Positions 1 through 64,000 of a stretch of DNA of 64,000 nucleotides are shown in pieces. The notes under the pieces were generated by a model, which did no database searches, was not told the DNA's origin, and worked only from the letters and a program-made list of their open reading frames with translations. Every line of letters begins with the position of its first letter. Position 1 is the stretch's first letter. Source of the DNA: Luteibacter mycovicinus (lineage in GTDB: Bacteria > Pseudomonadota > Gammaproteobacteria > Xanthomonadales > Rhodanobacteraceae); contig NZ_JQNL01000001.1 of the NCBI RefSeq assembly GCF_000745235.1, positions 806,001 to 870,000 of the forward strand. The letters are read 5' to 3'. Both the position numbers and the translations under genes were made by a program.

Positions 1-345
1 ATCAAGGCCAACGAACTGGCCATCGGCTTGCGCCAGCCGGCTCCCGGGTTAGTCATCCACACCGACCAGGGCGCCTCGTACACCTCCGATCGCTACACCC
101 AACATCTGGCCCGGCACGGCATCGTTCAAAGCATGAGCCGAAAGGGGAACTGCTGGGACAACGCCGTCGTCGAACGCGTCTTCCGAAGCCTTAAACAGGA
201 GTGGTTCGGCGAGGAAACCTTCCCGACCCGAGCTCTGGCATCACAAGACGCGATCGACTATCTGGTTCGCTATTACAACCACGAGCGCCTGCACTCCGCG
301 CTCGACTACCGCCCGCCAGCCGAGTTTGAGAGGATGGCGGCTTAA
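1..345 (+). CDS. IS3-family transposase OrfB, 3' part (5' end outside window)
   Basis: C-terminal part of an rve-type DDE transposase that cuts and joins IS ends. The frame is already open at base 1. It shows the second catalytic Asp in HTDQG and, after 35 intervening residues, the catalytic Glu in NAVVERVF, which gives the DD(35)E spacing of the IS3 family, followed by the usual NHERLHSAL region. It corresponds to the last 114 residues of the 271-residue OrfB in the two complete copies elsewhere in this window. It differs from them by at least one residue (VIHTDQG here, VMHTDQG there), so this copy has diverged slightly. Very likely an intact copy cut by the window edge, but that cannot be checked here. 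Confidence 0.93.
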   Translation: MKANELAIGLRQPAPGLVIHTDQGASYTSDRYTQHLARHGIVQSMSRKGNCWDNAVVERVFRSLKQEWFGEETFPTRALASQDAIDYLVRYYNHERLHSALDYRPPAEFERMAA

Positions 346-383
346 CGCTCCTATGCGTGGTCCTCAAATACCCGGCCACTACA
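1..383 (+). mobile_element. IS3-family element, right end (partial copy 1)
   Basis: The last 383 bases match the right part of the 1237-bp IS copies at 27533-28769 and 32429-33665. The terminal inverted repeat ends in CCGGCCACTACA at 383. The next bases, GGCGCGCTCCTAC, are the second half of a GTAGGAGC-type REP hairpin, the same kind of target used by the other two copies. The left end and target duplication lie outside the window. Confidence 0.9.
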
Positions 384-432
384 GGCGCGCTCCTACCACA
401 GCGGCGTCGTAGGAGCGCGCCCTGCGCGCGAA
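384..432. repeat. REP elements (interrupted half plus one complete)
   Basis: Bases 384-396 are the outer half of a REP in reverse orientation, interrupted by the IS. A complete forward REP (GTAGGAGCGCGCCCTGCGCG, continuing to 432) follows at 409-432. The complete one folds as GCGCGC-CCT-GCGCGC behind a GTAG head. The two elements face each other as an inverted pair. Confidence 0.8.
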
Positions 433-459
433 TAAGGTCACGTCGGCGAAGACGACCGC

Positions 460-942
460 TTAATGGTGATGACCGCCGGCGCCGTGCACGTGACCGTGCG
501 CCAGCTCTTCTTCGGTGGCGTCACGCACGTCGGTGATCTCGACGGCGAAGTGCAGGGTCTGACCGGCCAGCGGGTGGTTGCCGTCGACGGTGACGTTGTC
601 GCCTTCGATCTTGCTGACGGTGACGTTGATGCTGCCCTGGTCGTTACGACCCTGGAACTGCATGCCCGGCTGGAGGTCTTCCACGCCCTGGAACGCAGCG
701 CGCGGCACCACCTGGATCAGTTCTTCGTGACGCGGGCCGTAGCCCTCTTCGGCGGCGACGTCGACCTTGAACTGGTCACCCACCGAGCGGCCTTCGAGCG
801 CCTTCTCCAGACCCGGGACGATGTGGCCTTCGCCATGGATGTAAGCCAGCGGCTCGCGACCGTCCGAGCTGTCGATGACGTTGCCCTGGTCGTCGGTCAG
901 CGTGTAATGGAAGGAAACGGCGTGGCGGTTGGCGATCTGCAT
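460..942 (-). CDS. slyD: FKBP-type peptidyl-prolyl cis-trans isomerase, SlyD-like
   Basis: A 160-residue cytoplasmic prolyl isomerase/chaperone. The N-terminal FKBP half contains the YIHGEGHIVPGLEKALEG core. An IF (insert-in-flap) chaperone domain follows at about residues 70-130. The C-terminus is His-rich (HGHVHGAGGHHH), as in metal-binding SlyD proteins that handle nickel or other metals. The ATG at 942 was chosen because family alignment begins at MQIANRH and a GAGAG sequence lies just upstream; an in-frame upstream ATG would add about 12 residues unlike the family. It is transcribed divergently from the carboxylase gene with a 189-bp shared upstream region. Identification is firm; the metal role is inferred from the His tail. 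Confidence 0.93.
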   Translation of the reverse strand: MQIANRHAVSFHYTLTDDQGNVIDSSDGREPLAYIHGEGHIVPGLEKALEGRSVGDQFKVDVAAEEGYGPRHEELIQVVPRAAFQGVEDLQPGMQFQGRNDQGSINVTVSKIEGDNVTVDGNHPLAGQTLHFAVEITDVRDATEEELAHGHVHGAGGHHH

Positions 943-1131
943 GAAATTCTCTCGCTGGGAGGGGGAATGGAAAGACATGAAGGCGCCTTCCCGGACCCAC
1001 AAGGCTAGGCGACACGCCGCCCCGGTGCAAATCGGCGGAACCGGGCATGCTGCGCCGCAACCCTCCGGGTCGTCGCGATCTGCTAGTTTTTCGGGTTTTC
1101 CCCACCCCATCCAGACCCCGCCGGGAGCCGC

Positions 1132-3126
<1,995 letters not shown>

Positions 3127-3137
3127 CCGGAGCTTCC

Positions 3138-4037
3138 ATGAACGCATCGAACCACGTTCGCATCGTCGAGGTCGGCCCACGCGACGGCTTGCAGAACGAG
3201 AAGGCCATGCTCCCCGCCGCCGTGAAGATCGAACTGATCGACCGGCTGTCGGCGACCGGCCTGGCAACGATCGAAGCGACCAGCTTCGTCAGCCCGAAAT
3301 GGGTACCGCAGCTCGCCGATGCCGCCGAGGTCTTCCTCGGTATCCGCAAGGCGGCCGACGTGGTCTACCCCGTGCTGGTGCCCAACCTGCAGGGCTACGA
3401 GCGTGCGCGCGAGGTCGGCGCCACCGAGGTCGCCGTGTTCACGGCCGCGTCGGAAGCGTTCAACCAGAAGAACATCAATGCCTCCATCGATGCGTCGATC
3501 GATCGTTTCGTGCCGGTGATGGAACGTGCGCGGGCCGATGGCGTCGCGGTACGCGGCTATGTGTCGACCGTGCTCGGATGCCCTTATCAGGGCGAGGTGC
3601 CGGTGGCCGACGTGGTGCGTGTCGCCCGCCGCCTGCATGAACTGGGCTGTCACGAGATTTCGCTTGGCGACACGATCGGGGTCGGTACGCCCGTGAAGGC
3701 GCGCGCGATGCTCCGCGCCGTCGCGTCGGAAGTGCCGATGCCTGCGCTGGCCGTGCATTTCCACGACACGTACGGCCAGGCGCTGGCGAACATCCTCGCC
3801 TGTCTGGAAGAAGGCGTCCGCGTCGTCGACAGCGCCGTCTCGGGGACGGGTGGCTGCCCGTATGCCAGGGGGGCCACGGGCAACGTGGCCAGCGAGGACG
3901 TGGTGTACATGCTGCACGGCATGGGCATGGAGACCGGCGTCGATCTGGACCGCCTGGTGGAGACGGGAGCCTGGCTGGCCGGGCAGTTGGGGAAGGAAAC
4001 GGCAAGCCGGGTGACGCGGGCGCGTATGGCGGGCTGA
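3138..4037 (+). CDS. mvaB: Hydroxymethylglutaryl-CoA lyase
   Basis: A 299-residue TIM-barrel lyase that splits HMG-CoA into acetoacetate and acetyl-CoA, the last step of leucine degradation. It begins VRIVEVGPRDGLQNEK, the DRE-TIM signature with the metal-binding Asp. It has the SFVSPKWVPQLAD segment, the metal-binding HFHDTYGQ, and the conserved cysteine loop SGTGGCPYARGATGN. The ATG at 3138 follows the carboxylase stop by 11 bp, with GGAGC as ribosome site, so the two genes form an operon. Length is normal for the bacterial enzyme (about 300). Confidence 0.96.
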   Translation: MNASNHVRIVEVGPRDGLQNEKAMLPAAVKIELIDRLSATGLATIEATSFVSPKWVPQLADAAEVFLGIRKAADVVYPVLVPNLQGYERAREVGATEVAVFTAASEAFNQKNINASIDASIDRFVPVMERARADGVAVRGYVSTVLGCPYQGEVPVADVVRVARRLHELGCHEISLGDTIGVGTPVKARAMLRAVASEVPMPALAVHFHDTYGQALANILACLEEGVRVVDSAVSGTGGCPYARGATGNVASEDVVYMLHGMGMETGVDLDRLVETGAWLAGQLGKETASRVTRARMAG

Positions 4038-4048
4038 GGCGGCTCCCA

Positions 4049-4075
4049 TCGCCAGCAGGGCTGGCTCCTGCCCGG
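4049..4075. repeat. REP-like element, CCAGC variant
   Basis: The stretch CGCCAGCAGGGCTGGCTCCT sits in the 79-bp gap between mvaB and the next gene. It matches the REP variants at 17049-17126 and 54628-54775, here in reverse orientation and with the outer GTAG head degenerated to GCAG. Confidence 0.6.
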
Positions 4076-4116
4076 GCAGTTGGCCATTCCCCATCCAAGC
4101 TGGCAGCATCAGGCGT

Positions 4117-5088
4117 ATGCCTGCCGATTATCTGATCCGCCCCATCGAGCCCCGCGACGATGCCCACATCGCCGCGGTCATACGCCATGTGATGCCGGAG
4201 TTCGGCGCCGACGGCCCGGGCTTCGCGATCCACGACGCCGAAGTCGACGCCATGTCATCGGCCTACGCCCGCCCACGCGCCGCGTATTTTGTCGTCGAGA
4301 AGGACGGCCGCGCCATCGGCGGGGCGGGCATCGCGCCGCTGGACGGCGGCGACGACGAGACCTGCGAACTTCGCAAGATGTATTTCCTGCCCGAGGCCCG
4401 TGGCATCGGCGCCGCCTCGAAGGTGATGCGTGCCTGTCTGGACGCGGCCCGGCGCGCCGGTTTCTCACGTTGCTACCTGGAAACGCTGACGGGGATGGAC
4501 GCGGCGCAGGCCGTGTACTTCCGGCATGGCTTCACCCGGATCGACGCTCCGATGGGTGGCACGGGCCATTTCAGCTGCGATCGCTTTTTCCTGCGCAGCC
4601 TCAATGACGGCGACCTGATCGTCGCGCCCAAACCGCCCTCGCTGGTGTTCGGCATCGACGACCCCGGCAAGGAAGACGTCCTGCCGCTGATCGAGCAGCT
4701 GCACGGATACCTGTCCGACCTCTACCGCCATCCCCTGCCGCAGGCGATCGGCGTGGAGAACCTGCGTCGATCCGACACCACCTTCATGACGGCCCGTGTC
4801 GATGGCCAGCCGCTGGCCTGCGGTGCCGGTGTCGACCACGGCGATTACGTCGAGCTGAAATATATGTACGTCGTGCCCGCCTGCCGCGGCATGGGCCTGG
4901 GCAAGCAGATGCTGGAGGCCCTCGAACGCCAGGTGCGCGCGGGCGGTGGGACGAAGGTGAGACTGGAGACCGGCACCGCACAAACGGAGTCGATCGAACT
5001 CTACGAGCGATCGGGCTACCACCGCTGCCCGCCCTTCGGCGATCATCACGCCAATCCGTCCAGCATCTTCATGGAAAAACCCCTGTGA
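4117..5088 (+). CDS. Double-GNAT N-acetyltransferase
   Basis: A 323-residue protein made of two GNAT acetyltransferase domains. The first (about residues 5-160) shows LRKMYFLPEARGIGAASKVM, the acetyl-CoA pyrophosphate-binding region, and ends in YFRHGFTRID. The second (about 170-323) repeats the pattern with LKYMYVVPACRGMGLGKQML and ELYERSGYHRCPPFG. In family knowledge R/Q-x-x-G-x-G/A binds acetyl-CoA; both domains keep a version of it (ARGIGA and CRGMGL), so both may be active. The second domain resembles proteins annotated as PhnO/MarR-linked GNATs. The substrate is unknown. The next GNAT gene overlaps its stop by 4 bp, implying co-translation. Confidence 0.85.
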   Translation: MPADYLIRPIEPRDDAHIAAVIRHVMPEFGADGPGFAIHDAEVDAMSSAYARPRAAYFVVEKDGRAIGGAGIAPLDGGDDETCELRKMYFLPEARGIGAASKVMRACLDAARRAGFSRCYLETLTGMDAAQAVYFRHGFTRIDAPMGGTGHFSCDRFFLRSLNDGDLIVAPKPPSLVFGIDDPGKEDVLPLIEQLHGYLSDLYRHPLPQAIGVENLRRSDTTFMTARVDGQPLACGAGVDHGDYVELKYMYVVPACRGMGLGKQMLEALERQVRAGGGTKVRLETGTAQTESIELYERSGYHRCPPFGDHHANPSSIFMEKPL

Positions 5089-5654
5089 TCCGTATCGCCG
5101 TCGAGGCCGACGCCGCCGCCTGCCACGCCATCTACGCACCCGTGGTGAAAACCAGCGCGATCACCTTCGAGACCGACCTGCCGGGTGACGACGTCATGCG
5201 TGAGCGCATCGTCGCGCGCATGGCGCACCATCCGTGGCTGGTGTGGGAAGAAAACGGCGACGTTCTGGCGTATGCGTATGCGGGGCGCTTCCGCGAGCGC
5301 GCCGCGTATGACTGGGTCGCCGAGACGTCGATCTACGTGCACGAGAAAGCGCGCCGTCGCGGCATCGCCCGGCGACTCTATGGCGTACTGCTGGAGGCGC
5401 TGCGTCTGCAGGGAATCAATCAGGCGGTCGGCGTCATCACGCTGCCGGGCGCGACCAGCGTCGCCATGCACGAAGCCATGGGATTCCGGGCCGCCGGCGT
5501 GTGGCCCAAGGCCGGCTACAAGCTGGGCGAGTGGTGGGACGTCGGCGTCTTCAGCCGGTTCCTGAGTGAGCCGCAGAATCCACCGACCGCCGTCATTCCG
5601 TTCGCGCAGATGGTCGCGTCCGGTCGTATTCAGGCCTTCCTCGCCGAGGCCTGA
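5085..5654 (+). CDS. GNAT N-acetyltransferase, phosphinothricin/methionine sulfone acetyltransferase-like
   Basis: A 189-residue single-domain GNAT. It begins MIRIAVEADAAACHAIYAPV, has the FRERAAYDWVAETSIYV segment typical of the PAT/YncA (MddA) group, the acetyl-CoA motif RRRGIARRLY, and ends with GFRAAGVWPKAGYKLGEWWD, also typical of that group. Known relatives N-acetylate phosphinothricin, methionine sulfone or methionine sulfoximine, so a detoxification role is likely but unproven. The start is GTG at 5085, nested in the preceding stop (GTGA), so translation is probably coupled to the double-GNAT gene. Confidence 0.85.
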   Translation: MIRIAVEADAAACHAIYAPVVKTSAITFETDLPGDDVMRERIVARMAHHPWLVWEENGDVLAYAYAGRFRERAAYDWVAETSIYVHEKARRRGIARRLYGVLLEALRLQGINQAVGVITLPGATSVAMHEAMGFRAAGVWPKAGYKLGEWWDVGVFSRFLSEPQNPPTAVIPFAQMVASGRIQAFLAEA

Positions 5655-5665
5655 GCGTCGGCGAC

Positions 5666-5685
5666 GCGGGAGCGTGTGCTCCCGC
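5666..5685. repeat. Short perfect hairpin without T-tract
   Basis: GCGGGAGC-GTGT-GCTCCCGC forms a perfect 8-bp stem in the 96-bp gap after the GNAT gene. No run of T follows, so it is not a typical intrinsic terminator. It may be a decayed REP-type palindrome. Confidence 0.45.
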
Positions 5686-5750
5686 ACAAAGCCAATCCCC
5701 GATGCCTCGGCTAAGATGGGCCTCTTTGCCAGTCGCACCGCGGAGTTTCC

Positions 5751-6518
5751 ATGCAGCTCGAACAGGTCAGGGCCGTCATCACCGGCGGCGCATCCGGTCT
5801 CGGTCACGCCGTCGCCGGGCGACTCGTCGCCGCCGGCGCGAAAGTCGCGCTCTTCGACGTCAACGAAGAGAAGGGCCAGGCCGCCGTGGCCGCCCTCGGC
5901 TCGCACGCTTCGTTTTACCGCACCGACGTCACTTCCGAAGAAGGCGTGACCGCCAACGTCACCGCCGCGCAGGACGCCATGGGTGGCCTCAACGCCGTGA
6001 TCAACTGCGCCGGTATCCTTGGCGCGGGTCGCGTGCTGGGCAAGGAAGGCCCGATGCCGCTGGCCAACTTCAGCACCACCGTGCTGGTCAACCTGGTCGG
6101 CAGCTTCAACGTCGCCAAGGCCGGTGCCCAGCTGATGCAGGGCAACGCGGCGGGCGAGGACGGCGAGCGCGGCGTCATCATCAACACCGCATCGGTCGCC
6201 GCCTATGAAGGCCAGATCGGACAGGCCGCCTACTCCGCGTCCAAGGGCGGCGTGGTCGGCATGACGCTGCCGATGGCGCGCGAGCTCGCGCGCTTCGGCA
6301 TCCGCGTGAACACGATCGCGCCGGGCATCTTCTGGACGCCGATGGTCGACGGCATGCCACCGCAGGTGCAGGAATCGCTGTCCGCGTCGATTCCCTTCCC
6401 GTCGCGCCTGGGCAAGCCCGAGGAGTTCGCCGACACGGTGGCCTTCCTCCTCACCAGCCGTTATATCAACGGCGAGACGATCCGCCTCGACGGCGGCGTC
6501 CGTCTCGCTCCCAAGTAA
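5751..6518 (+). CDS. SDR-family oxidoreductase, 3-hydroxyacyl-CoA dehydrogenase type 2-like
   Basis: A 255-residue short-chain dehydrogenase. The Rossmann nucleotide loop is [10 protein letters not shown], the structural NAG position reads NCAGI, and the catalytic Ser and Tyr-x3-Lys are in [10 protein letters not shown] and AAYSASKGG. The sequence around [20 protein letters not shown] is typical of the type-2 3-hydroxyacyl-CoA dehydrogenase (HSD17B10-like) group, NAD-dependent enzymes of fatty acid and branched-chain acyl-CoA oxidation. That would fit the leucine-degradation genes a few kb upstream, but the substrate is inferred. The efpL gene begins 23 bp downstream. Confidence 0.85.
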
Positions 6519-6541
6519 TCCAAGCCACGACACCGAACGCC

Positions 6542-7105
6542 ATGAAAGCATCCGAAGTCAAAAAGGGTAACGTCGTCGAGAACGACGGCACCGTCTACCA
6601 GGTCCGCGATATCGAACGCAGCGCGCCTTCCGCGCGCGGCGGCAACGTCACCTATCGTTTCACCCTGTACTCGATCCCGGGCAACCGCAAGTTCGATCTC
6701 AGCGTGCGCGCCGATGACGAAATCAAGGAAGTCGCCCTCGAGCGCCGCCAGGCGAAGTTCTCGTACATGGACGGCGACGCGTTCGTCTTCATGGACGACG
6801 AGGACTACACCCAGTACACGCTGGACGCGAGCGTGGTCGGCGACAACGCCGGCTACGTCGTGGAGGACCTCGAGGGTTACTACATCCAGGTGATCGACGA
6901 TGCACCGGTCGGCCTGCAGGTGCCCACGTCGGTCGTGCTGACCGTCACGGACACCGCCCCGGAAATGAAGGGCGCCAGCGCGACCAAGCGGTCGAAGCCC
7001 GCCACGCTGCAGACCGGCATCGAGGTCCAGGTGCCCGAGTACATCACGACGGGCGAAAAGGTCACCGTCAACACGCTGACCGGCGAATTCGCCGGCCGCG
7101 CTTAA
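6542..7105 (+). CDS. efpL: Elongation factor P-like protein EfpL (YeiP)
   Basis: A 187-residue, three-domain EF-P paralogue acting on ribosomes stalled at difficult peptide bonds. The domain I loop reads [16 protein letters not shown] rather than the PGKGQAF loop of true EF-P, so the modifiable Lys is replaced by an Arg-containing tip, as in YeiP/EfpL. Domains II and III follow ([33 protein letters not shown]). The canonical EF-P gene with the Lys loop is elsewhere in this window (38739-39317), beside its modifying enzyme EpmB. A strong hairpin terminator follows the gene. Confidence 0.95.
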
Positions 7106-7113
7106 TGCGCGTC

Positions 7114-7154
7114 GCGGAGCGGCATCGCGCGGTATCGATGCCGTTCCGCGTTTT
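7114..7154 (+). terminator. Intrinsic terminator of efpL
   Basis: GCGGAGCGGCATCG (7114-7127) pairs with CGATGCCGTTCCGC (7136-7149) as a 14-bp stem with one G-T wobble, followed by GTTTT. It lies 9 bp after the efpL stop. Confidence 0.75.
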
Positions 7155-7220
7155 CGCTCGCCGTCCAGTCAGCAAGGCTGCGGCACAATCGCCCGCTCAA
7201 CGGATGAGCAAACCCACCCC

Positions 7221-7841
7221 ATGAACAACGGCTACTCGCTTCGCGCCAGCGTCATCGACACGCTGATCCGGACGAAGCGACCCGACGTGCCCGTGCGCGT
7301 CGCCCTGCGCAATACCGCGGCCGTGGTGCTGCCGATGGCGCTCGGCATTTTGCTGGGCTATCCGCAGATCGGCCTCGGCATCGCGGCCGGCGCGCTCGAC
7401 ACGATGTTCTCCGACCAGCCCGGGCCCTATCAGCAGCGACTCAGCCGTTTGTTTCTCGCCGCGCTGGCCGCCGGTGCCGCATCGCTCGTCGGGTTCCTTA
7501 TCGGCGACTGGATCCTGCCGATGTGCGTCGCCTGCCTGGTCTGCGGTTTCTTCGGCGGCATGCTCGTGGTGTTCGGCCCCGATATCGCGCGCGTGGGCAT
7601 GACCAGCATGCTGCTGCTCGTGATTACGGCGGCGACGCCGAAAGGGCTGGTCGACGCCCTGAGCGGTGGCGCCCTCATCTTTGCCGGCGGCATGCTGCTG
7701 GCCGCCTTCTCGGTCGCGGCGTGGCCGCTGCAACGTTATCGCCCGGAGCGCCTGGCGCTCGCGGTCGTCTACCGCGGGCTGGCGGATCTCGCACGCAAGC
7801 CGCAGAAGGATGGCGAAGCCCCGGCCTCGCCGACGCGATGA
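7221..7841 (+). CDS. FUSC-family membrane protein, N-terminal half (frame broken)
   Basis: A 206-residue protein with about five predicted membrane helices (for example VVLPMALGILLGYPQIGLGI and SMLLLVITAATPKGLV). It resembles the first membrane block of FUSC/YccS-type proteins, inner-membrane proteins related to aromatic acid efflux pumps. It ends shortly after the helices in RYRPERLALAVVYRGLADLA, where family members run on into a cytoplasmic domain. That continuation is in the next frame from 7838 (stop and start overlap as ATGA). The two halves sum to about 690 residues, the usual full length, so this is most simply one gene split by a single-base change. Two coupled genes remain possible. 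Confidence 0.75.
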   Translation: MNNGYSLRASVIDTLIRTKRPDVPVRVALRNTAAVVLPMALGILLGYPQIGLGIAAGALDTMFSDQPGPYQQRLSRLFLAALAAGAASLVGFLIGDWILPMCVACLVCGFFGGMLVVFGPDIARVGMTSMLLLVITAATPKGLVDALSGGALIFAGGMLLAAFSVAAWPLQRYRPERLALAVVYRGLADLARKPQKDGEAPASPTR

Positions 7842-9289
7842 ACACGTTGCAGATCACCCTGCTCGGCCGTCATCACGCGCGTGGCCGCGCCATGGAAGCG
7901 TTCCGCGTGTTGCTCGAACTGGCCGAACGACTGCGTCTCGAACTGATCGCCATGGCCGAGCTCGACACACGGAAGGACGGCATGAGCGAGATGTTCCGCG
8001 CCGATGCCGCGCGCGTGCTCGATGCGACGGCCGACGCACTCGACGCCGCCGAACCGCCGCAGCGGGCCGAGCGTGCGCTGGCCACCTTGCAGGCCAGCGA
8101 GCGCGCGTTGCTTGCCGGCTCCAGTGGCATGGGCCTGAGCGGTCATATCCGCGCCCTGTCCGGTCAGCTGGCGGCCGTCGTCCGCAACACGAACTGGGCC
8201 GGCTCGCGCGGTGAAGAACGCGCCCAGCGCGCCGAAACCGCGCTGCCCGAAACGCTGCGCAGCAGCTCCGCGCTGTCCACCCTTCGCGCCAACCTGACGC
8301 CTGGCTCGGTCGCGTTCCGCCACGCGGTGCGCTGCGCCGTCGTCCTCACCCTCGCCTTCGCGCTCTCGCGCTACTTCGCCCTGCCCCACGGTTACTGGCT
8401 GCCGATGACGGCGGCGATCGTGCTGCGCCCCGACTTCGCCGCCACGTTCAATTTCGGTTTGTTACGCGTGGTCGGTACCGTGCTCGGCCTGTTGCTGACG
8501 ACCTTCGTGCTGCGCCTGACGCCCGACGTGCCGTGGGCGCACCTGGCCGTGATGGGCGTGCTGTGCGTCGCCTTCCGTTACCTCGCCGTGGCGCACTACG
8601 GTATCGCCGTCGCCGCACTGACCGGCACGGTCGTCGTCCTGCTGTCGTTCGAGGGCGTGGACCCGAACGCGGCCATGACCGACCGCGTGCTCAACACGGC
8701 GCTGGGCAGCGGGCTCGCCCTGCTGGCGTATCTGCTATGGCCGTCGTGGGAACGCCATCAGGCACGCAACGCCCTGTCCACGATGCTCTGCGCGTACGCG
8801 GATTACCTCGATGCCCTGGTCGCGCCGGCCGACCGTCGCACGCGACACGAGGTACGCACCGCCACGCGTACGGCGCGGACCAACGCGCAGGCCTCGGTCG
8901 ACCGCATGCGCGCCGAACCGGGCACGCCGGCCATCCTCCTCGAGCTCGCGGAGACCCTGTTCGCCAACGGCAACCGCCTAGCCCGCACGGCGATGGCGCT
9001 GGAGTCGTTGATCGATGTCGATGAGGTGCCTCAGGCATGGACGCACGTGGGACCGTTCATTCACGAGGCGGCGGTCGCGTTGCGGGCCCAGGCTGAGGCA
9101 CTCACCCGGACCGAAGGCATCGCCGTACCGCCGTTGCTACGCGACCACCAGCGCGGCTTGATGGCGTCGCTGGCGCGGTCGACCGATCGCGAGCTGGCCG
9201 AGGCGGTGGAGCGCCTGACCGACCGCCTGACCGACAACGTGGATACGATCGCGCACGTGGTGACGAGACGGTCGGTGACGCCCGCCTGA
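7838..9289 (+). CDS. FUSC-family membrane protein, C-terminal part (frame broken)
   Basis: A 483-residue continuation of the preceding FUSC protein in the -1 frame. It opens with a cytoplasmic helical region (about residues 1-155), then a second membrane block (about 165-300; CAVVLTLAFALSRYFALPHGYWLPMTAAIVLRPDF contains the FUSC hallmark 'LPHGYWLPMTAAIVL'), then a second cytoplasmic helical domain. The ATG at 7838 has no convincing ribosome site, which favours either a frameshift mutation/assembly error or coupled re-initiation at ATGA. The frame is also open well upstream of 7838, so the exact break cannot be placed. Confidence 0.75.
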   Translation: MNTLQITLLGRHHARGRAMEAFRVLLELAERLRLELIAMAELDTRKDGMSEMFRADAARVLDATADALDAAEPPQRAERALATLQASERALLAGSSGMGLSGHIRALSGQLAAVVRNTNWAGSRGEERAQRAETALPETLRSSSALSTLRANLTPGSVAFRHAVRCAVVLTLAFALSRYFALPHGYWLPMTAAIVLRPDFAATFNFGLLRVVGTVLGLLLTTFVLRLTPDVPWAHLAVMGVLCVAFRYLAVAHYGIAVAALTGTVVVLLSFEGVDPNAAMTDRVLNTALGSGLALLAYLLWPSWERHQARNALSTMLCAYADYLDALVAPADRRTRHEVRTATRTARTNAQASVDRMRAEPGTPAILLELAETLFANGNRLARTAMALESLIDVDEVPQAWTHVGPFIHEAAVALRAQAEALTRTEGIAVPPLLRDHQRGLMASLARSTDRELAEAVERLTDRLTDNVDTIAHVVTRRSVTPA

Positions 9290-9302
9290 CCCCACACCGC
9301 CT

Positions 9303-9402
9303 GTAGGAGCGCGCCCTGCGCGCGAAAAGCCTACAGCGGGCAACGCCTCCCCTTTCCGCGTCGCCGCTCCATAGGCTTTTCGCGCGCAGGGCGCGCTCCT
9401 AC
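9303..9402. repeat. REP pair, 30-bp perfect inverted repeat
   Basis: A forward REP beginning GTAGGAGCGCGCCCTGCGCG (9303-9332) and its exact reverse complement (9373-9402) form a 30-bp perfect inverted repeat with a 40-bp spacer, a BIME-like arrangement. Each unit also folds on its own (GCGCGC-CCT-GCGCGC). It fills the gap between the FUSC gene and the ACMSD gene. Confidence 0.88.
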
Positions 9403-9472
9403 CGCGCGGCAGCGCGGCACCGTTGTTGCACCGCCAGAAGCCCCGGGCCTGCGGCGGGGATACACTCGGGCC

Positions 9473-10498
9473 ATGCTCAAGATCGACACGCACGCGCATA
9501 TCCTGCCTCGTGACTGGCCCGATCTGGCGGCCCGCTACGGCGATGACCGTTTCCCGGTCATGACCCATAGCAGCGGCCACCACCGCATCTACAAAGACGG
9601 CAAATTCTTCCGCGAAGTCTGGGACTCGGCTTTCGACCCCGAGGTACGCATCGCCGACTACGCCCGCTTCGGCGTCGGTGTGCAGGTCGTCTCCACCGTG
9701 CCGGTGATGTTTTCGTACTGGGCCAAGGGGCATCAGGCGCTGGAGCTGCATACCCACCTGAACGACGACATGGCACGCGTGTGCGAAACCCATCGTCGCC
9801 ACTACGCCGGCATCGGTACCGTCCCCCTGCAAGCGCCCGACCTGGCGGTACGTGAACTCGAACGCTGCATCGATGAACTCGGCCTTCAGGGCGTGCAGAT
9901 CGGCTCGCACTGCAACGCCTGGAATCTCGACGCCCCGGAACTGTTCCCGTTTTTCGAGGCCGCCGCCGACCTCGGCGCCGCCGTGCTGGTGCACCCCTGG
10001 GACATGATGGGCAGCGAGAGCATGCCCAAGTACTGGCTGCCCTGGCTGGTCGGCATGCCGGCCGAGCAGGCGCGCGCGGCCTGCGCCCTGATCTTCGGCG
10101 GAGTGCTCGAACGACTGCCCGCGTTAAGGGTAATGCTGGCGCACGGTGGCGGCAGCTTTCCCTACTCCATCGGTCGTATCGAGCACGGCTTCCGCATGCG
10201 CCCGGACCTTGTCGCGACCGACAACGCGCGAAACCCGCGCGAATACCTCTCCCGTCTGTTCTTCGATTCCTGCGTGCACGACGACGCGGCACTCCGCTAT
10301 CTGCTGGCAACCGCAGGCACGGACCGCGTCATGCTCGGCACGGACTACCCGTTCCCCCTGGGAGAGCAGGAACCCGGCAGCGGTATCGACGCCCTTGGCC
10401 TCGGCGACACCGAACGGGCGCGCCTGTTCCACGGTACGGCGCTGGAATGGCTCGGCGTGCCGCTGTCCCGCTTCCAGGCGGTCGCCGCCGTGGCGTGA
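9473..10498 (+). CDS. 2-amino-3-carboxymuconate-6-semialdehyde decarboxylase (ACMSD)
   Basis: A 341-residue amidohydrolase-fold decarboxylase that converts ACMS, the ring-opened product of 3-hydroxyanthranilate, to 2-aminomuconate semialdehyde. This diverts carbon from quinolinate/NAD synthesis into catabolism. Metal and active-site motifs are visible: THAHILP at residues 6-12, VHPWDMMG, AHGGGSFPY and MLGTDYPFPLGEQEPG. All match the ACMSD subgroup rather than other amidohydrolases. Kynureninase, an upstream enzyme of the same route, is two genes downstream, and the next steps (semialdehyde dehydrogenase, deaminase) are encoded at 60-62 kb. Confidence 0.92.
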   Translation: MLKIDTHAHILPRDWPDLAARYGDDRFPVMTHSSGHHRIYKDGKFFREVWDSAFDPEVRIADYARFGVGVQVVSTVPVMFSYWAKGHQALELHTHLNDDMARVCETHRRHYAGIGTVPLQAPDLAVRELERCIDELGLQGVQIGSHCNAWNLDAPELFPFFEAAADLGAAVLVHPWDMMGSESMPKYWLPWLVGMPAEQARAACALIFGGVLERLPALRVMLAHGGGSFPYSIGRIEHGFRMRPDLVATDNARNPREYLSRLFFDSCVHDDAALRYLLATAGTDRVMLGTDYPFPLGEQEPGSGIDALGLGDTERARLFHGTALEWLGVPLSRFQAVAAVA

Positions 10499-10598
10499 CG
10501 TGACGCAGCGCACAGCGGCCCTCGTCATAAGCGCACCGGCACTGTGCAAAAATGGCGGGATAGCGCGGCACCGCCGCTGGACCAGGGGAATCCGAATC

Positions 10599-11096
10599 GT
10601 GAACCGCTCTGTGCATGCCTTTGTGCTCGGCCTTCTGCTGGCCAGCCCTGTCGCTGGCGCTGCCGATATTTCCATGGCCGATGGCGCGATCCGCTTCCCG
10701 GTGCCCGACAACTGGGTGCCGATCATGCAGTCGCAGGGCGAAACGGAAACGCAGATCTTTCAGGTACCGGGCGCCAACGCGGCCAATGCCACCCTCGCCC
10801 GCGTATCCGTCACGCTGCAGAAAGTGCCCAATCTCAACGGCTTCCAGCAGTTCTCCGGCAACATGCGCAGCCGCGCTTCGGGCCTGACGGAATACGCGGC
10901 CGGCAAGGCGAACAGCCCGACCGAAAACGTCTACAAGGCCAAGGAAGGTACGGTAACGCTCGACTACTACGAGCGTTATTTCTACAGTGGCGGGTATGCG
11001 ATCCAGCTGCGCTGCATCCGCCCCGGCGGTGACGCGAAGTGGAGCGCGGCGTTCGACAAGGGCTGCGCGGATCTGGCGGCCCGCATGCCCTCCTGA
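10599..11096 (+). CDS. Secreted protein of unknown function
   Basis: A 165-residue protein with a clear signal peptide (VHAFVLGLLLASPVAGAADI, cleavage probably after AGA). The mature part has no motif I recognise; it includes DNWVPIMQSQGETETQIFQV and a C-terminal cysteine pair (LRCIRPG, KGCADL) that could form a disulfide in the periplasm. The GTG at 10599 is chosen because it gives a complete signal peptide and has GGGGAA upstream; an in-frame ATG five codons later is an alternative. It sits between ACMSD and kynureninase on the same strand, but nothing in the sequence ties it to that pathway. Confidence 0.75.
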   Translation: MNRSVHAFVLGLLLASPVAGAADISMADGAIRFPVPDNWVPIMQSQGETETQIFQVPGANAANATLARVSVTLQKVPNLNGFQQFSGNMRSRASGLTEYAAGKANSPTENVYKAKEGTVTLDYYERYFYSGGYAIQLRCIRPGGDAKWSAAFDKGCADLAARMPS

Positions 11097-11114
11097 TTTC
11101 GCAAGGCTCTATGT

Positions 11115-12395
11115 ATGACCGGTTTCGAAGCGACGCGCGCATGGGCCGAAGCTCAGGACGCCGTGGATCCGCTGCGCGCGTTCCGCAACGCATTCCACAT
11201 CCCGCCGCACGAGGGCCGTGACAGCCTGTATTTCTGCGGTAACTCGCTCGGCCTGCAACCGACGAGCGTGCGCGCGGCGATCGAAGCCGAACTGGCTGAC
11301 TGGTCCGACCTCGCGGTGGAGGCCCACTTCCGCGGCCGCTCACCATGGATGCACTACCACGAGTACGTCCGGGACGCGATGGCGCTGGTCGTCGGCGCCG
11401 AGCCGCACGAAGTGGTGGCGATGAACACGCTGGGCGTGAACCTGCACCTGATGATGGTCAGCTTCTACCGCCCGACCGCCGAGCGCCCGGCCATCCTGAT
11501 GGAAGCCGGCGCCTTTCCCACCGACCGTTATGCCCTCGAGTCGCAGGTGCGTTTCCATGGCTTCGATCCGGCGACCGATCTGATCGAACTTCAGCCGGAC
11601 GGTCCGGGCGGCACGTTGTCGATGGCTGCCATCGAACGGGCCATCGCCGAACACGGCCATCGCCTGGCGCTGATCATGCTGCCGGGCGTGCAATACCGCA
11701 CCGGACAAGTGTTCGACCTGGCGGAGATCGTCCGCCTCGGCCATGCGCAGGGCTGCCTGGTCGGCTTCGACCTCGCCCACGCCGTCGGCAACCTGCCCCT
11801 CGCGCTGCACGACAGCGGCGCGGACTTCGCGGTGTGGTGCACGTACAAGTACCTCAATGCGGGTCCCGGTGCCGTTGCCGGTTGTTTCGTGCACGACCGT
11901 CACGCGCGCGCCGACGTGCCGCGCTTCGCCGGCTGGTGGGGCCACGACAAGAGCACGCGGTTTCAGATGGGTCCGGAGTTCGTGCCGACGCCCGGTGCGG
12001 ATGGCTGGCAGCTTTCCAATCCGCCGATCCTCGCGCTGGCTCCGTTACGTGCGTCGCTCGATATCTTTACCCAGGCTGGCATGCCTTCTCTCGTGGCGAA
12101 GAGCCGCCGCCTTACCGGCTATCTCGACTGGCTGATCCGCACGCGGCTCGACGACGCACTGGATATCGTCACGCCCAACGATCCGCTACAACGTGGCGCG
12201 CAGTTGTCGATCCGCGTGCGCGCCGGTCGCGATGCGGGGCGCGCGCTGTTCGCTCATCTGGAGCAGCATGGCGTGATCGGCGACTGGCGCGAGCCCGATG
12301 TGATCCGCCTTTCGCCGACGCCGCTCTACAACCGCTTTGCTGATTGTTTCGGCGCCGTCGAGGCGATCGAAGCCTGGCGCGGGGCGCAGGCATGA
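11115..12395 (+). CDS. kynU: Kynureninase
   Basis: A 426-residue PLP enzyme that cleaves kynurenine or 3-hydroxykynurenine to (hydroxy)anthranilate and alanine. Diagnostic stretches are YFCGNSLGLQP near the N-terminus, HFRGRSPWMHYHEY, the PLP-phosphate region MNTLGVNLH, the aspartate of VGFDLAHAVGN, and the PLP lysine in CTYKYLNAGPG. Length is normal for bacterial KynU. Its product feeds, after ring opening, the ACMSD encoded upstream. The next gene overlaps its stop by 4 bp (ATGA), so they are likely co-translated. Confidence 0.96.
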   Translation: MTGFEATRAWAEAQDAVDPLRAFRNAFHIPPHEGRDSLYFCGNSLGLQPTSVRAAIEAELADWSDLAVEAHFRGRSPWMHYHEYVRDAMALVVGAEPHEVVAMNTLGVNLHLMMVSFYRPTAERPAILMEAGAFPTDRYALESQVRFHGFDPATDLIELQPDGPGGTLSMAAIERAIAEHGHRLALIMLPGVQYRTGQVFDLAEIVRLGHAQGCLVGFDLAHAVGNLPLALHDSGADFAVWCTYKYLNAGPGAVAGCFVHDRHARADVPRFAGWWGHDKSTRFQMGPEFVPTPGADGWQLSNPPILALAPLRASLDIFTQAGMPSLVAKSRRLTGYLDWLIRTRLDDALDIVTPNDPLQRGAQLSIRVRAGRDAGRALFAHLEQHGVIGDWREPDVIRLSPTPLYNRFADCFGAVEAIEAWRGAQA

Positions 12396-13093
12396 GCACG
12401 CAGGAGCTGTTTCCCGCGCCCTATAGCGAACGCGGCGACGGGTTCGTCGTGCAGGCCGTTACGCACTGGCTGCGGACCGCGCCGGGCCGCGTGATGTTCG
12501 GCCTCAAGGCTGGCGGACTGCCTGTGGCCCTGCCCGATCGCCCGGCGACCGTGTCGCATCGTGGTGTCGAAGCAAGAACCGATGGGCACGTTACGGCGGT
12601 TGAGGATGTCAGCAGTGTGTGGCTGCGTGAGCATCCGGAGGTCACATCGCGCTACGTGGCCGCGTTACGCGACGTGCTGAAGAATCCGCGTGCCCGTCTC
12701 GATGGCTACGCCACGCATGTGATCTTCATGGGCTCGGTTGAGCTGTATGCAGGTCCCGCGATGGACGCCGTGGATTTCGAACTCGATGATGAGGACGGGT
12801 CTTACGAGCGGGTGATCGAGCTACTTCGTCACGCGCCGCGCGATGGCCGCACGCCGTTCGCGATGCCACCCGAGCCGGGGACGGGAGGTTTTGAGGATCC
12901 TCTCTTCCTTGCAGGAAACCAGGCCTGGATCGACGGGAACCGGGTGTTGATCGAGTACGAACCGGACGAAGGCGGCCGAAGCGAAACCGTCGCGCTGGAT
13001 CGGGATGCGCTCGCGGACGCGATCGAACGCGCGTGGTACGCGATGATCCACGTCGCCGAGCAAATCCGCACGGGGCTCGCGCGGCCAGCCTGA
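12392..13093 (+). CDS. Conserved hypothetical protein coupled to kynU
   Basis: A 233-residue soluble protein with no motif I can assign. It is acidic in the middle (VDFELDDEDGSYERVIELL) and lacks a signal peptide or membrane segment. The ATG at 12392 overlaps the kynU stop as ATGA, strongly suggesting translational coupling and choosing this start over an upstream in-frame ATG. The tight coupling suggests a role related to kynureninase or to its operon, but no function should be read into it. Confidence 0.75.
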   Translation: MSTQELFPAPYSERGDGFVVQAVTHWLRTAPGRVMFGLKAGGLPVALPDRPATVSHRGVEARTDGHVTAVEDVSSVWLREHPEVTSRYVAALRDVLKNPRARLDGYATHVIFMGSVELYAGPAMDAVDFELDDEDGSYERVIELLRHAPRDGRTPFAMPPEPGTGGFEDPLFLAGNQAWIDGNRVLIEYEPDEGGRSETVALDRDALADAIERAWYAMIHVAEQIRTGLARPA

Positions 13094-13112
13094 GCGGACA
13101 TCTCTGAAGGCG

Positions 13113-13421
13113 TCAAGAGACCGAGAATGAGGGCATCGATTCAGGCCATACCGGCGTGAATACGTCGGAGTCCATCCTCCGATAGCCCACATACAGGTCG
13201 GCAAACCAGGGAGCGGTGTCGAAGCGGGCGCGGACTTTCTCGAAACACGCTTCGGGATTTTCCGTCTCGATAAAGATATTGCATTCCGATGCGCCGACAT
13301 CGTGGCCGTCCACATCGCCACCTTGCCCAATCACTTCAATAAGCGCCTCTTCGATCGCAAGCAATTCATCGAAGCTCGGAAGGTTCGGTTGCCACCACTG
13401 AAGAACGAGTTGATAACTCAT
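13113..13421 (-). CDS. Small hypothetical protein
   Basis: A 102-residue acidic soluble protein beginning MSYQLVLQWWQPNLPSFDEL. No family recognised. The tryptophan-rich start and the NIFIETENPEACFEKV segment suggest a compact alpha/beta domain. The ATG at 13421 has GAGGTAAT just upstream, whereas longer readings run through low-quality Arg/Cys-rich sequence. The membrane-protein gene upstream on the same strand ends 2 bp before this start, so the two are probably co-expressed. It lies at the right edge of a lower-GC patch of small genes. Confidence 0.7.
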   Translation of the reverse strand: MSYQLVLQWWQPNLPSFDELLAIEEALIEVIGQGGDVDGHDVGASECNIFIETENPEACFEKVRARFDTAPWFADLYVGYRRMDSDVFTPVWPESMPSFSVS

Positions 13422-13423
13422 GA

Positions 13424-13762
13424 TTACCTCTTGCTGGCGAAGCGGCACCGGTAAAGCGTGAGGAAGCCCGTAAGCAACGCGGCATGCACCACGGGATAAA
13501 ACAGCACGAACGCATCGACATCCCCGCCAAGGCGGAGGCGCGGCGGAAGCAGGCCGAGAAATACACCAATGACAACGACCCCGGCAAACGACCACCCCAT
13601 CGAGGCGGACGGCCGGCGTGCGACCCTCGCAACGAAGCCATACGCGGCAATACCCGCAATCGATCCCATGACTTGCTCAGTGGTGGTCGTGAAAGAGAAC
13701 ATCTGAAAGATCAGTACACCGATCGATGCTCCGAGGGGTAGGAACGAGAGGATTCTGACCAT
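13424..13762 (-). CDS. Small integral membrane protein
   Basis: A 112-residue protein with three to four hydrophobic segments (ILSFLPLGASIGVLIFQMF, SIAGIAAYGFVA, WSFAGVVVIGVFLGLL, FYPVVHAALLTGFLTL) and a basic C-terminus. No family recognised. The ATG at 13762 is preferred to one nine codons earlier because GGAGGA lies eight bases upstream. It precedes the soluble 102-residue gene with only 2 bp between them. Confidence 0.65.
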   Translation of the reverse strand: MVRILSFLPLGASIGVLIFQMFSFTTTTEQVMGSIAGIAAYGFVARVARRPSASMGWSFAGVVVIGVFLGLLPPRLRLGGDVDAFVLFYPVVHAALLTGFLTLYRCRFASKR

Positions 13763-13835
13763 GGCTCGATTCCTCCGCTTCCCATACACGCTCTAAGTCT
13801 CTGGCACCAACCTGAAGCCTGCAAAAGCCGACCCG

Positions 13836-14192
13836 TTAGGGGGCATTTCGTCCACGAGACCTCAATACGGCGACACCCGCAAAGAGAGACGCGCACACGA
13901 CGGCAACCAAGACAAAGGCTGCCCCGATCGGCAGCACATAGTGCACTCCCACGAGGGCCGGTGCGAACATGGCGGCCAGCGCAAGCGGCCCCATGACCCA
14001 CCACCTCGGAACGACCACGAAGGCAAAGATAATTGCCGCAAGAAAGACCGCGTATGCCGACACCAGCTTGGCGAAGTTGGCGTTATCGAGATACCACATG
14101 AAGCGATAGGCGTAGCCAAGGTAATGGACTACCAATGCGCCGAGCAGTGCAGCGATCGCGGGTGCAATGCTTCTATTTTCACCGGCACCCAC
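13836..14192 (-). CDS. Small integral membrane protein
   Basis: A 118-residue protein with four predicted membrane helices (APAIAALLGALVVHYLGYAY; LVSAYAVFLAAIIFAFVVV; MGPLALAAMFAPALVGVHYV; IGAAFVLVAVVCASLFAGVA) and a short basic tail. No recognisable motif or family. It belongs to a run of small minus-strand membrane-protein genes between the kynurenine genes and proA; its role is unknown. Confidence 0.6.
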   Translation of the reverse strand: MGAGENRSIAPAIAALLGALVVHYLGYAYRFMWYLDNANFAKLVSAYAVFLAAIIFAFVVVPRWWVMGPLALAAMFAPALVGVHYVLPIGAAFVLVAVVCASLFAGVAVLRSRGRNAP

Positions 14193-14335
14193 TGATAGCC
14201 TCCATCTGTAAAGCTACGACAATACGGCGACGAGCAACGATTCGGCAGGATTCATGAGAGCGCCTTCAACAGTATCTACCGCACTTGCTCGCGCCTGATT
14301 TCTCTGTGCGACAGGTTGACAGCAATCAGGTGGAC

Positions 14336-14581
14336 CTAGCCAAAGTAGAGAAGCACAACAGCAAGGATCGCCAACTCTGTCAGGAAAAAGGAAATTAGTC
14401 GAATAACCAGGACATCGTCACCTTTCTTGCAAAGTTTGTAAGCGAGATAAAAATTCGCAAAGGGCCACACCATGAAAAACGCATAGCTTGCCGGTGACCC
14501 TGTTTTGAACAGGATGGTCGACAACGTGTGACCCAACGCAATCATGGGAAGCCACAAGACAATCCATAGAAAATTCTGCAT
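14336..14581 (-). CDS. Small integral membrane protein
   Basis: An 81-residue protein almost entirely membrane-embedded: LWIVLWLPMIALGHTLSTIL, SYAFFMVWPFANFYLAYKLC and VIRLISFFLTELAILAVVLL. No family recognised. Its base composition is visibly poorer in G+C than the surrounding genes, which suggests recent acquisition or weak selection. Start and expression cannot be judged beyond the presence of a clean hydrophobic reading frame. Confidence 0.55.
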   Translation of the reverse strand: MQNFLWIVLWLPMIALGHTLSTILFKTGSPASYAFFMVWPFANFYLAYKLCKKGDDVLVIRLISFFLTELAILAVVLLYFG

Positions 14582-14623
14582 TGGTCGCTTCTGACTGTAC
14601 GGACAGAGCTCGTGTCCTGGCGA

Positions 14624-15889
14624 TCATTTAGCAGGATGAGGATGACGCACCTGACCGTCGCCACGCACGACGAAGCGTTCCACCGTCAGCGACTCGGCGC
14701 CCATGGGCCCGTAGGCATGCAGTCGCGTCGTCGATATCCCGATTTCAGTGCCAAGACCCAGTTCACCGCCATCGCTGAAGCGCGATGAGGCATTCACCAT
14801 GACCACGGCGGAGCGGATCGCGCGGATGAACCGATCCGCAGTAGCCGCGTCACGCGTCGCGATGACCTCAGTATGGTCAGAACCAAACCGCCGAATATGA
14901 GCAATCGCCACGTCGATGTCGTGGACCACGCGCACCGCGATCACGAGATCGAGAAACTCCGCCGCATAGTCATCTTCACTCGCGAGCGTCACATCACCGA
15001 CCAGCGCACGCGTCCCTTCATCACCGCGCACGTCGACCCCAAGTTCTCGCAGGCGTGCAATGGCCCGTGGAAGAAAGGCGGCTGAAGCATCCCGATGAAC
15101 AAGCAACGTCTCGAGCGCATTGCACACACCCGGACGACTGGTCTTGCCGTCGATCAGCAGGCGCAACGCGAGATCATGATCGGCGTCACGATCCACGTAG
15201 AGGTGGCAGACACCCTTGTAGTGTTTGATCACCGGCACGCGCGCATGTTCAGTGACAAAGCGAATCAACCCCTCCCCGCCGCGAGGAATGGCTAGATCGA
15301 CGATATCGACCAGCTGCAGCAACTCGACCATCGTGTCGCGGCGCGGATCGTCGATCAGCGTCAACGCCGCTTCGGGCACGCCTTGCTCACGCATCGCACG
15401 ACGCAAAGCCGTCGCGATGGCAACGTTCGAATGCATAGCATCGGAACCTCCACGCAGGATCACGGCATTCCCAGCCATCAGACACAACGCAGCCGCATCG
15501 GCGGTCACGTTCGGACGCGCCTCGTAGATCATCGCGATGACGCCGAGCGGGATACGCACACGCTCCACTTCGATGCCATTGGGCCGGACATCGCGCCGTG
15601 TGACGATGCCTACCGGATCCGGCAACGTGGCTACCTCACGGATGGCGTTGGCGATCGTAGCGACACGCGCGTCGTCCAGACGAAGGCGGTCGAGCATGGC
15701 GGCGCTCGTGCCGTTATCGCGCGCTGCCGCCATGTCGACGGCGTTCGCTTCGAGCACGGCGGAGACGTCGGCATCCAGCGCGTCGGCCATGGCACGCAGC
15801 AGGCGTTGCTTCGCCGCTGTATCGAGAGAGGACACGGCCGTCGATGCGTCGCGGCAGGCCAGGGCACGTTCGCGCAGGGTAACCGTCAT
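14624..15889 (-). CDS. proA: Glutamate-5-semialdehyde dehydrogenase (gamma-glutamyl phosphate reductase)
   Basis: A 421-residue aldehyde-dehydrogenase-fold enzyme that reduces gamma-glutamyl phosphate with NADPH, the second step of proline synthesis. Family stretches seen are [35 protein letters not shown], the catalytic cysteine in [16 protein letters not shown], and the C-terminal [17 protein letters not shown]. Length is normal (about 415-420). It starts 11 bp after proB and is the last gene of the eight-gene arginine-proline block. Confidence 0.97.
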
Positions 15890-15900
15890 CGTGGCCTCGT

Positions 15901-17016
15901 TTATTCGGGAAGGACGACCAGGTCGTCGCGGTGGACGACGTTTTCGCCATAACTGTAGCCCAGCGCCGCCTCGATATCGCGCGTATGACGGCGCGCTATC
16001 CGGCGGACGTCGACGGCGGCGTATTGCGCGATGCCTCGTGCGAAGACGGCGTCGCCATCGGCGATCTCGATGACGTCGCCGCGGGCGAAGTCGCCTTCGG
16101 CCGCCGACACGCCGCCGGGAAGCAGCGAGGCACCCTTGCCGCGCACCGCGTTGGCGGCGCCGTCGTCGACGACGATGCGGCCTGCCGGCGGCGCGTGTCG
16201 GAGCCAGTACTTACGGGCGGCGAGGCGCGTGCTGGGGGCCTTGAGGCGCGTGCCGGTCAGGCTGCCCTCGCCCAACCGGGCGACGCAGGCGCTGTCGCGA
16301 CCGTCGAACAGTACGGTTTCGATACCCGCGGCGGCCGCCTTGCTTGCCGCTTCGAGCTTCGTGCGCATGCCGCCCGTGCCGGCGGCGGTGCCCGCCCCGC
16401 CCGCGCTGGCCAGATGTTCGGGCGTGACGACATCGACGGTATCGAGGGGCCGTGCCTGCGGATCGGTACGCGGATTGGCCGTATAGAGGCCCCCGATATC
16501 CGAGGCGATGAACAGAACGTCGGCATCGACCAGCGCCGCGACGATGGCGGCAAGGTTGTCGTTGTCGCCGAGCTTCAGTTCGTCGACGGCGACGGTGTCG
16601 TTTTCGTTGATGACCGGGATCGCGCCCAGTGCGAGTAGTTCGCGCAGGGTCGAGCGTGCGTTGAGGTAGCGACGTCGGTTGCGGAGGTCGTCGTGGGTGA
16701 GCAGCACCTGGGCGACCGGGGAGTCGAAGAAGCTCTGCCAGAGGGCGATGAGACGGGTCTGGCCGAGCGCGGCGAGGGCCTGGCGACCGGTGAGGCCGGC
16801 GGCGCGCTCGGGGGCGGCGAAGCCCCTGCCGGCGGCGACGGCGCCCGAGGAAACGATGATGACTTCACGGCCGGCGCTGCGGCTCGCGCGGACGAAGGCG
16901 GCGAGGCCATCGGCGTGTTCGTCGGTCAGGGCGCCTGTGGCGGTAGTGAGGAGGCTGCTGCCGACTTTGAGGACGGCTCGGTGCCAGTCTGGGAGCGGTT
17001 GGGGCGTGAAGTGCAT
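15901..17016 (-). CDS. proB: Glutamate 5-kinase
   Basis: A 371-residue kinase that phosphorylates glutamate, the first and feedback-controlled step of proline synthesis. The N-terminal amino-acid-kinase domain shows [41 protein letters not shown] and [20 protein letters not shown]-terminal PUA domain follows from about residue 280 ([24 protein letters not shown]), as in the long bacterial form. It is separated from argH by 113 bp carrying a REP pair, so expression may be partly uncoupled from the arg genes. Confidence 0.97.
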
Positions 17017-17048
17017 TGGTGTTACCCCTGGCTTTCGTGCATCTGGGG

Positions 17049-17126
17049 TCGCCAGCAGGGCTGGCTCCTACAGGAGCGGAAGCATTACGGTGTCCGCACT
17101 CGTGTAGGAGCCAGCCTTGCCGGCGA
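17049..17126. repeat. REP pair, CCAGC variant
   Basis: TCGCCAGCAGGGCTGGCTCC (17049-17071 in full) and its near-complement ending in GCCGGCGA (17104-17126) form a 23-bp inverted repeat with two differences around a 32-bp spacer. It fills the argH-proB gap on the transcript, so it may affect mRNA stability or readthrough between the arginine and proline genes. Confidence 0.8.
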
Positions 17127-17129
17127 TGG

Positions 17130-18422
17130 TCAGGTCAGGGCTGTGAGCCTGGCCCGCAACGTATCCAGCATCAGATCGTGGCCCGATCCCGGCGATGTAC
17201 GAGCAGCCAGGCTCGACTCCGGCGAACGCCCCTCACCCGCCGAGGCCGCCGTCTCCGCCGCCGCACGGTACGCGTCACGGAACGGCACGCCCGCGACGGC
17301 CTGCTCGATCGCCACGTCCGTGGCATACATCGCCGGCTCGATGGCGGCGCGCATCTTCTCGGCCTTCCACTCGAAACGGGCGAGCATGTCAGGCAGCAGT
17401 TCAAGCGCACCGAGACCCATGGAGAAGCCATGGAACAGCGAACCCTTCGAGAACTGCAGATCGCGCTGATAACCCGACGGCAGCGACAGCAGCTGCTCGA
17501 TCTCGGTGCGCGCGGCGGCGACACTGGCGTAGCTCGCGCGGAGCAACTCGACGACGTCCGGGTTGCGCTTGTTCGGCATGATCGACGAACCGGTGGTGTA
17601 CTCCGCCGGCAGCTTCACGAAGTCGAATTCGGCCGTGGTGAACAACGAGAGATCCCACGCCAGACGACGCGTATCGAGCAGCGCGGTACCGACGGCATCC
17701 AGCGCCGCCATCTCGAACTTGCCGCGCGACAGCTGCGCGTAGATCGGCGATACCTGCATACGCGAGAAGCCGAGTGCCGCTGTCGTATGCGCACGGTCGA
17801 GTGGGATATTGACGCCATAGCCCGCGGCCGTACCGAGCGGATTCGCATCGATCAGCTCGAGCGCCTGGCGCGCACGCAGCGTGTTGTCGATGAAGGCCTC
17901 GGCGAACGCCGCGAACCACATGCCCGTCGAGGACACGACGGCACGCTGAATGTGCGTGTAGCCCGGCATCGGCAATGCGTCGCTGGCCGCACGCTGCAGG
18001 CAGACCCCGGCAATCTCGCGGCACAGCGTCTCGAGCGTCGAAAGCTTTTCCTTCAGCCACAGACGCGTCGCCACGAGGATCTGGTCGTTGCGGCTACGCC
18101 CCGTGTGCACGCGACGACCGGCATCGCCGAGACGCTCGGTGAGACGCGCTTCGATCGCCGAGTGGCCATCTTCGAAGCGATCGTCGAGCACGAACGCACC
18201 GGCCGAAAAGTCAGCGGCCAGCGCATCGAGTTCGCGCAACAGCGCGTCGCGCTCATCGATGGACACCACGCCGATATTGGCGAGGCCTTCGACGTGCGCC
18301 TTGCTGGCGGTGATGTCGTGCAGGAAGAATTCGCGGTCGAGCACCACGTCGTTCCCGGCGAGGAAACGCATGATTTTCGCGTCGACCTGAATACCGGATT
18401 TCTGCCAGAGCGGCTGGGTCAT
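17130..18422 (-). CDS. argH: Argininosuccinate lyase
   Basis: A 430-residue fumarase/aspartase-superfamily enzyme that splits argininosuccinate into arginine and fumarate, the last step of arginine synthesis. The signature loop with the catalytic serine is [12 protein letters not shown]. Other conserved parts are HTGRSRNDQ and PGYTHIQRA with the catalytic histidine. The length is slightly shorter than the Escherichia coli enzyme (about 457) but normal for xanthomonads. It starts 10 bp after the argC stop. Confidence 0.97.
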
Positions 18423-18432
18423 CGTCAGGTCC

Positions 18433-19380
18433 TTAAAGCGGGATGGCGGTCAGCTCGTCGAAGCCGAGCGCACGGTTGACGTTCTGCATGGCCTGGGTGG
18501 CCGCGCCCTTAAGCAGGTTGTCCAGCGTAGCGACAACCACCACGCGACGACCGTCCACGGACAGCGCGAAGCCACCCACGTCCAGATGATGCTGGTTGGC
18601 GATCTGGCTGACCCACGGCGCTTCGTCCACGACATGGATGAGCTTCTCTTTCTCGAAGCGGGCTTCAAAGCGACGGACAATGTCCTCGCGCTTCGCCTGC
18701 TTGGCCAGATAGAGATTCGTGGTCACCGTCAGGCCACGGAAATGCGGCGCGACATGCGGCATGAATTCCACCGGCATGCCCAGATGACGGCTGGCTTCCT
18801 TCTCGTGCATATGCCCGGTGAGGGAATACGGCATGAGGTTGTCGCGCAGCTTTTCGGGATCGTTGCGGTCCGACGGCGTCGTGCCCGCGCCCGAGTAACC
18901 GGATACACCGAACGACACCGGCGGCGCGGCCAGCAGGTCCTTGATCGGTGCGATCGACACCTGGATGGCCGTGGCATAGCAGCCCGGATTGCTGATGCGC
19001 TTCTCGCCGCGCCAGCGATCGCGATAGAGCTCGGGCAGGCCGTAGTACCAGCGCTCGTCGAAGCGGTAATCGGCCGAGAGGTCAACGATCACCGTCGATC
19101 CGGCCGCCTTGTCGATCGCCTCGACGTACGGTGCCGCCTTGCCGTTGGGCAAGGCGAGGATCACGACGTCGGCACCCTGCTCCGCCACGGCGGACGGATC
19201 GAGGTTGCTGTACGTCAGGTCGCCGCTGTACGCGTCGCTGTGATCGGCCAGTCGCTGGCCGTCGAGCTCACGCGACGAAACGAACGCCAGTTCCAGGTCC
19301 GGATGACCGGCGATGAGTTTGATCAGTTCGGCGCCCGTGTGTCCACGTGCGCCGACGATGCCGATGGTCTTGCTTGCCAT
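18433..19380 (-). CDS. argC: N-acetyl-gamma-glutamyl-phosphate reductase
   Basis: A 315-residue NADPH-dependent reductase that makes N-acetylglutamate semialdehyde. The N-terminal nucleotide loop is [17 protein letters not shown]. The catalytic cysteine lies in SNPGCYATA and the phosphate/active-site region [10 protein letters not shown] follows. The C-terminus [19 protein letters not shown] is typical. It lies 6 bp after argB. The gene for the next step, acetylornithine aminotransferase (argD), is not in this cluster. Confidence 0.97.
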
Positions 19381-19386
19381 GACCGC

Positions 19387-20703
19387 TCAGTCCTGCAGGG
19401 TGGGAACGCGCGACGCGCTATGCGTGACGCAGCGTTCGATATCCGCGAAGTTGTCCAGGCCGTACCAGAACACCTTCCAGAGCGACTGCTTGTAGCAGCC
19501 GTCCGACTCCGCGTAATAGAAATGATTGATGACATTGCCGTGGCGCGAACGCCAGAACAGTTTCGGATTCTCGTCGCGCATCACCTGCCACACCGCACGC
19601 CCGAGGCCTTCGCCCTGGGCGTCGTCCAGCACGGCGAACTTGTCGAGGTACGCGAAACCTTCTTCCTGCGTTAGCACCATCGCGGCGCGATAGTTCTCCG
19701 ACACGTACAACCGGTAGAGATCGGTACGGTCGAAGTAGTCCGGCACGGTCTTGCGACCGAAGCTGGACTCGATCAGCTCACGCAGGCGCTCCTTGTCGAC
19801 ACCTCCCCACGAATCGAACCGCAGCACGCGCTCGCCGCGACGAACGAGCGTGCCCGAACCCTTGTGAGTGAACAGCTCCTTGGCCAGTTCCGAAGGACGC
19901 GTGATCGAGACCGACGAGGTCAGCGGCAGGTCGTCCAGCAGATCCTTGATCTGCTCGATTTTCAGGCGCATGCCCGAATGCAGCCACGGCTGCTTGAGCA
20001 GCTGGTCGTACTCGGTCGACAGGTTGATCGAGTCGATGACCTTGCCGTCGCCATCGAGCAGACCGCCCGTGCCGGTAAGGAACACGATCTTGTACGGCTG
20101 CAGCACGCGGACGAGTTCGTTCGCGGCGAAGTCGGCGTTGATGTTGAGGATCTGACCCGAGTCGGTTTCGCCGAGGCTGGCGATGACCGGGATCGATCCG
20201 GCGCGCAGGCTGGCTTCGATCGGCGCGAGGTTGATTTCGCGCACGCGGCCGACGAGACCGAAGACTTCCTGATCGAGGAATTCGGCGGTGAACACGCCCG
20301 AGGGCACCGACGTGGCACGCGTATCGGCTTCCTGCAGGGCTTCGACCAGACGCAGGTTCTGTGCCTGGAACACCTTGCGGACGATCGCCAGGGCTTCCGG
20401 CGAGGTCACGCGCAGGCCGTTCACCGTCTTCTTCTCGATACCGGCGGCCGAGAGCTCTTCGTCCAGCTGCGGACCCGCGCCGTGCAGCACGATGGGCGTC
20501 AGGCCGACCTGCTGCAGGAAAGATAGCGACGAGGTCAGTGCCGGCAGGTCGTCGCGCAGCACGGCGCCGCCGACCTTGACCACGGCGAAGCGCGCGGCGT
20601 CGAGCTGCGAGAAGCGCTTGAGGTATTGCTGAATTTCGCGCGCGCTGCCCATCGAGGACAGCAGTCGCACGATGGTCTTGCGGGTGTGCTTGTTAGATTC
20701 CAC
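19387..20703 (-). CDS. argB: Bifunctional N-acetylglutamate synthase/kinase (NAGS-K)
   Basis: A 438-residue fusion of an amino-acid-kinase domain (about residues 25-290; [52 protein letters not shown]) and a C-terminal GNAT domain (about 290-438; [23 protein letters not shown]). The kinase phosphorylates N-acetylglutamate and the GNAT domain makes it from glutamate. This vertebrate-like architecture is known from Xanthomonas, where one protein does both first steps. The GTG at 20703 is taken as start, overlapping the argE' stop by 11 bp; an ATG at 20652 would shorten it by 17 residues. No separate argA or argJ is needed for the pathway. Confidence 0.93.
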
Positions 20704-21790
20704 TGTCGACGATCCGATGGATGGTCCTGGCGTAATCCGCCAGTTGTTCGAGGAGGACCCACTCGTCGGCGCTGTGCGCCTGAGCGATGTCACCGGGGCC
20801 GTACACGAAGGTGTTGTAGCCCGCCTTGGAAAACAGGGCCGCCTCGGTCCAGAAGTCCACGGCGTTGCCCACCGGGATGCCGAGTTCATCGGCGAGGTCG
20901 CGCGCGGCAAGGCGACGCGTCTCCGCCGTGGCGGTGTCGCCCGCCGGCAGCGAATCGCCACGGAAGGTTTCGCCGTACTCGACCGGTGCCGGCTCGACCA
21001 GCGTGCGGAACGTCTCCAGCAGCTGATCCGCGTCCATCGACGGCAGCGGACGGAAGCCGAAACGGACATCCGCGGTGGGCGCGACCATGTTGGCCTTGAT
21101 CCCGCCTTCGACCTTGCCGATGTTGAAGCGCAGACCGGTTAGACCACCGAAACGCTCATGCGACAGGGCCTGCACGTGATCGAGCGCAGCCGCGCCCCAG
21201 CGAATCGCCTGGTGCAACGCGCTGTCCGACGGCTTCTGCTCACCCGAGGCATGCCCTGCCCGGCCAAGGAAACGCATCTGCACCGAGTGGATGCCGCGAT
21301 GCGCCAGCACCGCCTCACCCCTGGTCGGCTCGGCGACGATGATCGCCTCGTAGTCGCGCGGCGTCTTGAGAAACCCATCGATGCAACGCGCGTCGTTGGC
21401 CTCTTCGTCGGTCGACAGCAGCAACGCCATGTCGCCCTGCGTCGCGTTGGCGACGGCGACCAGCGCCGCCGCTGCACCCTTGATGTCGCAGGCGCCGAGG
21501 CCGATCGCACGGTCTTCCGTCACCCGCAGTTCGTGCGGGTTGGCGGTCCAGTGCGGGGAATCCGGCACGGTGTCCATGTGTACGTTGAACAGGTACTTTG
21601 GCTTACCGCGCACGGCGTACAGATTGACGGCACCGGCGCCGAAATCCGTCACCTGCACGTCGAACCCGGGAAGGTTCGCGCGCAGGTAGTCGAAGATGCC
21701 ATCGGTACCGATGGTTCGTGGCGGATTGCGCGTGTCGAAACCGACCAGCGCACGCAGATGGGTCAGGGTGTCTTCGAGAAGCTTTTCCAT
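20693..21790 (-). CDS. argE': N-acetyl-L-citrulline deacetylase
   Basis: A 365-residue M20-family metallohydrolase. The metal ligands appear in [37 protein letters not shown] and [10 protein letters not shown] dimerisation insert with GRAGHASG follows, then the C-terminal metal-ligand histidine in [12 protein letters not shown]20 proteins at this place hydrolyse acetylornithine in most bacteria. Beside an acetylornithine carbamoyltransferase, the expected substrate is acetylcitrulline, as shown for the Xanthomonas campestris enzyme; the specificity here is inferred from context. It starts 9 bp after argG. Confidence 0.9.
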
Positions 21791-21799
21791 GAGCCTGGA

Positions 21800-23005
21800 T
21801 CAGTTCCCGTTGGCGCGGTCGACTTCCGCCCAGATCGTCGAGCTCATGCCGTAGAGCTTGATGAAGCCCTCGGCTTCGGCGACGCCCCAGTCGGCAGCCT
21901 GCGCGTACGTCGCCTTGGACGAATGCAGCAGGTTCTTCGATTCGACCTTCACGGCGTAGATGGAACCGCCGCGGGTCTCGACGATGACCTTGCCGTCGAC
22001 CTTGCGCTGCGTCGACACGAGGTAGGCCTCGAGGTCGGCCTTGATCGGATCGTTGAAGAAGCCTTCATAGGCGACTTCCGTCCACTTGCGACCGATCTCC
22101 GGCTTGAAGCGGTTCTGCTGCTTCGACAGCACGGTTTCTTCCAGTGCGCGGTGCGCGGTGAGCAGCGCGGTCAGTGCCGGCGCCTCGAACACGATGCGGC
22201 CCTTCAGGCCGATGTTGGTGTCGCCGGTGTACAGGCTGCGACCCACGCCGTACTTCGCCAGTTCGCGGTTGAGGAAGGCGAGGATCTCGGGACCAGTGGC
22301 GGCCTTACCGTTGAGCGAGGTGGCTACACCCTTCTCGAAGCCGAGTTCGATACGCAGCGGTTCGGACGGCCATTCGGCGCGCGGCGCGCACCAGCCGATC
22401 GCGCCTTCGCCAGGAATTTCCCAGGCGTCGATCTCGCCGCCGGAGATGGTCACGCCCAGCACGTTCTCGTTGATCGTGTAGTGCTTGGTCTTGGCGCGGA
22501 CTTCGAAGCCCTTGTCTTCCAGGTACTTCTGCTCGTAAGCGCGGACCTGGGTGTGCTCGCGCTGGATCTCGCGGATCGGCGCGACGATGGTGTAGTCGCC
22601 GAGGGCGCGGACGGTCAGGTCGAAACGCACCTGGTCGTTGCCCATGCCCGTGCAGCCGTGGGCGAACAGCTTGGTGCCGAGCTCGTCGCAACGCTCCAGG
22701 GAGGCCTTCACGATGAGGTAGCGATCGGACACCAGCAGCGGGTACTGGCCCTGATAGAACTCGCCGGCCCAGATCAGCGGGGTGACGAAGGTGTCCCAGA
22801 TCGCCTGCGAGGCGTCGACGGTGCGGTGCGAGGCGGCGCCCAGTTCGGTCGCGCGCTGCTCGATGTACTCACGCTCTTCCGCCGAGACGCCGCCAGTATC
22901 GACGAACACGGTGTGCACGGCATAGCCGCGCTCCATCAGGTACGGAACGCAGAAGCTGGTGTCGAGGCCGCCGGAAAACGCGAGAACGATATCTTTGCTG
23001 GACAT
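21800..23005 (-). CDS. argG: Argininosuccinate synthase
   Basis: A 401-residue enzyme that joins citrulline and aspartate using ATP. The ATP-pyrophosphatase loop is [11 protein letters not shown] at the N-terminus. Conserved [13 protein letters not shown] and the citrulline/aspartate-binding region [20 protein letters not shown] are present, as is [12 protein letters not shown]. Length and start are standard. It is the second gene of the cluster, 36 bp after argF', and takes the citrulline produced by the deacetylase encoded next. Confidence 0.97.
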
Positions 23006-23041
23006 GCTGGCTCCAAAATAAGGGAAAAGGGAAAGAGCGAA

Positions 23042-24076
23042 TCAGAAACCGAGGCCGGACTTCGCGCCCGACGCGTGCGAGATGAGCGAAGCCATCACCG
23101 CCTTCTGCACGTGCAGGCGGTTTTCGGCTTCGTCGATGGCGATGCACGCCGGCGAGTCCATCACCGCGTCCGTCGCCTTGATGTTCCGGCGCAGCGGGAG
23201 GCAGTGGCTGAACAGGCCGTTGTCGGTGAGCGCCATCTTGGCCTCGTCGACGATGAAGTGCTTGTTGGCGTCACGAATGGCCTTTTCTTCGTCCCAGCGA
23301 CCGAAGTAGGGAATCGCGCCCCAGCTCTTCGCGTAGATCACGTGCGCGCCGCTGTACGCCGATTCGATGTCATGTGACACCTGCAGCGAGCCGCCGTTCT
23401 CGGCCGCGTTCCGCTTCGCGAATTCCATGTAGCGCTCGTCGAGGATGTATTCCGGCGTCGGGCACAGCAGGGTCACGTCCATGCCCATCCTGGTCGCGAT
23501 CATCAGCGCCGAGTTGGCCACCGCCGTGTTCAGCGGCTTCGGATGATAGGTCCACGTCAGCACGTATTTCTTGTTCTGGAGATCGCCCAGATGCTCCTTC
23601 ATGGCCAGCGCATGGGCCAGCTCCTGACAGGGATGGGTGATCGTCTCCATGTTGATCACCGGCACCGTGGCATAGCGCGCGAACGCCTTCAGCACGATGT
23701 CCTGACGATCCACCTGCCAGTCGACGAATTTGGGGAAGGCGCGCACGGCGATGATGTCCGCGTAGCGCGACAGCACCTGGGCGACCTCGGCGATGTGCTC
23801 TTCCGTATCGCCGTCCATCACCGTACCGACCTCGAACTCGATCGGCCACGCGTCCTTGCCCGGGGAAAGCACCACGGCGTGCCCGCCCAGCTGGAACGCG
23901 CCCAGCTCGAAGCTGGTCCGGGTCCGCATGGAGGGGTTGAAGAACATCAGCGCGATCGACTTGCCAGCCAGCTGCTGACCCTGCGGCGAGCGCTTGAATT
24001 CGGCGGCCTGCTCGAGCAGGGCGTCGATCTCGGCGCGGCTGTAGTCCTGGGTATTGAGGAAGTGGCGAACGGTCAT
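23042..24076 (-). CDS. argF': N-acetyl-L-ornithine carbamoyltransferase (AOTCase)
   Basis: A 344-residue transcarbamylase. The carbamoyl-phosphate loop reads FFNPSMRTRTSFELGAFQLG, where ordinary ornithine transcarbamylases have STRTR. The proline-rich DAWPIEFEVGTVMDG and the C-terminal HCLPLRRNIKATDAVMD are features of the N-acetylornithine-specific enzyme first described in Xanthomonas campestris. It carbamoylates acetylornithine to acetylcitrulline, so the acetyl group is removed one step later than in most bacteria. First gene of the block; its leader contains a candidate attenuator. Confidence 0.95.
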   Translation of the reverse strand: MTVRHFLNTQDYSRAEIDALLEQAAEFKRSPQGQQLAGKSIALMFFNPSMRTRTSFELGAFQLGGHAVVLSPGKDAWPIEFEVGTVMDGDTEEHIAEVAQVLSRYADIIAVRAFPKFVDWQVDRQDIVLKAFARYATVPVINMETITHPCQELAHALAMKEHLGDLQNKKYVLTWTYHPKPLNTAVANSALMIATRMGMDVTLLCPTPEYILDERYMEFAKRNAAENGGSLQVSHDIESAYSGAHVIYAKSWGAIPYFGRWDEEKAIRDANKHFIVDEAKMALTDNGLFSHCLPLRRNIKATDAVMDSPACIAIDEAENRLHVQKAVMASLISHASGAKSGLGF

Positions 24077-24136
24077 GGCGGTCCAGATCGGTCGGTGGCC
24101 CGGGGGCCGTGGGTGGAATATCAGGAATCGGAAACG

Positions 24137-24165
24137 AAAAAACCCGGCACGGGGCCGGGTTTTTT
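24137..24165 (-). terminator. Perfect intrinsic terminator in the argF' leader (candidate attenuator)
   Basis: AAAAAACCCGGC and GCCGGGTTTTTT form a 12-bp perfect stem with a 5-base loop and a six-T tail, 60 bp upstream of the argF' start. The next upstream minus-strand gene has its own terminator at 24782-24811, so no recognised gene needs this one. It therefore probably acts inside the arg operon leader. The stem is symmetrical and could also stop plus-strand transcription, but no plus-strand gene leads into it. Confidence 0.85.
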
Positions 24166-24243
24166 AGTCGATGCGAATGAAATGCGCGCGACAGCCTACC
24201 CGGCCGAATGTCCGATGTACGGTCGACGAGCACGCGACGTCAT
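24153..24243 (-). promoter_or_regulatory. Candidate arginine-responsive transcription attenuator
   Basis: Reading toward argF', a short open frame with CGT-GCT-CGT-CGA (Arg-Ala-Arg-Arg) ends at TAG (24198-24196). The bases over its stop, GGCCGGGT (24205-24198), are perfectly complementary to ACCCGGCC (24160-24153), the 5' arm of the terminator. A ribosome stalled at the Arg codons (24234-24223) would leave GGCCGGGT free to form the antiterminator. One that reaches the stop would cover it and let the terminator form. This is the geometry of amino-acid attenuation. It is inferred from sequence only, and the leader start has a weak ribosome site. Confidence 0.5.
24196..24243 (-). CDS. Candidate arginine leader peptide
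   Basis: A 15-residue frame, MTSRARRPYIGHSAG, from ATG at 24243 to TAG at 24196. Three of four consecutive codons are Arg. An in-frame ATG at 24255 would add MAAG. Neither start has a strong ribosome site; GCTGGG directly precedes the inner ATG. Arg-rich frames are common by chance in GC-rich DNA, so the support comes from its position relative to the antiterminator and terminator rather than from the peptide alone. Confidence 0.35.
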   Translation of the reverse strand: MTSRARRPYIGHSAG

Positions 24244-24415
24244 CCCAGCGGCCATGCGGGCGCTAGTGAAGACAACGGCGGTGTAGACAGTATGGGACAC
24301 GGCAGGGTCGGCGAAGATGGAACCCCGATCATGCCGGGATTTGGTGCGTTGCGCAACATTGCTTCGGGCTCGGGCTCGGCTTCGCCATCGCATGGGGGTG
24401 CTTGCGCTGAGGCAC

Positions 24416-24507
24416 GGGAGCGGTCGGCTGCCATTCTTGTCGCTAAGTCCTCCTACGGCCTTCGCCTTCGTGCGGAAGCGCTCCAAGAACGGCAGCCGAC
24501 CACTCCC
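24416..24507 (-). repeat. Structured hairpin repeat, copy A
   Basis: Arms 24416-24439 and 24484-24507 pair over 24 positions, with the two non-Watson-Crick positions being G-T wobbles when read on the minus strand. They enclose a 44-nt core (24440-24483) that is 42/44 identical to the core of copy B. The two core differences are a reciprocal A/T swap consistent with a preserved base pair. The outer arm sequence is unrelated to that of copy B but self-complementary. It could be a non-coding RNA motif or a mobile palindromic DNA element. Confidence 0.75.
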
Positions 24508-24653
24508 TTCCAACGCGACGGGGCACGTGGAAGACGAGCAAATCGCGGAACCTGCGCGCGCCGCGGTGATCGACATCGTGGGCAGCACCGCACGCACGGA
24601 TCACACCTCATGCTGCTCGCCGCTTTCCCCACCCGCAACCTCTTGGTTGGGAG

Positions 24654-24743
24654 GGCGGGGGCGGGTGTCGTTCTCGGAGCGCTTCCGCACGTAGGCGAAG
24701 GCCGAAGGAGGACTTAGCGACGAGAATGGCACCCGCCCCCGCC
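24654..24743 (+). repeat. Structured hairpin repeat, copy B
   Basis: Arms 24654-24676 and 24721-24743 pair over 23 positions with two G-T wobbles on the plus strand, around a 44-nt core (24677-24720). The core starts GAGCGCTTCCGCACG and ends GGAGGACTTAGCGA. Within it, GGC-GAAG-GCC can form a small inner hairpin. It is divergently oriented relative to copy A, with 146 bp between the two copies. The outer arm is G-rich on the 5' side and C-rich on the 3' side. Confidence 0.75.
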
Positions 24744-24767
24744 CCCGCCCCCGCCCCCCGCCCGTGC
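24731..24767. repeat. Short CCCCCG hexamer tandem
   Basis: About four to five imperfect copies of CCCCCG overlap the 3' arm of structured repeat B and continue to the C-rich CCCGTGCCCC. A likely site of replication slippage. The rest of the 756-bp gap 24077-24832 contains the two structured repeats, the candidate arg leader and a terminator; no convincing protein-coding gene was seen in it. Confidence 0.6.
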
Positions 24768-24781
24768 CCCGACGCGCGCCC

Positions 24782-24811
24782 AAAAAAAGGCCGCGATCGC
24801 TCGCGGCCTTT
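24782..24811 (-). terminator. Intrinsic terminator with GCGATCGC core
   Basis: AAAGGCCGCGA-TCGC-TCGCGGCCTTT forms an 11-bp stem with a seven-T tail on the minus strand, downstream of the glycine-zipper gene. It shares its inner CGCGA-TCGC-TCGCG with the terminators at 28796 and 42598. Confidence 0.85.
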
Positions 24812-24832
24812 CTCGACATCATGGCGAGGCGG

Positions 24833-25393
24833 TCAGTCCGCCGGCGCCACGTTGACGCGGACCCGCAGGCGCTCGCCCGGGTCGTAGTTCAGGCGCGAGA
24901 CGTAGACCTCACCGCGATATCGGTATTCGACATCGTAGCCGGCGATGCGGCGCTGCTCGGAGACCGAGCTCACGTCGCGGCAGCGGGTTTCGGTGCTCTC
25001 GTAAGTGCGGTCGCCGTTGTGGGAGATGTTGTTGCCCACGGCGCCGCCGGCCACCGCGCCAACCACGGTGGCGGCCTTACGGCCGTCGCCCTTGCCGACG
25101 GTATTGCCCAGGACACCACCGACCACCGCGCCGAGGATGGTGCCGGCGGTGCTGTTGCCACTGGACTCACGACGGACGACTGGCTGGTCGTAGCACTCCT
25201 GACGCGGCGTCTCGACACGCGCGACGCCGTAGACGGGGTCCACGCGCAGCACGTCGGCCCAGCCGAAATGGGTGTTGTCATCCGGACCCACGGCACCCGG
25301 GGGTGGCGGCGGTGGCGCATAACGGCCGTCCTGGGCGCTGGCGCCAGAGGCGAAAACGGCGAGGATGAGCGCAGGGATAAGCAGGCGAGACAT
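24833..25393 (-). CDS. Glycine-zipper 2TM-domain outer-membrane/periplasmic protein
   Basis: A 186-residue exported protein. Signal peptide [20 protein letters not shown], a proline run ([12 protein letters not shown]), then a glycine-zipper segment [20 protein letters not shown] followed by [13 protein letters not shown], as in the 17-kDa surface antigen/SlyB-type family. A C-terminal beta-rich domain follows ([20 protein letters not shown]). Such proteins sit in the envelope, but specific roles are rarely known. There is no lipobox cysteine, so it is probably periplasmic or membrane-inserted rather than a lipoprotein. The ATG at 25393 has GGAGG eight bases upstream. Confidence 0.87.
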
Positions 25394-25597
25394 GTAGGAA
25401 AACCTCCAGCCAGGCGCACGGGCGCGCCTACTGGTACGCATTTCATCAAGTTCACGCTGAATCCACGCTTAGAACCTCGCGCGGGCGAATTCACGCACGA
25501 TGTCAACCGATTCGCGCCACGTGCGTGCGCCCGGGAAGGCGGCGGGCTTGTTACTATCTGCGACCGGCCGCCCGCCGCGCCCGTCCACGGATCCACG

Positions 25598-26973
<1,376 letters not shown>

Positions 26974-26977
<4 letters not shown>

Positions 26978-27405
26978 GCGAGCCGATCGAATCCACCGCC
27001 CTCGAGGCCCAGGCGGCCATCGCCGAAGAGTTCGCCTTTTTCAGCGACTGGACGGAACGCTACCAGTACCTGATCGACCTCGGTCGCCAGCTGCCTGCCT
27101 TTCCCGATGAGCGCAAAACGGAAGAGAACCGGGTCCACGGCTGCCAGTCCATGGTCTGGCTGATTCCGTCGGGCGATGCCTCGAAGATGCATTTCGACGC
27201 CGCCAGCGATTCGGCGATCGTCTCGGGCCTCATCGCGCTGGTGCTGCGCGTGTACTCCGACCGGTCGGCCCGCGAGATCGTGGACACCGAGCCGAGCTTC
27301 ATCCAGGACATCGGGCTGGCCAAGCATCTGTCGCCCACCCGGTCGAATGGCCTGGCGGCGATGCTAGTCAAACTGAAGGCCTACGCGGCCGCAACGCTGG
27401 CGTGA
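26974..27405 (+). CDS. sufE: SufE family cysteine desulfuration protein
   Basis: A 143-residue sulfur acceptor that takes persulfide sulfur from a cysteine desulfurase for Fe-S cluster assembly. The active-site cysteine is in [12 protein letters not shown] (about residue 51). The [16 protein letters not shown] start and the [18 protein letters not shown] end are typical. ATG at 26974 overlaps the cysS stop by 4 bp. No sufBCDS genes are adjacent; a distant desulfurase partner is presumed. A tandem repeat begins within the last codons. Confidence 0.94.
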
Positions 27406-27492
27406 CCTGTACGCGGCCGCGCGACGCTGACGTGACTTGCACGCGGCCGCGCGGCGCTGACGTGACTTGCACGCGGCGCTGACGTCACCTGT
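27383..27492. repeat. Tandem repeat, about 30-bp unit, four copies
   Basis: Units at 27383-27410 (28 bp), 27411-27440 (30), 27441-27470 (30) and 27471-27492 (22) share ACGCGGCCGC followed by GCTGACGTGACTTG-like sequence. The first unit contains the end and stop codon of sufE, so the array seems to have grown by duplication of the gene's own 3' end. Each full unit holds a palindromic GCGGCCGC. Confidence 0.85.
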
Positions 27493-27532
27493 AGGAGCGC
27501 GCCCTGCGCGCGATGCCTTTCGCGCGCAGGGC
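27491..27532. repeat. REP pair, second element interrupted by IS copy 2
   Basis: A forward REP at 27491-27513 (GTAGGAGCGCGCCCTGCGCG start) and the first half of a reverse REP (TTTCGCGCGCAGGGC, ending 27532). The missing half of the second REP continues after the IS at 28770-28784 (GGCGCGCTCCTACGA). Confidence 0.85.
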
Positions 27533-27570
27533 TGTAGTGGCCGGGTATTTGAGGACCACGCATAGGAGCG

Positions 27571-28386
27571 TTAAGCCGCCATCCTCTCAAACTCGGCTGG
27601 CGGGCGGTAGTCGAGCGCGGAGTGCAGGCGCTCGTGGTTGTAATAGCGAACCAGATAGTCGATCGCGTCTTGTGATGCCAGAGCTCGGGTCGGGAAGGTT
27701 TCCTCGCCGAACCACTCCTGTTTAAGGCTTCGGAAGACGCGTTCGACGACGGCGTTGTCCCAGCAGTTCCCCTTTCGGCTCATGCTTTGAACGATGCCGT
27801 GCCGGGCCAGATGTTGGGTGTAGCGATCGGAGGTGTACGAGGCGCCCTGATCGGTGTGCATGACTAACCCGGGAGCCGGCTGGCGCAAGCCGATGGCCAG
27901 TTCGTTGGCCTTGATGGCCAGTCGTGAATCGGGCGTGTGGCTTGTGGCCCAGCCGACGATTCGCCGGGAGTACAGATCGACCACGATGGCCAGATAGAGG
28001 AAGCCCTGGCCCGTTCGGATGAAGGTGATGTCGCCGGCCCAGGTCTGGTTGGGACGCGCCGGATCGAACTGTCGGTTGACGATATTTTCGGCCGGTGCAG
28101 GTTTCGTGTTGCGTCTGGCGTAATGAAACCGCTTCTTCCTCAGTCGAATGTCCAGCCGGCGCATCAGTGTCGCCGCCCGTTCGCGACCCACACGAAAGCC
28201 GTGCCGGCACAGGCTGCGCGCAAGGCGGCGTGCGCCATAGCTGCGGCGACTATCCCGATGAATGGCCAGAGCGGTCTGGGCAAGCCCTTCGTCGATGGCG
28301 GGAGCCGCCTTGACGGGGGCGTAGTGCCGGCTCCGGGGCCAGCCAAGAATCGCGTAGACCTGTCGTATCGACAAATCCCCTCTCAC
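27571..28386 (-). CDS. IS3-family transposase OrfB (copy 2)
   Basis: A 271-residue integrase-core (rve) transposase. The N-terminal HTH_21-type region (RQVYAILGWPRSRHY, SRRSYGARRLARSLCRHGFRV) leads to the DDE core: TWAGDITFI, HTDQGASY and VVERVFRSLKQEW, with 35 residues between the second Asp and the Glu. The start is GTG at 28386, overlapping the OrfA stop (GTGA). The frame stays open upstream to an A7 run at 28446-28440 in OrfA, so a -1 frameshift there would give the OrfAB fusion transposase usual in this family. Confidence 0.95.
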   Translation of the reverse strand: MRGDLSIRQVYAILGWPRSRHYAPVKAAPAIDEGLAQTALAIHRDSRRSYGARRLARSLCRHGFRVGRERAATLMRRLDIRLRKKRFHYARRNTKPAPAENIVNRQFDPARPNQTWAGDITFIRTGQGFLYLAIVVDLYSRRIVGWATSHTPDSRLAIKANELAIGLRQPAPGLVMHTDQGASYTSDRYTQHLARHGIVQSMSRKGNCWDNAVVERVFRSLKQEWFGEETFPTRALASQDAIDYLVRYYNHERLHSALDYRPPAEFERMAA

Positions 28387-28709
28387 CTTTTGGACGATCT
28401 CGGCTTTCGCAAGATGGCGGCCAGGTGAGAGGGCAACTGTTTTTTTAGGACGTCACGCTCCTGTGCCAACACCGCACGAGCGTCTTCAGAGGCTTTCAGC
28501 TGTCCCTGAAGCTGCGCGATGAGGCGCCGCTGCTCCACCGGATCGTCCGGTATCGCCGCTTGCCGTTCACGCCATTCCTCCACCCATCGCCTCAGGGCCG
28601 TCGGCCCCAGACCCATCATCTGAGCGGCTTGAGGCGGGGTATATCCCACCTCGACCACCAGTCGTATTGCCTCGGCTTTGACCGCTGCCGGAATTTTTCT
28701 ATGAGCCAT
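28383..28709 (-). CDS. IS3-family transposase OrfA (copy 2)
   Basis: A 108-residue DNA-binding protein. A helix-turn-helix (AIRLVVEVGYTPPQAAQMMG, then LGPTALRRWVEEW) binds the IS ends, and a C-terminal heptad region (RRLIAQLQGQLKASEDARAV) forms a leucine-zipper-like coil for multimerisation. CTAAAAAAACAG near the end (28447-28436) is a good -1 slippery site in phase with OrfB. ATG at 28709 follows GAGGTGAATC. Confidence 0.94.
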   Translation of the reverse strand: MAHRKIPAAVKAEAIRLVVEVGYTPPQAAQMMGLGPTALRRWVEEWRERQAAIPDDPVEQRRLIAQLQGQLKASEDARAVLAQERDVLKKQLPSHLAAILRKPRSSKR

Positions 28710-28795
28710 GATTCACCTCGCAGGAGATTTTGCTCCTACTTGGTGGTCCTGAAAAACCCGGCCATTACAGGCGCGCTCCTACGACAGCAGGCAAG

Positions 28796-28830
28796 AAAAA
28801 ACCCTCGCGATCGCTCGCGAGGGTTTTTTT
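28796..28830 (-). terminator. Intrinsic terminator of dksA, GCGATCGC core
   Basis: AAAAAACCCTCGCGA-TCGC-TCGCGAGGGTTTTTT: a 15-bp symmetrical stem including the A/T tails, 22 bp after the dksA stop. It would also work on the plus strand, insulating dksA from the IS side. Confidence 0.9.
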
Positions 28831-28851
28831 AGACCGCGGCAAAACAGGCGA

Positions 28852-29868
28852 TCAGTCGCCCATCTGTTTCTGCAGGTGCTCGCGGCGCTCCTGTGCATCG
28901 AGCGTCAGCGTGGCGATCGGGCGGGCGTCGAGACGCTCCACGCCGATTTCCTCGTCGGTCTCTTCGCAGAAACCGTAGCGGCCTTCCTCGATCCGGCGCA
29001 GGGCCTTGTCGATCTTGGAGATCAGCTTGCGGTAGCGGTCGCGGGTGCGCAGCTCGAGCGAGTTCTCGGTCTCGCGCGTGGCGCGCTCCGCTTCGTCACC
29101 CACGTCGCGGACTTCCTCACGGAGGTTGTCCATGGTCTGGCGGGATTCTTCGACCAGCTGGTCGCGCCAGTCCTTCAGCTTGTTGCGGAAATAGGCCAGG
29201 TGACGAGGACTCATGTACTCCTCGTCGGGACCCGGCTTGTAACCCTTCGGCAGGTCGATGACAGTCGAAGCCGGCAGCGCATAGCGGCCGTCTTCGCGCG
29301 TGATGCCGTTGTCGGCGGTGTGGGAAGTGGTGCTGTTCATGCTGGAGTGCGTGGAATTCTCGTTACTGGATGAGGTAGCGCTACCCACCGCGGAGGCACT
29401 CCGCGGCGATGTAGCGGCAACGGCCGATGCCGTCCTGCCCTGGGCGGGCGTCGGTGCATCGTGGGCCGGGGCGGATGACTTCGCCGCCGGCGTTGGAGCG
29501 GGAGCCGGCGCGGCCTTGGCCGGCGTCGGCTTGGTCTTGGCCGCTGCCGCCTTACTTACGGCGGGAGCGGTGGATTTCGTCGCGGCGGGAGCCGCATGGG
29601 AAGCCGCTGGTTTTGTCGCCGTTTTAACGGGCGCCTTTGCCGCCGGCTTGGCGTTCTTGACGGGCGCGGCCTTGGCGGGTGTCTTCGCCACGGCCTTTTT
29701 CGCGGGCGCGGCGGATTTCACCGGCGCGGCCTTGACCGCTGCCTTCTTCGCCGGCGCCTTGGCCGCCTTTACCCCGGCCACAACCGTTTTGGCCGTCTTC
29801 ACGTCGCCCGCGCCGCCCTTCTTGGCGGCGCCCTTGGCGGCTGCGGAACTGCTAGCGTTTTTCGCCAT
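28852..29868 (-). CDS. dksA: RNA polymerase-binding transcription factor DksA with long histone H1-like extension
   Basis: A 338-residue protein, more than twice the size of E. coli DksA. The first 190 or so residues are low-complexity Ala/Lys/Pro (for example KTVVAGVKAAKAPAKKAAVK), resembling histone H1/AlgP tails. The C-terminal 150 residues are DksA: a coiled coil starting at YMSPRHLAYFRNKLKDWRDQ, the catalytic tip DVGDEA (the DxxDxA that reaches the polymerase secondary channel) and SLELRTRDRYRKLISKI. The zinc-finger region keeps only one of four cysteines (YGFCEETDEEIG, then ATLTLDAQERR), so it should not bind zinc in the usual way. The stringent-response role follows from the family. 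GAAGGA lies before the ATG. Confidence 0.93.
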   Translation of the reverse strand: MAKNASSSAAAKGAAKKGGAGDVKTAKTVVAGVKAAKAPAKKAAVKAAPVKSAAPAKKAVAKTPAKAAPVKNAKPAAKAPVKTATKPAASHAAPAATKSTAPAVSKAAAAKTKPTPAKAAPAPAPTPAAKSSAPAHDAPTPAQGRTASAVAATSPRSASAVGSATSSSNENSTHSSMNSTTSHTADNGITREDGRYALPASTVIDLPKGYKPGPDEEYMSPRHLAYFRNKLKDWRDQLVEESRQTMDNLREEVRDVGDEAERATRETENSLELRTRDRYRKLISKIDKALRRIEEGRYGFCEETDEEIGVERLDARPIATLTLDAQERREHLQKQMGD

Positions 29869-29984
29869 AATCCTTCACCTCGGTGGCCGTGGCGGCGGGG
29901 TGTTATAGCCCAGAAGCGTTACCCCAGCAACCTCTCTTCTGGGATACTGTCTTCTGGCTTACGCCGGTCGACACCGGACTCATA

Positions 29985-30245
29985 GTGACCCGCCTCCTCT
30001 TAATCCTGATTTCCTTCTACAAACGGTGGCTCAGTCCCCTCCTTGGGGCCCGATGCCGCTTCCATCCATCCTGTTCCGATTATGCCCGCGTCGCCATAGC
30101 CCGTTTCGGGCCGGCACGTGGCGCGGTTCTGGGAACCTGGCGCATCCTGCGCTGCCAGCCGCTGTGTGAAGGCGGCCACGACCCCGTCCCCGACCAATTC
30201 GTCCTGCGCCGATGTGGCGCCCAAGGAGCTGATACCCATGACTGA
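29985..30245 (+). CDS. yidD: Membrane protein insertion efficiency factor YidD
   Basis: An 86-residue protein that helps YidC-dependent insertion of inner-membrane proteins. It has the family core [20 protein letters not shown] and [11 protein letters not shown], then [17 protein letters not shown]. The GTG at 29985 is chosen because the family N-terminus begins just before this core. It is unusual in lying beside dihydroorotase rather than with rnpA-yidC; its end overlaps the dihydroorotase start by 8 bp, so they are co-expressed. Confidence 0.9.
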
Positions 30246-31602
30246 TGCCTGGCTCATCAAGAACGCCGAACTGATCAACGAAGGCCGCCGGTTCACCGCC
30301 GACTTACGTGTCCGTGACGGAAAAATCGCGACGATTGCGCAGCATCTGGCAACGGAACGTGACGAACAGGTTATCGACGCCACGGGCCTCTGGCTGCTGC
30401 CCGGAATGATCGACGATCAGGTGCACTTCCGTGAGCCGGGTCTCACGCAGAAGGCTGACCTGGCGCACGAGTCGCGCGCCTGCGCGGCAGGCGGCATCAC
30501 CAGCTTCATGGAAATGCCCAATACCAAGCCGCCCGCACTGGACCGCGATTCGCTGGAATACAAGTACGAGCTCGCCGCCAAGTCCTCCGTGGTCAACTAC
30601 GCCTTCTACATGGGCGCCAGTAACGACAACCTCGAGGCGATCCGCGCGCTCGATCCGAAGGCCGCACCCGGCGTGAAGGTTTTCATGGGTGCGTCGACCG
30701 GCAACATGCTGGTGGATAACCCGGAGACCCTCGACGGTATCTTTCGCGACACCCCGGTGCCGATCATCACGCACTGCGAAGACACGCCGATGATCGACGA
30801 GAACCTCGCCATGGCGCACGAACAGTACGGCGACGATATCCCGATGTGGGAGCACCCGCACATCCGCTCGCGTGAGGCTTGCATCAAGTCCACCCGTCTG
30901 GCGATTTCCCTGGCGAAAAAGCACAACACCCGCCTGCACGTGCTGCATATCTCCACGGCCGACGAACTGGCGCTGTTCGAGCCGGGCCCGATCGAGGGCA
31001 AGCGCATCACGGCGGAAACCTGCGTGCACTTCCTGCACTTCGGCGGCAAGGCCGACTATGACGCGAAGGGTTCTTTCATCAAGTGCAACCCCGCGATCAA
31101 GGACGAGGCCGATCGCGACGCGATTACCAAAGCTCTCGCCGAAGGCCGACTCGACGTCCTGGCCACCGACCACGCGCCGCATCTGCTGGAAGAAAAGGCA
31201 CAGAAGTACGACAAGGCGCCGTCGGGCCTGCCGCTCGTGCAGTTCGCGCTGCAGGCCGCTCTCGAGCGCGTGCATGAAGGCAAGCTCACGCTCGAGCGTG
31301 TGGTCGAGGCGGTTTGTCACGCACCGGCCAAGCTGTTCGACGTCGAGAAGCGCGGCTTCCTGCGCGAGGGCTACGCGGCCGATCTGGTCCTGGTCGACCC
31401 GAAGAAAAAGCACACGGTGACACGCGAGGAAGTTCTCTCGAAGTGCGGCTGGTCGCCGTTCGAGGGTGAGACGTTCTCGAGCAGCATCGTGTCGACCTTC
31501 GTCAATGGACAGCGTGTTTTCGACGGCAAGACCGTCGACGGCGATGTCCGTGGCCAGCGCCTGACGTTCGACCGACCGGCGAGTGGTGCGGCCAAGGCAT
31601 GA
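30238..31602 (+). CDS. pyrC: Dihydroorotase
   Basis: A 454-residue amidohydrolase that cyclises carbamoyl-aspartate to dihydroorotate in pyrimidine synthesis. It has the metal-binding [46 protein letters not shown] and the catalytic Asp in [15 protein letters not shown]. The length and motifs fit the class I (multi-purpose, Bacteroidetes/xanthomonad) type rather than E. coli PyrC. ATG at 30238 has AAGGAG upstream and overlaps yidD. The peptidase gene downstream overlaps its stop (ATGA). Confidence 0.93.
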
Positions 31603-32390
31603 GGAAAATCGCAAGCGCTGCACTCGCTCTGTGGATGACCGCGGCCGCCGCGGCCGCGGTCCCCGACCTGCCCTCGACGGTGTCGCAGGGCGGGCTGGTC
31701 ATCGGCCACGCGCCCCGGGGCTCTCACGTCACCGTCGCCGGCAAGCCCGTGCATGTCGGCGACGACGGCATCTTCGTCTTCGGTGCCGGACGGGATGAGA
31801 AAGGTCCCATCGTCGTCACTGTCGGCACGGAGAAACGGGTGGTCGAGGTCATCCCTCGCGACTGGCCGATGGAGCGCGTCGAGGGTGTGCCGCCGAAGAC
31901 GGTGAACCCGCCGCCGGACATCGCGGCGCGCATCGAACGCGAGCAGGCCGGGGTGGTCGCGGCACGTAACCGTGACGATACGCGCGAGGACTTCGCCCAC
32001 GGCTTCATCTGGCCGGTGACGGGTCGTATCAGCGGGCGTTTCGGCAATCAGCGCATCTACAACGGCGACCCGAAGGCGCCGCACTCGGGCATGGACATCG
32101 CCGTACCTGAAGGCACGCCGGTGAAAGCACCCGCGGACGGCATCATCACGTTCGCCAGCCCGGATCTCTATCTCACCGGCGGCACCGTGCTGCTCGACCA
32201 CGGCTTCGGCCTGTCGTCGAACTTCCTGCACCTGTCACGAATCGACGTGCGGGTCGGTGAGCATGTGCGTCAGGGGCAGATCATCGGTGCGGCCGGGAAG
32301 ACCGGACGCGCGACGGGACCCCACGTGCACTGGGGCTTCAACTGGTTCGGAACACGGCTGGATCCGTTGCTGCTGCCTGGGATTCACTGA
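31599..32390 (+). CDS. M23-family (LytM-type) metallopeptidase, exported
   Basis: A 263-residue protein with a signal peptide (ASAALALWMTAAAAAAVPDL), an N-terminal beta region, and a C-terminal M23 peptidase domain. The zinc ligands are in HSGMDIAVPEG (HxxxD) and GPHVHWGFNW (HxH). Such enzymes cut peptide cross-links in peptidoglycan or, when degenerate, activate amidases; here all ligands are present, so it should be active in the periplasm. ATG at 31599 overlaps the dihydroorotase stop (ATGA), so the two are coupled. Confidence 0.93.
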   Translation: MRKIASAALALWMTAAAAAAVPDLPSTVSQGGLVIGHAPRGSHVTVAGKPVHVGDDGIFVFGAGRDEKGPIVVTVGTEKRVVEVIPRDWPMERVEGVPPKTVNPPPDIAARIEREQAGVVAARNRDDTREDFAHGFIWPVTGRISGRFGNQRIYNGDPKAPHSGMDIAVPEGTPVKAPADGIITFASPDLYLTGGTVLLDHGFGLSSNFLHLSRIDVRVGEHVRQGQIIGAAGKTGRATGPHVHWGFNWFGTRLDPLLLPGIH

Positions 32391-32415
32391 CAGGTCGCCT
32401 ATAGCCGCGTCCATT

Positions 32416-32428
32416 GTAGGAGCGAGGC
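32416..32428. repeat. REP half interrupted by IS copy 3
   Basis: GTAGGAGCGAGGC is the head and first stem arm of a GCGAGC-variant REP. The other half, GCCCTGCTCGCGA, continues after the IS at 33666. Confidence 0.8.
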
Positions 32429-32466
32429 TGTAGTGGCCGGGTATTTGAGGACCACGCATAGGAGCG

Positions 32467-33282
32467 TTAAGCCGCCATCCTCTCAAACTCGGCTGGCGGG
32501 CGGTAGTCGAGCGCGGAGTGCAGGCGCTCGTGGTTGTAATAGCGAACCAGATAGTCGATCGCGTCTTGTGATGCCAGAGCTCGGGTCGGGAAGGTTTCCT
32601 CGCCGAACCACTCCTGTTTAAGGCTTCGGAAGACGCGTTCGACGACGGCGTTGTCCCAGCAGTTCCCCTTTCGGCTCATGCTTTGAACGATGCCGTGCCG
32701 GGCCAGATGTTGGGTGTAGCGATCGGAGGTGTACGAGGCGCCCTGATCGGTGTGCATGACTAACCCGGGAGCCGGCTGGCGCAAGCCGATGGCCAGTTCG
32801 TTGGCCTTGATGGCCAGTCGTGAATCGGGCGTGTGGCTTGTGGCCCAGCCGACGATTCGCCGGGAGTACAGATCGACCACGATGGCCAGATAGAGGAAGC
32901 CCTGGCCCGTTCGGATGAAGGTGATGTCGCCGGCCCAGGTCTGGTTGGGACGCGCCGGATCGAACTGTCGGTTGACGATATTTTCGGCCGGTGCAGGTTT
33001 CGTGTTGCGTCTGGCGTAATGAAACCGCTTCTTCCTCAGTCGAATGTCCAGCCGGCGCATCAGTGTCGCCGCCCGTTCGCGACCCACACGAAAGCCGTGC
33101 CGGCACAGGCTGCGCGCAAGGCGGCGTGCGCCATAGCTGCGGCGACTATCCCGATGAATGGCCAGAGCGGTCTGGGCAAGCCCTTCGTCGATGGCGGGAG
33201 CCGCCTTGACGGGGGCGTAGTGCCGGCTCCGGGGCCAGCCAAGAATCGCGTAGACCTGTCGTATCGACAAATCCCCTCTCAC
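32467..33282 (-). CDS. IS3-family transposase OrfB (copy 3)
   Basis: A 271-residue DDE transposase, identical in protein sequence to OrfB of copy 2, with DITFI, HTDQGASY and VVERVF as catalytic segments. GTG start at 33282 overlaps the OrfA stop; the frame is open upstream to the A7 slippery run at 33342-33336. Confidence 0.95.
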   Translation of the reverse strand: MRGDLSIRQVYAILGWPRSRHYAPVKAAPAIDEGLAQTALAIHRDSRRSYGARRLARSLCRHGFRVGRERAATLMRRLDIRLRKKRFHYARRNTKPAPAENIVNRQFDPARPNQTWAGDITFIRTGQGFLYLAIVVDLYSRRIVGWATSHTPDSRLAIKANELAIGLRQPAPGLVMHTDQGASYTSDRYTQHLARHGIVQSMSRKGNCWDNAVVERVFRSLKQEWFGEETFPTRALASQDAIDYLVRYYNHERLHSALDYRPPAEFERMAA

Positions 33283-33605
33283 CTTTTGGACGATCTCGGC
33301 TTTCGCAAGATGGCGGCCAGGTGAGAGGGCAACTGTTTTTTTAGGACGTCACGCTCCTGTGCCAACACCGCACGAGCGTCTTCAGAGGCTTTCAGCTGTC
33401 CCTGAAGCTGCGCGATGAGGCGCCGCTGCTCCACCGGATCGTCCGGTATCGCCGCTTGCCGTTCACGCCATTCCTCCACCCATCGCCTCAGGGCCGTCGG
33501 CCCCAGACCCATCATCTGAGCGGCTTGAGGCGGGGTATATCCCACCTCGACCACCAGTCGTATTGCCTCGGCTTTGACCGCTGCCGGAATTTTTCTATGA
33601 GCCAT
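33279..33605 (-). CDS. IS3-family transposase OrfA (copy 3)
   Basis: A 108-residue helix-turn-helix protein, identical to OrfA of copy 2. It carries the same C-terminal heptad region and the same A7 slippery site that would allow -1 frameshifting into OrfB. Confidence 0.94.
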   Translation of the reverse strand: MAHRKIPAAVKAEAIRLVVEVGYTPPQAAQMMGLGPTALRRWVEEWRERQAAIPDDPVEQRRLIAQLQGQLKASEDARAVLAQERDVLKKQLPSHLAAILRKPRSSKR

Positions 33606-33665
33606 GATTCACCTCGCAGGAGATTTTGCTCCTACTTGGTGGTCCTGAAAAACCCGGCCATTACA

Positions 33666-33741
33666 GCCCTGCTCGCGACCGACGTTCGCGCGGGTCTGCG
33701 CGAGCGGGGCGAAGAGCTTCGCGAGCAGGGCTCGCTCCTAC
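33666..33741. repeat. REP remnants, GCGAGC variant
   Basis: The second half of the IS-interrupted REP (GCCCTGCTCGCGA, 33666-33678) and a complete reverse REP (GCGAGCAGGGCTCGCTCCTA, 33721-33741). The stem GCGAGC-CCT-GCTCGC differs from the GCGCGC variant but remains fully paired. The 33666-33752 gap holds nothing else. Confidence 0.8.
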
Positions 33742-33752
33742 AACGCAAGGCG

Positions 33753-34676
33753 CTAGCGCGCCTTGCTGGCAAACGCCACGGCGTCGTGCGGGTGCAGGCT
33801 CTCGTGATGGGCCACGCGGACGTGGAAGTCGGCGACGTTTCGGTCGGCCTCCAGCGTCTTCTGGATACGACGGGCGGCGTCTTCGCAGAACATCAGATTC
33901 TGACCATTGGCCAGCGCGAACGCCTGCTCGTCCGCACGCTTGACCGCCGTCTGGACGGGAGTCCCGAGCGCGGCCTCCACGTTGTCGATCAGCGTGATCA
34001 GCGGGAAGACGCCGTCGCCGGCGGGACGCACGCGGATCGTGGCCGTGCTGCGCTGGGCATGCGGGGTCGCCACGATGCCCTTCTCCGTGCCCAGCCAGGC
34101 GAGGATCGTTTCCCGGTCCAGCGGCTGACCGGCCGCGAACGTGCTGGCGAAATTGTCCTGGATAAGCTGGCGTGACAGCGCGGCGGAGGCGGGACAGGTC
34201 GAGGAGTAGACCACGTCGGTGACGATCTCGAGGCGGAAGGTCTCTCCCGTGAGCGTCGCATCGATCGTGATCGAGTAGGAGCGCCAGCCGCTGTTGTCGC
34301 TGCGCAACGCATGGCGACGGACGAGGTGGTCGAAGCCGATCGTGATCCGCGCGTGGTCCGACAGCCCCTCATGCGAACTCAGGAAGTCGTTCAGCAGACG
34401 CCTGATGCCGTCGATCGTCAGCGGTCCGGCCGATAGCGCCTCGGAGACCAGCAGGTAGAGGCGTGACATGTGGATGCCGCGCGCCTCCGCTTTGGTGAGA
34501 TTGACGAAGGCACCGACGCGGGCGCCGGTGGACCGCACGTCGCCGTCGCCGGCATCGAACGCGACCGGCATTTCCATGCCGTCCATACCCACCCAGTCGA
34601 GCGTACCGAGGGCGAGCGCGTGTTCCTGAGAGGCGACGTCAGGCAGCAGGCGAGTGGGGGAATCGTGGATGTACAT
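33753..34676 (-). CDS. folE2: GTP cyclohydrolase FolE2 (type IB)
   Basis: A 307-residue enzyme of the tunnelling fold that converts GTP to dihydroneopterin triphosphate, the first step of folate synthesis. Family marks: GMDGMEMPVAFD, GAFVNLTKAEARGIHMSRLY, the catalytic cysteine in STCPASAALSRQ, and the C-terminal NLMFCEDAARRIQKTL. Type IB enzymes can use metals other than zinc and are often zinc-starvation regulated, but I see no Zur-like site upstream. It may be the housekeeping enzyme here. Confidence 0.94.
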   Translation of the reverse strand: MYIHDSPTRLLPDVASQEHALALGTLDWVGMDGMEMPVAFDAGDGDVRSTGARVGAFVNLTKAEARGIHMSRLYLLVSEALSAGPLTIDGIRRLLNDFLSSHEGLSDHARITIGFDHLVRRHALRSDNSGWRSYSITIDATLTGETFRLEIVTDVVYSSTCPASAALSRQLIQDNFASTFAAGQPLDRETILAWLGTEKGIVATPHAQRSTATIRVRPAGDGVFPLITLIDNVEAALGTPVQTAVKRADEQAFALANGQNLMFCEDAARRIQKTLEADRNVADFHVRVAHHESLHPHDAVAFASKAR

Positions 34677-34773
34677 CGGGGAATATCCTAGGGGGCCAGT
34701 CGTATCCGGCCTACCGTGCCGAGATGGGGGCCCGACTCACGGGCTCAATGGTGGGTGCCGGGAAACGGTGCGT

Positions 34774-35610
34774 TCAGCCCAACCGACCCGCGCGACGGGC
34801 CGCGCGCCAGGCCCGCAGAGCCGTCGCCGGTCCCGTGCGCGACTGCCGACGGTGCAGTTCGGCGAAAGGTTCGGCGGCTTTGGCCGCGCCTCGGGCCGTC
34901 GCCAGGGCCGTACGGCCCTCGAGTCCGCGGAACGTGCTCAGCGGCTGATTCAGGGCCAGCGCGGCCTTCAGACCGGCGGCGAGTTCGGTCAGCTGGGCGC
35001 GGATGGCGTCGCGCCGGGCCGGCGTATCGTCTTTCAGCTGACCTCGCGACAGGCTGTGCCTCGCCAGGCGCGACATCGGCAACGGCAGGCGTTCGCGCTC
35101 CGCATCGAGTTCCAGGCGCGAGAGCGCGAAGACCAGGTGCGACAGCGTGGCCACCCGTGACGCCGCCTCGGCAGATGCATCAGGGCCGAACCACCACGCG
35201 GTTTCGAGCGTCGCCAGCGCGCCATGCAGACCGCTGGCCGCCGTCACCTGGGCGCCGAAGTCCGACGAGGTGCCCTGCTCGAGCTGGGCCATCGCGGCCA
35301 GCACGGGAGCGATCCAGACCGACGCAGGTATACGACGCGCGCGCTCGCTCGCAAACAGTTGCTTGGTCAGCGGATGCCGGCCGCCACTGGCGGACGCGCC
35401 GGAGAGTTCTTCGGCCCACCACTGCAGCTTGGCCGCAGCCACCTGCGGCTCGCGGATGCCGTAGGCGGACGCGATCAGTTCCTGTTCGAAGGCGGCAAGC
35501 GCCACGTGCTCGTCGCGCACGCGCTCGTCGACGAAACCGAGCGCGATGCGCTGCTGCGGCTGCACCGCCAGCCACTTGTCGATATAGCTCTGGGTCGCGC
35601 CGTCGCTCAC
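34774..35610 (-). CDS. Squalene/phytoene synthase-like protein, Asp motifs missing
   Basis: A 278-residue all-helical protein of the squalene/phytoene synthase superfamily. It is recognisable from ERVRDEHVALAAFEQELIAS, LQWWAEELSGA and ALSRLELDAERERLPLP, which align with the usual first motif, the RxxWWxEEL helix and the NILRDxxEDxxRGRxYLP second motif. Both Asp-rich metal sites (DDxxD) are absent, so prenyl-diphosphate condensation is unlikely. Similar pseudo-enzymes include the mitochondrial complex I factor NDUFAF6. The GTG at 35610 overlaps the gph stop (GTGA), placing it in an operon with gph and ubiG. Function is unknown. Confidence 0.8.
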   Translation of the reverse strand: MSDGATQSYIDKWLAVQPQQRIALGFVDERVRDEHVALAAFEQELIASAYGIREPQVAAAKLQWWAEELSGASASGGRHPLTKQLFASERARRIPASVWIAPVLAAMAQLEQGTSSDFGAQVTAASGLHGALATLETAWWFGPDASAEAASRVATLSHLVFALSRLELDAERERLPLPMSRLARHSLSRGQLKDDTPARRDAIRAQLTELAAGLKAALALNQPLSTFRGLEGRTALATARGAAKAAEPFAELHRRQSRTGPATALRAWRAARRAGRLG

Positions 35611-36287
35611 GCCACCGCCTCCCCGACGCCCAGCAGCGCGGCCAGTTCGCCCGGGTGATCGATGACCGCGTCCGCACCCCAGCTGTCGGGATCGCCACCA
35701 TCGAGGTAGCCCCAGCGCACAGCCACGGTGAACGAGCCGGCCGCCTTGCCGGCAAGGATGTCGCGACGATCGTCGCCGACGAACACCGAACGGGCGGGAT
35801 CGCAGCCGGCGATCGCATACGCGTGCAATACGGGCGCCGGGTCGGGCTTCTTCACCGGCAGCGTATCGCCGGAGACCACCGCGGCGGGCTTCCAGTGCGG
35901 TACCGCCTGAGGCAGCAGCGCATCCGTCAGGAACCCGGGCTTGTTGGTCACGACGCCCCAGCGGATACCGGCCGCGTCGATACCGGCGAGCAGCGGTTCG
36001 ACGCCGTCGAACGGAATCGTGTGGCGGGCCATGTTCGCTTCGTAGATCGCGAGGTAACGCGGCACGAGCCGCATGATCGCGTCGGCGTCGAGCTCCGGAA
36101 AAGCCACCGCGATGATCGCGCGCGATCCACGCGACACCACCGGGCGGACGTCGTCGTAAGACGGTGGCGTCACGCCCTTCTCCGCACACAGGTCGACGGC
36201 GGCGGCGTACAGATCGCGCGCGCTGTCGAGCAAGGTGCCATCCAGATCGAAGAACACACCTTCCGGCTTGAACGGCAGTCCGCTCAC
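35607..36287 (-). CDS. gph: Phosphoglycolate phosphatase (HAD family)
   Basis: A 226-residue HAD hydrolase that dephosphorylates 2-phosphoglycolate from DNA repair or oxygenase side reactions. Motif I is FFDLDGTLLDSA with the nucleophile Asp, motif II is VVTNKPGF, the catalytic Lys is in VKKPDPAP, and motif IV is VFVGDDRRD. HAD specificity is hard to predict, but size, NKP motif and the usual neighbourhood with ubiG favour Gph. Its start overlaps the ubiG stop by 4 bp. Confidence 0.9.
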   Translation of the reverse strand: MSGLPFKPEGVFFDLDGTLLDSARDLYAAAVDLCAEKGVTPPSYDDVRPVVSRGSRAIIAVAFPELDADAIMRLVPRYLAIYEANMARHTIPFDGVEPLLAGIDAAGIRWGVVTNKPGFLTDALLPQAVPHWKPAAVVSGDTLPVKKPDPAPVLHAYAIAGCDPARSVFVGDDRRDILAGKAAGSFTVAVRWGYLDGGDPDSWGADAVIDHPGELAALLGVGEAVA

Positions 36288-36997
36288 GCGACCTTCCTCG
36301 CCGCCAGCACGTAGTTCACCGACGTATTGGACGACAGGCTCGCGTTGCGCGTGAGCGGATTGTAAGCGAGGCCACGCAGGTCTTCGAGCTCGAGGTCGAA
36401 GCGGCGCAGCATGCCCGCGACTTCCGACGGCTTGAGGAACTGCGCGTAGTGATGCGTACCGCGCGGCAGCAGACGCATGAGGTATTCCGCGCCGACGATC
36501 GCCGCGCCGAATGCGGCCGGCGTGCGATTGAGCGTCGACAGAAAGAGCTGGCCGCCCGGCTTGAGCATGCCGGCGAGGTCCCGGATCAGCACCAGCGGAT
36601 CAGGCACGTGCTCGATCATCTCCATGCAGCAGACCACGTCGAACGAGGCAGGTTCGGCCGCGGCCAGGGCATCGGACGACTGCACGCGATAATCGACCTG
36701 AAGGTTGGACTCGAAGAGGTGCAGCTTCGCAATCTCGATCAGCTTCGCGCCGAGATCGATCGCGGTGACATGGGCTCCCGCGCGCGCCAGCGCTTCGCTG
36801 AGCAACCCACCGCCGCAGCCCACGTCGGCGACCTTCGCGCCGCGCAGGTTCGCACGGCCACCGACATACGCGGCACGCACCGGGTTGAGGTCGTGCAGCG
36901 GGCGCGATTCACCATCGGGATCCCACCAGCGCGCAGCGAGCTTTTCGAAGCGGGCGATCTCTTCCGGACTGACGTTGGCGGTGGTTTCGGTTTGCAT
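36284..36997 (-). CDS. ubiG: Bifunctional 3-demethylubiquinone 3-O-methyltransferase / 2-polyprenyl-6-hydroxyphenol methylase
   Basis: A 237-residue SAM-dependent methyltransferase catalysing both O-methylations of ubiquinone synthesis. It starts with the family segment EEIARFEKLAARWWDPDGES and LHDLNPVRAAYV, has the SAM loop VADVGCGGGLLSEALARAGA, and the UbiG-specific VVCCMEMIEHVPDP and LFLSTLNRTPAAF. The gene is followed by gph (4-bp overlap) and the squalene-synthase-like gene, forming one transcription unit. Confidence 0.97.
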   Translation of the reverse strand: MQTETTANVSPEEIARFEKLAARWWDPDGESRPLHDLNPVRAAYVGGRANLRGAKVADVGCGGGLLSEALARAGAHVTAIDLGAKLIEIAKLHLFESNLQVDYRVQSSDALAAAEPASFDVVCCMEMIEHVPDPLVLIRDLAGMLKPGGQLFLSTLNRTPAAFGAAIVGAEYLMRLLPRGTHHYAQFLKPSEVAGMLRRFDLELEDLRGLAYNPLTRNASLSSNTSVNYVLAARKVA

Positions 36998-37000
36998 GAT

Positions 37001-37282
37001 TCAAGCCTCCGGAAAACGGCGGAAACGCCATTCGTGGACGGTGAGCGTGGAAGAACCGGTGATGTGCAACGGGTCGGCGTGCGCGATGCGTGTCGCCTCG
37101 TCGAGGCTGGCGGCACGCAGCAGGTAGGCTCCGCCGGACCCGTCCGTGAACGGGCCGGTCATGTCGAGTTCGCCGCGCTCGATCAGTCCGGCGAGAAACG
37201 TCTGGTGCGCCTGCCCCGCCTCGGCCTGGAAGGTCGGGTTGCGCATCGCCATCACGAGGTAGAGGTGGGTCGCCTCACTCAT
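37001..37282 (-). CDS. YciI-family protein
   Basis: A 93-residue ferredoxin-like-fold protein of the YciI/DGPF family. Typical features are the HLYLVMAMRNPTFQAE start, a conserved His in AGQAHQTFL, and the GPFTDGSGGAYLLRA and ADPLHITG segments. Members are small, often dimeric, with proposed lyase/hydrolase activity, but the biological role is mostly unknown. The ATG at 37282 overlaps the mtaD stop by 8 bp and the gene ends 3 bp before ubiG, so mtaD-yciI-ubiG-gph are probably co-transcribed. Confidence 0.87.
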   Translation of the reverse strand: MSEATHLYLVMAMRNPTFQAEAGQAHQTFLAGLIERGELDMTGPFTDGSGGAYLLRAASLDEATRIAHADPLHITGSSTLTVHEWRFRRFPEA

Positions 37283-38618
37283 CGGGCTGATCCCCGGCGG
37301 CGATACGCTGGCGCCAGAAACGCGCTTTTTCGCGGATCGCGGCGGTATCGATGCCGACGAGCTCACCGGCGACGAGCTTGCGCTGGCCGTCGATCCACAC
37401 GTCGCTCACCTGATGACGGCCGGTGGCGTACACGAGCTGCGAGGCCACGTGGTAGAGCGGCTGCGTCTCGAGGGCATCCAGGCGAACCGCGGTCAGGTCG
37501 GCGCGCTTGCCCGGCTCGATGGAGCCGACGCGGTCGCCGAGGCCGATGGCCTTTGCGCCGTTGAGCGTCGCGGCGCGAAGCGCGAAGGCGGCGTCGAACG
37601 CCGCGGCGTCCTGCGCGACGGCCTTGGCCAGCATCGCCGCCGTGCGCATCTCGCCGAACATGTCGAGATCGTTGTTGGACGCGCAGCCATCGGTGCCGAT
37701 GCAGACGTTGACGCCCGCGGTGCGCAGCTTCTCCGCCGGGCAGAAGCCGGATGCCAGCTTGAGGTTGGACTCCGGACAATGCACGACCGACACGCCCGCC
37801 GCGGCACACGCCGCGATCTCGCCATCGGTGAGCTGGGTCATGTGCACGGCGACCAGCCGCTCGTTGACGATGCCGAGCTTACGCAGACGTTCGAAGGGAC
37901 GCATGCCGTCCTTCGCGACGGCCTCCTCCACTTCCTGCGCGGTCTCGTGCGTATGCAGATGCACCGGGATATCGAGCTGGTCGGACAGCACGCGGATGCG
38001 CTCGAAATTTTCGTCCGACACCGTATACGGCGCGTGCGGCACGAAGGCCGTGGTCAGCAGCGGCTCGCCTTGCAGGGAATCGTGGACCTCGACCGCGCGA
38101 CTGAAGTATTCATCGGAGGTCTTCGCCCAGGGCGTCGGGAAATCGATGACCGGCAGGCCGATGACGGCGCGAAAGCCCATCTTGCGATAGGTCGCGGCGA
38201 TCACGTCGGGGAAGAAATAGTTTTCGTTGGCGCAGGTGGTGCCGCCGCGGATCATCTCGGCCACGGCCAGTTCCACGCCGTCACGGATGAAGTCGTGTCC
38301 CATCACGCGCGCTTCGGCCGGCCAGATGTGCTCCTGCAGCCAGGTCATCAGCGGCAGGTCGTCGGCCAGACCGCGCAGCAGAGTCATGGGGTTGTGCGTG
38401 TGGGCGTTGATCAGGCCGGGGATCAGCGCGTGTTCTTCGAGGATGACGCGCTCTTCGGGCGCGTACGCCGCGCGGGCCTCGTCGGCAGGCAGGATCGCGA
38501 CGATCTCGCCGCCGTGCACGGCGACGGCATGGTCGTCGAGGACCACGCCATGCGGCTCGATGGGAACGACCCAGCGGGCTTCGATAAGAAGGTCGATCGG
38601 TGTGGGGCTGGAAGTCAT
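37275..38618 (-). CDS. mtaD: 5-methylthioadenosine/S-adenosylhomocysteine deaminase (TRZ/ATZ family)
   Basis: A 447-residue metal-dependent amidohydrolase that deaminates methylthioadenosine or S-adenosylhomocysteine. Zinc ligands are in INAHTHNPMTLLRG, HLHTHETAQEVE and VHMTQLTDGE, with the catalytic Asp in IGTDGCASNNDLDMFGEM. The family also contains chlorohydrolases (TrzA/AtzA), so the substrate is inferred from the usual annotation of this subgroup and from its place before ubiG, a SAM-dependent enzyme whose product is S-adenosylhomocysteine. Confidence 0.9.
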   Translation of the reverse strand: MTSSPTPIDLLIEARWVVPIEPHGVVLDDHAVAVHGGEIVAILPADEARAAYAPEERVILEEHALIPGLINAHTHNPMTLLRGLADDLPLMTWLQEHIWPAEARVMGHDFIRDGVELAVAEMIRGGTTCANENYFFPDVIAATYRKMGFRAVIGLPVIDFPTPWAKTSDEYFSRAVEVHDSLQGEPLLTTAFVPHAPYTVSDENFERIRVLSDQLDIPVHLHTHETAQEVEEAVAKDGMRPFERLRKLGIVNERLVAVHMTQLTDGEIAACAAAGVSVVHCPESNLKLASGFCPAEKLRTAGVNVCIGTDGCASNNDLDMFGEMRTAAMLAKAVAQDAAAFDAAFALRAATLNGAKAIGLGDRVGSIEPGKRADLTAVRLDALETQPLYHVASQLVYATGRHQVSDVWIDGQRKLVAGELVGIDTAAIREKARFWRQRIAAGDQPDE

Positions 38619-38682
38619 TTCTGCCTCAGGGATGCGGGGTACCAGGACTCTCGGAACATATCGGGCGCAAACCCCATAAACA

Positions 38683-38718
38683 AATCGGCACGGCGCCTGG
38701 AAGGCAGCCGTGCCGATT
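38683..38718 (-). terminator. Intrinsic terminator of efp
   Basis: AATCGGCACGGC (38683-38694) pairs perfectly with GCCGTGCCGATT (38707-38718), followed on the minus strand by TTTGTTTA. It separates efp from mtaD. Confidence 0.75.
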
Positions 38719-38738
38719 CGACCAACAGACGCCGTGCC

Positions 38739-39317
38739 TTACTTGACGCGGCTGTCGTACTCGCCGGTGCGGGTATCGACCTTGATGATTTCGTCCTGAT
38801 TGACGAACAGCGGCACGCGGACCACGGCACCGGTCTCGAGCGTGGCCGGCTTGCCGCCGCCGCCCGAGGTATCGCCACGGACGCCCGGATCGGTCTCGGT
38901 GATCTTCAGCTCGACGAACTTCGGCGCCTGCACGGCGATGATATTGCCGTTGAAGAGGGTGATGACGCACTCTTCGTCGCCCTTGAGCCACTTCCACGCG
39001 TCGCCCATCGCCGCCAGGCTGGCGCGGTGCTGGTCGTAGGTCTCGCTCTGCATGAAGATCCATTCGCGATCGTTGCCGGTGCCCTCGACGTACGAGAAGC
39101 TGGCATCCGTATCGACGGCATCGGCCTCTTCGTACGAGTCGCTCGACTTGAGCGTCTGCTCGGTCGTGCGACCGTCCTTGAGGTTGCGGATACGGATACG
39201 GGTAAACGCCTGGCCCTTACCCGGCTTGATGAAGTCCGCTTCGGTGATGATCCAGGGATCGCCGTTGTGGATGATCTTCTTGCCCGTTTTGACGTCGTTG
39301 AGGCCCAGCATGCCCAT
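38739..39317 (-). CDS. efp: Translation elongation factor P
   Basis: A 192-residue EF-P, which relieves ribosome stalling at polyproline. The domain I loop is [16 protein letters not shown], with the Lys that is beta-lysylated. Domain II ([28 protein letters not shown]) and domain III ([20 protein letters not shown]) follow, ending in the conserved EYDSRVK. An in-frame ATG two codons in (MLGLN) is an alternative start. Divergent from epmB, whose product prepares the beta-lysine for this loop. Confidence 0.97.
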
Positions 39318-39404
39318 CTGTATCTGCTCCAGAGTTATATCCGCCCCGCTGGGCGGCTAAAATAGGGTCTGTCACGGGCCACAGCGCCCGATCCAAGGTC
39401 CACA

Positions 39405-40430
39405 ATGATAACCGCAAGCCCCACTTCCCGCCTATCGTCGCCTTCCCCGGGCTGGCGCGAGCTGTGGCGGGACGCCATCACGGACGCCGGCGAGCTCCTG
39501 CGGGCCGTCGGCCTCGGCGGGCGCACCGACCTTCTGCCCCCCGACGACGCCGGGTTTCCCCTGCGTGTGCCCCGCGGTTTCGCGGCCCGGATGCGTCAGG
39601 GGGACGCCAGCGACCCCCTCCTGCTCCAGGTACTCCCGCGCCGCGCCGAGCACGATATGGCCGAGGGCTTTACCGTGGACGCCGTGGGCGACATGGCCTC
39701 GCGGACGGGCCACGGGGTGCTGCACAAGTACGATGGACGGGCCCTGCTGATCGCCAGCGGCAGCTGCGCGGTCAATTGCCGGTACTGCTTTCGCCGGCAC
39801 TTCCCGTACGGAGAAGAAATCGCCGCCGCCGCCCAGTGGCGGGAGGCCCTCACGCATGTGAAGGCCGACCCGTCGATCCGGGAGCTGATCCTGTCCGGCG
39901 GCGATCCCCTGTCACTGGCCACGCACAAGCTCGCCGAACTCACCCGGGGCCTGGCGGAAATGCCTCACGTCATCCGCCTGCGCATCCACACGCGCCTGCC
40001 GGTCGTGTTGCCGGAGCGGGTGGACGACGAGTTCACGACCTGGCTGTCCAGCCTGCCGCTGCAGAAGGTCGTGGTCCTGCACGCCAACCACGCCAACGAG
40101 TTCGACGCCTCGGTCGATGCCGCCTGCGCGCGCCTTCGCGATGCTGGCGCCACCCTGCTCAACCAGTCGGTCCTGCTTCGCGGCATCAATGACGATGCGG
40201 ATATTCTCAGTGACCTGTGTGAGCGGTCCTTCGCCGCCGGGGTGCTGCCCTATTACCTGCACCAGCTGGACAAGGTGGCGGGGGCCGCCCATTTCGAGGT
40301 CGACGATGAGACGGCTCTGCGCCTCGTCGACGCCCTGCGTGCAAGGCTTCCCGGGTACCTCGTCCCAAAACTCGTGCGTGAATTGCAGGGCGACCCTTCG
40401 AAGCGCCCCATTGCCGATTTCGCGCGCTAG
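39405..40430 (+). CDS. epmB: EF-P beta-lysylation protein EpmB (lysine 2,3-aminomutase-like)
   Basis: A 341-residue radical SAM enzyme that converts alpha-lysine to beta-lysine for attachment to EF-P. The 4Fe-4S motif is CAVNCRYCFRRHFPY (CxxxCxxC). ILSGGDPLSLATHKL and the C-terminal PYYLHQLDKVAGAAHFEV with PGYLVPKLVRE are typical of the aminomutase group. It is shorter than the clostridial catabolic enzymes (about 415), as EpmB is. Divergent from efp with 87 bp between starts. The ligase EpmA is not in this window. Confidence 0.95.
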   Translation: MITASPTSRLSSPSPGWRELWRDAITDAGELLRAVGLGGRTDLLPPDDAGFPLRVPRGFAARMRQGDASDPLLLQVLPRRAEHDMAEGFTVDAVGDMASRTGHGVLHKYDGRALLIASGSCAVNCRYCFRRHFPYGEEIAAAAQWREALTHVKADPSIRELILSGGDPLSLATHKLAELTRGLAEMPHVIRLRIHTRLPVVLPERVDDEFTTWLSSLPLQKVVVLHANHANEFDASVDAACARLRDAGATLLNQSVLLRGINDDADILSDLCERSFAAGVLPYYLHQLDKVAGAAHFEVDDETALRLVDALRARLPGYLVPKLVRELQGDPSKRPIADFAR

Positions 40431-40528
40431 TATGTCCCCTACCCGGTACGAGAGTGACCGGGCCGCGACAAGGGGGGAGCGGGCCGGTTCACGGGTTCGT
40501 CGGGTGGAACAGCGGTAAGCGGAACGGC

Positions 40529-42592
40529 ATGAAACACGACAACGTCATCAGGATCCTCTTCATCGAAGACTCGGTGGAAGACGCCGAGCTTTTGATCAAC
40601 GTACTGCGCAATGGCGGCATCGCCGTGCGCCCCGCCCGGGCGGTCGACGCGGCGGGCATCCAGGCCTCGCTCGACGAGCTCGTGCCCGACCTGGTGCTTC
40701 TGAATCCGAACGTGCCCGGCATCGATGCCGGTGCCGTCATGCGCCAGCTCGATGCCAGCGGCCGCGACCTCGCGCTCATCGCCATCGTCGATGGCCTGCA
40801 GGACGATGCGGTCGCCGATCTCTTCGCCAACGGCTGCCGCGGCGTGGCATTGCGCAAGCGCCCGGACCAGATCCTTGCGATCGTCCTGCGCGAGTTCGAG
40901 TCGCTCTCGACGCGGCGCCAGGTGCGTCGCCTCGAGACGTCGCTGCGTGAGACCGAGCGACGCTGCGACTCCCTGCTCGATTCGTCGCGCGATGCCATCG
41001 CCTACGTGCACGAAGGCATGCACGTGCGTGTGAATCAGGCCTACCTCGATGCCTTCGGCTTTGCCGACTTCGACGACATCCTGGGCCTGCCCATCCTCGA
41101 CCTGATCGCCGGTACGCACGCGGACGACTTCAAGACGACGCTGCGCGGCCTTTCCAGGGGCGACAAGTCGCCCCCGCCGATCGAACTGCTGGCGCGCCGC
41201 GATGACGGCAGCACCTTCACCGCGATGGTGGAATTCGCCCACGCCACCTTCGAAAGCGAAGCCTGCCTGCAGATCGTCTTCCGTCAGCAGATCGTCGACG
41301 CCGCACTGGTCGCCCAGCTGCAACGCGACCCGGTCACCGGCCTGTTCAATCGCGCGCGCACCCTGGAGCACGTGGATGAAGCCGTGGCTGCCGCGGCCGC
41401 CGGCCGCGAGGGCCAGGCCGTCCTGCTCATCGAGCCGGACAACTGGAAGGACATCGTCACCAGCGCCGGCATCGGCAACGCGGATTCCCTGCTGGCGGCC
41501 ATCGCCACGCGCATCGCGGAATCCATCGACGACGATGACGTCGCCGGCGTCCTTGGCGACCACACGCTCGGCCTGATCCTCGGGCCGCGCGGCGATCTGG
41601 AACACGCGGCTCTCACCGAGCGCCTGCGCACCGCGATCTCCGAGCACATCTTCGATGCGGGCTCCCGCTCGCTGACCGTCACGATCACCATCGGCGGCAC
41701 CCTGCTGGCCGAGAAGAACGCCAACAGCGACACCGTGCTCGACCAGGCCAGCGCAGCGCTTCGCAACGCCCAGAACCAGGGCGGCAACCGGGTCGAACTG
41801 CACGACCCGAGCGCACGCGAGAAGGCCGACGCCGAGCGCGAGCAGTACTGGCTCGACCTGGTCCGCGACGCGCTGGCGAAAGACGGCCTGCGCCTCTATC
41901 ACCAGCAGATCATCAGCCTGCAGGATGCCGCCGGCGAGTTCTACGAGATCCTGGTCCGCATGCGCGGGCCCAAGGGCGATGTCCTGCCGTCGTATTTCTT
42001 CCCGGTGGCGGAGCGTAACGGCCTGCTGCCCGCGATCGACCGCTGGGTTTTGGGGCATGCCATCGACGCGCTGGTGCATCGCGAGAACGACGGTCTGACG
42101 ACCACGTATTTCGTAAAGATGACCCAGCAGTCGCTGGAAGACCGCGATCTGCTCCCCTGGCTCTGTCGGCGTCTGGATACGGCCAGGCTGCGTCGCAGCA
42201 CGCTGGTCATCGAGATGCCGGAATCCAAGGTGCTCACCAGCCTGCGCCCGACCCAGGAATTCGTCTCGGCGTGGCGCAAGGCGGGCGGCAAGTTCGGCAT
42301 CGAACAGTTCGGCTCCGGCCTCAACTCGTTCCAGATGCTCAATCACATCGAAGCCGACTTCCTCAAGATCGACCGCAGCTTCATGACGGATCTCCCGCAG
42401 CACCCGGAAAATCAGAAGAAGATCGCGGAGATCTGCAAGGAAGGCCACACTTCGGGCAAGCAGACCATCGCCGAATGGGTCGAGGACGCGGTGAGCACCT
42501 CACTGCTGTTCGCCTGCGGCGTGGACTTCGTGCAGGGCAACTTCCTGCAGGAGCCCGCCAAGGTGCTGGCCGAGGAATACATGCCGGTCTGA
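40529..42592 (+). CDS. fimX: FimX-like c-di-GMP receptor (REC-PAS-degenerate GGDEF-degenerate EAL)
   Basis: A 687-residue cytoplasmic protein. N-terminal receiver-like domain (IRILFIEDSVEDAELLINVL) in which the usual phospho-Asp site reads LVLLNPN; a PAS domain (about residues 140-260, RRDDGSTFTAMVEF); a GGDEF fold whose active loop reads LGDHTLGL; and an EAL fold with EILVRM and EQFGSGLNS in place of catalytic EAL and DDFG. Both catalytic sites are lost, so it should bind rather than make or cut c-di-GMP. Domain order, length and degeneracy match FimX/Filp, which couples c-di-GMP to type IV pilus assembly via PilZ and PilB. The gene stands alone, ending at a shared terminator. Confidence 0.9.
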   Translation: MKHDNVIRILFIEDSVEDAELLINVLRNGGIAVRPARAVDAAGIQASLDELVPDLVLLNPNVPGIDAGAVMRQLDASGRDLALIAIVDGLQDDAVADLFANGCRGVALRKRPDQILAIVLREFESLSTRRQVRRLETSLRETERRCDSLLDSSRDAIAYVHEGMHVRVNQAYLDAFGFADFDDILGLPILDLIAGTHADDFKTTLRGLSRGDKSPPPIELLARRDDGSTFTAMVEFAHATFESEACLQIVFRQQIVDAALVAQLQRDPVTGLFNRARTLEHVDEAVAAAAAGREGQAVLLIEPDNWKDIVTSAGIGNADSLLAAIATRIAESIDDDDVAGVLGDHTLGLILGPRGDLEHAALTERLRTAISEHIFDAGSRSLTVTITIGGTLLAEKNANSDTVLDQASAALRNAQNQGGNRVELHDPSAREKADAEREQYWLDLVRDALAKDGLRLYHQQIISLQDAAGEFYEILVRMRGPKGDVLPSYFFPVAERNGLLPAIDRWVLGHAIDALVHRENDGLTTTYFVKMTQQSLEDRDLLPWLCRRLDTARLRRSTLVIEMPESKVLTSLRPTQEFVSAWRKAGGKFGIEQFGSGLNSFQMLNHIEADFLKIDRSFMTDLPQHPENQKKIAEICKEGHTSGKQTIAEWVEDAVSTSLLFACGVDFVQGNFLQEPAKVLAEEYMPV

Positions 42593-42597
42593 CAACG

Positions 42598-42627
42598 AAA
42601 AAGCCCGCGATCGCTCGCGGGCTTTTT
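42598..42627. terminator. Bidirectional intrinsic terminator, GCGATCGC core
   Basis: AAAAAGCCCGCGA-TCGC-TCGCGGGCTTTTT: a symmetrical 13-bp stem between the convergent fimX and rplS genes, with T runs for both directions. Same inner core as the terminators at 24782 and 28796. Confidence 0.9.
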
Positions 42628-42648
42628 CGTGTGCCTTGCGGCAGCCGA

Positions 42649-43053
42649 TTACTCGGCGGCGGCAGCGGCGGCAGCGGCCTTCTTGGCGACCTTCGCAGCG
42701 GCGGCGGCGGCGATGTCTTCCTTGATGCGGGCAGCCTTACCTTCGAGACCACGCAGGTAGTACAGCTTGGCGCCGCGGACCTTACCCTTGCGCTTCACTT
42801 CGACCGAGTCGATGGCGCGGCTGTGCGACTGGAACACGCGCTCCACGCCGGTGCCGTGCGAGATCTTGCGCACGGTGAAGGCGGAGTGCAGGCCGCGGCT
42901 GCGCTTGGCGATGACGATACCTTCGAACGCCTGTACGCGCTCGCGGTTACCTTCCTTCACCTTGACGTTGACGATCACGGTGTCGCCAGGACCGAAATCC
43001 GGCAGCTGGCGGGTGATCTGCTCGGCTTCGAACTGTTGGAGGAGTTTGTTCAT
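42649..43053 (-). CDS. rplS: 50S ribosomal protein L19 with Ala-rich tail
   Basis: A 134-residue L19, located at the 30S-50S interface. The body is standard ([55 protein letters not shown]). After about residue 112 comes a non-family tail rich in Ala and Lys ([18 protein letters not shown]) that makes it about 20 residues longer than E. coli L19 (115). Last gene of the ffh-rpsP-rimM-trmD-rplS operon, 10 bp after trmD. The ATG at 43053 has GGAGG upstream in the transcript context of trmD's end. Confidence 0.96.
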
Positions 43054-43063
43054 GGCACACCTG

Positions 43064-43846
43064 TCAATTTTTGTTACGGCGGTCGTTTCCGGCCGCACCG
43101 TTTGGCCGTTCGTATTCACGGCGGAATTCATCAAGCAATGCCCTCGATTCATCATCGAGCGCACGCTGCGTTAGCAGATCCGGCCGGCGCAGCCAGGTAC
43201 GACCCAGCGACTGTTTTCGACGCCAGCGGCGAATAGCCGCGTGATCGCCGGAAAGCAGCACCTCCGGCACGCCGCCCCAGGCATCGTGATGCTCGGGACG
43301 GGTGTAATGCGGGCAATCCAGCAGACCATCCGAGAAGGAGTCCTGCTGGGCGGATTGCGCGTCGTTCAACGCACCTTCCTGAAGACGACCCACCGCGTCG
43401 ATAACCACCGCTGCGGCAAGCTCCCCGCCAGACAGCACATAATCGCCGATTGAAAGCTCTTCGTCGACCTCGTGCTCCAGCAGGCGTTCGTCCACGCCCT
43501 CGTAACGTCCGCAGATCAGGGCGATTCGCGGCATGTTTGCCAGCGCCTCGGTCCTCTTCTGCGTCAGCCGCGCACCTTGCGGGCTGAGATAAATCACGTG
43601 CACCGGTTCCGGTGCCGCCTCACGAACCGCTGCGAGCGCCGCTCGCAAAGGGTCGATCAGCATCACCATGCCCGGCCCACCGCCAAAAGGGCGGCCGTCC
43701 ACGGTGCGATGCCTGTCGGGAGCGAAATCGCGGGGGTTCCAGGTTTCCACCTGTAACAACTCGCGTTGCTGCGCCCTTCCGACCACCCCGACCGCGGCCG
43801 ACTGGCGGACGAAATCGGGAAACAACGAAACCACATCGATACGCAT
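43064..43846 (-). CDS. trmD: tRNA (guanine-N1-)-methyltransferase
   Basis: A 260-residue SPOUT-class enzyme that methylates G37 next to the anticodon, preventing +1 frameshifting. It begins [12 protein letters not shown]. The trefoil-knot SAM site includes [14 protein letters not shown] and [19 protein letters not shown]. The C-terminal tRNA-binding helices include [16 protein letters not shown]. Position between rimM (17 bp) and rplS (10 bp) is the conserved bacterial order. Confidence 0.97.
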
Positions 43847-43863
43847 GACCTGGATTCGTCGCC

Positions 43864-44379
43864 TTAGAACTCGGGGTCCCAGTCCACCACGATGCGGGCG
43901 CTGTCGAAATCGATAGCGTGCACGTAAGGGCCCTGGACGAACGGAATCAGGCGTTCCTTGTCACCATCCTTCACCACCATGACGTCGTTGGCGCCGGTGG
44001 CGAACAGGTGATTCACCCGACCGAGAACGACGTTTTCCGTGGTAACGACCTCGAGGCCTTCGAGGTCGGTCCAGTAGAACTCGCCCGGAGCGGGAGGCGG
44101 CAGCACATCGCGCGAGACCGTGATCTCACAACCGATGAGGGCTGTCGCCTGATCGCGATCCTCGACGCCCGGAAGGCTGGCCACGAGACCTTTGCCCTGC
44201 GCGCGTCCACGGACTCCGCCGATTTCCTTTTCCACACCCGGCGCGGTGAGCAGCCATGGCTGGTAGCGGAAGATCTGGATGCGGGGCTCGGTCCAGCTTT
44301 CGAGCTTGACCTGGCCCTGCACACCGTAGAGCCCGACAATGCGCCCCAGACGGACGCGCTTACCGGACTCCGTCGACAT
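43864..44379 (-). CDS. rimM: Ribosome maturation factor RimM
   Basis: A 171-residue 16S rRNA-processing factor that binds S19 during 30S head assembly. The N-terminal beta-barrel starts [20 protein letters not shown]. The C-terminal PRC-barrel includes [11 protein letters not shown] and [19 protein letters not shown], ending VVDWDPEF. The ATG at 44379 shares one base with the rpsP stop, so the start is well fixed and translation is coupled. Confidence 0.95.
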
Positions 44380-44630
44380 CAAGCAGCCAGCTTGCCGGCT
44401 TCCTTCACGAGGGCACGGACCTTGTCGGTCAGCTGCGCACCCTTGCCGACCCAAGCCTGGACCTTGGCGACGTCGAGCTCGAGACGCTTATCAGCGCCCG
44501 AAGCGACCGGGTTGTAGTAGCCGACACGCTCGATGTTACGACCGTCGCGCGGGCTGCGCTGGTCGGTCACAACGATGTGATAAAACGGACGGCCCTTGGC
44601 GCCACCGCGCGAAAGACGAATCTTAACCAT
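44379..44630 (-). CDS. rpsP: 30S ribosomal protein S16
   Basis: An 83-residue small-subunit assembly protein. It starts [20 protein letters not shown], has [19 protein letters not shown] and ends in a Lys-rich helix ([13 protein letters not shown]), all typical. It lies 99 bp downstream of ffh and overlaps rimM by one base. Confidence 0.97.
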
Positions 44631-44729
44631 ATTACGAGCTCCAGAATGCCGTGTGCCGGCAAGGCGCGCGCGAGAAGCGGGCGCGGTAAACCCGGCATTT
44701 TAGCGAAAGTTGTAGAAAATGGAAGGGGT

Positions 44730-46112
44730 TCAGCGCATCGGCGGCAAACCGCCGCCCATACCGCCCATACCCTTCATCGCCCCACGCATCTGACGGAGGA
44801 GACCCTTGCTGCCGCCCTTGGACAGCTTGGACATCATCTTTTCCATCTGCATGTACTGCTTCAGCAGGCGGTTGACGTCCGCCGGCTGCGTGCCCGAACC
44901 ACGCGCCACACGGGCTTTGCGCGATCCGTTCAGGAGATCGGGGTGCCGACGCTCCTTCTTCGTCATCGAGCCGATGATAGCGACCATGCGCTTCAGCTCG
45001 TTGTCGTTGACCTTGGACTTGACGCTGTCCGGGATGTTGCCCATGCCGGGCAGTTTGTCCATGAGACCGGCCAGGCCGCCCATGTTCGACATCTGCTCGA
45101 GCTGGTCGCGCATGTCGTTCAGATCGAAACGCTTGCCCTTGATGACCTTCTCGGCCAGCTTCTGGGCTTTTTCCTGGTCGACCTTGCGCTCGACTTCCTC
45201 GACCAGCGACAGGACGTCGCCCATGCCGAGGATGCGCTGCGCGAGGCGATCGGGATGGAACGGCTCGAGGGCGTCGGACTTCTCGCCCGCACCGAGGAAC
45301 TTGATCGGGCGACCCGTGATGTAGCGCACCGACAGGGCGGCGCCGCCACGGGCGTCACCGTCCGTTTTGGTCAGGATCACACCGGTCAGCGGCAAGGCGT
45401 CGGAGAACGCCTTGGCCACATTGGCCGCATCCTGACCGGTCATCGAGTCGACCACGAACAGGGTCTCGATGGGGTTCAGGGCACCATGCAGCGCCTTGAT
45501 CTCGTCCATCATCGCGTCGTCGATATGCAGACGGCCCGCGGTATCGACCAGCAGCACGTCCATCACTTCGCGACGGGCGGCGGCAACCGCGGCCTTCGCG
45601 ATATCGACCGGATTCTGGCCGGCTTCCGACGGGAAGAAGGTGACGTCGACCTGCTCGGCCAGCGTGCGCAGCTGCTCGATGGCGGCGGGACGATACACGT
45701 CGCAGCTGACCACCATGACGCGCTTCTTCTTCCGCTCCCTGAGGAAACGGGCCAGCTTGCCGACCGTGGTGGTCTTACCCGCACCCTGCAGACCGGCCAT
45801 CAGAACGATGGCGGGAGGCGTGGCGGCGAGATTCAGCTCAGTGTTGGCCTGACCCATGACCGCGGTCAGTTCGTCGCTGACGACCTTGATGAGCGCCTGG
45901 CCCGGCGACAGGCTCTTCAGAACGTCCTGGCCGACGGCGCGGACCTTGACCCGCTCGATCAGCGCCTTCACCACAGGCAGGGCCACGTCGGCCTCGAGGA
46001 GGGCGATGCGGACTTCGCGCAGGGTTTCGCGAATGTTTTCCTCGGTCAGCCGGCCGCGACCACGCAGGCGGTTGACGGTATCGGAGAGGCGATTACTGAG
46101 CGATTCGAACAT
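44730..46112 (-). CDS. ffh: Signal recognition particle protein Ffh
   Basis: A 460-residue SRP GTPase that binds 4.5S RNA and signal sequences of nascent membrane proteins. The N domain starts MFESLSNRLSDTVNRLRGRG. The G domain has LQGAGKTTTVGKLA, SCDVYRPAAIEQL, DTAGRLH and LTKTDGDARGG. The Met-rich M domain ends MKGMGGMGGGLPPMR. Start ATG at 46112; longer in-frame readings lack family similarity. It heads the ribosomal-protein operon and is divergent from the CcsA/YpjD-like gene. Confidence 0.97.
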   Translation of the reverse strand: MFESLSNRLSDTVNRLRGRGRLTEENIRETLREVRIALLEADVALPVVKALIERVKVRAVGQDVLKSLSPGQALIKVVSDELTAVMGQANTELNLAATPPAIVLMAGLQGAGKTTTVGKLARFLRERKKKRVMVVSCDVYRPAAIEQLRTLAEQVDVTFFPSEAGQNPVDIAKAAVAAARREVMDVLLVDTAGRLHIDDAMMDEIKALHGALNPIETLFVVDSMTGQDAANVAKAFSDALPLTGVILTKTDGDARGGAALSVRYITGRPIKFLGAGEKSDALEPFHPDRLAQRILGMGDVLSLVEEVERKVDQEKAQKLAEKVIKGKRFDLNDMRDQLEQMSNMGGLAGLMDKLPGMGNIPDSVKSKVNDNELKRMVAIIGSMTKKERRHPDLLNGSRKARVARGSGTQPADVNRLLKQYMQMEKMMSKLSKGGSKGLLRQMRGAMKGMGGMGGGLPPMR

Positions 46113-46240
46113 GGCGAGTCGGGTCGGCGATGCTGTAAACAACGAATTATAGCTGACGCGGGACGCGCAAAGGGCTTGGGCGAGCAAATGCCACTGTGTC
46201 GCATTCACGACCCCGGGCGGCTATGCCACACTCCGCAGTC

Positions 46241-47038
46241 ATGATCGTCACCGCCCTTACGCTGGCCGCCATCGCCCTCTACCTGTCCGCCGCCGGTGTC
46301 CTCGCGCGGCCACTGGTCACGGGCGGGCAGCCGCTCGCCCGTGCGGGCGCCCTGCTGGCGACCGTCGCCGCCCTCGCCCACGGCGCCGTCCTGCTCAGTG
46401 CTCACCGCGGCACGCTGGATCTGCATTTCTTCGCCGCCCTGTCGCTGGTCGCCTGGATCGCCTCGGCGCTGACCCTGGCGGTCAACCTGTCCCGGCCGGT
46501 CGCGGGGCTGGGCATCCTGATCTTCCCGCTCTCCGCGATCTTCCTGGCGGTCGATACGTTTCTGGCGCCTCACACCGCGCCCGGCATCATGACCTGGCAG
46601 ATCGAGCTGCACGTCACCATCGCCGTGCTGGCCTTCGGCATCCTGTCGATCGCCGCCGCCCTGGCCATCCTGCTGGCGATTCAGGAGCGCGCACTGCGCC
46701 GGAGCAAGTTCGGCCACTGGCTGCGCGCCCTGCCCCCGCTCACGCTGACCGAAGTACTGCTGTTCCGTCTGATCGCGGTCGGCTTCGTGCTGCTCACGCT
46801 GACCCTGGTGACCGGCGCCCTGTTCGTCGGCGACCTGTTCGGGCAGCACCTCGTCCATAAGACGGTGCTCTCGATCATCGCCTGGATCGTCTTCGGGGTC
46901 CTGCTCTGGGGACGGTGGCGCTACGGCTGGCGCGGCATTCGTGCCGTGTACTGGACGCTGGCCGGCATGGCGTTCCTGCTGCTGGCATTCTTCGGCACCA
47001 AGGCGGTGCTGGAGCTCATCCTGCACCGCACGGCATAA
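46241..47038 (+). CDS. ypjD: Inner-membrane protein YpjD/CcsA-like (cytochrome c assembly fold)
   Basis: A 265-residue protein with eight predicted membrane helices of the cytochrome c assembly (CcsA/CcmC) superfamily. Conserved His residues that could bind haem or metal appear in IELHVTIAVLAFG and FGQHLVHKTVLSIIAWIVFG. The latter, with VGDLFGQHLVHK, resembles YpjD, which lies divergent from ffh in many gammaproteobacteria and has been linked to magnesium transport (CorE) as well as haem handling. True function uncertain. The ATG at 46241 was chosen because hydrophobic helix 1 begins at once; an earlier in-frame ATG at 46196 is possible. Confidence 0.85.
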   Translation: MIVTALTLAAIALYLSAAGVLARPLVTGGQPLARAGALLATVAALAHGAVLLSAHRGTLDLHFFAALSLVAWIASALTLAVNLSRPVAGLGILIFPLSAIFLAVDTFLAPHTAPGIMTWQIELHVTIAVLAFGILSIAAALAILLAIQERALRRSKFGHWLRALPPLTLTEVLLFRLIAVGFVLLTLTLVTGALFVGDLFGQHLVHKTVLSIIAWIVFGVLLWGRWRYGWRGIRAVYWTLAGMAFLLLAFFGTKAVLELILHRTA

Positions 47039-47065
47039 GCGCGCGCGTCCTTGCGCCCTCGCGGC

Positions 47066-48460
47066 TTACGTGTCCCGGCTCGCATCCAGGGCCTGTGACA
47101 ACCGCTCGACCCCGATGACTTCCATGTCGCCCACGCGACCACGCCTGGGCGCGTTGGCGGCCGGCACGATGGCACGACGAAAACCGTGCGTCGCCGCTTC
47201 CTTCAGCCGCTCCTCGCCATTGGGCACCGGGCGGATCTCGCCGGACAGACCGACTTCACCGAAGGCGATGGTCTTTTCGGGCAGGGGACGATCGCGCAGG
47301 CTGGACAGCACCGCCATGATCACCGGAACGTCGGATGCCGTCTCCTGAACACGAATACCGCCGACCACGTTGACGAAGACGTCCTGGTCATATGCCGCCA
47401 CACCGCCGTGGCGATGAAGGACGGCGAGCAACATGGCCAGACGGTTCTGCTCCAGCCCCAGCACCACGCGCCGGGGGTTACCCAGTGACGACTGATCGAC
47501 CAGCGCCTGGACCTCGACCAGCAACGGCCGTGTGCCTTCGCGGGTCACCATGACCGCACTGCCGGGCGTGGGGCCCGCATGGGCGGAAAGAAAAATGGCC
47601 GAAGGGTTCGGGACTTCGCGCAGACCTTTCTCGGACATGGCGAACACGCCCAGCTCGTTGACGGCGCCGAAGCGGTTCTTGAACGCGCGCAGCACGCGGA
47701 AACGGCTGCCCGACTCGCCTTCGAAATACAGGACGGCGTCGACCATATGCTCAAGCACGCGCGGTCCGGCGATGCCGCCCTCTTTCGTCACATGGCCGAC
47801 CAGAAAGACCGAGGTGCCGGTTTCCTTGGCGAACCGCGTGAGCTTGGCGGCGGACTCGCGCACCTGGCTGACGGACCCCGGTGCGGCGGTGAGCATCTCG
47901 GTCCAGATCGTCTGGATCGAGTCGATCACCAGGACGCGCGGCCGCGCAGTCACCGCCTGCTCGAGAATCCGCTCGATGCAGGTTTCCGCCAGTGCATGCA
48001 AAGGCGCCAGCGGTAAATCGAGGCGCTGCGCGCGGCTCGCCACCTGACTCAGCGATTCTTCGCCCGTGACATACAGGCTTGGCAACACGGCACCCAGCGT
48101 GCCGAGCATCTGCAGCAGCAGGGTCGACTTGCCGATCCCCGGATCGCCGCCGATAAGCACCACCGACCCGTCGACCAGACCGCCGCCGAGCACGCGATCG
48201 AGCTCGCCTATGCCGGTATTCGTGCGGGCTTCGGCCGTCAGCAGGACCTCGGTGAGTGGCGTGATCCTCGGCGCGCCCGCGGCATCCCCCGCATAACCGC
48301 CGCGCCGGGCACCCGGCGATGACACCGCCGCGGGCTTGGCGGGCTGCACGACGAATTCGGTGAGAACGTTCCATTCGTTGCATTCAGCGCACTGGCCCTG
48401 CCATTTGCTGTGCTCGGCACCGCACTGGGTGCACACGTAAGCGGTCTTGGCCTTGGCCAT
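47066..48460 (-). CDS. radA: DNA repair protein RadA
   Basis: A 464-residue RecA-like branch-migration ATPase. The N-terminal C4 zinc finger is YVCTQCGAEHSKWQGQCAEC. Walker A is GGDPGIGKSTLLL, Walker B is VLVIDSIQTIW, and the RadA-specific KNRFG motif is in RAFKNRFGAVNELG. The C-terminal Lon-like domain includes AFGEVGLSGEIRPV. Convergent with ypjD, 27 bp apart; alr lies 78 bp upstream on the same strand. Confidence 0.97.
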   Translation of the reverse strand: MAKAKTAYVCTQCGAEHSKWQGQCAECNEWNVLTEFVVQPAKPAAVSSPGARRGGYAGDAAGAPRITPLTEVLLTAEARTNTGIGELDRVLGGGLVDGSVVLIGGDPGIGKSTLLLQMLGTLGAVLPSLYVTGEESLSQVASRAQRLDLPLAPLHALAETCIERILEQAVTARPRVLVIDSIQTIWTEMLTAAPGSVSQVRESAAKLTRFAKETGTSVFLVGHVTKEGGIAGPRVLEHMVDAVLYFEGESGSRFRVLRAFKNRFGAVNELGVFAMSEKGLREVPNPSAIFLSAHAGPTPGSAVMVTREGTRPLLVEVQALVDQSSLGNPRRVVLGLEQNRLAMLLAVLHRHGGVAAYDQDVFVNVVGGIRVQETASDVPVIMAVLSSLRDRPLPEKTIAFGEVGLSGEIRPVPNGEERLKEAATHGFRRAIVPAANAPRRGRVGDMEVIGVERLSQALDASRDT

Positions 48461-48538
48461 CGTCGGGGAATTCCGTGAAGTGGATGAGGCTGTATCGCAC
48501 AGCGCTGTCGCAGGGACCGATACGCGGGTGACGCTCGC

Positions 48539-49627
48539 TCAGGTTTCGTCTTCGACGAACAGTACCCGACGGGTCATGCCACAGGTCAGGTCATACGAGA
48601 TCGTACCCGCCGACGCCGCCACCGTCTCGACCGGAAGCTCGTCACCCCACAACGTCACGCGGTCGCCGGTACGCGCTTCGGGTATGCCGCGCAGGTCGAT
48701 CGTGATGAGATCCATGGAGACCCGGCCGATCAGCGGCGCCAGGCGGCCATGGATCGACACCGGCGTGCCGGGGGCGGCACTGCGTGGATAACCATCCCCG
48801 TAGCCGATGGCGGCCACGCCGACCGGCATGTCTTCAGGGCACTCGTAGGTGCCGTTGTAGCCGACACGCTCCCCCTTTGCGAGGCGATTGATCGCTACGA
48901 GACGGGTGGCGAGGGTCATGACGGGACGGAAGCCGAAATCGCTACCGGATTTGCCCTCGACCACGGAAAGTCCGTAGAGCAGGCCGCCTGTGCGAACCCA
49001 GTCGGCGCGCGCATCCGGCCAGCCGAGCACCGCGGCGGAGTTGGACAGCGCTCGCGGGCCGTCGAGTCCTTCGGTCGCCGCGCGGAACCGGGCGATCTGC
49101 AAGGCGGTCTCGCGCCCCTCGAATTCCTCCGACGACGCGAAATGCGTCATCAGTCCCAGCTCAGGGTCGATGGCTGGCATGGCCGACAAAGCCGCATGCA
49201 CCTCACGTGCACGCACCGGATCGAAACCGAGCCGGTGCATGCCCGTGTCGACCTTGATCCAGACCCGCAGCGGACCTCGCGAAGGATCGGCTTTCGCCAG
49301 CCAGGGCAGCTGGGCATCGTGATGAATCAGTGCGTCCAGCCGAAGGCGCTGCATTTCCGCGATATCGGACGACGTGTCGGGGCCGGAGAGAACGACGATG
49401 CGCTGCCGGTGACCGGCCGCGCGAAGCCGCAGACCATCCGCAATGGCCGCGACCGCAAAGGCCTCGGCCTCGCCATCCAGTGCGCGGGCCACGCGCTCGA
49501 GGCCATGCCCGTACGCGTCGGCCTTCACCACCGCCATGACTTTCGCGGTACCCGCCAGTGCCCGCACGCGAGCGAGGTTATGGCGCAGGGCACCGAGATG
49601 GATGGTGGCGACGGTGGTACGGCTCAT
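48539..49627 (-). CDS. alr: Alanine racemase
   Basis: A 362-residue PLP enzyme that makes D-alanine for peptidoglycan. The PLP lysine lies in AVVKADAYGHGLERVA. Other features are VWIKVDTGMHRLGF and, in the C-terminal barrel, GYNGTYECPEDMPVGVAAIGYGDGYPR with the catalytic tyrosine region and VSMDLITIDLRG. Biosynthetic-type length. It sits between radA and the CsgG-like lipoprotein gene in a region that in relatives runs dnaB-alr-radA. Confidence 0.96.
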   Translation of the reverse strand: MSRTTVATIHLGALRHNLARVRALAGTAKVMAVVKADAYGHGLERVARALDGEAEAFAVAAIADGLRLRAAGHRQRIVVLSGPDTSSDIAEMQRLRLDALIHHDAQLPWLAKADPSRGPLRVWIKVDTGMHRLGFDPVRAREVHAALSAMPAIDPELGLMTHFASSEEFEGRETALQIARFRAATEGLDGPRALSNSAAVLGWPDARADWVRTGGLLYGLSVVEGKSGSDFGFRPVMTLATRLVAINRLAKGERVGYNGTYECPEDMPVGVAAIGYGDGYPRSAAPGTPVSIHGRLAPLIGRVSMDLITIDLRGIPEARTGDRVTLWGDELPVETVAASAGTISYDLTCGMTRRVLFVEDET

Positions 49628-49722
49628 GGGCTTGAATGCGGCGACGCTGACGAAGAAGACTGCCCAGTCTAGCCGGATCGACCGGGCAGCCGTGTGGCGC
49701 GAGGGTGGCGGTTACCGGCCGG

Positions 49723-50691
49723 TCAGCGCGCCAGGTCGAAGTTTTCCGACGAGATCCAGCCACGGTTGCCGTGCTCGTCCTCGACCTCCCAGATGACTCC
49801 GACCTTGTCGCCCGTCGGATAGACCGTCATGCCGGGCTCGAGCGAGCGCACGGCCTTGCCCTTCATGCTGGACGTGGCGAACATGCGCGTCGCCACGCGA
49901 ACCGTGCCGGACTGCCGCACATTCGCTGCGGACGCGTTGCCCGGCATGCCGCCCATTTCGTTGACCAGCTTGGTGTAGGCATCGAGGTAGGCCATGGTGA
50001 TGACCTGGCCGATCGTGGTGTTGGCGTAGCCACCGATGCCGGCGCCGCCCATACCCTGACTGCCGAAGAACGAGCCGCGGGCCCCGAGGCCGATGTCATT
50101 CTTCTCGCCATGGCCTTCCGCCATCGCGACCTGCTCGGACGAGCGCACATCGGTGACGGTGAGCACCACGTCCGACGTCTTGGAACTGATGTTGATGGAA
50201 CCGACGAGGCGCCCGGCACCACCTCCGATCAGACCACCCGCCAGCGCGCCTAGCGCGCTGCCGCCGGCATTGCCATTGGCCGAAACCAGATCGGGGACCA
50301 TGACATAGTCCGCCGCCTTGACCTGCCCCTTGCCGACGTTGGCGCCACCACGGAGTTCGCCTCCGGCCGCGAGCGCACGCTCGCGCATCGCCGCGCTCAT
50401 GCCCGTGCCGCGATCCACCAGTGTGAAGCAGCCGGACTTGTTGACGAACACCTTGATGAGTTTGGTCGGCGACGGCAGCTGCTGCTGCGTCCACCAGTGC
50501 ACGTCGCCCTCGGGCTCGAGCACCGAGATGCTTCCGAGCTTGCGTGCGCATTTGGGAATGGCGGCGACCTTTGCTTCGTGCTCCTTCTGCGTTTTGGCGA
50601 CGAGCGGGTTGGTGGCGGCGCACGCGGAAAGCGTAAGGGTGAGGCCAAGCGCAAGCGACGCCACACCGGCGTGCCTGAAGGTAATTTCCAT
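49723..50691 (-). CDS. CsgG/HfaB-like lipoprotein with C-terminal SH3-like domain
   Basis: A 322-residue exported lipoprotein: signal sequence followed by lipobox LSAC (Cys24). The middle (about residues 55-240) resembles CsgG/HfaB outer-membrane secretion-type proteins, with SPTKLIKVFVNKSGCFTLVD, a glycine-rich GGSALGALAGGLIGGGAG stretch and ITMAYLDAYTKLVNEM. The last 70 residues look like a bacterial SH3 domain (LEPGMTVYPTGDKVGVIWEV, GNRGWISSENF), which may bind peptidoglycan. No curli subunit genes are nearby, so a curli role is not supported. Probably sits at the outer membrane or wall. Confidence 0.78.
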   Translation of the reverse strand: MEITFRHAGVASLALGLTLTLSACAATNPLVAKTQKEHEAKVAAIPKCARKLGSISVLEPEGDVHWWTQQQLPSPTKLIKVFVNKSGCFTLVDRGTGMSAAMRERALAAGGELRGGANVGKGQVKAADYVMVPDLVSANGNAGGSALGALAGGLIGGGAGRLVGSINISSKTSDVVLTVTDVRSSEQVAMAEGHGEKNDIGLGARGSFFGSQGMGGAGIGGYANTTIGQVITMAYLDAYTKLVNEMGGMPGNASAANVRQSGTVRVATRMFATSSMKGKAVRSLEPGMTVYPTGDKVGVIWEVEDEHGNRGWISSENFDLAR

Positions 50692-50848
50692 GATGGATTC
50701 TGTCCTGATGCGTCCGGCCCTGAACGACCTTGACCCTGCCCGGACGCACGCGGGAAAAGGCCGTCGAATGAGCGGACGATGCTAGCGATCAGGTAGGCAT
50801 GCGTCTGTTGGGCGTTGTCCTAAAATGGTGTAGGAATTTGCCAACGCG

Positions 50849-51607
50849 TTAATCGGTCGCCGCCGCCAAAGCGGCATCGACGGCTTTCTGAGCAAGCGGC
50901 GCCATCACGGCGTAGCCCTTCGCGTTCGGATGCAACCCATCGTCCGTCAAGTCGACCTTCAGGGCGCCCGCGCCGTCCGACATCGCCGGCGCGTAATCGA
51001 GCAACACGAGATGCTCCGCTCCCGCGTACTGACGGATCCACGCATTCAGGGCGAGAATCGCCGAGGGCGGCCGGCGCACCGTCTGATCCTTGATGACCGC
51101 ATCGCTGACGGGCAGCAACGAAGCGAGGACGACATGGATACCATGCGCCCGGGCCAGCTCGGTCATCGACGACAGATTGTCCTCGATCATGCCCAGCGAC
51201 GACGCGCCGGTGTTACCCGCGATGTCGTTCGTCCCGGCGAGGATCACCACGACCGCCGGCTTCAGGGCGATCACGTCGGCGCGAAAGCGAACCAGCATCT
51301 GTGCCGTCGTCTGGCCGCTTATCCCGCGGTTGATGTAGCCCCGTCCCGGGAAGAACTCGCCGATGGGCCGACCCCAGAAATCGGTGATCGAGTCGCCGAA
51401 GAAGATGACGCGCTTCTCCCCGGCTCTGGGCGGCGGATAAGTTGCGTTGTCCTTCGCGAACCGCGCCAGCAGCGGCCAGTCGTTGAGGCGCTGCTCGATG
51501 TCCGCGCGCTGGTCGGCCGTGGGGTGGTCGGGCAGTGCGATACGTTCGGCCGCCGACACGTCGGTGGCGAGCATGAGCAGCGACATTCCCCAGAACCTAA
51601 GCCTCAT
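50849..51607 (-). CDS. Secreted SGNH/GDSL hydrolase (lipase/esterase family)
   Basis: A 252-residue exported hydrolase with a signal peptide (LLMLATDVSAAE). All four SGNH blocks are seen: FFGDSITDFWG with the nucleophile Ser, NRGISGQTT with the oxyanion Gly, LAGTNDIAG with the Asn, and DLTDDGLHPNAKGY with the catalytic Asp-His. The block arrangement resembles acylhydrolases related to platelet-activating factor acetylhydrolase and acetylxylan esterases. Substrate unknown. It has replaced the usual direct dnaB-alr adjacency together with the CsgG-like gene. Confidence 0.9.
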   Translation of the reverse strand: MRLRFWGMSLLMLATDVSAAERIALPDHPTADQRADIEQRLNDWPLLARFAKDNATYPPPRAGEKRVIFFGDSITDFWGRPIGEFFPGRGYINRGISGQTTAQMLVRFRADVIALKPAVVVILAGTNDIAGNTGASSLGMIEDNLSSMTELARAHGIHVVLASLLPVSDAVIKDQTVRRPPSAILALNAWIRQYAGAEHLVLLDYAPAMSDGAGALKVDLTDDGLHPNAKGYAVMAPLAQKAVDAALAAATD

Positions 51608-51648
51608 GACCCCATCCCCGACACATGAAAGACAACCAAAGCAGCAAG

Positions 51649-53079
51649 CTAGTCGAACGACCCCACGTAGGATTCCGGCGTCCAGTTCTCGAACTTGGTG
51701 TAGTGACCGAGGAAGGCCAGCTTCACCGTGTCCGTCGGACCGTTACGCTGCTTGCCGATGATGATTTCGGCCAGGCCCTTATCGGGCGATTCCTTGTTGT
51801 AGTACTCGTCGCGGTAGATGAACATGATGACGTCGGCATCCTGCTCGATAGCGCCGGACTCGCGAAGATCGGACATCATCGGACGCTTGTCGGCGCGCTG
51901 CTCCAATGAGCGGTTCAGCTGCGACAACGCGATCACCGGCACGTTGAGTTCCTTCGCCAGCGCCTTGAGGCCGCGGGAAATTTCCGAGATTTCCGTCGCG
52001 CGGTTTTCGCTGTTGCCGGGCACCTGCATCAGCTGCAGGTAATCGATCACGATCAGGCCCAGCCCGTGTTCGCGCTGCAGACGACGCGAACGCGAGCGCA
52101 TTTCCACCGGCGACATGGCTGGCGTGTCGTCGATGAAGATCTTCGCATCGGAGAGCATGGTGATCGCCGACGTGACGCGCGGCCAGTCTTCTTCGGCCAG
52201 ATCGCCGTTTCGCAGGTGCTGCGCATGCACGCGACCGAGCGACGAGATCAGACGGAAGGCCAGCTGTGAGGCCGACATTTCCATCGAGAACACCGCGACG
52301 GCCTTCTTGCCGCGCATCGCCGCCGCTTCGGCGAGGTTGAGTGCGAACGCCGTCTTACCCATCGACGGGCGAGCCGCGATGATGACCAGGTCGGACGGCT
52401 GCAAGCCCGAGGTCAGTTCGTCGAGATCGGTAAAGCCGGTGGACAGACCGGTCAGCTGGCCGCGCTTTTCATAGCGCTCGGTCAGCATGCGGAAGGCCTC
52501 GCCCACGGCTTCGCGTACGGAGACGATGTCTTTCTTGCCGCGCGCGCCCGATTCCGCGATACGGAACACGCGCTGCTCGGCGAGCTCCATCACCTCCTGA
52601 ACGCTTTTGCCTTCGGGACGGAAACCGTCCTCGGTGATCGACGTACCCGCGTCGATCAGCATGCGCAGTACCGACTTTTCGCGCACGATATCGCCATAAG
52701 CGGCGATATTGGCTGCGCTGGGCGTGGAGTTGGCCAGTTCCATCAGGTAGCTGGCACCGCCGACCATCTCGGCCATTTCGTTGGCGACGAACCAGTCGCC
52801 CAGCGTGATGGCGTCGCAGGGCATGCCCTTGTTGGCCAGCTCGTTGATGGCGCGCCAGATCAGACGATGATCCTTACGGTAGAAGTCGTCGTCGGTCAGC
52901 TTGTCGGCCACCTTGTCCAGCGAGTCCGGAGACAACATCAGGCCACCCAGGACGGCCTGTTCCGCCTCGATGGAGTGCGGCGGGATGCGAAGGGACTCGA
53001 AAGCGCTGGGCTCGCGCTCGCGGCGGCGCTTGCGGTCGCCGCGCTCACCGCGCTCGCCACGCTCTGGATTGAAGGACAT
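51649..53079 (-). CDS. dnaB: Replicative DNA helicase
   Basis: A 476-residue hexameric helicase of the replication fork. The N-terminal primase-interaction domain starts after a charged tail (RGERGDRKRRREREPSAF) with LRIPPHSIEAEQAVLGGLML. The RecA-like C-terminal domain has Walker A IIAARPSMGKTAFALN, Walker B GLIVIDYLQLM and the arginine finger region MSDLRESGAIEQDADVIMF. The basic/acidic N-terminal tail of about 25 residues is longer than in E. coli. A consensus DnaA box lies about 95 bp upstream. Confidence 0.97.
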   Translation of the reverse strand: MSFNPERGERGERGDRKRRREREPSAFESLRIPPHSIEAEQAVLGGLMLSPDSLDKVADKLTDDDFYRKDHRLIWRAINELANKGMPCDAITLGDWFVANEMAEMVGGASYLMELANSTPSAANIAAYGDIVREKSVLRMLIDAGTSITEDGFRPEGKSVQEVMELAEQRVFRIAESGARGKKDIVSVREAVGEAFRMLTERYEKRGQLTGLSTGFTDLDELTSGLQPSDLVIIAARPSMGKTAFALNLAEAAAMRGKKAVAVFSMEMSASQLAFRLISSLGRVHAQHLRNGDLAEEDWPRVTSAITMLSDAKIFIDDTPAMSPVEMRSRSRRLQREHGLGLIVIDYLQLMQVPGNSENRATEISEISRGLKALAKELNVPVIALSQLNRSLEQRADKRPMMSDLRESGAIEQDADVIMFIYRDEYYNKESPDKGLAEIIIGKQRNGPTDTVKLAFLGHYTKFENWTPESYVGSFD

Positions 53080-53174
53080 CGTTTACCTCGTCATGCCGTC
53101 GGCTGATGACCCGGGCCCGGGTCGCCGTGACGCCATGATACGCGCCCCGGTCGCAAACCTTGAGAGGATAAGTC

Positions 53175-53183
53175 TGTGGATAA
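53175..53183. promoter_or_regulatory. DnaA box upstream of dnaB
   Basis: TGTGGATAA, the exact complement of the consensus TTATCCACA, followed nine bases later by a weaker TTATCCCAT (53192-53200). It lies between the dnaB start (53079) and the end of the upstream porin-like gene. DnaA boxes near replication genes can regulate transcription; a single perfect 9-mer can also be chance. Confidence 0.4.
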
Positions 53184-53199
53184 CTTGTGGGTTATCCCA

Positions 53200-54426
53200 T
53201 CAGCGCGGCGCCTGGCCGAAGCGGTATTCGCCGATGAGCCAGAGTTTTCGCTCATCGACGCCGTGGGATGAGGCACGGTAATCGCCATATTGGATGTCCA
53301 GCGTCAGGCCCCTGGCCAGCCCTACCAGCACGCCCGCGTCCAGTTCACGGCCCAGCAGCGCACCGCCCTTCTCTGCCCGGAAATGCCGCGACGTGACCTG
53401 CCAGCTTATCTTGCGGCCCGCATCGACGCTGCCGAGGACACCGACGTAGCGTTCGCGTAAGCCGGTGCGGGGAATGCGGAAAGCCACCACCCAGCCGTTG
53501 AAGGCGCGAGCCGCGCCGTAGGCGACGTTGACCGCGTTGCGCCCGTTGCCGTCAAGCTTTTCCTCACCGGCGCGCCCGGAAAGTGCTGGCAGGCCGTAGC
53601 TCACCTCGAACAGGTGGTAGCCGAGGCTGAACCGCGCGGGGTTATTCGCGTAGTCGTACTGACGGGCCACGTCCACGGTCCAGCCCAGTTTCGCCGCGCT
53701 GGCAGCGGGCTGGTAGGAGCCCGTCCAGCGCGCGCCGACCGTCTTCGTGGAGTTGGCGGCCACCGTGTCGTTGCGGATGAAATAACCGTAGGCGGCCAGC
53801 TTACCTACCGGCAACGCCTGATCCAGGTGCAGCAGGTGCGCTGCGAGCTTCCACCGACGCTGGTCACGGTCGTGAAAATCGAACCCAGGCGTACGGTTCG
53901 CGCGGCCGAGCCAGTAGTAGCGCAGGTCGGCTCCCTGCCACGCTTTCCAGGACAGCTGCACACCGTCGTAGGATTGCAGGTTCTGCCGCCATGGGTTGTT
54001 GCTTATGAAACGGCCGGCATCGAGAAGCACGTACTGGCGTCCAGCGCGCGCGGCGAAAGCATCGTCGCGGTACTCCGCCCACGCATTGGACACGCCGGTG
54101 GAGGCGGGATCCGCTTCGGTGGGATAGGGGGTGATACGGGCCGAGCCATCATCGTATTGCTGACCGAACAGCGCCCACGTGCGGGTGCCTTCGCCGTAAA
54201 CGCTCCAGCCGTTGCCGATCACCCAGTGATAGCCAAGCTGCGTGCGCAACGTGTTGGCGTGACCTCGCTTAGGCGCACCGTCGGAATGGAGATTGCTGTA
54301 ACGGTAGCGTGCCTCGATGTAGGGCGCGCTTTCCGCCTCGACCGGCTCATCGGCAGCCCAGGCCGACATTCCCATGATCGAACCGCCAGCCACGCCCATG
54401 CATGACCGCCACCACCACTTGCCCAT
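53200..54426 (-). CDS. Outer-membrane beta-barrel protein, alginate-export/porin-like
   Basis: A 408-residue exported protein with a signal peptide (CMGVAGGSIMGMSAWAADEP). The mature part is a run of amphipathic beta strands (YIEARYRYSNLHSD, TLRTQLGYHWVIGNGWSVYG, AWAEYRDDAFAARAGRQYVL), ending in a C-terminal phenylalanine strand (LWLIGEYRFGQAPR). The pattern around ARAGRQYVLLDAGRFIS and WRQNLQSYDGV fits the alginate_exp family of outer-membrane barrels. No alginate genes are nearby, so the cargo is unknown. It ends about 120 bp upstream of dnaB. Confidence 0.82.
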   Translation of the reverse strand: MGKWWWRSCMGVAGGSIMGMSAWAADEPVEAESAPYIEARYRYSNLHSDGAPKRGHANTLRTQLGYHWVIGNGWSVYGEGTRTWALFGQQYDDGSARITPYPTEADPASTGVSNAWAEYRDDAFAARAGRQYVLLDAGRFISNNPWRQNLQSYDGVQLSWKAWQGADLRYYWLGRANRTPGFDFHDRDQRRWKLAAHLLHLDQALPVGKLAAYGYFIRNDTVAANSTKTVGARWTGSYQPAASAAKLGWTVDVARQYDYANNPARFSLGYHLFEVSYGLPALSGRAGEEKLDGNGRNAVNVAYGAARAFNGWVVAFRIPRTGLRERYVGVLGSVDAGRKISWQVTSRHFRAEKGGALLGRELDAGVLVGLARGLTLDIQYGDYRASSHGVDERKLWLIGEYRFGQAPR

Positions 54427-54627
54427 GACCGCTCGCTTGCTGACTGCGCAAAAGGCGTGACTTTAGGTGGGGGAGTTGGCGGGAGCCAATGGGAGGCGGA
54501 CGGGATTTGACGGAAGCCGCGCTGGGTGGGGCTTTGGCTGGGGGAGGCGGACGCCTGGCGATGACGGATGCTGCGTTGGCTTGTGAGATGTTACGCAAAT
54601 TGAGGGTTGCCGCTTCGCCGCTTCGTT

Positions 54628-54775
54628 GGCTGTCGCCAGCAGGGCTGGCTCCTACAGGAGCACGGAAGGATGGGCGCCTGCCGGAGCAAGGAACGGCGGC
54701 TCCTGCCTGAGGATGGAATGGCTGGCTCCTGCCGGAGCACGGAAGGGCTGGCTCCTGCCGGAGCGCGGCATGTCC
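54628..54775. repeat. Degenerate REP-like array, CCAGC variant
   Basis: At least four imperfect units built on GGCTGGCTCCTGCCGGAGCA (CTCC-TGCC-GGAG mini-hairpins), the first beginning TCGCCAGCAGGGCTGGCTCC. The last two units (GGCTGGCTCCTGCCGGAGC at about 54720-54765) are nearly identical direct repeats. The remaining part of the 422-bp gap 54427-54848 has no convincing gene; 54427-54625 is G-rich unique sequence. Confidence 0.7.
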
Positions 54776-54794
54776 GAGTCCATCGGCGCGAGGC

Positions 54795-54823
54795 AAAAAA
54801 AACGGGCGCCACAAGGGCGCCCG
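54795..54823 (-). terminator. Intrinsic terminator of the rpsF-rpsR-rplI operon
   Basis: On the minus strand CGGGCGCCC-TTGT-GGCGCCCG is followed by eight T. It lies 25 bp after the rplI stop. Confidence 0.9.
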
Positions 54824-54848
54824 CTTCGGTGTTGCCGGTAGCCGGTGC

Positions 54849-55295
54849 TTACGCGCCGACGACCTTGACCTTGACCGTCTGCTGGATATCGGCGTGGAGC
54901 ACGATGGTGACATCGTATTCGCCGGTGTTGCGGAACGGGCCTTCGGCCTGGATCACTTCGCTCTTGTCGACTTCGTAGCCCTTGGCGACAAATGCCTCGG
55001 CCACGTCACGCGGGGTCACCGAGCCGAACAGCTTGCCTTCCGGCGAAGCGTTGACTTCGATGGTGACTTCCGCGCCGTCGAGCTTGGCGGCACGACCCTC
55101 GGCGCCGGCCAGCTGTTCCTTGGCCTTGGCTTCGTACTCGGCACGACGTGCTTCGAACGCTTCGAGGTTGGCGGCGGTCGCGCGAGCGGCCTTGCCGGTC
55201 GGGAGGAGGAAGTTACGACCGTAACCCGGCTTGACGCTGACCTTGTCGCCGAGGTTGCCGAGGTTCTTCACCTTCTCGAGGAGAATGAGTTCCAT
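54849..55295 (-). CDS. rplI: 50S ribosomal protein L9
   Basis: A 148-residue two-domain protein. N-terminal RNA-binding domain [19 protein letters not shown] and [14 protein letters not shown], a long connecting helix ([18 protein letters not shown]), and a C-terminal domain ([16 protein letters not shown]). Standard length. Last gene of the S6-S18-L9 operon, 78 bp after rpsR. Confidence 0.97.
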
Positions 55296-55373
55296 AAATA
55301 TTCCTTACTTTCGTTAGCACGGGTTGGGCCCCATGCAGCCAGGACGGTTGTCCGAAATGAGACGCCTGAAAAA

Positions 55374-55604
55374 TCAGACGTCGTGGTTGTCGGTGTAAGG
55401 CAGCAGCGAGAGGAAGCGAGCGCGCTTGATCGCGGTCGCCAGCTGACGCTGGTAGCGGGCCTTCGTGCCGGTGATGCGGCTCGGGACGATCTTGCCGTTC
55501 TCGGTCACGTACTGACGCAGGGTGTTGAGATCCTTGTAATCGATCTCTTTCACGCCTTCAGCGGTGAAGCGGCAGAACTTACGGCGGCGGAAGAACTTGG
55601 ACAT
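55374..55604 (-). CDS. rpsR: 30S ribosomal protein S18
   Basis: A 76-residue protein of the 30S platform. It has the family start [20 protein letters not shown], then [20 protein letters not shown] and [20 protein letters not shown]. Forms a heterodimer with S6, encoded 15 bp upstream. Confidence 0.97.
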
Positions 55605-55619
55605 GTCTGTGATCCCCGA

Positions 55620-56042
55620 TTAGTCGTCGCTGTCGCGATCGTTGTCGTTGTCGCGACCACCACGGCGGTCGTCGCCGTCGCTGTCGTCGTCACGGCGACG
55701 CGAACCCTTCTGCTCATCCTTTTCCTTGCTCTTCAGGATGAAGGACGGCTCGGTGTCGGCTTCGTCGCGGCGGACCACGAGGTGGCGCAGGACAGCGTCG
55801 TTGAAACGGAAGCCCGTCTCGAGCTCGTTGAGGGCGTTCTGCGAAACCTCGATGTTCAGCATCACGTAGTGAGCCTTGGCGAGGTTGGCGATCGGGTAAG
55901 CCAGCTGACGGCGGCCCCAGTCTTCCAGACGATGGATCGTGCCGTTGTCGCCTTCGATCAGCGCCTTGTAGCGCTCGATCATGGCGGGCACCTGTTCGCT
56001 CTGGTCCGGATGGACCAGGAACACGACTTCGTAATGACGCAT
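55620..56042 (-). CDS. rpsF: 30S ribosomal protein S6 with charged Asp/Arg tail
   Basis: A 140-residue S6. The ferredoxin-like core starts [20 protein letters not shown] and has [14 protein letters not shown] and [18 protein letters not shown]. After about residue 105 follows a disordered tail of alternating Arg and Asp ([20 protein letters not shown]). E. coli S6 also has an acidic tail, made of glutamates added by RimK; here the acid is genomic Asp. Start ATG at 56042 with AAGGAG upstream. Confidence 0.96.
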
Positions 56043-56138
56043 GGTGACTCCTTGTGGATGCACCCCTTCCGGGGATGGCAGCCTCCCGCGACGTGCGGTG
56101 AGGCAAGAAGACCCTCCTTTGGGGAGGGCCAGCCGCGC

Positions 56139-56168
56139 ATTGTAAGGAGATTCAGGGGGCTACCGCAA
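56139..56168 (-). promoter_or_regulatory. Predicted sigma-70 promoter of rpsF operon
   Basis: On the minus strand, TTGCGG (56168-56163), 18 bp, then TACAAT (56144-56139). The -10 box matches five of six consensus positions. The transcript would carry a leader of about 90 nt with a stable CCCTCCCCAAAGGAGGG hairpin and a CATCCCCGGAAGGGGTG hairpin before the start codon; an S6:S18 autoregulatory leader is a possibility I could not confirm. Confidence 0.5.
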
Positions 56169-56189
56169 GCGGAGGCGCAGCCGCCGCTG

Positions 56190-56285
56190 GGCAGGAGCGA
56201 GCCTTGGCCGCGAAATCCCGTCCCCGGGCCCGGGAGCTGGCGCGGACGGCTTGGCATGAGGCATCGCGCGCTCCTACCGGCGAGG
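56190..56285. repeat. REP pair, degenerate
   Basis: GGCAGGAGCGAGCCTTGGCC (starting about 56190) and the reverse-oriented CGCGCGCTCCTACCGGCGAG (ending about 56285) are two diverged REP units between rpsF and erpA. Together with the rpsF leader they fill the 244-bp gap 56043-56286. Confidence 0.6.
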
Positions 56286-56286
56286 C

Positions 56287-56613
56287 TTACGAGACGGTGA
56301 AGCTTTCGCCGCAGCCGCATTCGCCGGTGGCGTTGGGGTTGTGGAAGACGAACGAGGCGTTCAGGCCCTGGCGCTGGAAGTCGATCAAAGTGCCGTCGAC
56401 CAGGGGCAGGCTCTTCGGGTCGACCACGACGCGGATCCCATCGATATCGAGCACCTGGTCCTCGGCGGCGATGGCGCCGGCCAGGTCGACCACGTAGCCG
56501 AAGCCCGAGCAGCCCATTCGCTTGACGGAGAAACGCACGCCCGCGGCCTCAGGTGCCCGGGACAGGAAGGCTCGCATGCGGTCGGAGGCGGCGGGAGTGA
56601 TCTGGATGCTCAT
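56287..56613 (-). CDS. erpA: Iron-sulfur cluster insertion protein (A-type carrier, ErpA/IscA-like)
   Basis: A 108-residue HesB-fold protein that carries Fe-S clusters to target enzymes. The three cysteines are in [13 protein letters not shown] and the C-terminal [12 protein letters not shown]. ErpA and IscA are hard to separate by motif; the stand-alone position (not in an isc operon) favours ErpA. Divergent from asnS with 124 bp between starts. Confidence 0.9.
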
Positions 56614-56737
56614 GAAATCGTTTTATTACCGTGATATACCCGGGAACGGTGCCGTTCACGTGACCCTTACATTATCATGCAAGGTCGCGTCCCACGCGCC
56701 CTCCCTATGTGCGGCGCCTTTTCTGGAGTTTCAATCG

Positions 56738-58141
56738 ATGACGGTGGTAAGCGTCAAGCAGGCCCTCGCCGGCGGTACGACCGCAGGCGAACACGAAGTC
56801 ACGGTCCGCGGCTGGGTGCGCACCCTGCGCGAGTCCAAGGGTGGCCTCTCCTTCGTTAACGTGAGCGATGGCTCCTGCTTCGCCCCCATCCAGGTGGTCG
56901 CCACCTCGGATCTCGCCAACTACGAGACCGACGTTAAGCATCTTTCCGCCGGCGCCGGCGTGATCGCCACCGGCAGGCTCGTGCCTTCGCAGGGCAAGGG
57001 CCAGGCGTTCGAGATCCAGGCCACCCGCATCGACGTCACCGGTTTCGTCGAGAACCCGCTCACCTACCCCATTCAGCCAAAGCAGCACTCGATGGAGTTC
57101 CTGCGCGAGGTCGCCCACCTGCGCCCGCGCACCAACCTGTTCGGGGCCGTCACCCGCGTCCGCCACACCATGATGATGGCGATCCACCGGATCCTGACGG
57201 AGCAGGGCTTCTTCTGGATCAACACGCCGATCATCACCACCTCCGACGCCGAAGGCGCCGGTGACATGTTCCGCCTTTCCACGCTCGACCTGGCCAACCT
57301 GCCGCGCGACGACAAGGGCGGCATCGACTGGAAAAAGGACTTCTTCGGTCGCGAGGCCTTCCTCACCGTGTCCGGCCAGCTCAACGTCGAAGGCTATGCC
57401 ATGGCGATGAGCAAGGTGTACACGTTCGGCCCCACCTTCCGCGCCGAAAACTCCAACACCACGCGCCATCTGGCCGAGTTCTGGATGGTCGAGCCCGAAG
57501 TGGCCTTCGCCGACCTGAACGACAACGCCGATCTGGCCGAGCTGTTCCTCAAGGGCATCTTCAAGGCCGTGCTGGACGAGCGCCAGGACGATATGGCGTT
57601 CTTCGCCGAGCGCGTGCAGCCGGACGCCATCACGCGCCTGGAAGCGTTCATCGCCAAGCCGTTCGAGCGCATCCAGTACACCGAGGCCGTCGAGATCCTG
57701 CAGAAGTCCGGAAAAAAATTCGAACACCCGGTCGCCTGGGGTATCGACCTGCAGACCGAGCACGAGCGCTACCTCGCCGAGGAACATATCGGCCGTCCCG
57801 TGGTCGTCATGAACTACCCCGAAGAGATCAAGGCGTTCTATATGCGCCTCAACGACGACGGCAAGACCGTGGCGGCCATGGACGTCCTCGCACCCGGCAT
57901 CGGCGAGATCATCGGCGGTGCTCAGCGCGAGGAACGCCTGGACTACCTCGACCGCCGCATGGACCAGTTCAAGCTCGATAAGGACACCTACAACTGGTAC
58001 CGCGACCTGCGCCGCTACGGCACCGTGCCGCATGCCGGCTTCGGTCTGGGCTTCGAGCGCCTGCTGGTCTACGTCTGCGGCCTGGCCAACATACGTGACG
58101 CCATCCCCTACCCTCGCGCGGCAGGGAGCGCCGAGTTCTGA
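56738..58141 (+). CDS. asnS: Asparaginyl-tRNA synthetase
   Basis: A 467-residue class IIb synthetase. N-terminal OB-fold anticodon domain ([20 protein letters not shown]). Catalytic motif 2 is [21 protein letters not shown] and motif 3 is [31 protein letters not shown] is typical of AsnRS. The ATG at 56738 begins the family-like [13 protein letters not shown]. Its presence means Asn-tRNA can be charged directly rather than only through the amidotransferase route. Confidence 0.97.
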
Positions 58142-58161
58142 TCATTCCCCGACTGAAGACC

Positions 58162-58974
58162 ATGCCCCCACACGTCGTACGTCCCCTGTTGATCGCCGTG
58201 GCCCTGCTGGGCCTCGCCGCCTGCCATACGATGGGCGCGATCGTGCCGCCGAACTTCCGTCCGCCGGAAAAAACGACGGCCGCGATCGACGCCGCACGCA
58301 AGTCGCTCGAAGACGCCTCGCCGTGCTGTGGCAGCTTCGCCGACCTCTCCTACCAGGACATGCTGCCCTGGCAGCCGCAGCGGTTCGAACTGACGAAGGA
58401 CAGCCCGGTCGCCAATCTCAACGGCGACCGCAGCTACTTCCTCGCGTTCCGCCTGCCGGCGGGCGCGCAGATGCCGTACACGATCGCGCTGAAAGCCGAA
58501 CTCAACGGCCGCTGGCTCAGCTCCAGCTACCTCTTCGCCCCGACCATGGTGCTGCTGGACGACGCCTTCCAGCCGCTGCACGCGGAAGACATCCAGCTCT
58601 GCGAATACATGGGCTGGACCAACGAGACGACGGGCGCCTTCGGCAAGTTCAAGGTCGAAGACGACAAGGCGCGCTACCTGGTCGTGTATTCGTCGGCCAA
58701 GCAGCAGAAGAGCCAGACCTACTGGGAGCAGTCGCCCAGCAGCTTCTCGGCGGAAGCGCCCGTCAAGATGAGCTCGGCGGGAAGCTTCAAGATCCCGCAC
58801 GGCCCGGACGGCGTGCTGTTCCTGGGCATGCAGAACGATACGTACAAGAAGGCGATCGGCAACGCCGTCTGCTCGAAGGCGTCGCAGGGTAACGGCGTCA
58901 TATCGACCATTCGCGATGTGGTGACCACCGATCTTCTCGGCACCGACGCGAAGAAAAAAGACAAGGACAGCTGA
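58162..58974 (+). CDS. MalM-like periplasmic lipoprotein
   Basis: A 270-residue exported lipoprotein with signal LLIAVALLGLAACHTM, lipobox LAAC. The mature region resembles the MalM family: a double-Cys motif SPCCGSFADLSYQDMLPWQP, SYFLAFRLPAGAQMPY and SSYLFAPTMVLLDDAFQP. MalM is the poorly understood last gene of the maltose operon in enterics; here there are no maltose genes, so the name reflects only the fold. It starts 20 bp after asnS and is followed 7 bp later by a small membrane-protein gene. Confidence 0.75.
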   Translation: MPPHVVRPLLIAVALLGLAACHTMGAIVPPNFRPPEKTTAAIDAARKSLEDASPCCGSFADLSYQDMLPWQPQRFELTKDSPVANLNGDRSYFLAFRLPAGAQMPYTIALKAELNGRWLSSSYLFAPTMVLLDDAFQPLHAEDIQLCEYMGWTNETTGAFGKFKVEDDKARYLVVYSSAKQQKSQTYWEQSPSSFSAEAPVKMSSAGSFKIPHGPDGVLFLGMQNDTYKKAIGNAVCSKASQGNGVISTIRDVVTTDLLGTDAKKKDKDS

Positions 58975-58981
58975 CCCGATC

Positions 58982-59314
58982 ATGCAGACCGCGGTTCTCT
59001 TCTATCTTCTTCTCTTGCTGGGCGCCGTCGCGTTCTTTGTCCTGCACATCGTTGCGCAGTGGCGCTTCACGGCGACACTGCGCAAGCGCTATCCGGACCA
59101 GTGGAAAACCATCGTCGAGGCCGACTCCGGTCGCCCGAACGGCTTGTCCAACTGGCTGCGCGTGCGCCGCGTCCTGCGCTCGGACGCTCCCGCCCTGTTC
59201 AACGATGACCAGCTCAACCGCTGGCAGGCCTTGTGGCGACGTGCCCCCTGGCTCGCGTGGCCGTGCTGGTTGGCCGCGATGGCGTTACAGTGGTGGGCGA
59301 TGAAGCAACACTGA
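58982..59314 (+). CDS. Small membrane-associated protein of unknown function
   Basis: A 110-residue protein with an N-terminal membrane helix (AVLFYLLLLLGAVAFFVLHI) and a second hydrophobic segment near the C-terminus (APWLAWPCWLAAMALQWWA). The middle is basic and soluble (RRVLRSDAPALFNDDQ), suggesting a two-pass membrane protein with a cytoplasmic loop. No family recognised. It lies between the MalM-like gene and the SDR on the same strand. Confidence 0.7.
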   Translation: MQTAVLFYLLLLLGAVAFFVLHIVAQWRFTATLRKRYPDQWKTIVEADSGRPNGLSNWLRVRRVLRSDAPALFNDDQLNRWQALWRRAPWLAWPCWLAAMALQWWAMKQH

Positions 59315-59342
59315 TTCCCTTCACCCGCCGCAGGGAGTTCGC

Positions 59343-60131
59343 ATGGATCTTCGCCTCACCGGTCGACACGCGCTGATCTGCGGCGCATCGCAAGGCATCG
59401 GCCGCGCCACCGCCTTCGAGCTGGCCGAACTGGGCGCCAGCGTCACCCTGCTCTCCCGCTCCGCGGATGCGCTCGCCGCCCTCGCCCGCGAGCTGCCCGC
59501 CCGGTATGCCGGCCAGTCCCACGACCACCTCGCCGTCGACATGCTCGACACCGCCGGCCTGACCACGGCTATCGCGCGAGTGGTCAGCCTGCATGCCGTG
59601 CATATCGTGGTGAACAACAGTGGCGGGCCACCGCCAGGCCCCGCATGGTCCGCCGCGCCGGACGATTACCTGACAGCCTTTCGCCAGCACGTGCTGGCGG
59701 CCCAGGTCATTACCCAGGCCTGCCTGCCCGGCATGCGCGAGGCGCACTACGGCCGCGTGATCAATGTCGTCTCCACCTCGGTCAAGGCGCCGATCCCGAA
59801 CCTGGGCGTGTCCAATACCGTACGTGCCGCCACGGCCGGCTGGGCCAAGACGCTCGCATCGGAAGTGGCCGCCGACGGCATCACGGTGAACAACGTGCTG
59901 CCGGGCTATACGCGCACCTCGCGCACCGAGGAACTGATCGAGGCCAGGCGCGGGAACGGTCGCAGCCGCGAGGACGTGGAGCGCGATCTGCTCGCCAGCG
60001 TTCCCGCGGCGCGCTTCGGCGAACCGGCCGAGGTGGCCGCCGCGATCGCCTTCCTGGCCAGTCCGGCCGCCGGCTACGTCAATGGCGTGAGCCTGGCTGT
60101 CGACGGCGGGCGCACCCGAAACCTCAACTGA
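59343..60131 (+). CDS. SDR-family oxidoreductase, atypical active site
   Basis: A 262-residue short-chain dehydrogenase with the nucleotide loop CGASQGIGRA and NNSGGPPPG. The position that normally holds Tyr-x3-Lys reads GVSNTVRAATAGWAKTL, so the catalytic Tyr is missing and Ser/Asn stand in its place; the later VNNVLPGYTRTSRTEELI is typical of the subgroup with this change. Such SDRs are found with aromatic degradation genes. Directly followed (7 bp) by the aminomuconate semialdehyde dehydrogenase, so it probably acts in the same pathway, but the reaction is unknown. Confidence 0.82.
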   Translation: MDLRLTGRHALICGASQGIGRATAFELAELGASVTLLSRSADALAALARELPARYAGQSHDHLAVDMLDTAGLTTAIARVVSLHAVHIVVNNSGGPPPGPAWSAAPDDYLTAFRQHVLAAQVITQACLPGMREAHYGRVINVVSTSVKAPIPNLGVSNTVRAATAGWAKTLASEVAADGITVNNVLPGYTRTSRTEELIEARRGNGRSREDVERDLLASVPAARFGEPAEVAAAIAFLASPAAGYVNGVSLAVDGGRTRNLN

Positions 60132-60138
60132 GGCAGCC

Positions 60139-61590
60139 ATGATCGTTCTCGCCAACCTCATCGACGGGAAGGCACGCGCGCCGCGGGGCGATCGCTATCT
60201 CGACGTCATCGACCCGGCCACGAGCCACGTCTTTGCCCGGTGCCCCGATTCCGATGCGGCCGACGTCGCGGACGCCGTGAGCGCCGCCTCACAGGCCGCC
60301 GCCGGATGGGCGTCGACCCCGGCCGACGCGCGCGCCGCGTGCCTGTCCCGTCTTGCCGATCGGATCGAAGCGCGCCTCGCCGCCTTCGCCGCGGCGGAGT
60401 CGCAAGACAGCGGCAAGCCGCTCGCTCTCGCACGCACGCTGGATATCCCTCGTGCGATCGCCAACCTTCGTTTCTTCGCGGCCGCCGCGACGCAATGGAG
60501 CAGCGAGTCGCACGCGATGGAGCGCGGCGCCATCAATTACACGCTGCGGCTTCCCCTGGGCGTCGTCGGCTGCATCAGTCCGTGGAATCTTCCGCTCTAT
60601 CTGTTCACGTGGAAGATCGCCCCCGCGCTGGCCGCCGGCAACACCGTGGTGGCCAAGCCTTCGGAAGTGACGCCGTATACCGCGTGGCTGCTCGGCACAC
60701 TGGCCTGCGACGCGGGCTTCCCGCCTGGCGTCCTCAACATCGTCCACGGGACGGGGCCCGCCGTCGGCGAGGCGGTCGTCACGCACGAGGGCGTCAAGGC
60801 CGTCTCGTTCACGGGCAGCACGCGCACGGGTGTCGCCATCGCCTCCGCGGCGGCGGCGCAGCTCAAGAAGGTGTCGCTGGAGCTCGGCGGCAAGAATCCC
60901 ACCGTCGTCTTCGACGATTTCGATTTCTCCGACGCGGCGATGAGCACGATCGTCCGCTCGGGCTTCGCGAACCAGGGTGAAATCTGCCTCTGCGGATCGC
61001 GCCTGCTGGTGCAGCGAAGCATCTACGAGCGTTTTCGCTCGGCCTACCTGGAGCGTGTCGGCGCACTGCGTACCGGCGATCCGAACGACGCGACGAGCGA
61101 TCTCGGCGCACTGGTCTCGCGGGCGCACTTCGACAAGGTCATGGGATGCATCGAACGTGCGCGCCAGGAAGGCGGACGTCTGCTGACAGGGGGAGAGCGC
61201 GTGCAGGTGGACGGTCGCTGCGCAGAGGGCTGGTTCGTCGCACCCACGGTCATCGAAGGGCTGCCGCCGGAGGCGGCGACCAATCAGGAGGAAATCTTCG
61301 GCCCGGTCGTCACGCTGATCCCCTTCGACAGCGAAGACGACGCCCTGGCGAACGCCAACGGTACGCCTTATGGGCTGGCCGCCTCGGTATGGACGCGGGA
61401 TGTTTCGCGGGCACACCGGTTTTCGGCGCGGCTGCGGTTCGGCATCGTCTGGGTCAACTGCTGGATGCTGCGCGATCTGCGCACGCCTTTCGGCGGCTCG
61501 GGTCAGTCGGGTGTCGGCCGCGAAGGCGGCATCGAAGCCATGCGTTTTTTCACAGAGGCCAGAAATGTCTGCATCGACCATGGGTCATGA
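60139..61590 (+). CDS. 2-aminomuconate-6-semialdehyde dehydrogenase (aldehyde dehydrogenase family)
   Basis: A 483-residue NAD-dependent aldehyde dehydrogenase. It has the cofactor region FTGSTRTGVAIA, the general-base Glu in SLELGGKNPTVVF, the catalytic Cys in QGEICLCGSRLLV and the C-terminal FGGSGQSGVGREGG. It resembles the 2-hydroxymuconate/2-aminomuconate semialdehyde group (NLIDGKARAP start, PLGVVGCISPWNLPLYL). Between an SDR and a RidA-type aminomuconate deaminase, oxidation of 2-aminomuconate semialdehyde, the product of ACMSD, is the most likely reaction. Confidence 0.87.
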   Translation: MIVLANLIDGKARAPRGDRYLDVIDPATSHVFARCPDSDAADVADAVSAASQAAAGWASTPADARAACLSRLADRIEARLAAFAAAESQDSGKPLALARTLDIPRAIANLRFFAAAATQWSSESHAMERGAINYTLRLPLGVVGCISPWNLPLYLFTWKIAPALAAGNTVVAKPSEVTPYTAWLLGTLACDAGFPPGVLNIVHGTGPAVGEAVVTHEGVKAVSFTGSTRTGVAIASAAAAQLKKVSLELGGKNPTVVFDDFDFSDAAMSTIVRSGFANQGEICLCGSRLLVQRSIYERFRSAYLERVGALRTGDPNDATSDLGALVSRAHFDKVMGCIERARQEGGRLLTGGERVQVDGRCAEGWFVAPTVIEGLPPEAATNQEEIFGPVVTLIPFDSEDDALANANGTPYGLAASVWTRDVSRAHRFSARLRFGIVWVNCWMLRDLRTPFGGSGQSGVGREGGIEAMRFFTEARNVCIDHGS

Positions 61591-62002
61591 CGTCATCCGT
61601 GTCGGGGGCGCACCGAAGCCCGTCGGCGCTTATCCGCACGCCCGGCGGGTGGGTTCGTTGCTCTTCCTCTCAGGCATCGGCCCGCGTGTACCCGCGGACA
61701 ATTCGATCCCCGGCAACGTGGTCGATGCGGACGGAACGCTCGTCGGCCACGACATCGAAGCGCAGTGCCGCCAGGTGTTCGCCAATGTTCGCGCGGTGCT
61801 TGAAGCCAGCGGCGCCCGGTTCGAGGACCTGGTCGATGTGACGGTTTACCTGACCGATATGGCGGGCGATTTTGAAGCGTATAACCGGCTCTACGCGGAG
61901 GCGTTCGCGGGGGTGGATGCGTGCCGCACCACCGTGGAGGTGAATGCGTTGCCTACGGCGATCGCGATCGAGCTGAAGTGTGTGGCCGCATTCGCTTCGT
62001 AG
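61565..62002 (+). CDS. RidA-family protein, probable 2-aminomuconate deaminase
   Basis: A 145-residue Rid-superfamily protein. The core shows LFLSGIGPRVPADN, NVRAVLEASGARFEDLVDVTV and the conserved Arg in ACRTTVEVNALP. Stand-alone RidA removes reactive enamines; members with this longer insert next to an aminomuconate semialdehyde dehydrogenase are 2-aminomuconate deaminases (NbaF/AmnD). The ATG at 61565 overlaps the dehydrogenase by 26 bp and has AGAGG upstream; an in-frame ATG five codons later is possible. Confidence 0.85.
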   Translation: MSASTMGHDVIRVGGAPKPVGAYPHARRVGSLLFLSGIGPRVPADNSIPGNVVDADGTLVGHDIEAQCRQVFANVRAVLEASGARFEDLVDVTVYLTDMAGDFEAYNRLYAEAFAGVDACRTTVEVNALPTAIAIELKCVAAFAS

Positions 62003-62018
62003 GCGTTCGCCAAAAGGC

Positions 62019-62813
62019 TCAGGAAACCGCGGGAACCGAAGCCAGGCACACCTTCAGCATGTCGCCGATCAACGCCTGCACCCCGGCCGCCTTCCTGGGC
62101 AGATACTCGAACGATTCCTCGTCCATGTAGTTGATCTGCGACAGCTCGAGCTGGATCGCGTCGATGCCCTTGTCCGGTCGTCCGTAATGACGGGTGATGT
62201 GGCCGCCCTTGAAGCGCCCGTTGACGGCAAAGCTGTAGTCGCCCTGCCCCTCGAGCACGCCGACCAGCGCCTCCTGCAACCCGGGCGAGCAACTGGCGCC
62301 ATCCACCGTACCGATGTTGAAATCCGGCAGGCGCCCGTCGAACAGCATCGGCACTTCACTGCGGATCGAATGGCCTTCCCACAGCACGACACGCCCGAAC
62401 TGCTTGCGCAGGCGGGCGATCTCGTCGCCCAGCGCCTGGTGGTAGGGCTTCCACCAACGCGTCACGCGATCGGCGATCTCGGCCGCGTCGGGCTCGGCAC
62501 CCGGCCGGTAGATCGGGCTGCCGTCGAACATGACCGTCGGCGCCAGGCCGGTCTCGGCCTGCCCGGGATACAGGGCATGCCCGTCAGAAGGACGGTTGAG
62601 ATCGACCACGTAGCGGGACGCGAAGGGCTTGATGACGCTGGCGCCCATGCTCCGGGCGAAGTCATAAAGCTCGGCCACGTGCCAGTCGGTGTCCACCGAA
62701 CGGCGTGCCCGGCGCTTCATGCGGGCGCCGATATCGTCGGGAATGGCGCTGCCGTTGTGCGGCAGGCTGATCAGGAGCGGCGCGTTGCCGCGATGAAGGG
62801 TGTACGGAATCAT
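62019..62813 (-). CDS. hutG: N-formylglutamate deformylase
   Basis: A 264-residue hydrolase of the N-formylglutamate amidohydrolase family, which releases glutamate and formate in histidine breakdown. Family segments are LLISLPHNGSAIPDDI, VDTDWHVAELYDFA, YVVDLNRPSDGHALYPG, VLWEGHSIRSEVPMLFDG and GHITRHYGRPDKGIDAIQLE. No other hut genes are in the window. It is convergent with the aminomuconate deaminase gene (16 bp apart) and 16 bp downstream of gorA on the same strand. Confidence 0.93.
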   Translation of the reverse strand: MIPYTLHRGNAPLLISLPHNGSAIPDDIGARMKRRARRSVDTDWHVAELYDFARSMGASVIKPFASRYVVDLNRPSDGHALYPGQAETGLAPTVMFDGSPIYRPGAEPDAAEIADRVTRWWKPYHQALGDEIARLRKQFGRVVLWEGHSIRSEVPMLFDGRLPDFNIGTVDGASCSPGLQEALVGVLEGQGDYSFAVNGRFKGGHITRHYGRPDKGIDAIQLELSQINYMDEESFEYLPRKAAGVQALIGDMLKVCLASVPAVS

Positions 62814-62829
62814 GGGCTCAGTGTAGCGC

Positions 62830-64000
62830 TCAACCGGGCACGCGATCGCCCATGGTCACCATCTCTTCGGCCGAGGTCGGATGGACGGCCAGGGTCGCGT
62901 CGAAATCGTCCTTGGTGGCGCCCATCTTGATGGCCACGGCGAAGCCCTGGAGGATCTCATCCACGCCGGGACCCAGCATCTGCATGCCGACGATGCGCGA
63001 GTCCTCGCCGGTGCAGATCAGCTTGAAGCGGACCTTCATCGGCCGCTGCGCCAGGGCGAGCTGCATGGGCACGAACGATTGCTTGTACAGGTGCACGTCC
63101 GCGCCATAGGCCTCCCGGGCCTGTTCCTCGGACATGCCGACGGTGCCCAGTGGCGGATGCGAGAACACGACGGTAGGTACGTTCCGGTAGTCGAGACGCG
63201 CGTTCGGTTTTCCTCCAAACAACCGGTCGGCCAGCTTGCGCCCGGCGGACACGGCCACCGGGGTCAGCGCCAGCCGCTGGGTCACGTCGCCGACCGCATA
63301 GATCCCGGGTACGTTGGTGTTCTGGAAATCGTCGACTTCGATGTGACCCTCGTCATCGGTCGCCAGACCGATGACGCCGATATCGAGCGACTCGGTATTC
63401 GCCTCGCGACCCACCGCCCAGACCAGCAGATCGTAGGGACCGGGATGACTGCCCTTGTCGCAGTCGAGCAAAAGAACGCCGTCCTTTTCATGCACGGCGT
63501 CGATCTGGCACGTGTAATGGATACCGATGCCATGCTTCTGCATCTCCTCACCCAGCTGGTACGAGATTTCCTCATCGAAGCCACTCATCAGCCTCCCGCG
63601 GACGAACAGGTCGACCTCGCTGCCCAGGGCGCGAAGCACACCCGCGAGCTCGACGGCGACATAGCCACCGCCGACGATCGCCGTGCGTTTCGGGCATTCG
63701 CGCAGCTGGAAGAACCCGTCCGATGTCACACCGAGGTCGAAGCCGGGCTTATCGAGCTTCTTCGGTGTCGAGCCTGTGGCGATTACGATGTGCGGCGCGG
63801 TGAGTTCCCGTTCGCCCGCGCGGACGCGATCCGGCGCGACGAAGCGTGCGCGCTCGTGGACCAGCGTGACGTGTGCCTTGTCGAGCGACTGACGGTAACT
63901 GGCGTGGATATGCTCGATATAGTCATCGCGTCGGTCGATGAAGCGAGGCCAGTCGAGACTGCCGGGACTCTCATGGAAGCCGTAGTCCACAGCGATGTAC
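62830..64000 (-). CDS. gorA: Glutathione-disulfide reductase, 5' end outside window
   Basis: The C-terminal 390 residues of a flavoprotein disulfide reductase; the reading frame is open to the window edge, so the redox CxxxxC motif and FAD-binding N-terminus lie beyond. Visible parts are the FAD region IVIATGSTPKKLDKPGF, the NAD(P)H-binding TAIVGGGYVAVELAGVLRAL, the second FAD segment GIYAVGDVTQRLALTPVA, and the dimer-interface active-site histidine in LAVHPTSAEEMVTM. Glutathione reductase fits better than lipoamide or mycothione reductase because of the SDGFFQLRECP and HPTSAEE patterns. Confidence 0.92.
   Translation of the reverse strand, partial: YIAVDYGFHESPGSLDWPRFIDRRDDYIEHIHASYRQSLDKAHVTLVHERARFVAPDRVRAGERELTAPHIVIATGSTPKKLDKPGFDLGVTSDGFFQLRECPKRTAIVGGGYVAVELAGVLRALGSEVDLFVRGRLMSGFDEEISYQLGEEMQKHGIGIHYTCQIDAVHEKDGVLLLDCDKGSHPGPYDLLVWAVGREANTESLDIGVIGLATDDEGHIEVDDFQNTNVPGIYAVGDVTQRLALTPVAVSAGRKLADRLFGGKPNARLDYRNVPTVVFSHPPLGTVGMSEEQAREAYGADVHLYKQSFVPMQLALAQRPMKVRFKLICTGEDSRIVGMQMLGPGVDEILQGFAVAIKMGATKDDFDATLAVHPTSAEEMVTMGDRVPG

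Follow-up and report, generated by a model that had tools for sequence, protein, structure and literature searches.

The two hairpins that lie between positions 24416 and 24744 of the window, the 64,000-nucleotide stretch of Luteibacter mycovicinus DNA analysed here, are probably the ends of one small, non-autonomous palindromic mobile unit of a REPIN-like kind. The sequence-only reading of this DNA had offered a choice between a non-coding RNA and a mobile palindromic element. The mobile element has the better support and is more likely than a plain non-coding RNA, since the hairpins are dispersed in many copies with recurring end subtypes and a shared outer motif, their occurrence among genomes is patchy, and a close relative has an empty site. 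Mobility is read here from sequence comparison, and not from units seen to move.

The hairpin pair in the window

The unit and its surroundings comprise the following features:

23042..24076, minus strand: left flanking gene, carbamoyltransferase (OTCace domains)
24372..24391, plus strand: outer motif GGGCTCGGCTTCGCCATCGC, terminal-inverted-repeat-like, inward-pointing, 25 nt outside copy A
24416..24507, minus strand: copy A, a 92-nt hairpin of end subtype 2 (GGCTG stem), with a 24-bp stem and a 44-nt core at 24440-24483
24508..24652, no strand: 145-nt interior separating copies A and B
24653..24744, plus strand: copy B, a 92-nt hairpin of end subtype 1 (GGGTG stem), with its core at 24677-24720
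24729-24766: GC-rich CCCCCG stretch that leaves the copy B stem, at the expected place of a right outer motif
24781..24812: terminator-like inverted repeat AAAAAAA-GGCCGCG..CGCGGCC-TTT, seen by eye, adjoining the right-hand gene
24833..25441, minus strand: right flanking gene, glycine-zipper protein

The two elements are divergent, as first described, with arms at 24416-24439/24484-24507 in copy A and 24653-24676/24721-24744 in copy B. The closing stems are also confirmed: the arms, of 24 nt each, surround 44 nt and are 92% Watson-Crick paired, the stem of copy B being one pair longer than had been claimed. The cores are identical at 42 of 44 positions and differ only by the reported reciprocal A/T swap at 24692 and 24705, and in both copies every non-Watson-Crick stem cell is G-T in the motif sense. 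The window hairpins fold with z = -9.3 and -8.5, and none of 200 shuffles was equally stable. No match to the outer motif was found beyond copy B, and the window unit has only one such motif. The terminator-like repeat also occurs in relatives that lack the pair (spacers L094, L109 and L112) and is thus not part of the unit.

An insertion sequence of two genes, whose domains are HTH_Tnp_1 and rve, also lies in the window (27571-28709, minus strand), 2.8 kb from copy B; we take it to be IS3-like. This gene pair showed no linkage to hairpins at other loci.

Copies and genomic range

The hairpin type of copies A and B, here called type S, is present in 28 copies in its own genome of 4.63 Mb (E <= 6.2e-14); the same search returned 43 rows, of which the other 15 are chance or short hits that include both arms of copy B itself. 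The sequence-only reading was to be abandoned if no further copies with covarying stems existed; many such copies were found, and it is not refuted on this point.

In the multi-genome searches, where 11-14 first-look candidates were scored per genome under stricter filters and the copy numbers and ranges in relatives are therefore lower bounds, an S match at E <= 0.001 was obtained in 12 of 61 genomes, own genome included. One of the 12, G023 from a third genus, has a 33-nt match only (E 8e-4) and no recognisable copy. With a covariance model, S is detected in 11 of the 299 genomes from the order, which belong to two of 85 genera (Luteibacter and one related genus), and in one of 369 genomes of a class-level draw, namely its own genome. 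A scan of a species-genome collection with a 35-base pattern matched 11 stretches, all from Luteibacter; the shorter-core variants in G032 escape this pattern, and the scan is therefore no proof of absence elsewhere. Collections of plasmids, phages and viral contigs contained no match to the hairpins. Among the genomes examined, the occurrence of S is patchy.

Hairpins as the two ends of a unit

Most of the S copies in the own genome (24 of 28) are arranged in 12 outward-facing pairs, ten of them narrow, with 73-213 nt between the hairpins, and two wide, at 971 and 1856 nt. Across 22 outward pairs examined the interior ranges from 61 nt to 3 kb, and the interiors of the own-genome pairs align poorly mid-way. 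The outer stems of the window pair had been called entirely different in sequence. They do differ, and what they represent is two recurring end subtypes: nine of the ten narrow pairs, the window pair included, combine one GGGTG with one GGCTG hairpin, and the tenth (L041) has two GGCTG hairpins (P about 0.03 for nine or more under random pairing). This recurrence indicates that the stem difference is inherited, and was not made anew in the window. Among ten pairs in relatives, judged by eye, seven have clearly different ends (G032, 4/4; G021, 2/2; G001, 1/1), and the three in G006, G012 and G022 have ends that are not clearly different. Since the subtypes differ within pairs, the best reading is that a single unit has copy A at one end and copy B at the other. 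The genes around the pairs give a hint of convergent spacers (10 of 18 simple pairs), as called by a crude open reading frame script that produced wrong-strand frames in the window.

Other hairpin types at the same intergenic addresses

The spacer between the window's flanking genes is readable in 19 of 23 genomes, own genome included, and two of the relatives carry hairpin pairs of other types there. G005 has two copies of a 246-nt hairpin (type X) and G011 two copies of a 148-nt hairpin (type Y), both alongside REP words; seven other genomes have REP words, and nine have none of these. Both types are likewise scattered: of 61 genomes, 20 have X and 13 have Y, the own genome being among those that lack Y. 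They have in common with S the outer motif (carried also by X in the own genome), the pairing and the strand bias, and the Y words TTCCGCAC and GGAGGACC are close to the S words TTCCGCAC and GGAGGACT/C.

The spacer between ptsI and an acyl-CoA dehydrogenase gene, of which at least the first part was seen in 22 genomes, holds by blastn S in three, X in two and Y in one; 13 of these genomes have REP words in it, and six of the 13 an inverted pair of them. The match to ptsI in G005 is split in two (G005:C1:1969614-1970970), and one piece has a stop codon, reflecting either a broken gene or a sequencing error.

The flank of the window locus in G005 is 92% identical to that of the own genome. Eight more own S loci were sought in G005 by synteny offset and five were found (L036, L038 and L043 were not). 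At these G005 has an X pair (L033), a pair of REP words (L039), an empty site (L037) and a sequence assigned to no type (L042), and at L031 a single REP stands at a single-S site and a single X at a wide S pair. An X pair thus takes the place of an S pair at two spacers, and X stands at an S address at three of seven sites, the window locus included, which we judge to exceed chance, the judgement depending on the number of available spacers.

At one further spacer, S hairpins surround different genes in two species (L072:1797-4956 and L089:2059-4582). G006 has there a peptidoglycan-binding protein with an X-Tfes XVIPCD domain, and G012 shows, by eye, a tandem duplication of hairpin and gene.

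Outer motif and interior gene

The outer motif, GGCTCGGCTTYGCC, is separated from the hairpins by 24-36 nt on their outer side. In the form GGCTCGGCTTYGCCNTCGC it has 30 matches in the own genome at two or fewer mismatches, against five for a reversed control. At one mismatch or fewer there are 24 matches, and 23 of these face inward at 24-36 nt from the outer side of an S or X hairpin; the six matches with two mismatches include none so placed. A slightly longer form occurs in 18 of 23 genomes, and the reversed-pattern control gave no match in any of the 23. For type Y, the coordinates place 8 of the 17 outer-motif matches listed in G010 at about 22-33 nt from the outer side of a listed Y copy. 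The motif may mark the terminus of the unit; it is present at both ends in some units only.

Inward-pointing pairs of the motif also stand about 110-205 nt apart at G006:C1:339886-339997, G006:C2:632036-632211 and G021:C2:492498-492700. These are possibly units with other hairpins or none.

Four S pairs are more than 900 nt wide, and all of them except L089 enclose a gene of 86-90 amino acids:

L031:4994-5263, minus strand: 86-90-aa gene inside a wide S pair
L032:3992-4261, plus strand: 86-90-aa gene inside a wide S pair
L072:1992-2234, minus strand: 86-90-aa gene inside a wide S pair

Paralogs occur in 17 of 23 genomes of the genus, with up to 20 matches in one genome, and the DNA upstream of the gene is 69-70% identical between two species. 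The product belongs to no Pfam or NCBIfam family. A role as the mobilising factor was considered; an S or X match was present at 7 and a Y match at none of 30 loci fetched around such genes, and the gene is read as a possible passenger.

Covariation and strand bias

An alignment of 66 distinct S copies was used to examine the fold; it leaves out L055 and L065, which have no copy matching the regular expression, and some copies of G012 and G032. Double compensatory changes are found at 25 of 33 base pairs, and 96.4% of cells are paired. The 324 double-changed cells compare with 92±9.2 in shuffles, none of 500 being as high, and with at most 56 in slid-partner controls, where 31.7-50.8% of cells are paired; both controls ignore the relatedness of the copies. 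In the motif (outward) sense, G.T and T.G cells in the stem number 121 and A.C and C.A cells 20, split as 56:3 in the own genome and 65:17 in relatives. The selection on structure claimed for the window pair accordingly finds support, as a constrained single-stranded fold, in covariation against two controls and in the bias of G.T over A.C.

The core is also constrained. Its pair 14/31 is G-C in 33, C-G in 29, G-T in three and C.A in one of the 66 copies, and pair 3/42 is G-C in 58 and A-T in eight. Beside pair 14/31 lies a 3x3 internal loop, the ends of which are G.A in 61 and A.G in 58 of the copies, and the loop of the hairpin reads CGNAG in 61. The words TCCG.A and GAGG are invariant. The A/T swap that separates the window copies falls in the middle of the internal loop and not in a Watson-Crick helix, so that while the swap itself is real, the pairing deduced from it is doubtful: the two positions are canonical (A-T, T-A or T-G) in 25 copies and G.G, A.G, G.A or T.T in 41. 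The swap follows the end subtypes loosely only.

Types X and Y, aligned from those copies in the fetched loci with a query coverage of 75% or more, behave similarly. In the outward sense G.T cells outnumber A.C cells by 52:6 in 28 copies of X and by 113:10 in 53 copies of Y, on structures predicted for the sense strand, which favours G.T; 42 of 76 and 14 of 40 pairs, respectively, are doubly changed. The sense strand of both types folds better than the antisense strand. An excess of G.T over A.C is unexpected from a strand-blind process, and therefore suggests either that a fold of the outward strand is selected or that mutation there is strand-biased. Tolerance of G.T fits DNA and RNA alike, and it could partly reflect such strand-biased mutation.

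Proposed mechanism and alternative explanations

In the mechanism that we propose, each complete end would consist of an inward outer motif GGGCTCGGCTTCGCCATCGC, about 30 nt, and then a strong outward-facing hairpin, with a short variable interior between the ends that bears a gene in some units. An enzyme working in trans may recognise the hairpins in their folded, single-stranded form, and units may be copied or exchanged between intergenic addresses. The recognised strand is probably DNA, as judged by the C-GNA-G loops, by the variable interiors and by the scan of the window region, which found no promoter. The RNA form of a C-GNA-G mini-hairpin is much weaker than the DNA form. Loops of this sort belong to a kind of unusually stable DNA mini-hairpins described in PMC10527192, which treats both DNA and RNA mini-hairpins and gives a melting point of 88.5 C for the DNA mini-hairpin CGCGAAGCG. 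By eye, the five loci with open reading frame lists showed no recognisable transposase gene between their hairpins, and no target-site duplication was clear in the few units and one empty site inspected. Our analysis found no mobilising enzyme, and nothing ties the hairpins to the genome's one Y1 transposase (RAYT). More tentatively, S, X and Y may be hairpin modules that can stand in for one another, all belonging to a single superfamily of mobile, structured single-stranded DNA, which has fixed addresses, swaps types at them and is served by undescribed non-RAYT machinery.

Long quasi-palindromes are hot spots for template-switch correction, and an origin of the stems by this process, with no functional meaning, would account for the fast co-change of both arms. 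Template switching is strand-blind, however, and should give about as many G.T as A.C cells, against the observed 121:20 (S), 113:10 (Y) and 52:6 (X); it also leaves core pairs 14/31 and 3/42 and the outer motif unexplained. We have set it aside on the strand bias and consider it very improbable. The hairpins might also be structured RNAs, either small RNAs in divergent orientation or decoy RNAs, with transcription running outward from the interiors and dispersal as a by-product of intergenic duplication. The outward-sense G.T bias and the covariation fit RNA as well as DNA, covariation and G-U bias alone being no proof of RNA, and terminator-like repeats lie outside several copies by eye. Against this, a consensus scan of 24080-24850, which covers one copy pair, found no sigma-70-like promoter, the own-genome interiors vary from 73 to 1856 nt with their poorly aligned middles, and presence is patchy with an empty orthologous site. 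Rfam also speaks against it, and in line with the earlier remark that no named family matches: the whole window and five related loci gave no match at the gathering threshold. The best match below threshold is MIR1437 (29.4 bits against 168, E 0.005); such matches, mostly animal or plant miRNA hairpins, are read as chance. On balance an RNA role seems unlikely.

Another explanation is that these are ordinary or divergent REPINs moved by the resident RAYT. A PF01797 match is present in all 22 near-complete Luteibacter genomes, exactly one in 20 of 23 genomes, and the own-genome PF01797 protein is a REP-associated tyrosine transposase by NF047646; moreover, spacers that hold hairpins in one species contain REP words and inverted REP pairs in others. 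The PF01797 loci themselves point elsewhere, since none of the 25 fetched (up to 3 kb each, blastn) has an S, X or Y hairpin and 24 hold GTAGGAGC/GTGGGAGC words. In addition, only 3 of 28 own S copies have GTAG or its complement (CTAC) 12 nt or less from the stem foot, and the hairpins measure 92-246 nt, against the 20-40 bp given for REPs in PMC3733652. The hairpins thus share with GTAG-type REPs and REPINs the dispersed inverted pair, but neither the GTAG foot tag nor the linkage to RAYT. RAYT is unlikely to be their mover, and we regard this explanation as improbable, more so than RNA.

If the mobile-unit reading is correct, the known palindromic mobile elements gain a group whose hairpins are large (up to 246 nt), covarying, strand-specific and absent from Rfam. 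Close relatives that carry differing hairpin types in one and the same spacer would then amount to a natural experiment, and the spread of extragenic palindromes without a linked transposase would become testable.

Comparison with known systems

There is a close likeness to the REPINs of Bertels and Rainey (2011, PMC3116915), which, like S, are described as extragenic, multi-copy inverted-pair units with compensatory hairpin changes, thought to be non-autonomous, with single copies read as remnants. In that description a REPIN consists of two REPs around a spacer, forms one hairpin and clusters beside RAYT genes, whereas each end of S, X or Y has its own hairpin of 92-246 nt and an extra outer motif, there are two end subtypes, and no link to RAYT loci was found. 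The TIR repeats of the TIRtrons of Stenotrophomonas maltophilia (BMC Genomics 2013, PMC3733652), compared here by description only, are similar in that they are longer inverted repeats, some self-complementary and often in dimers, that are unrelated to GTAG REPs. Those repeats flank a gene for a tyrosine transposase (TIRYT), and no such Y1 gene was found beside S, X or Y; the own genome's one PF01797 locus is without a hairpin, and a divergent enzyme could escape the search.

MRSC-65-2 (NAR 2024, PMC11109978), also compared by description only, resembles S in its single long covarying stem and its often dozens of copies per genome, and its authors leave open whether it acts as DNA or RNA. It is reported for diverse phyla and has a UYCCGG repeat, whereas S is found in two genera and carries TCCG.A and GAGG. 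Integron attC sites are alike in being folded single-stranded DNA hairpins that keep their structure as the sequence drifts; the attC foot has an RYYYAAC box (PMC8632094), and the foot of the S stem is variable with no such box. As regards MITEs, the outer motif stands inward at a fixed distance in 23 of 24 cases, and at both ends in some units only.

The literature naming Luteibacter that was searched held no published description of these repeats. Compensatory change has already been reported for REPIN hairpins, so elements of this kind are known; the S/X/Y variant appears to be new within the literature searched.
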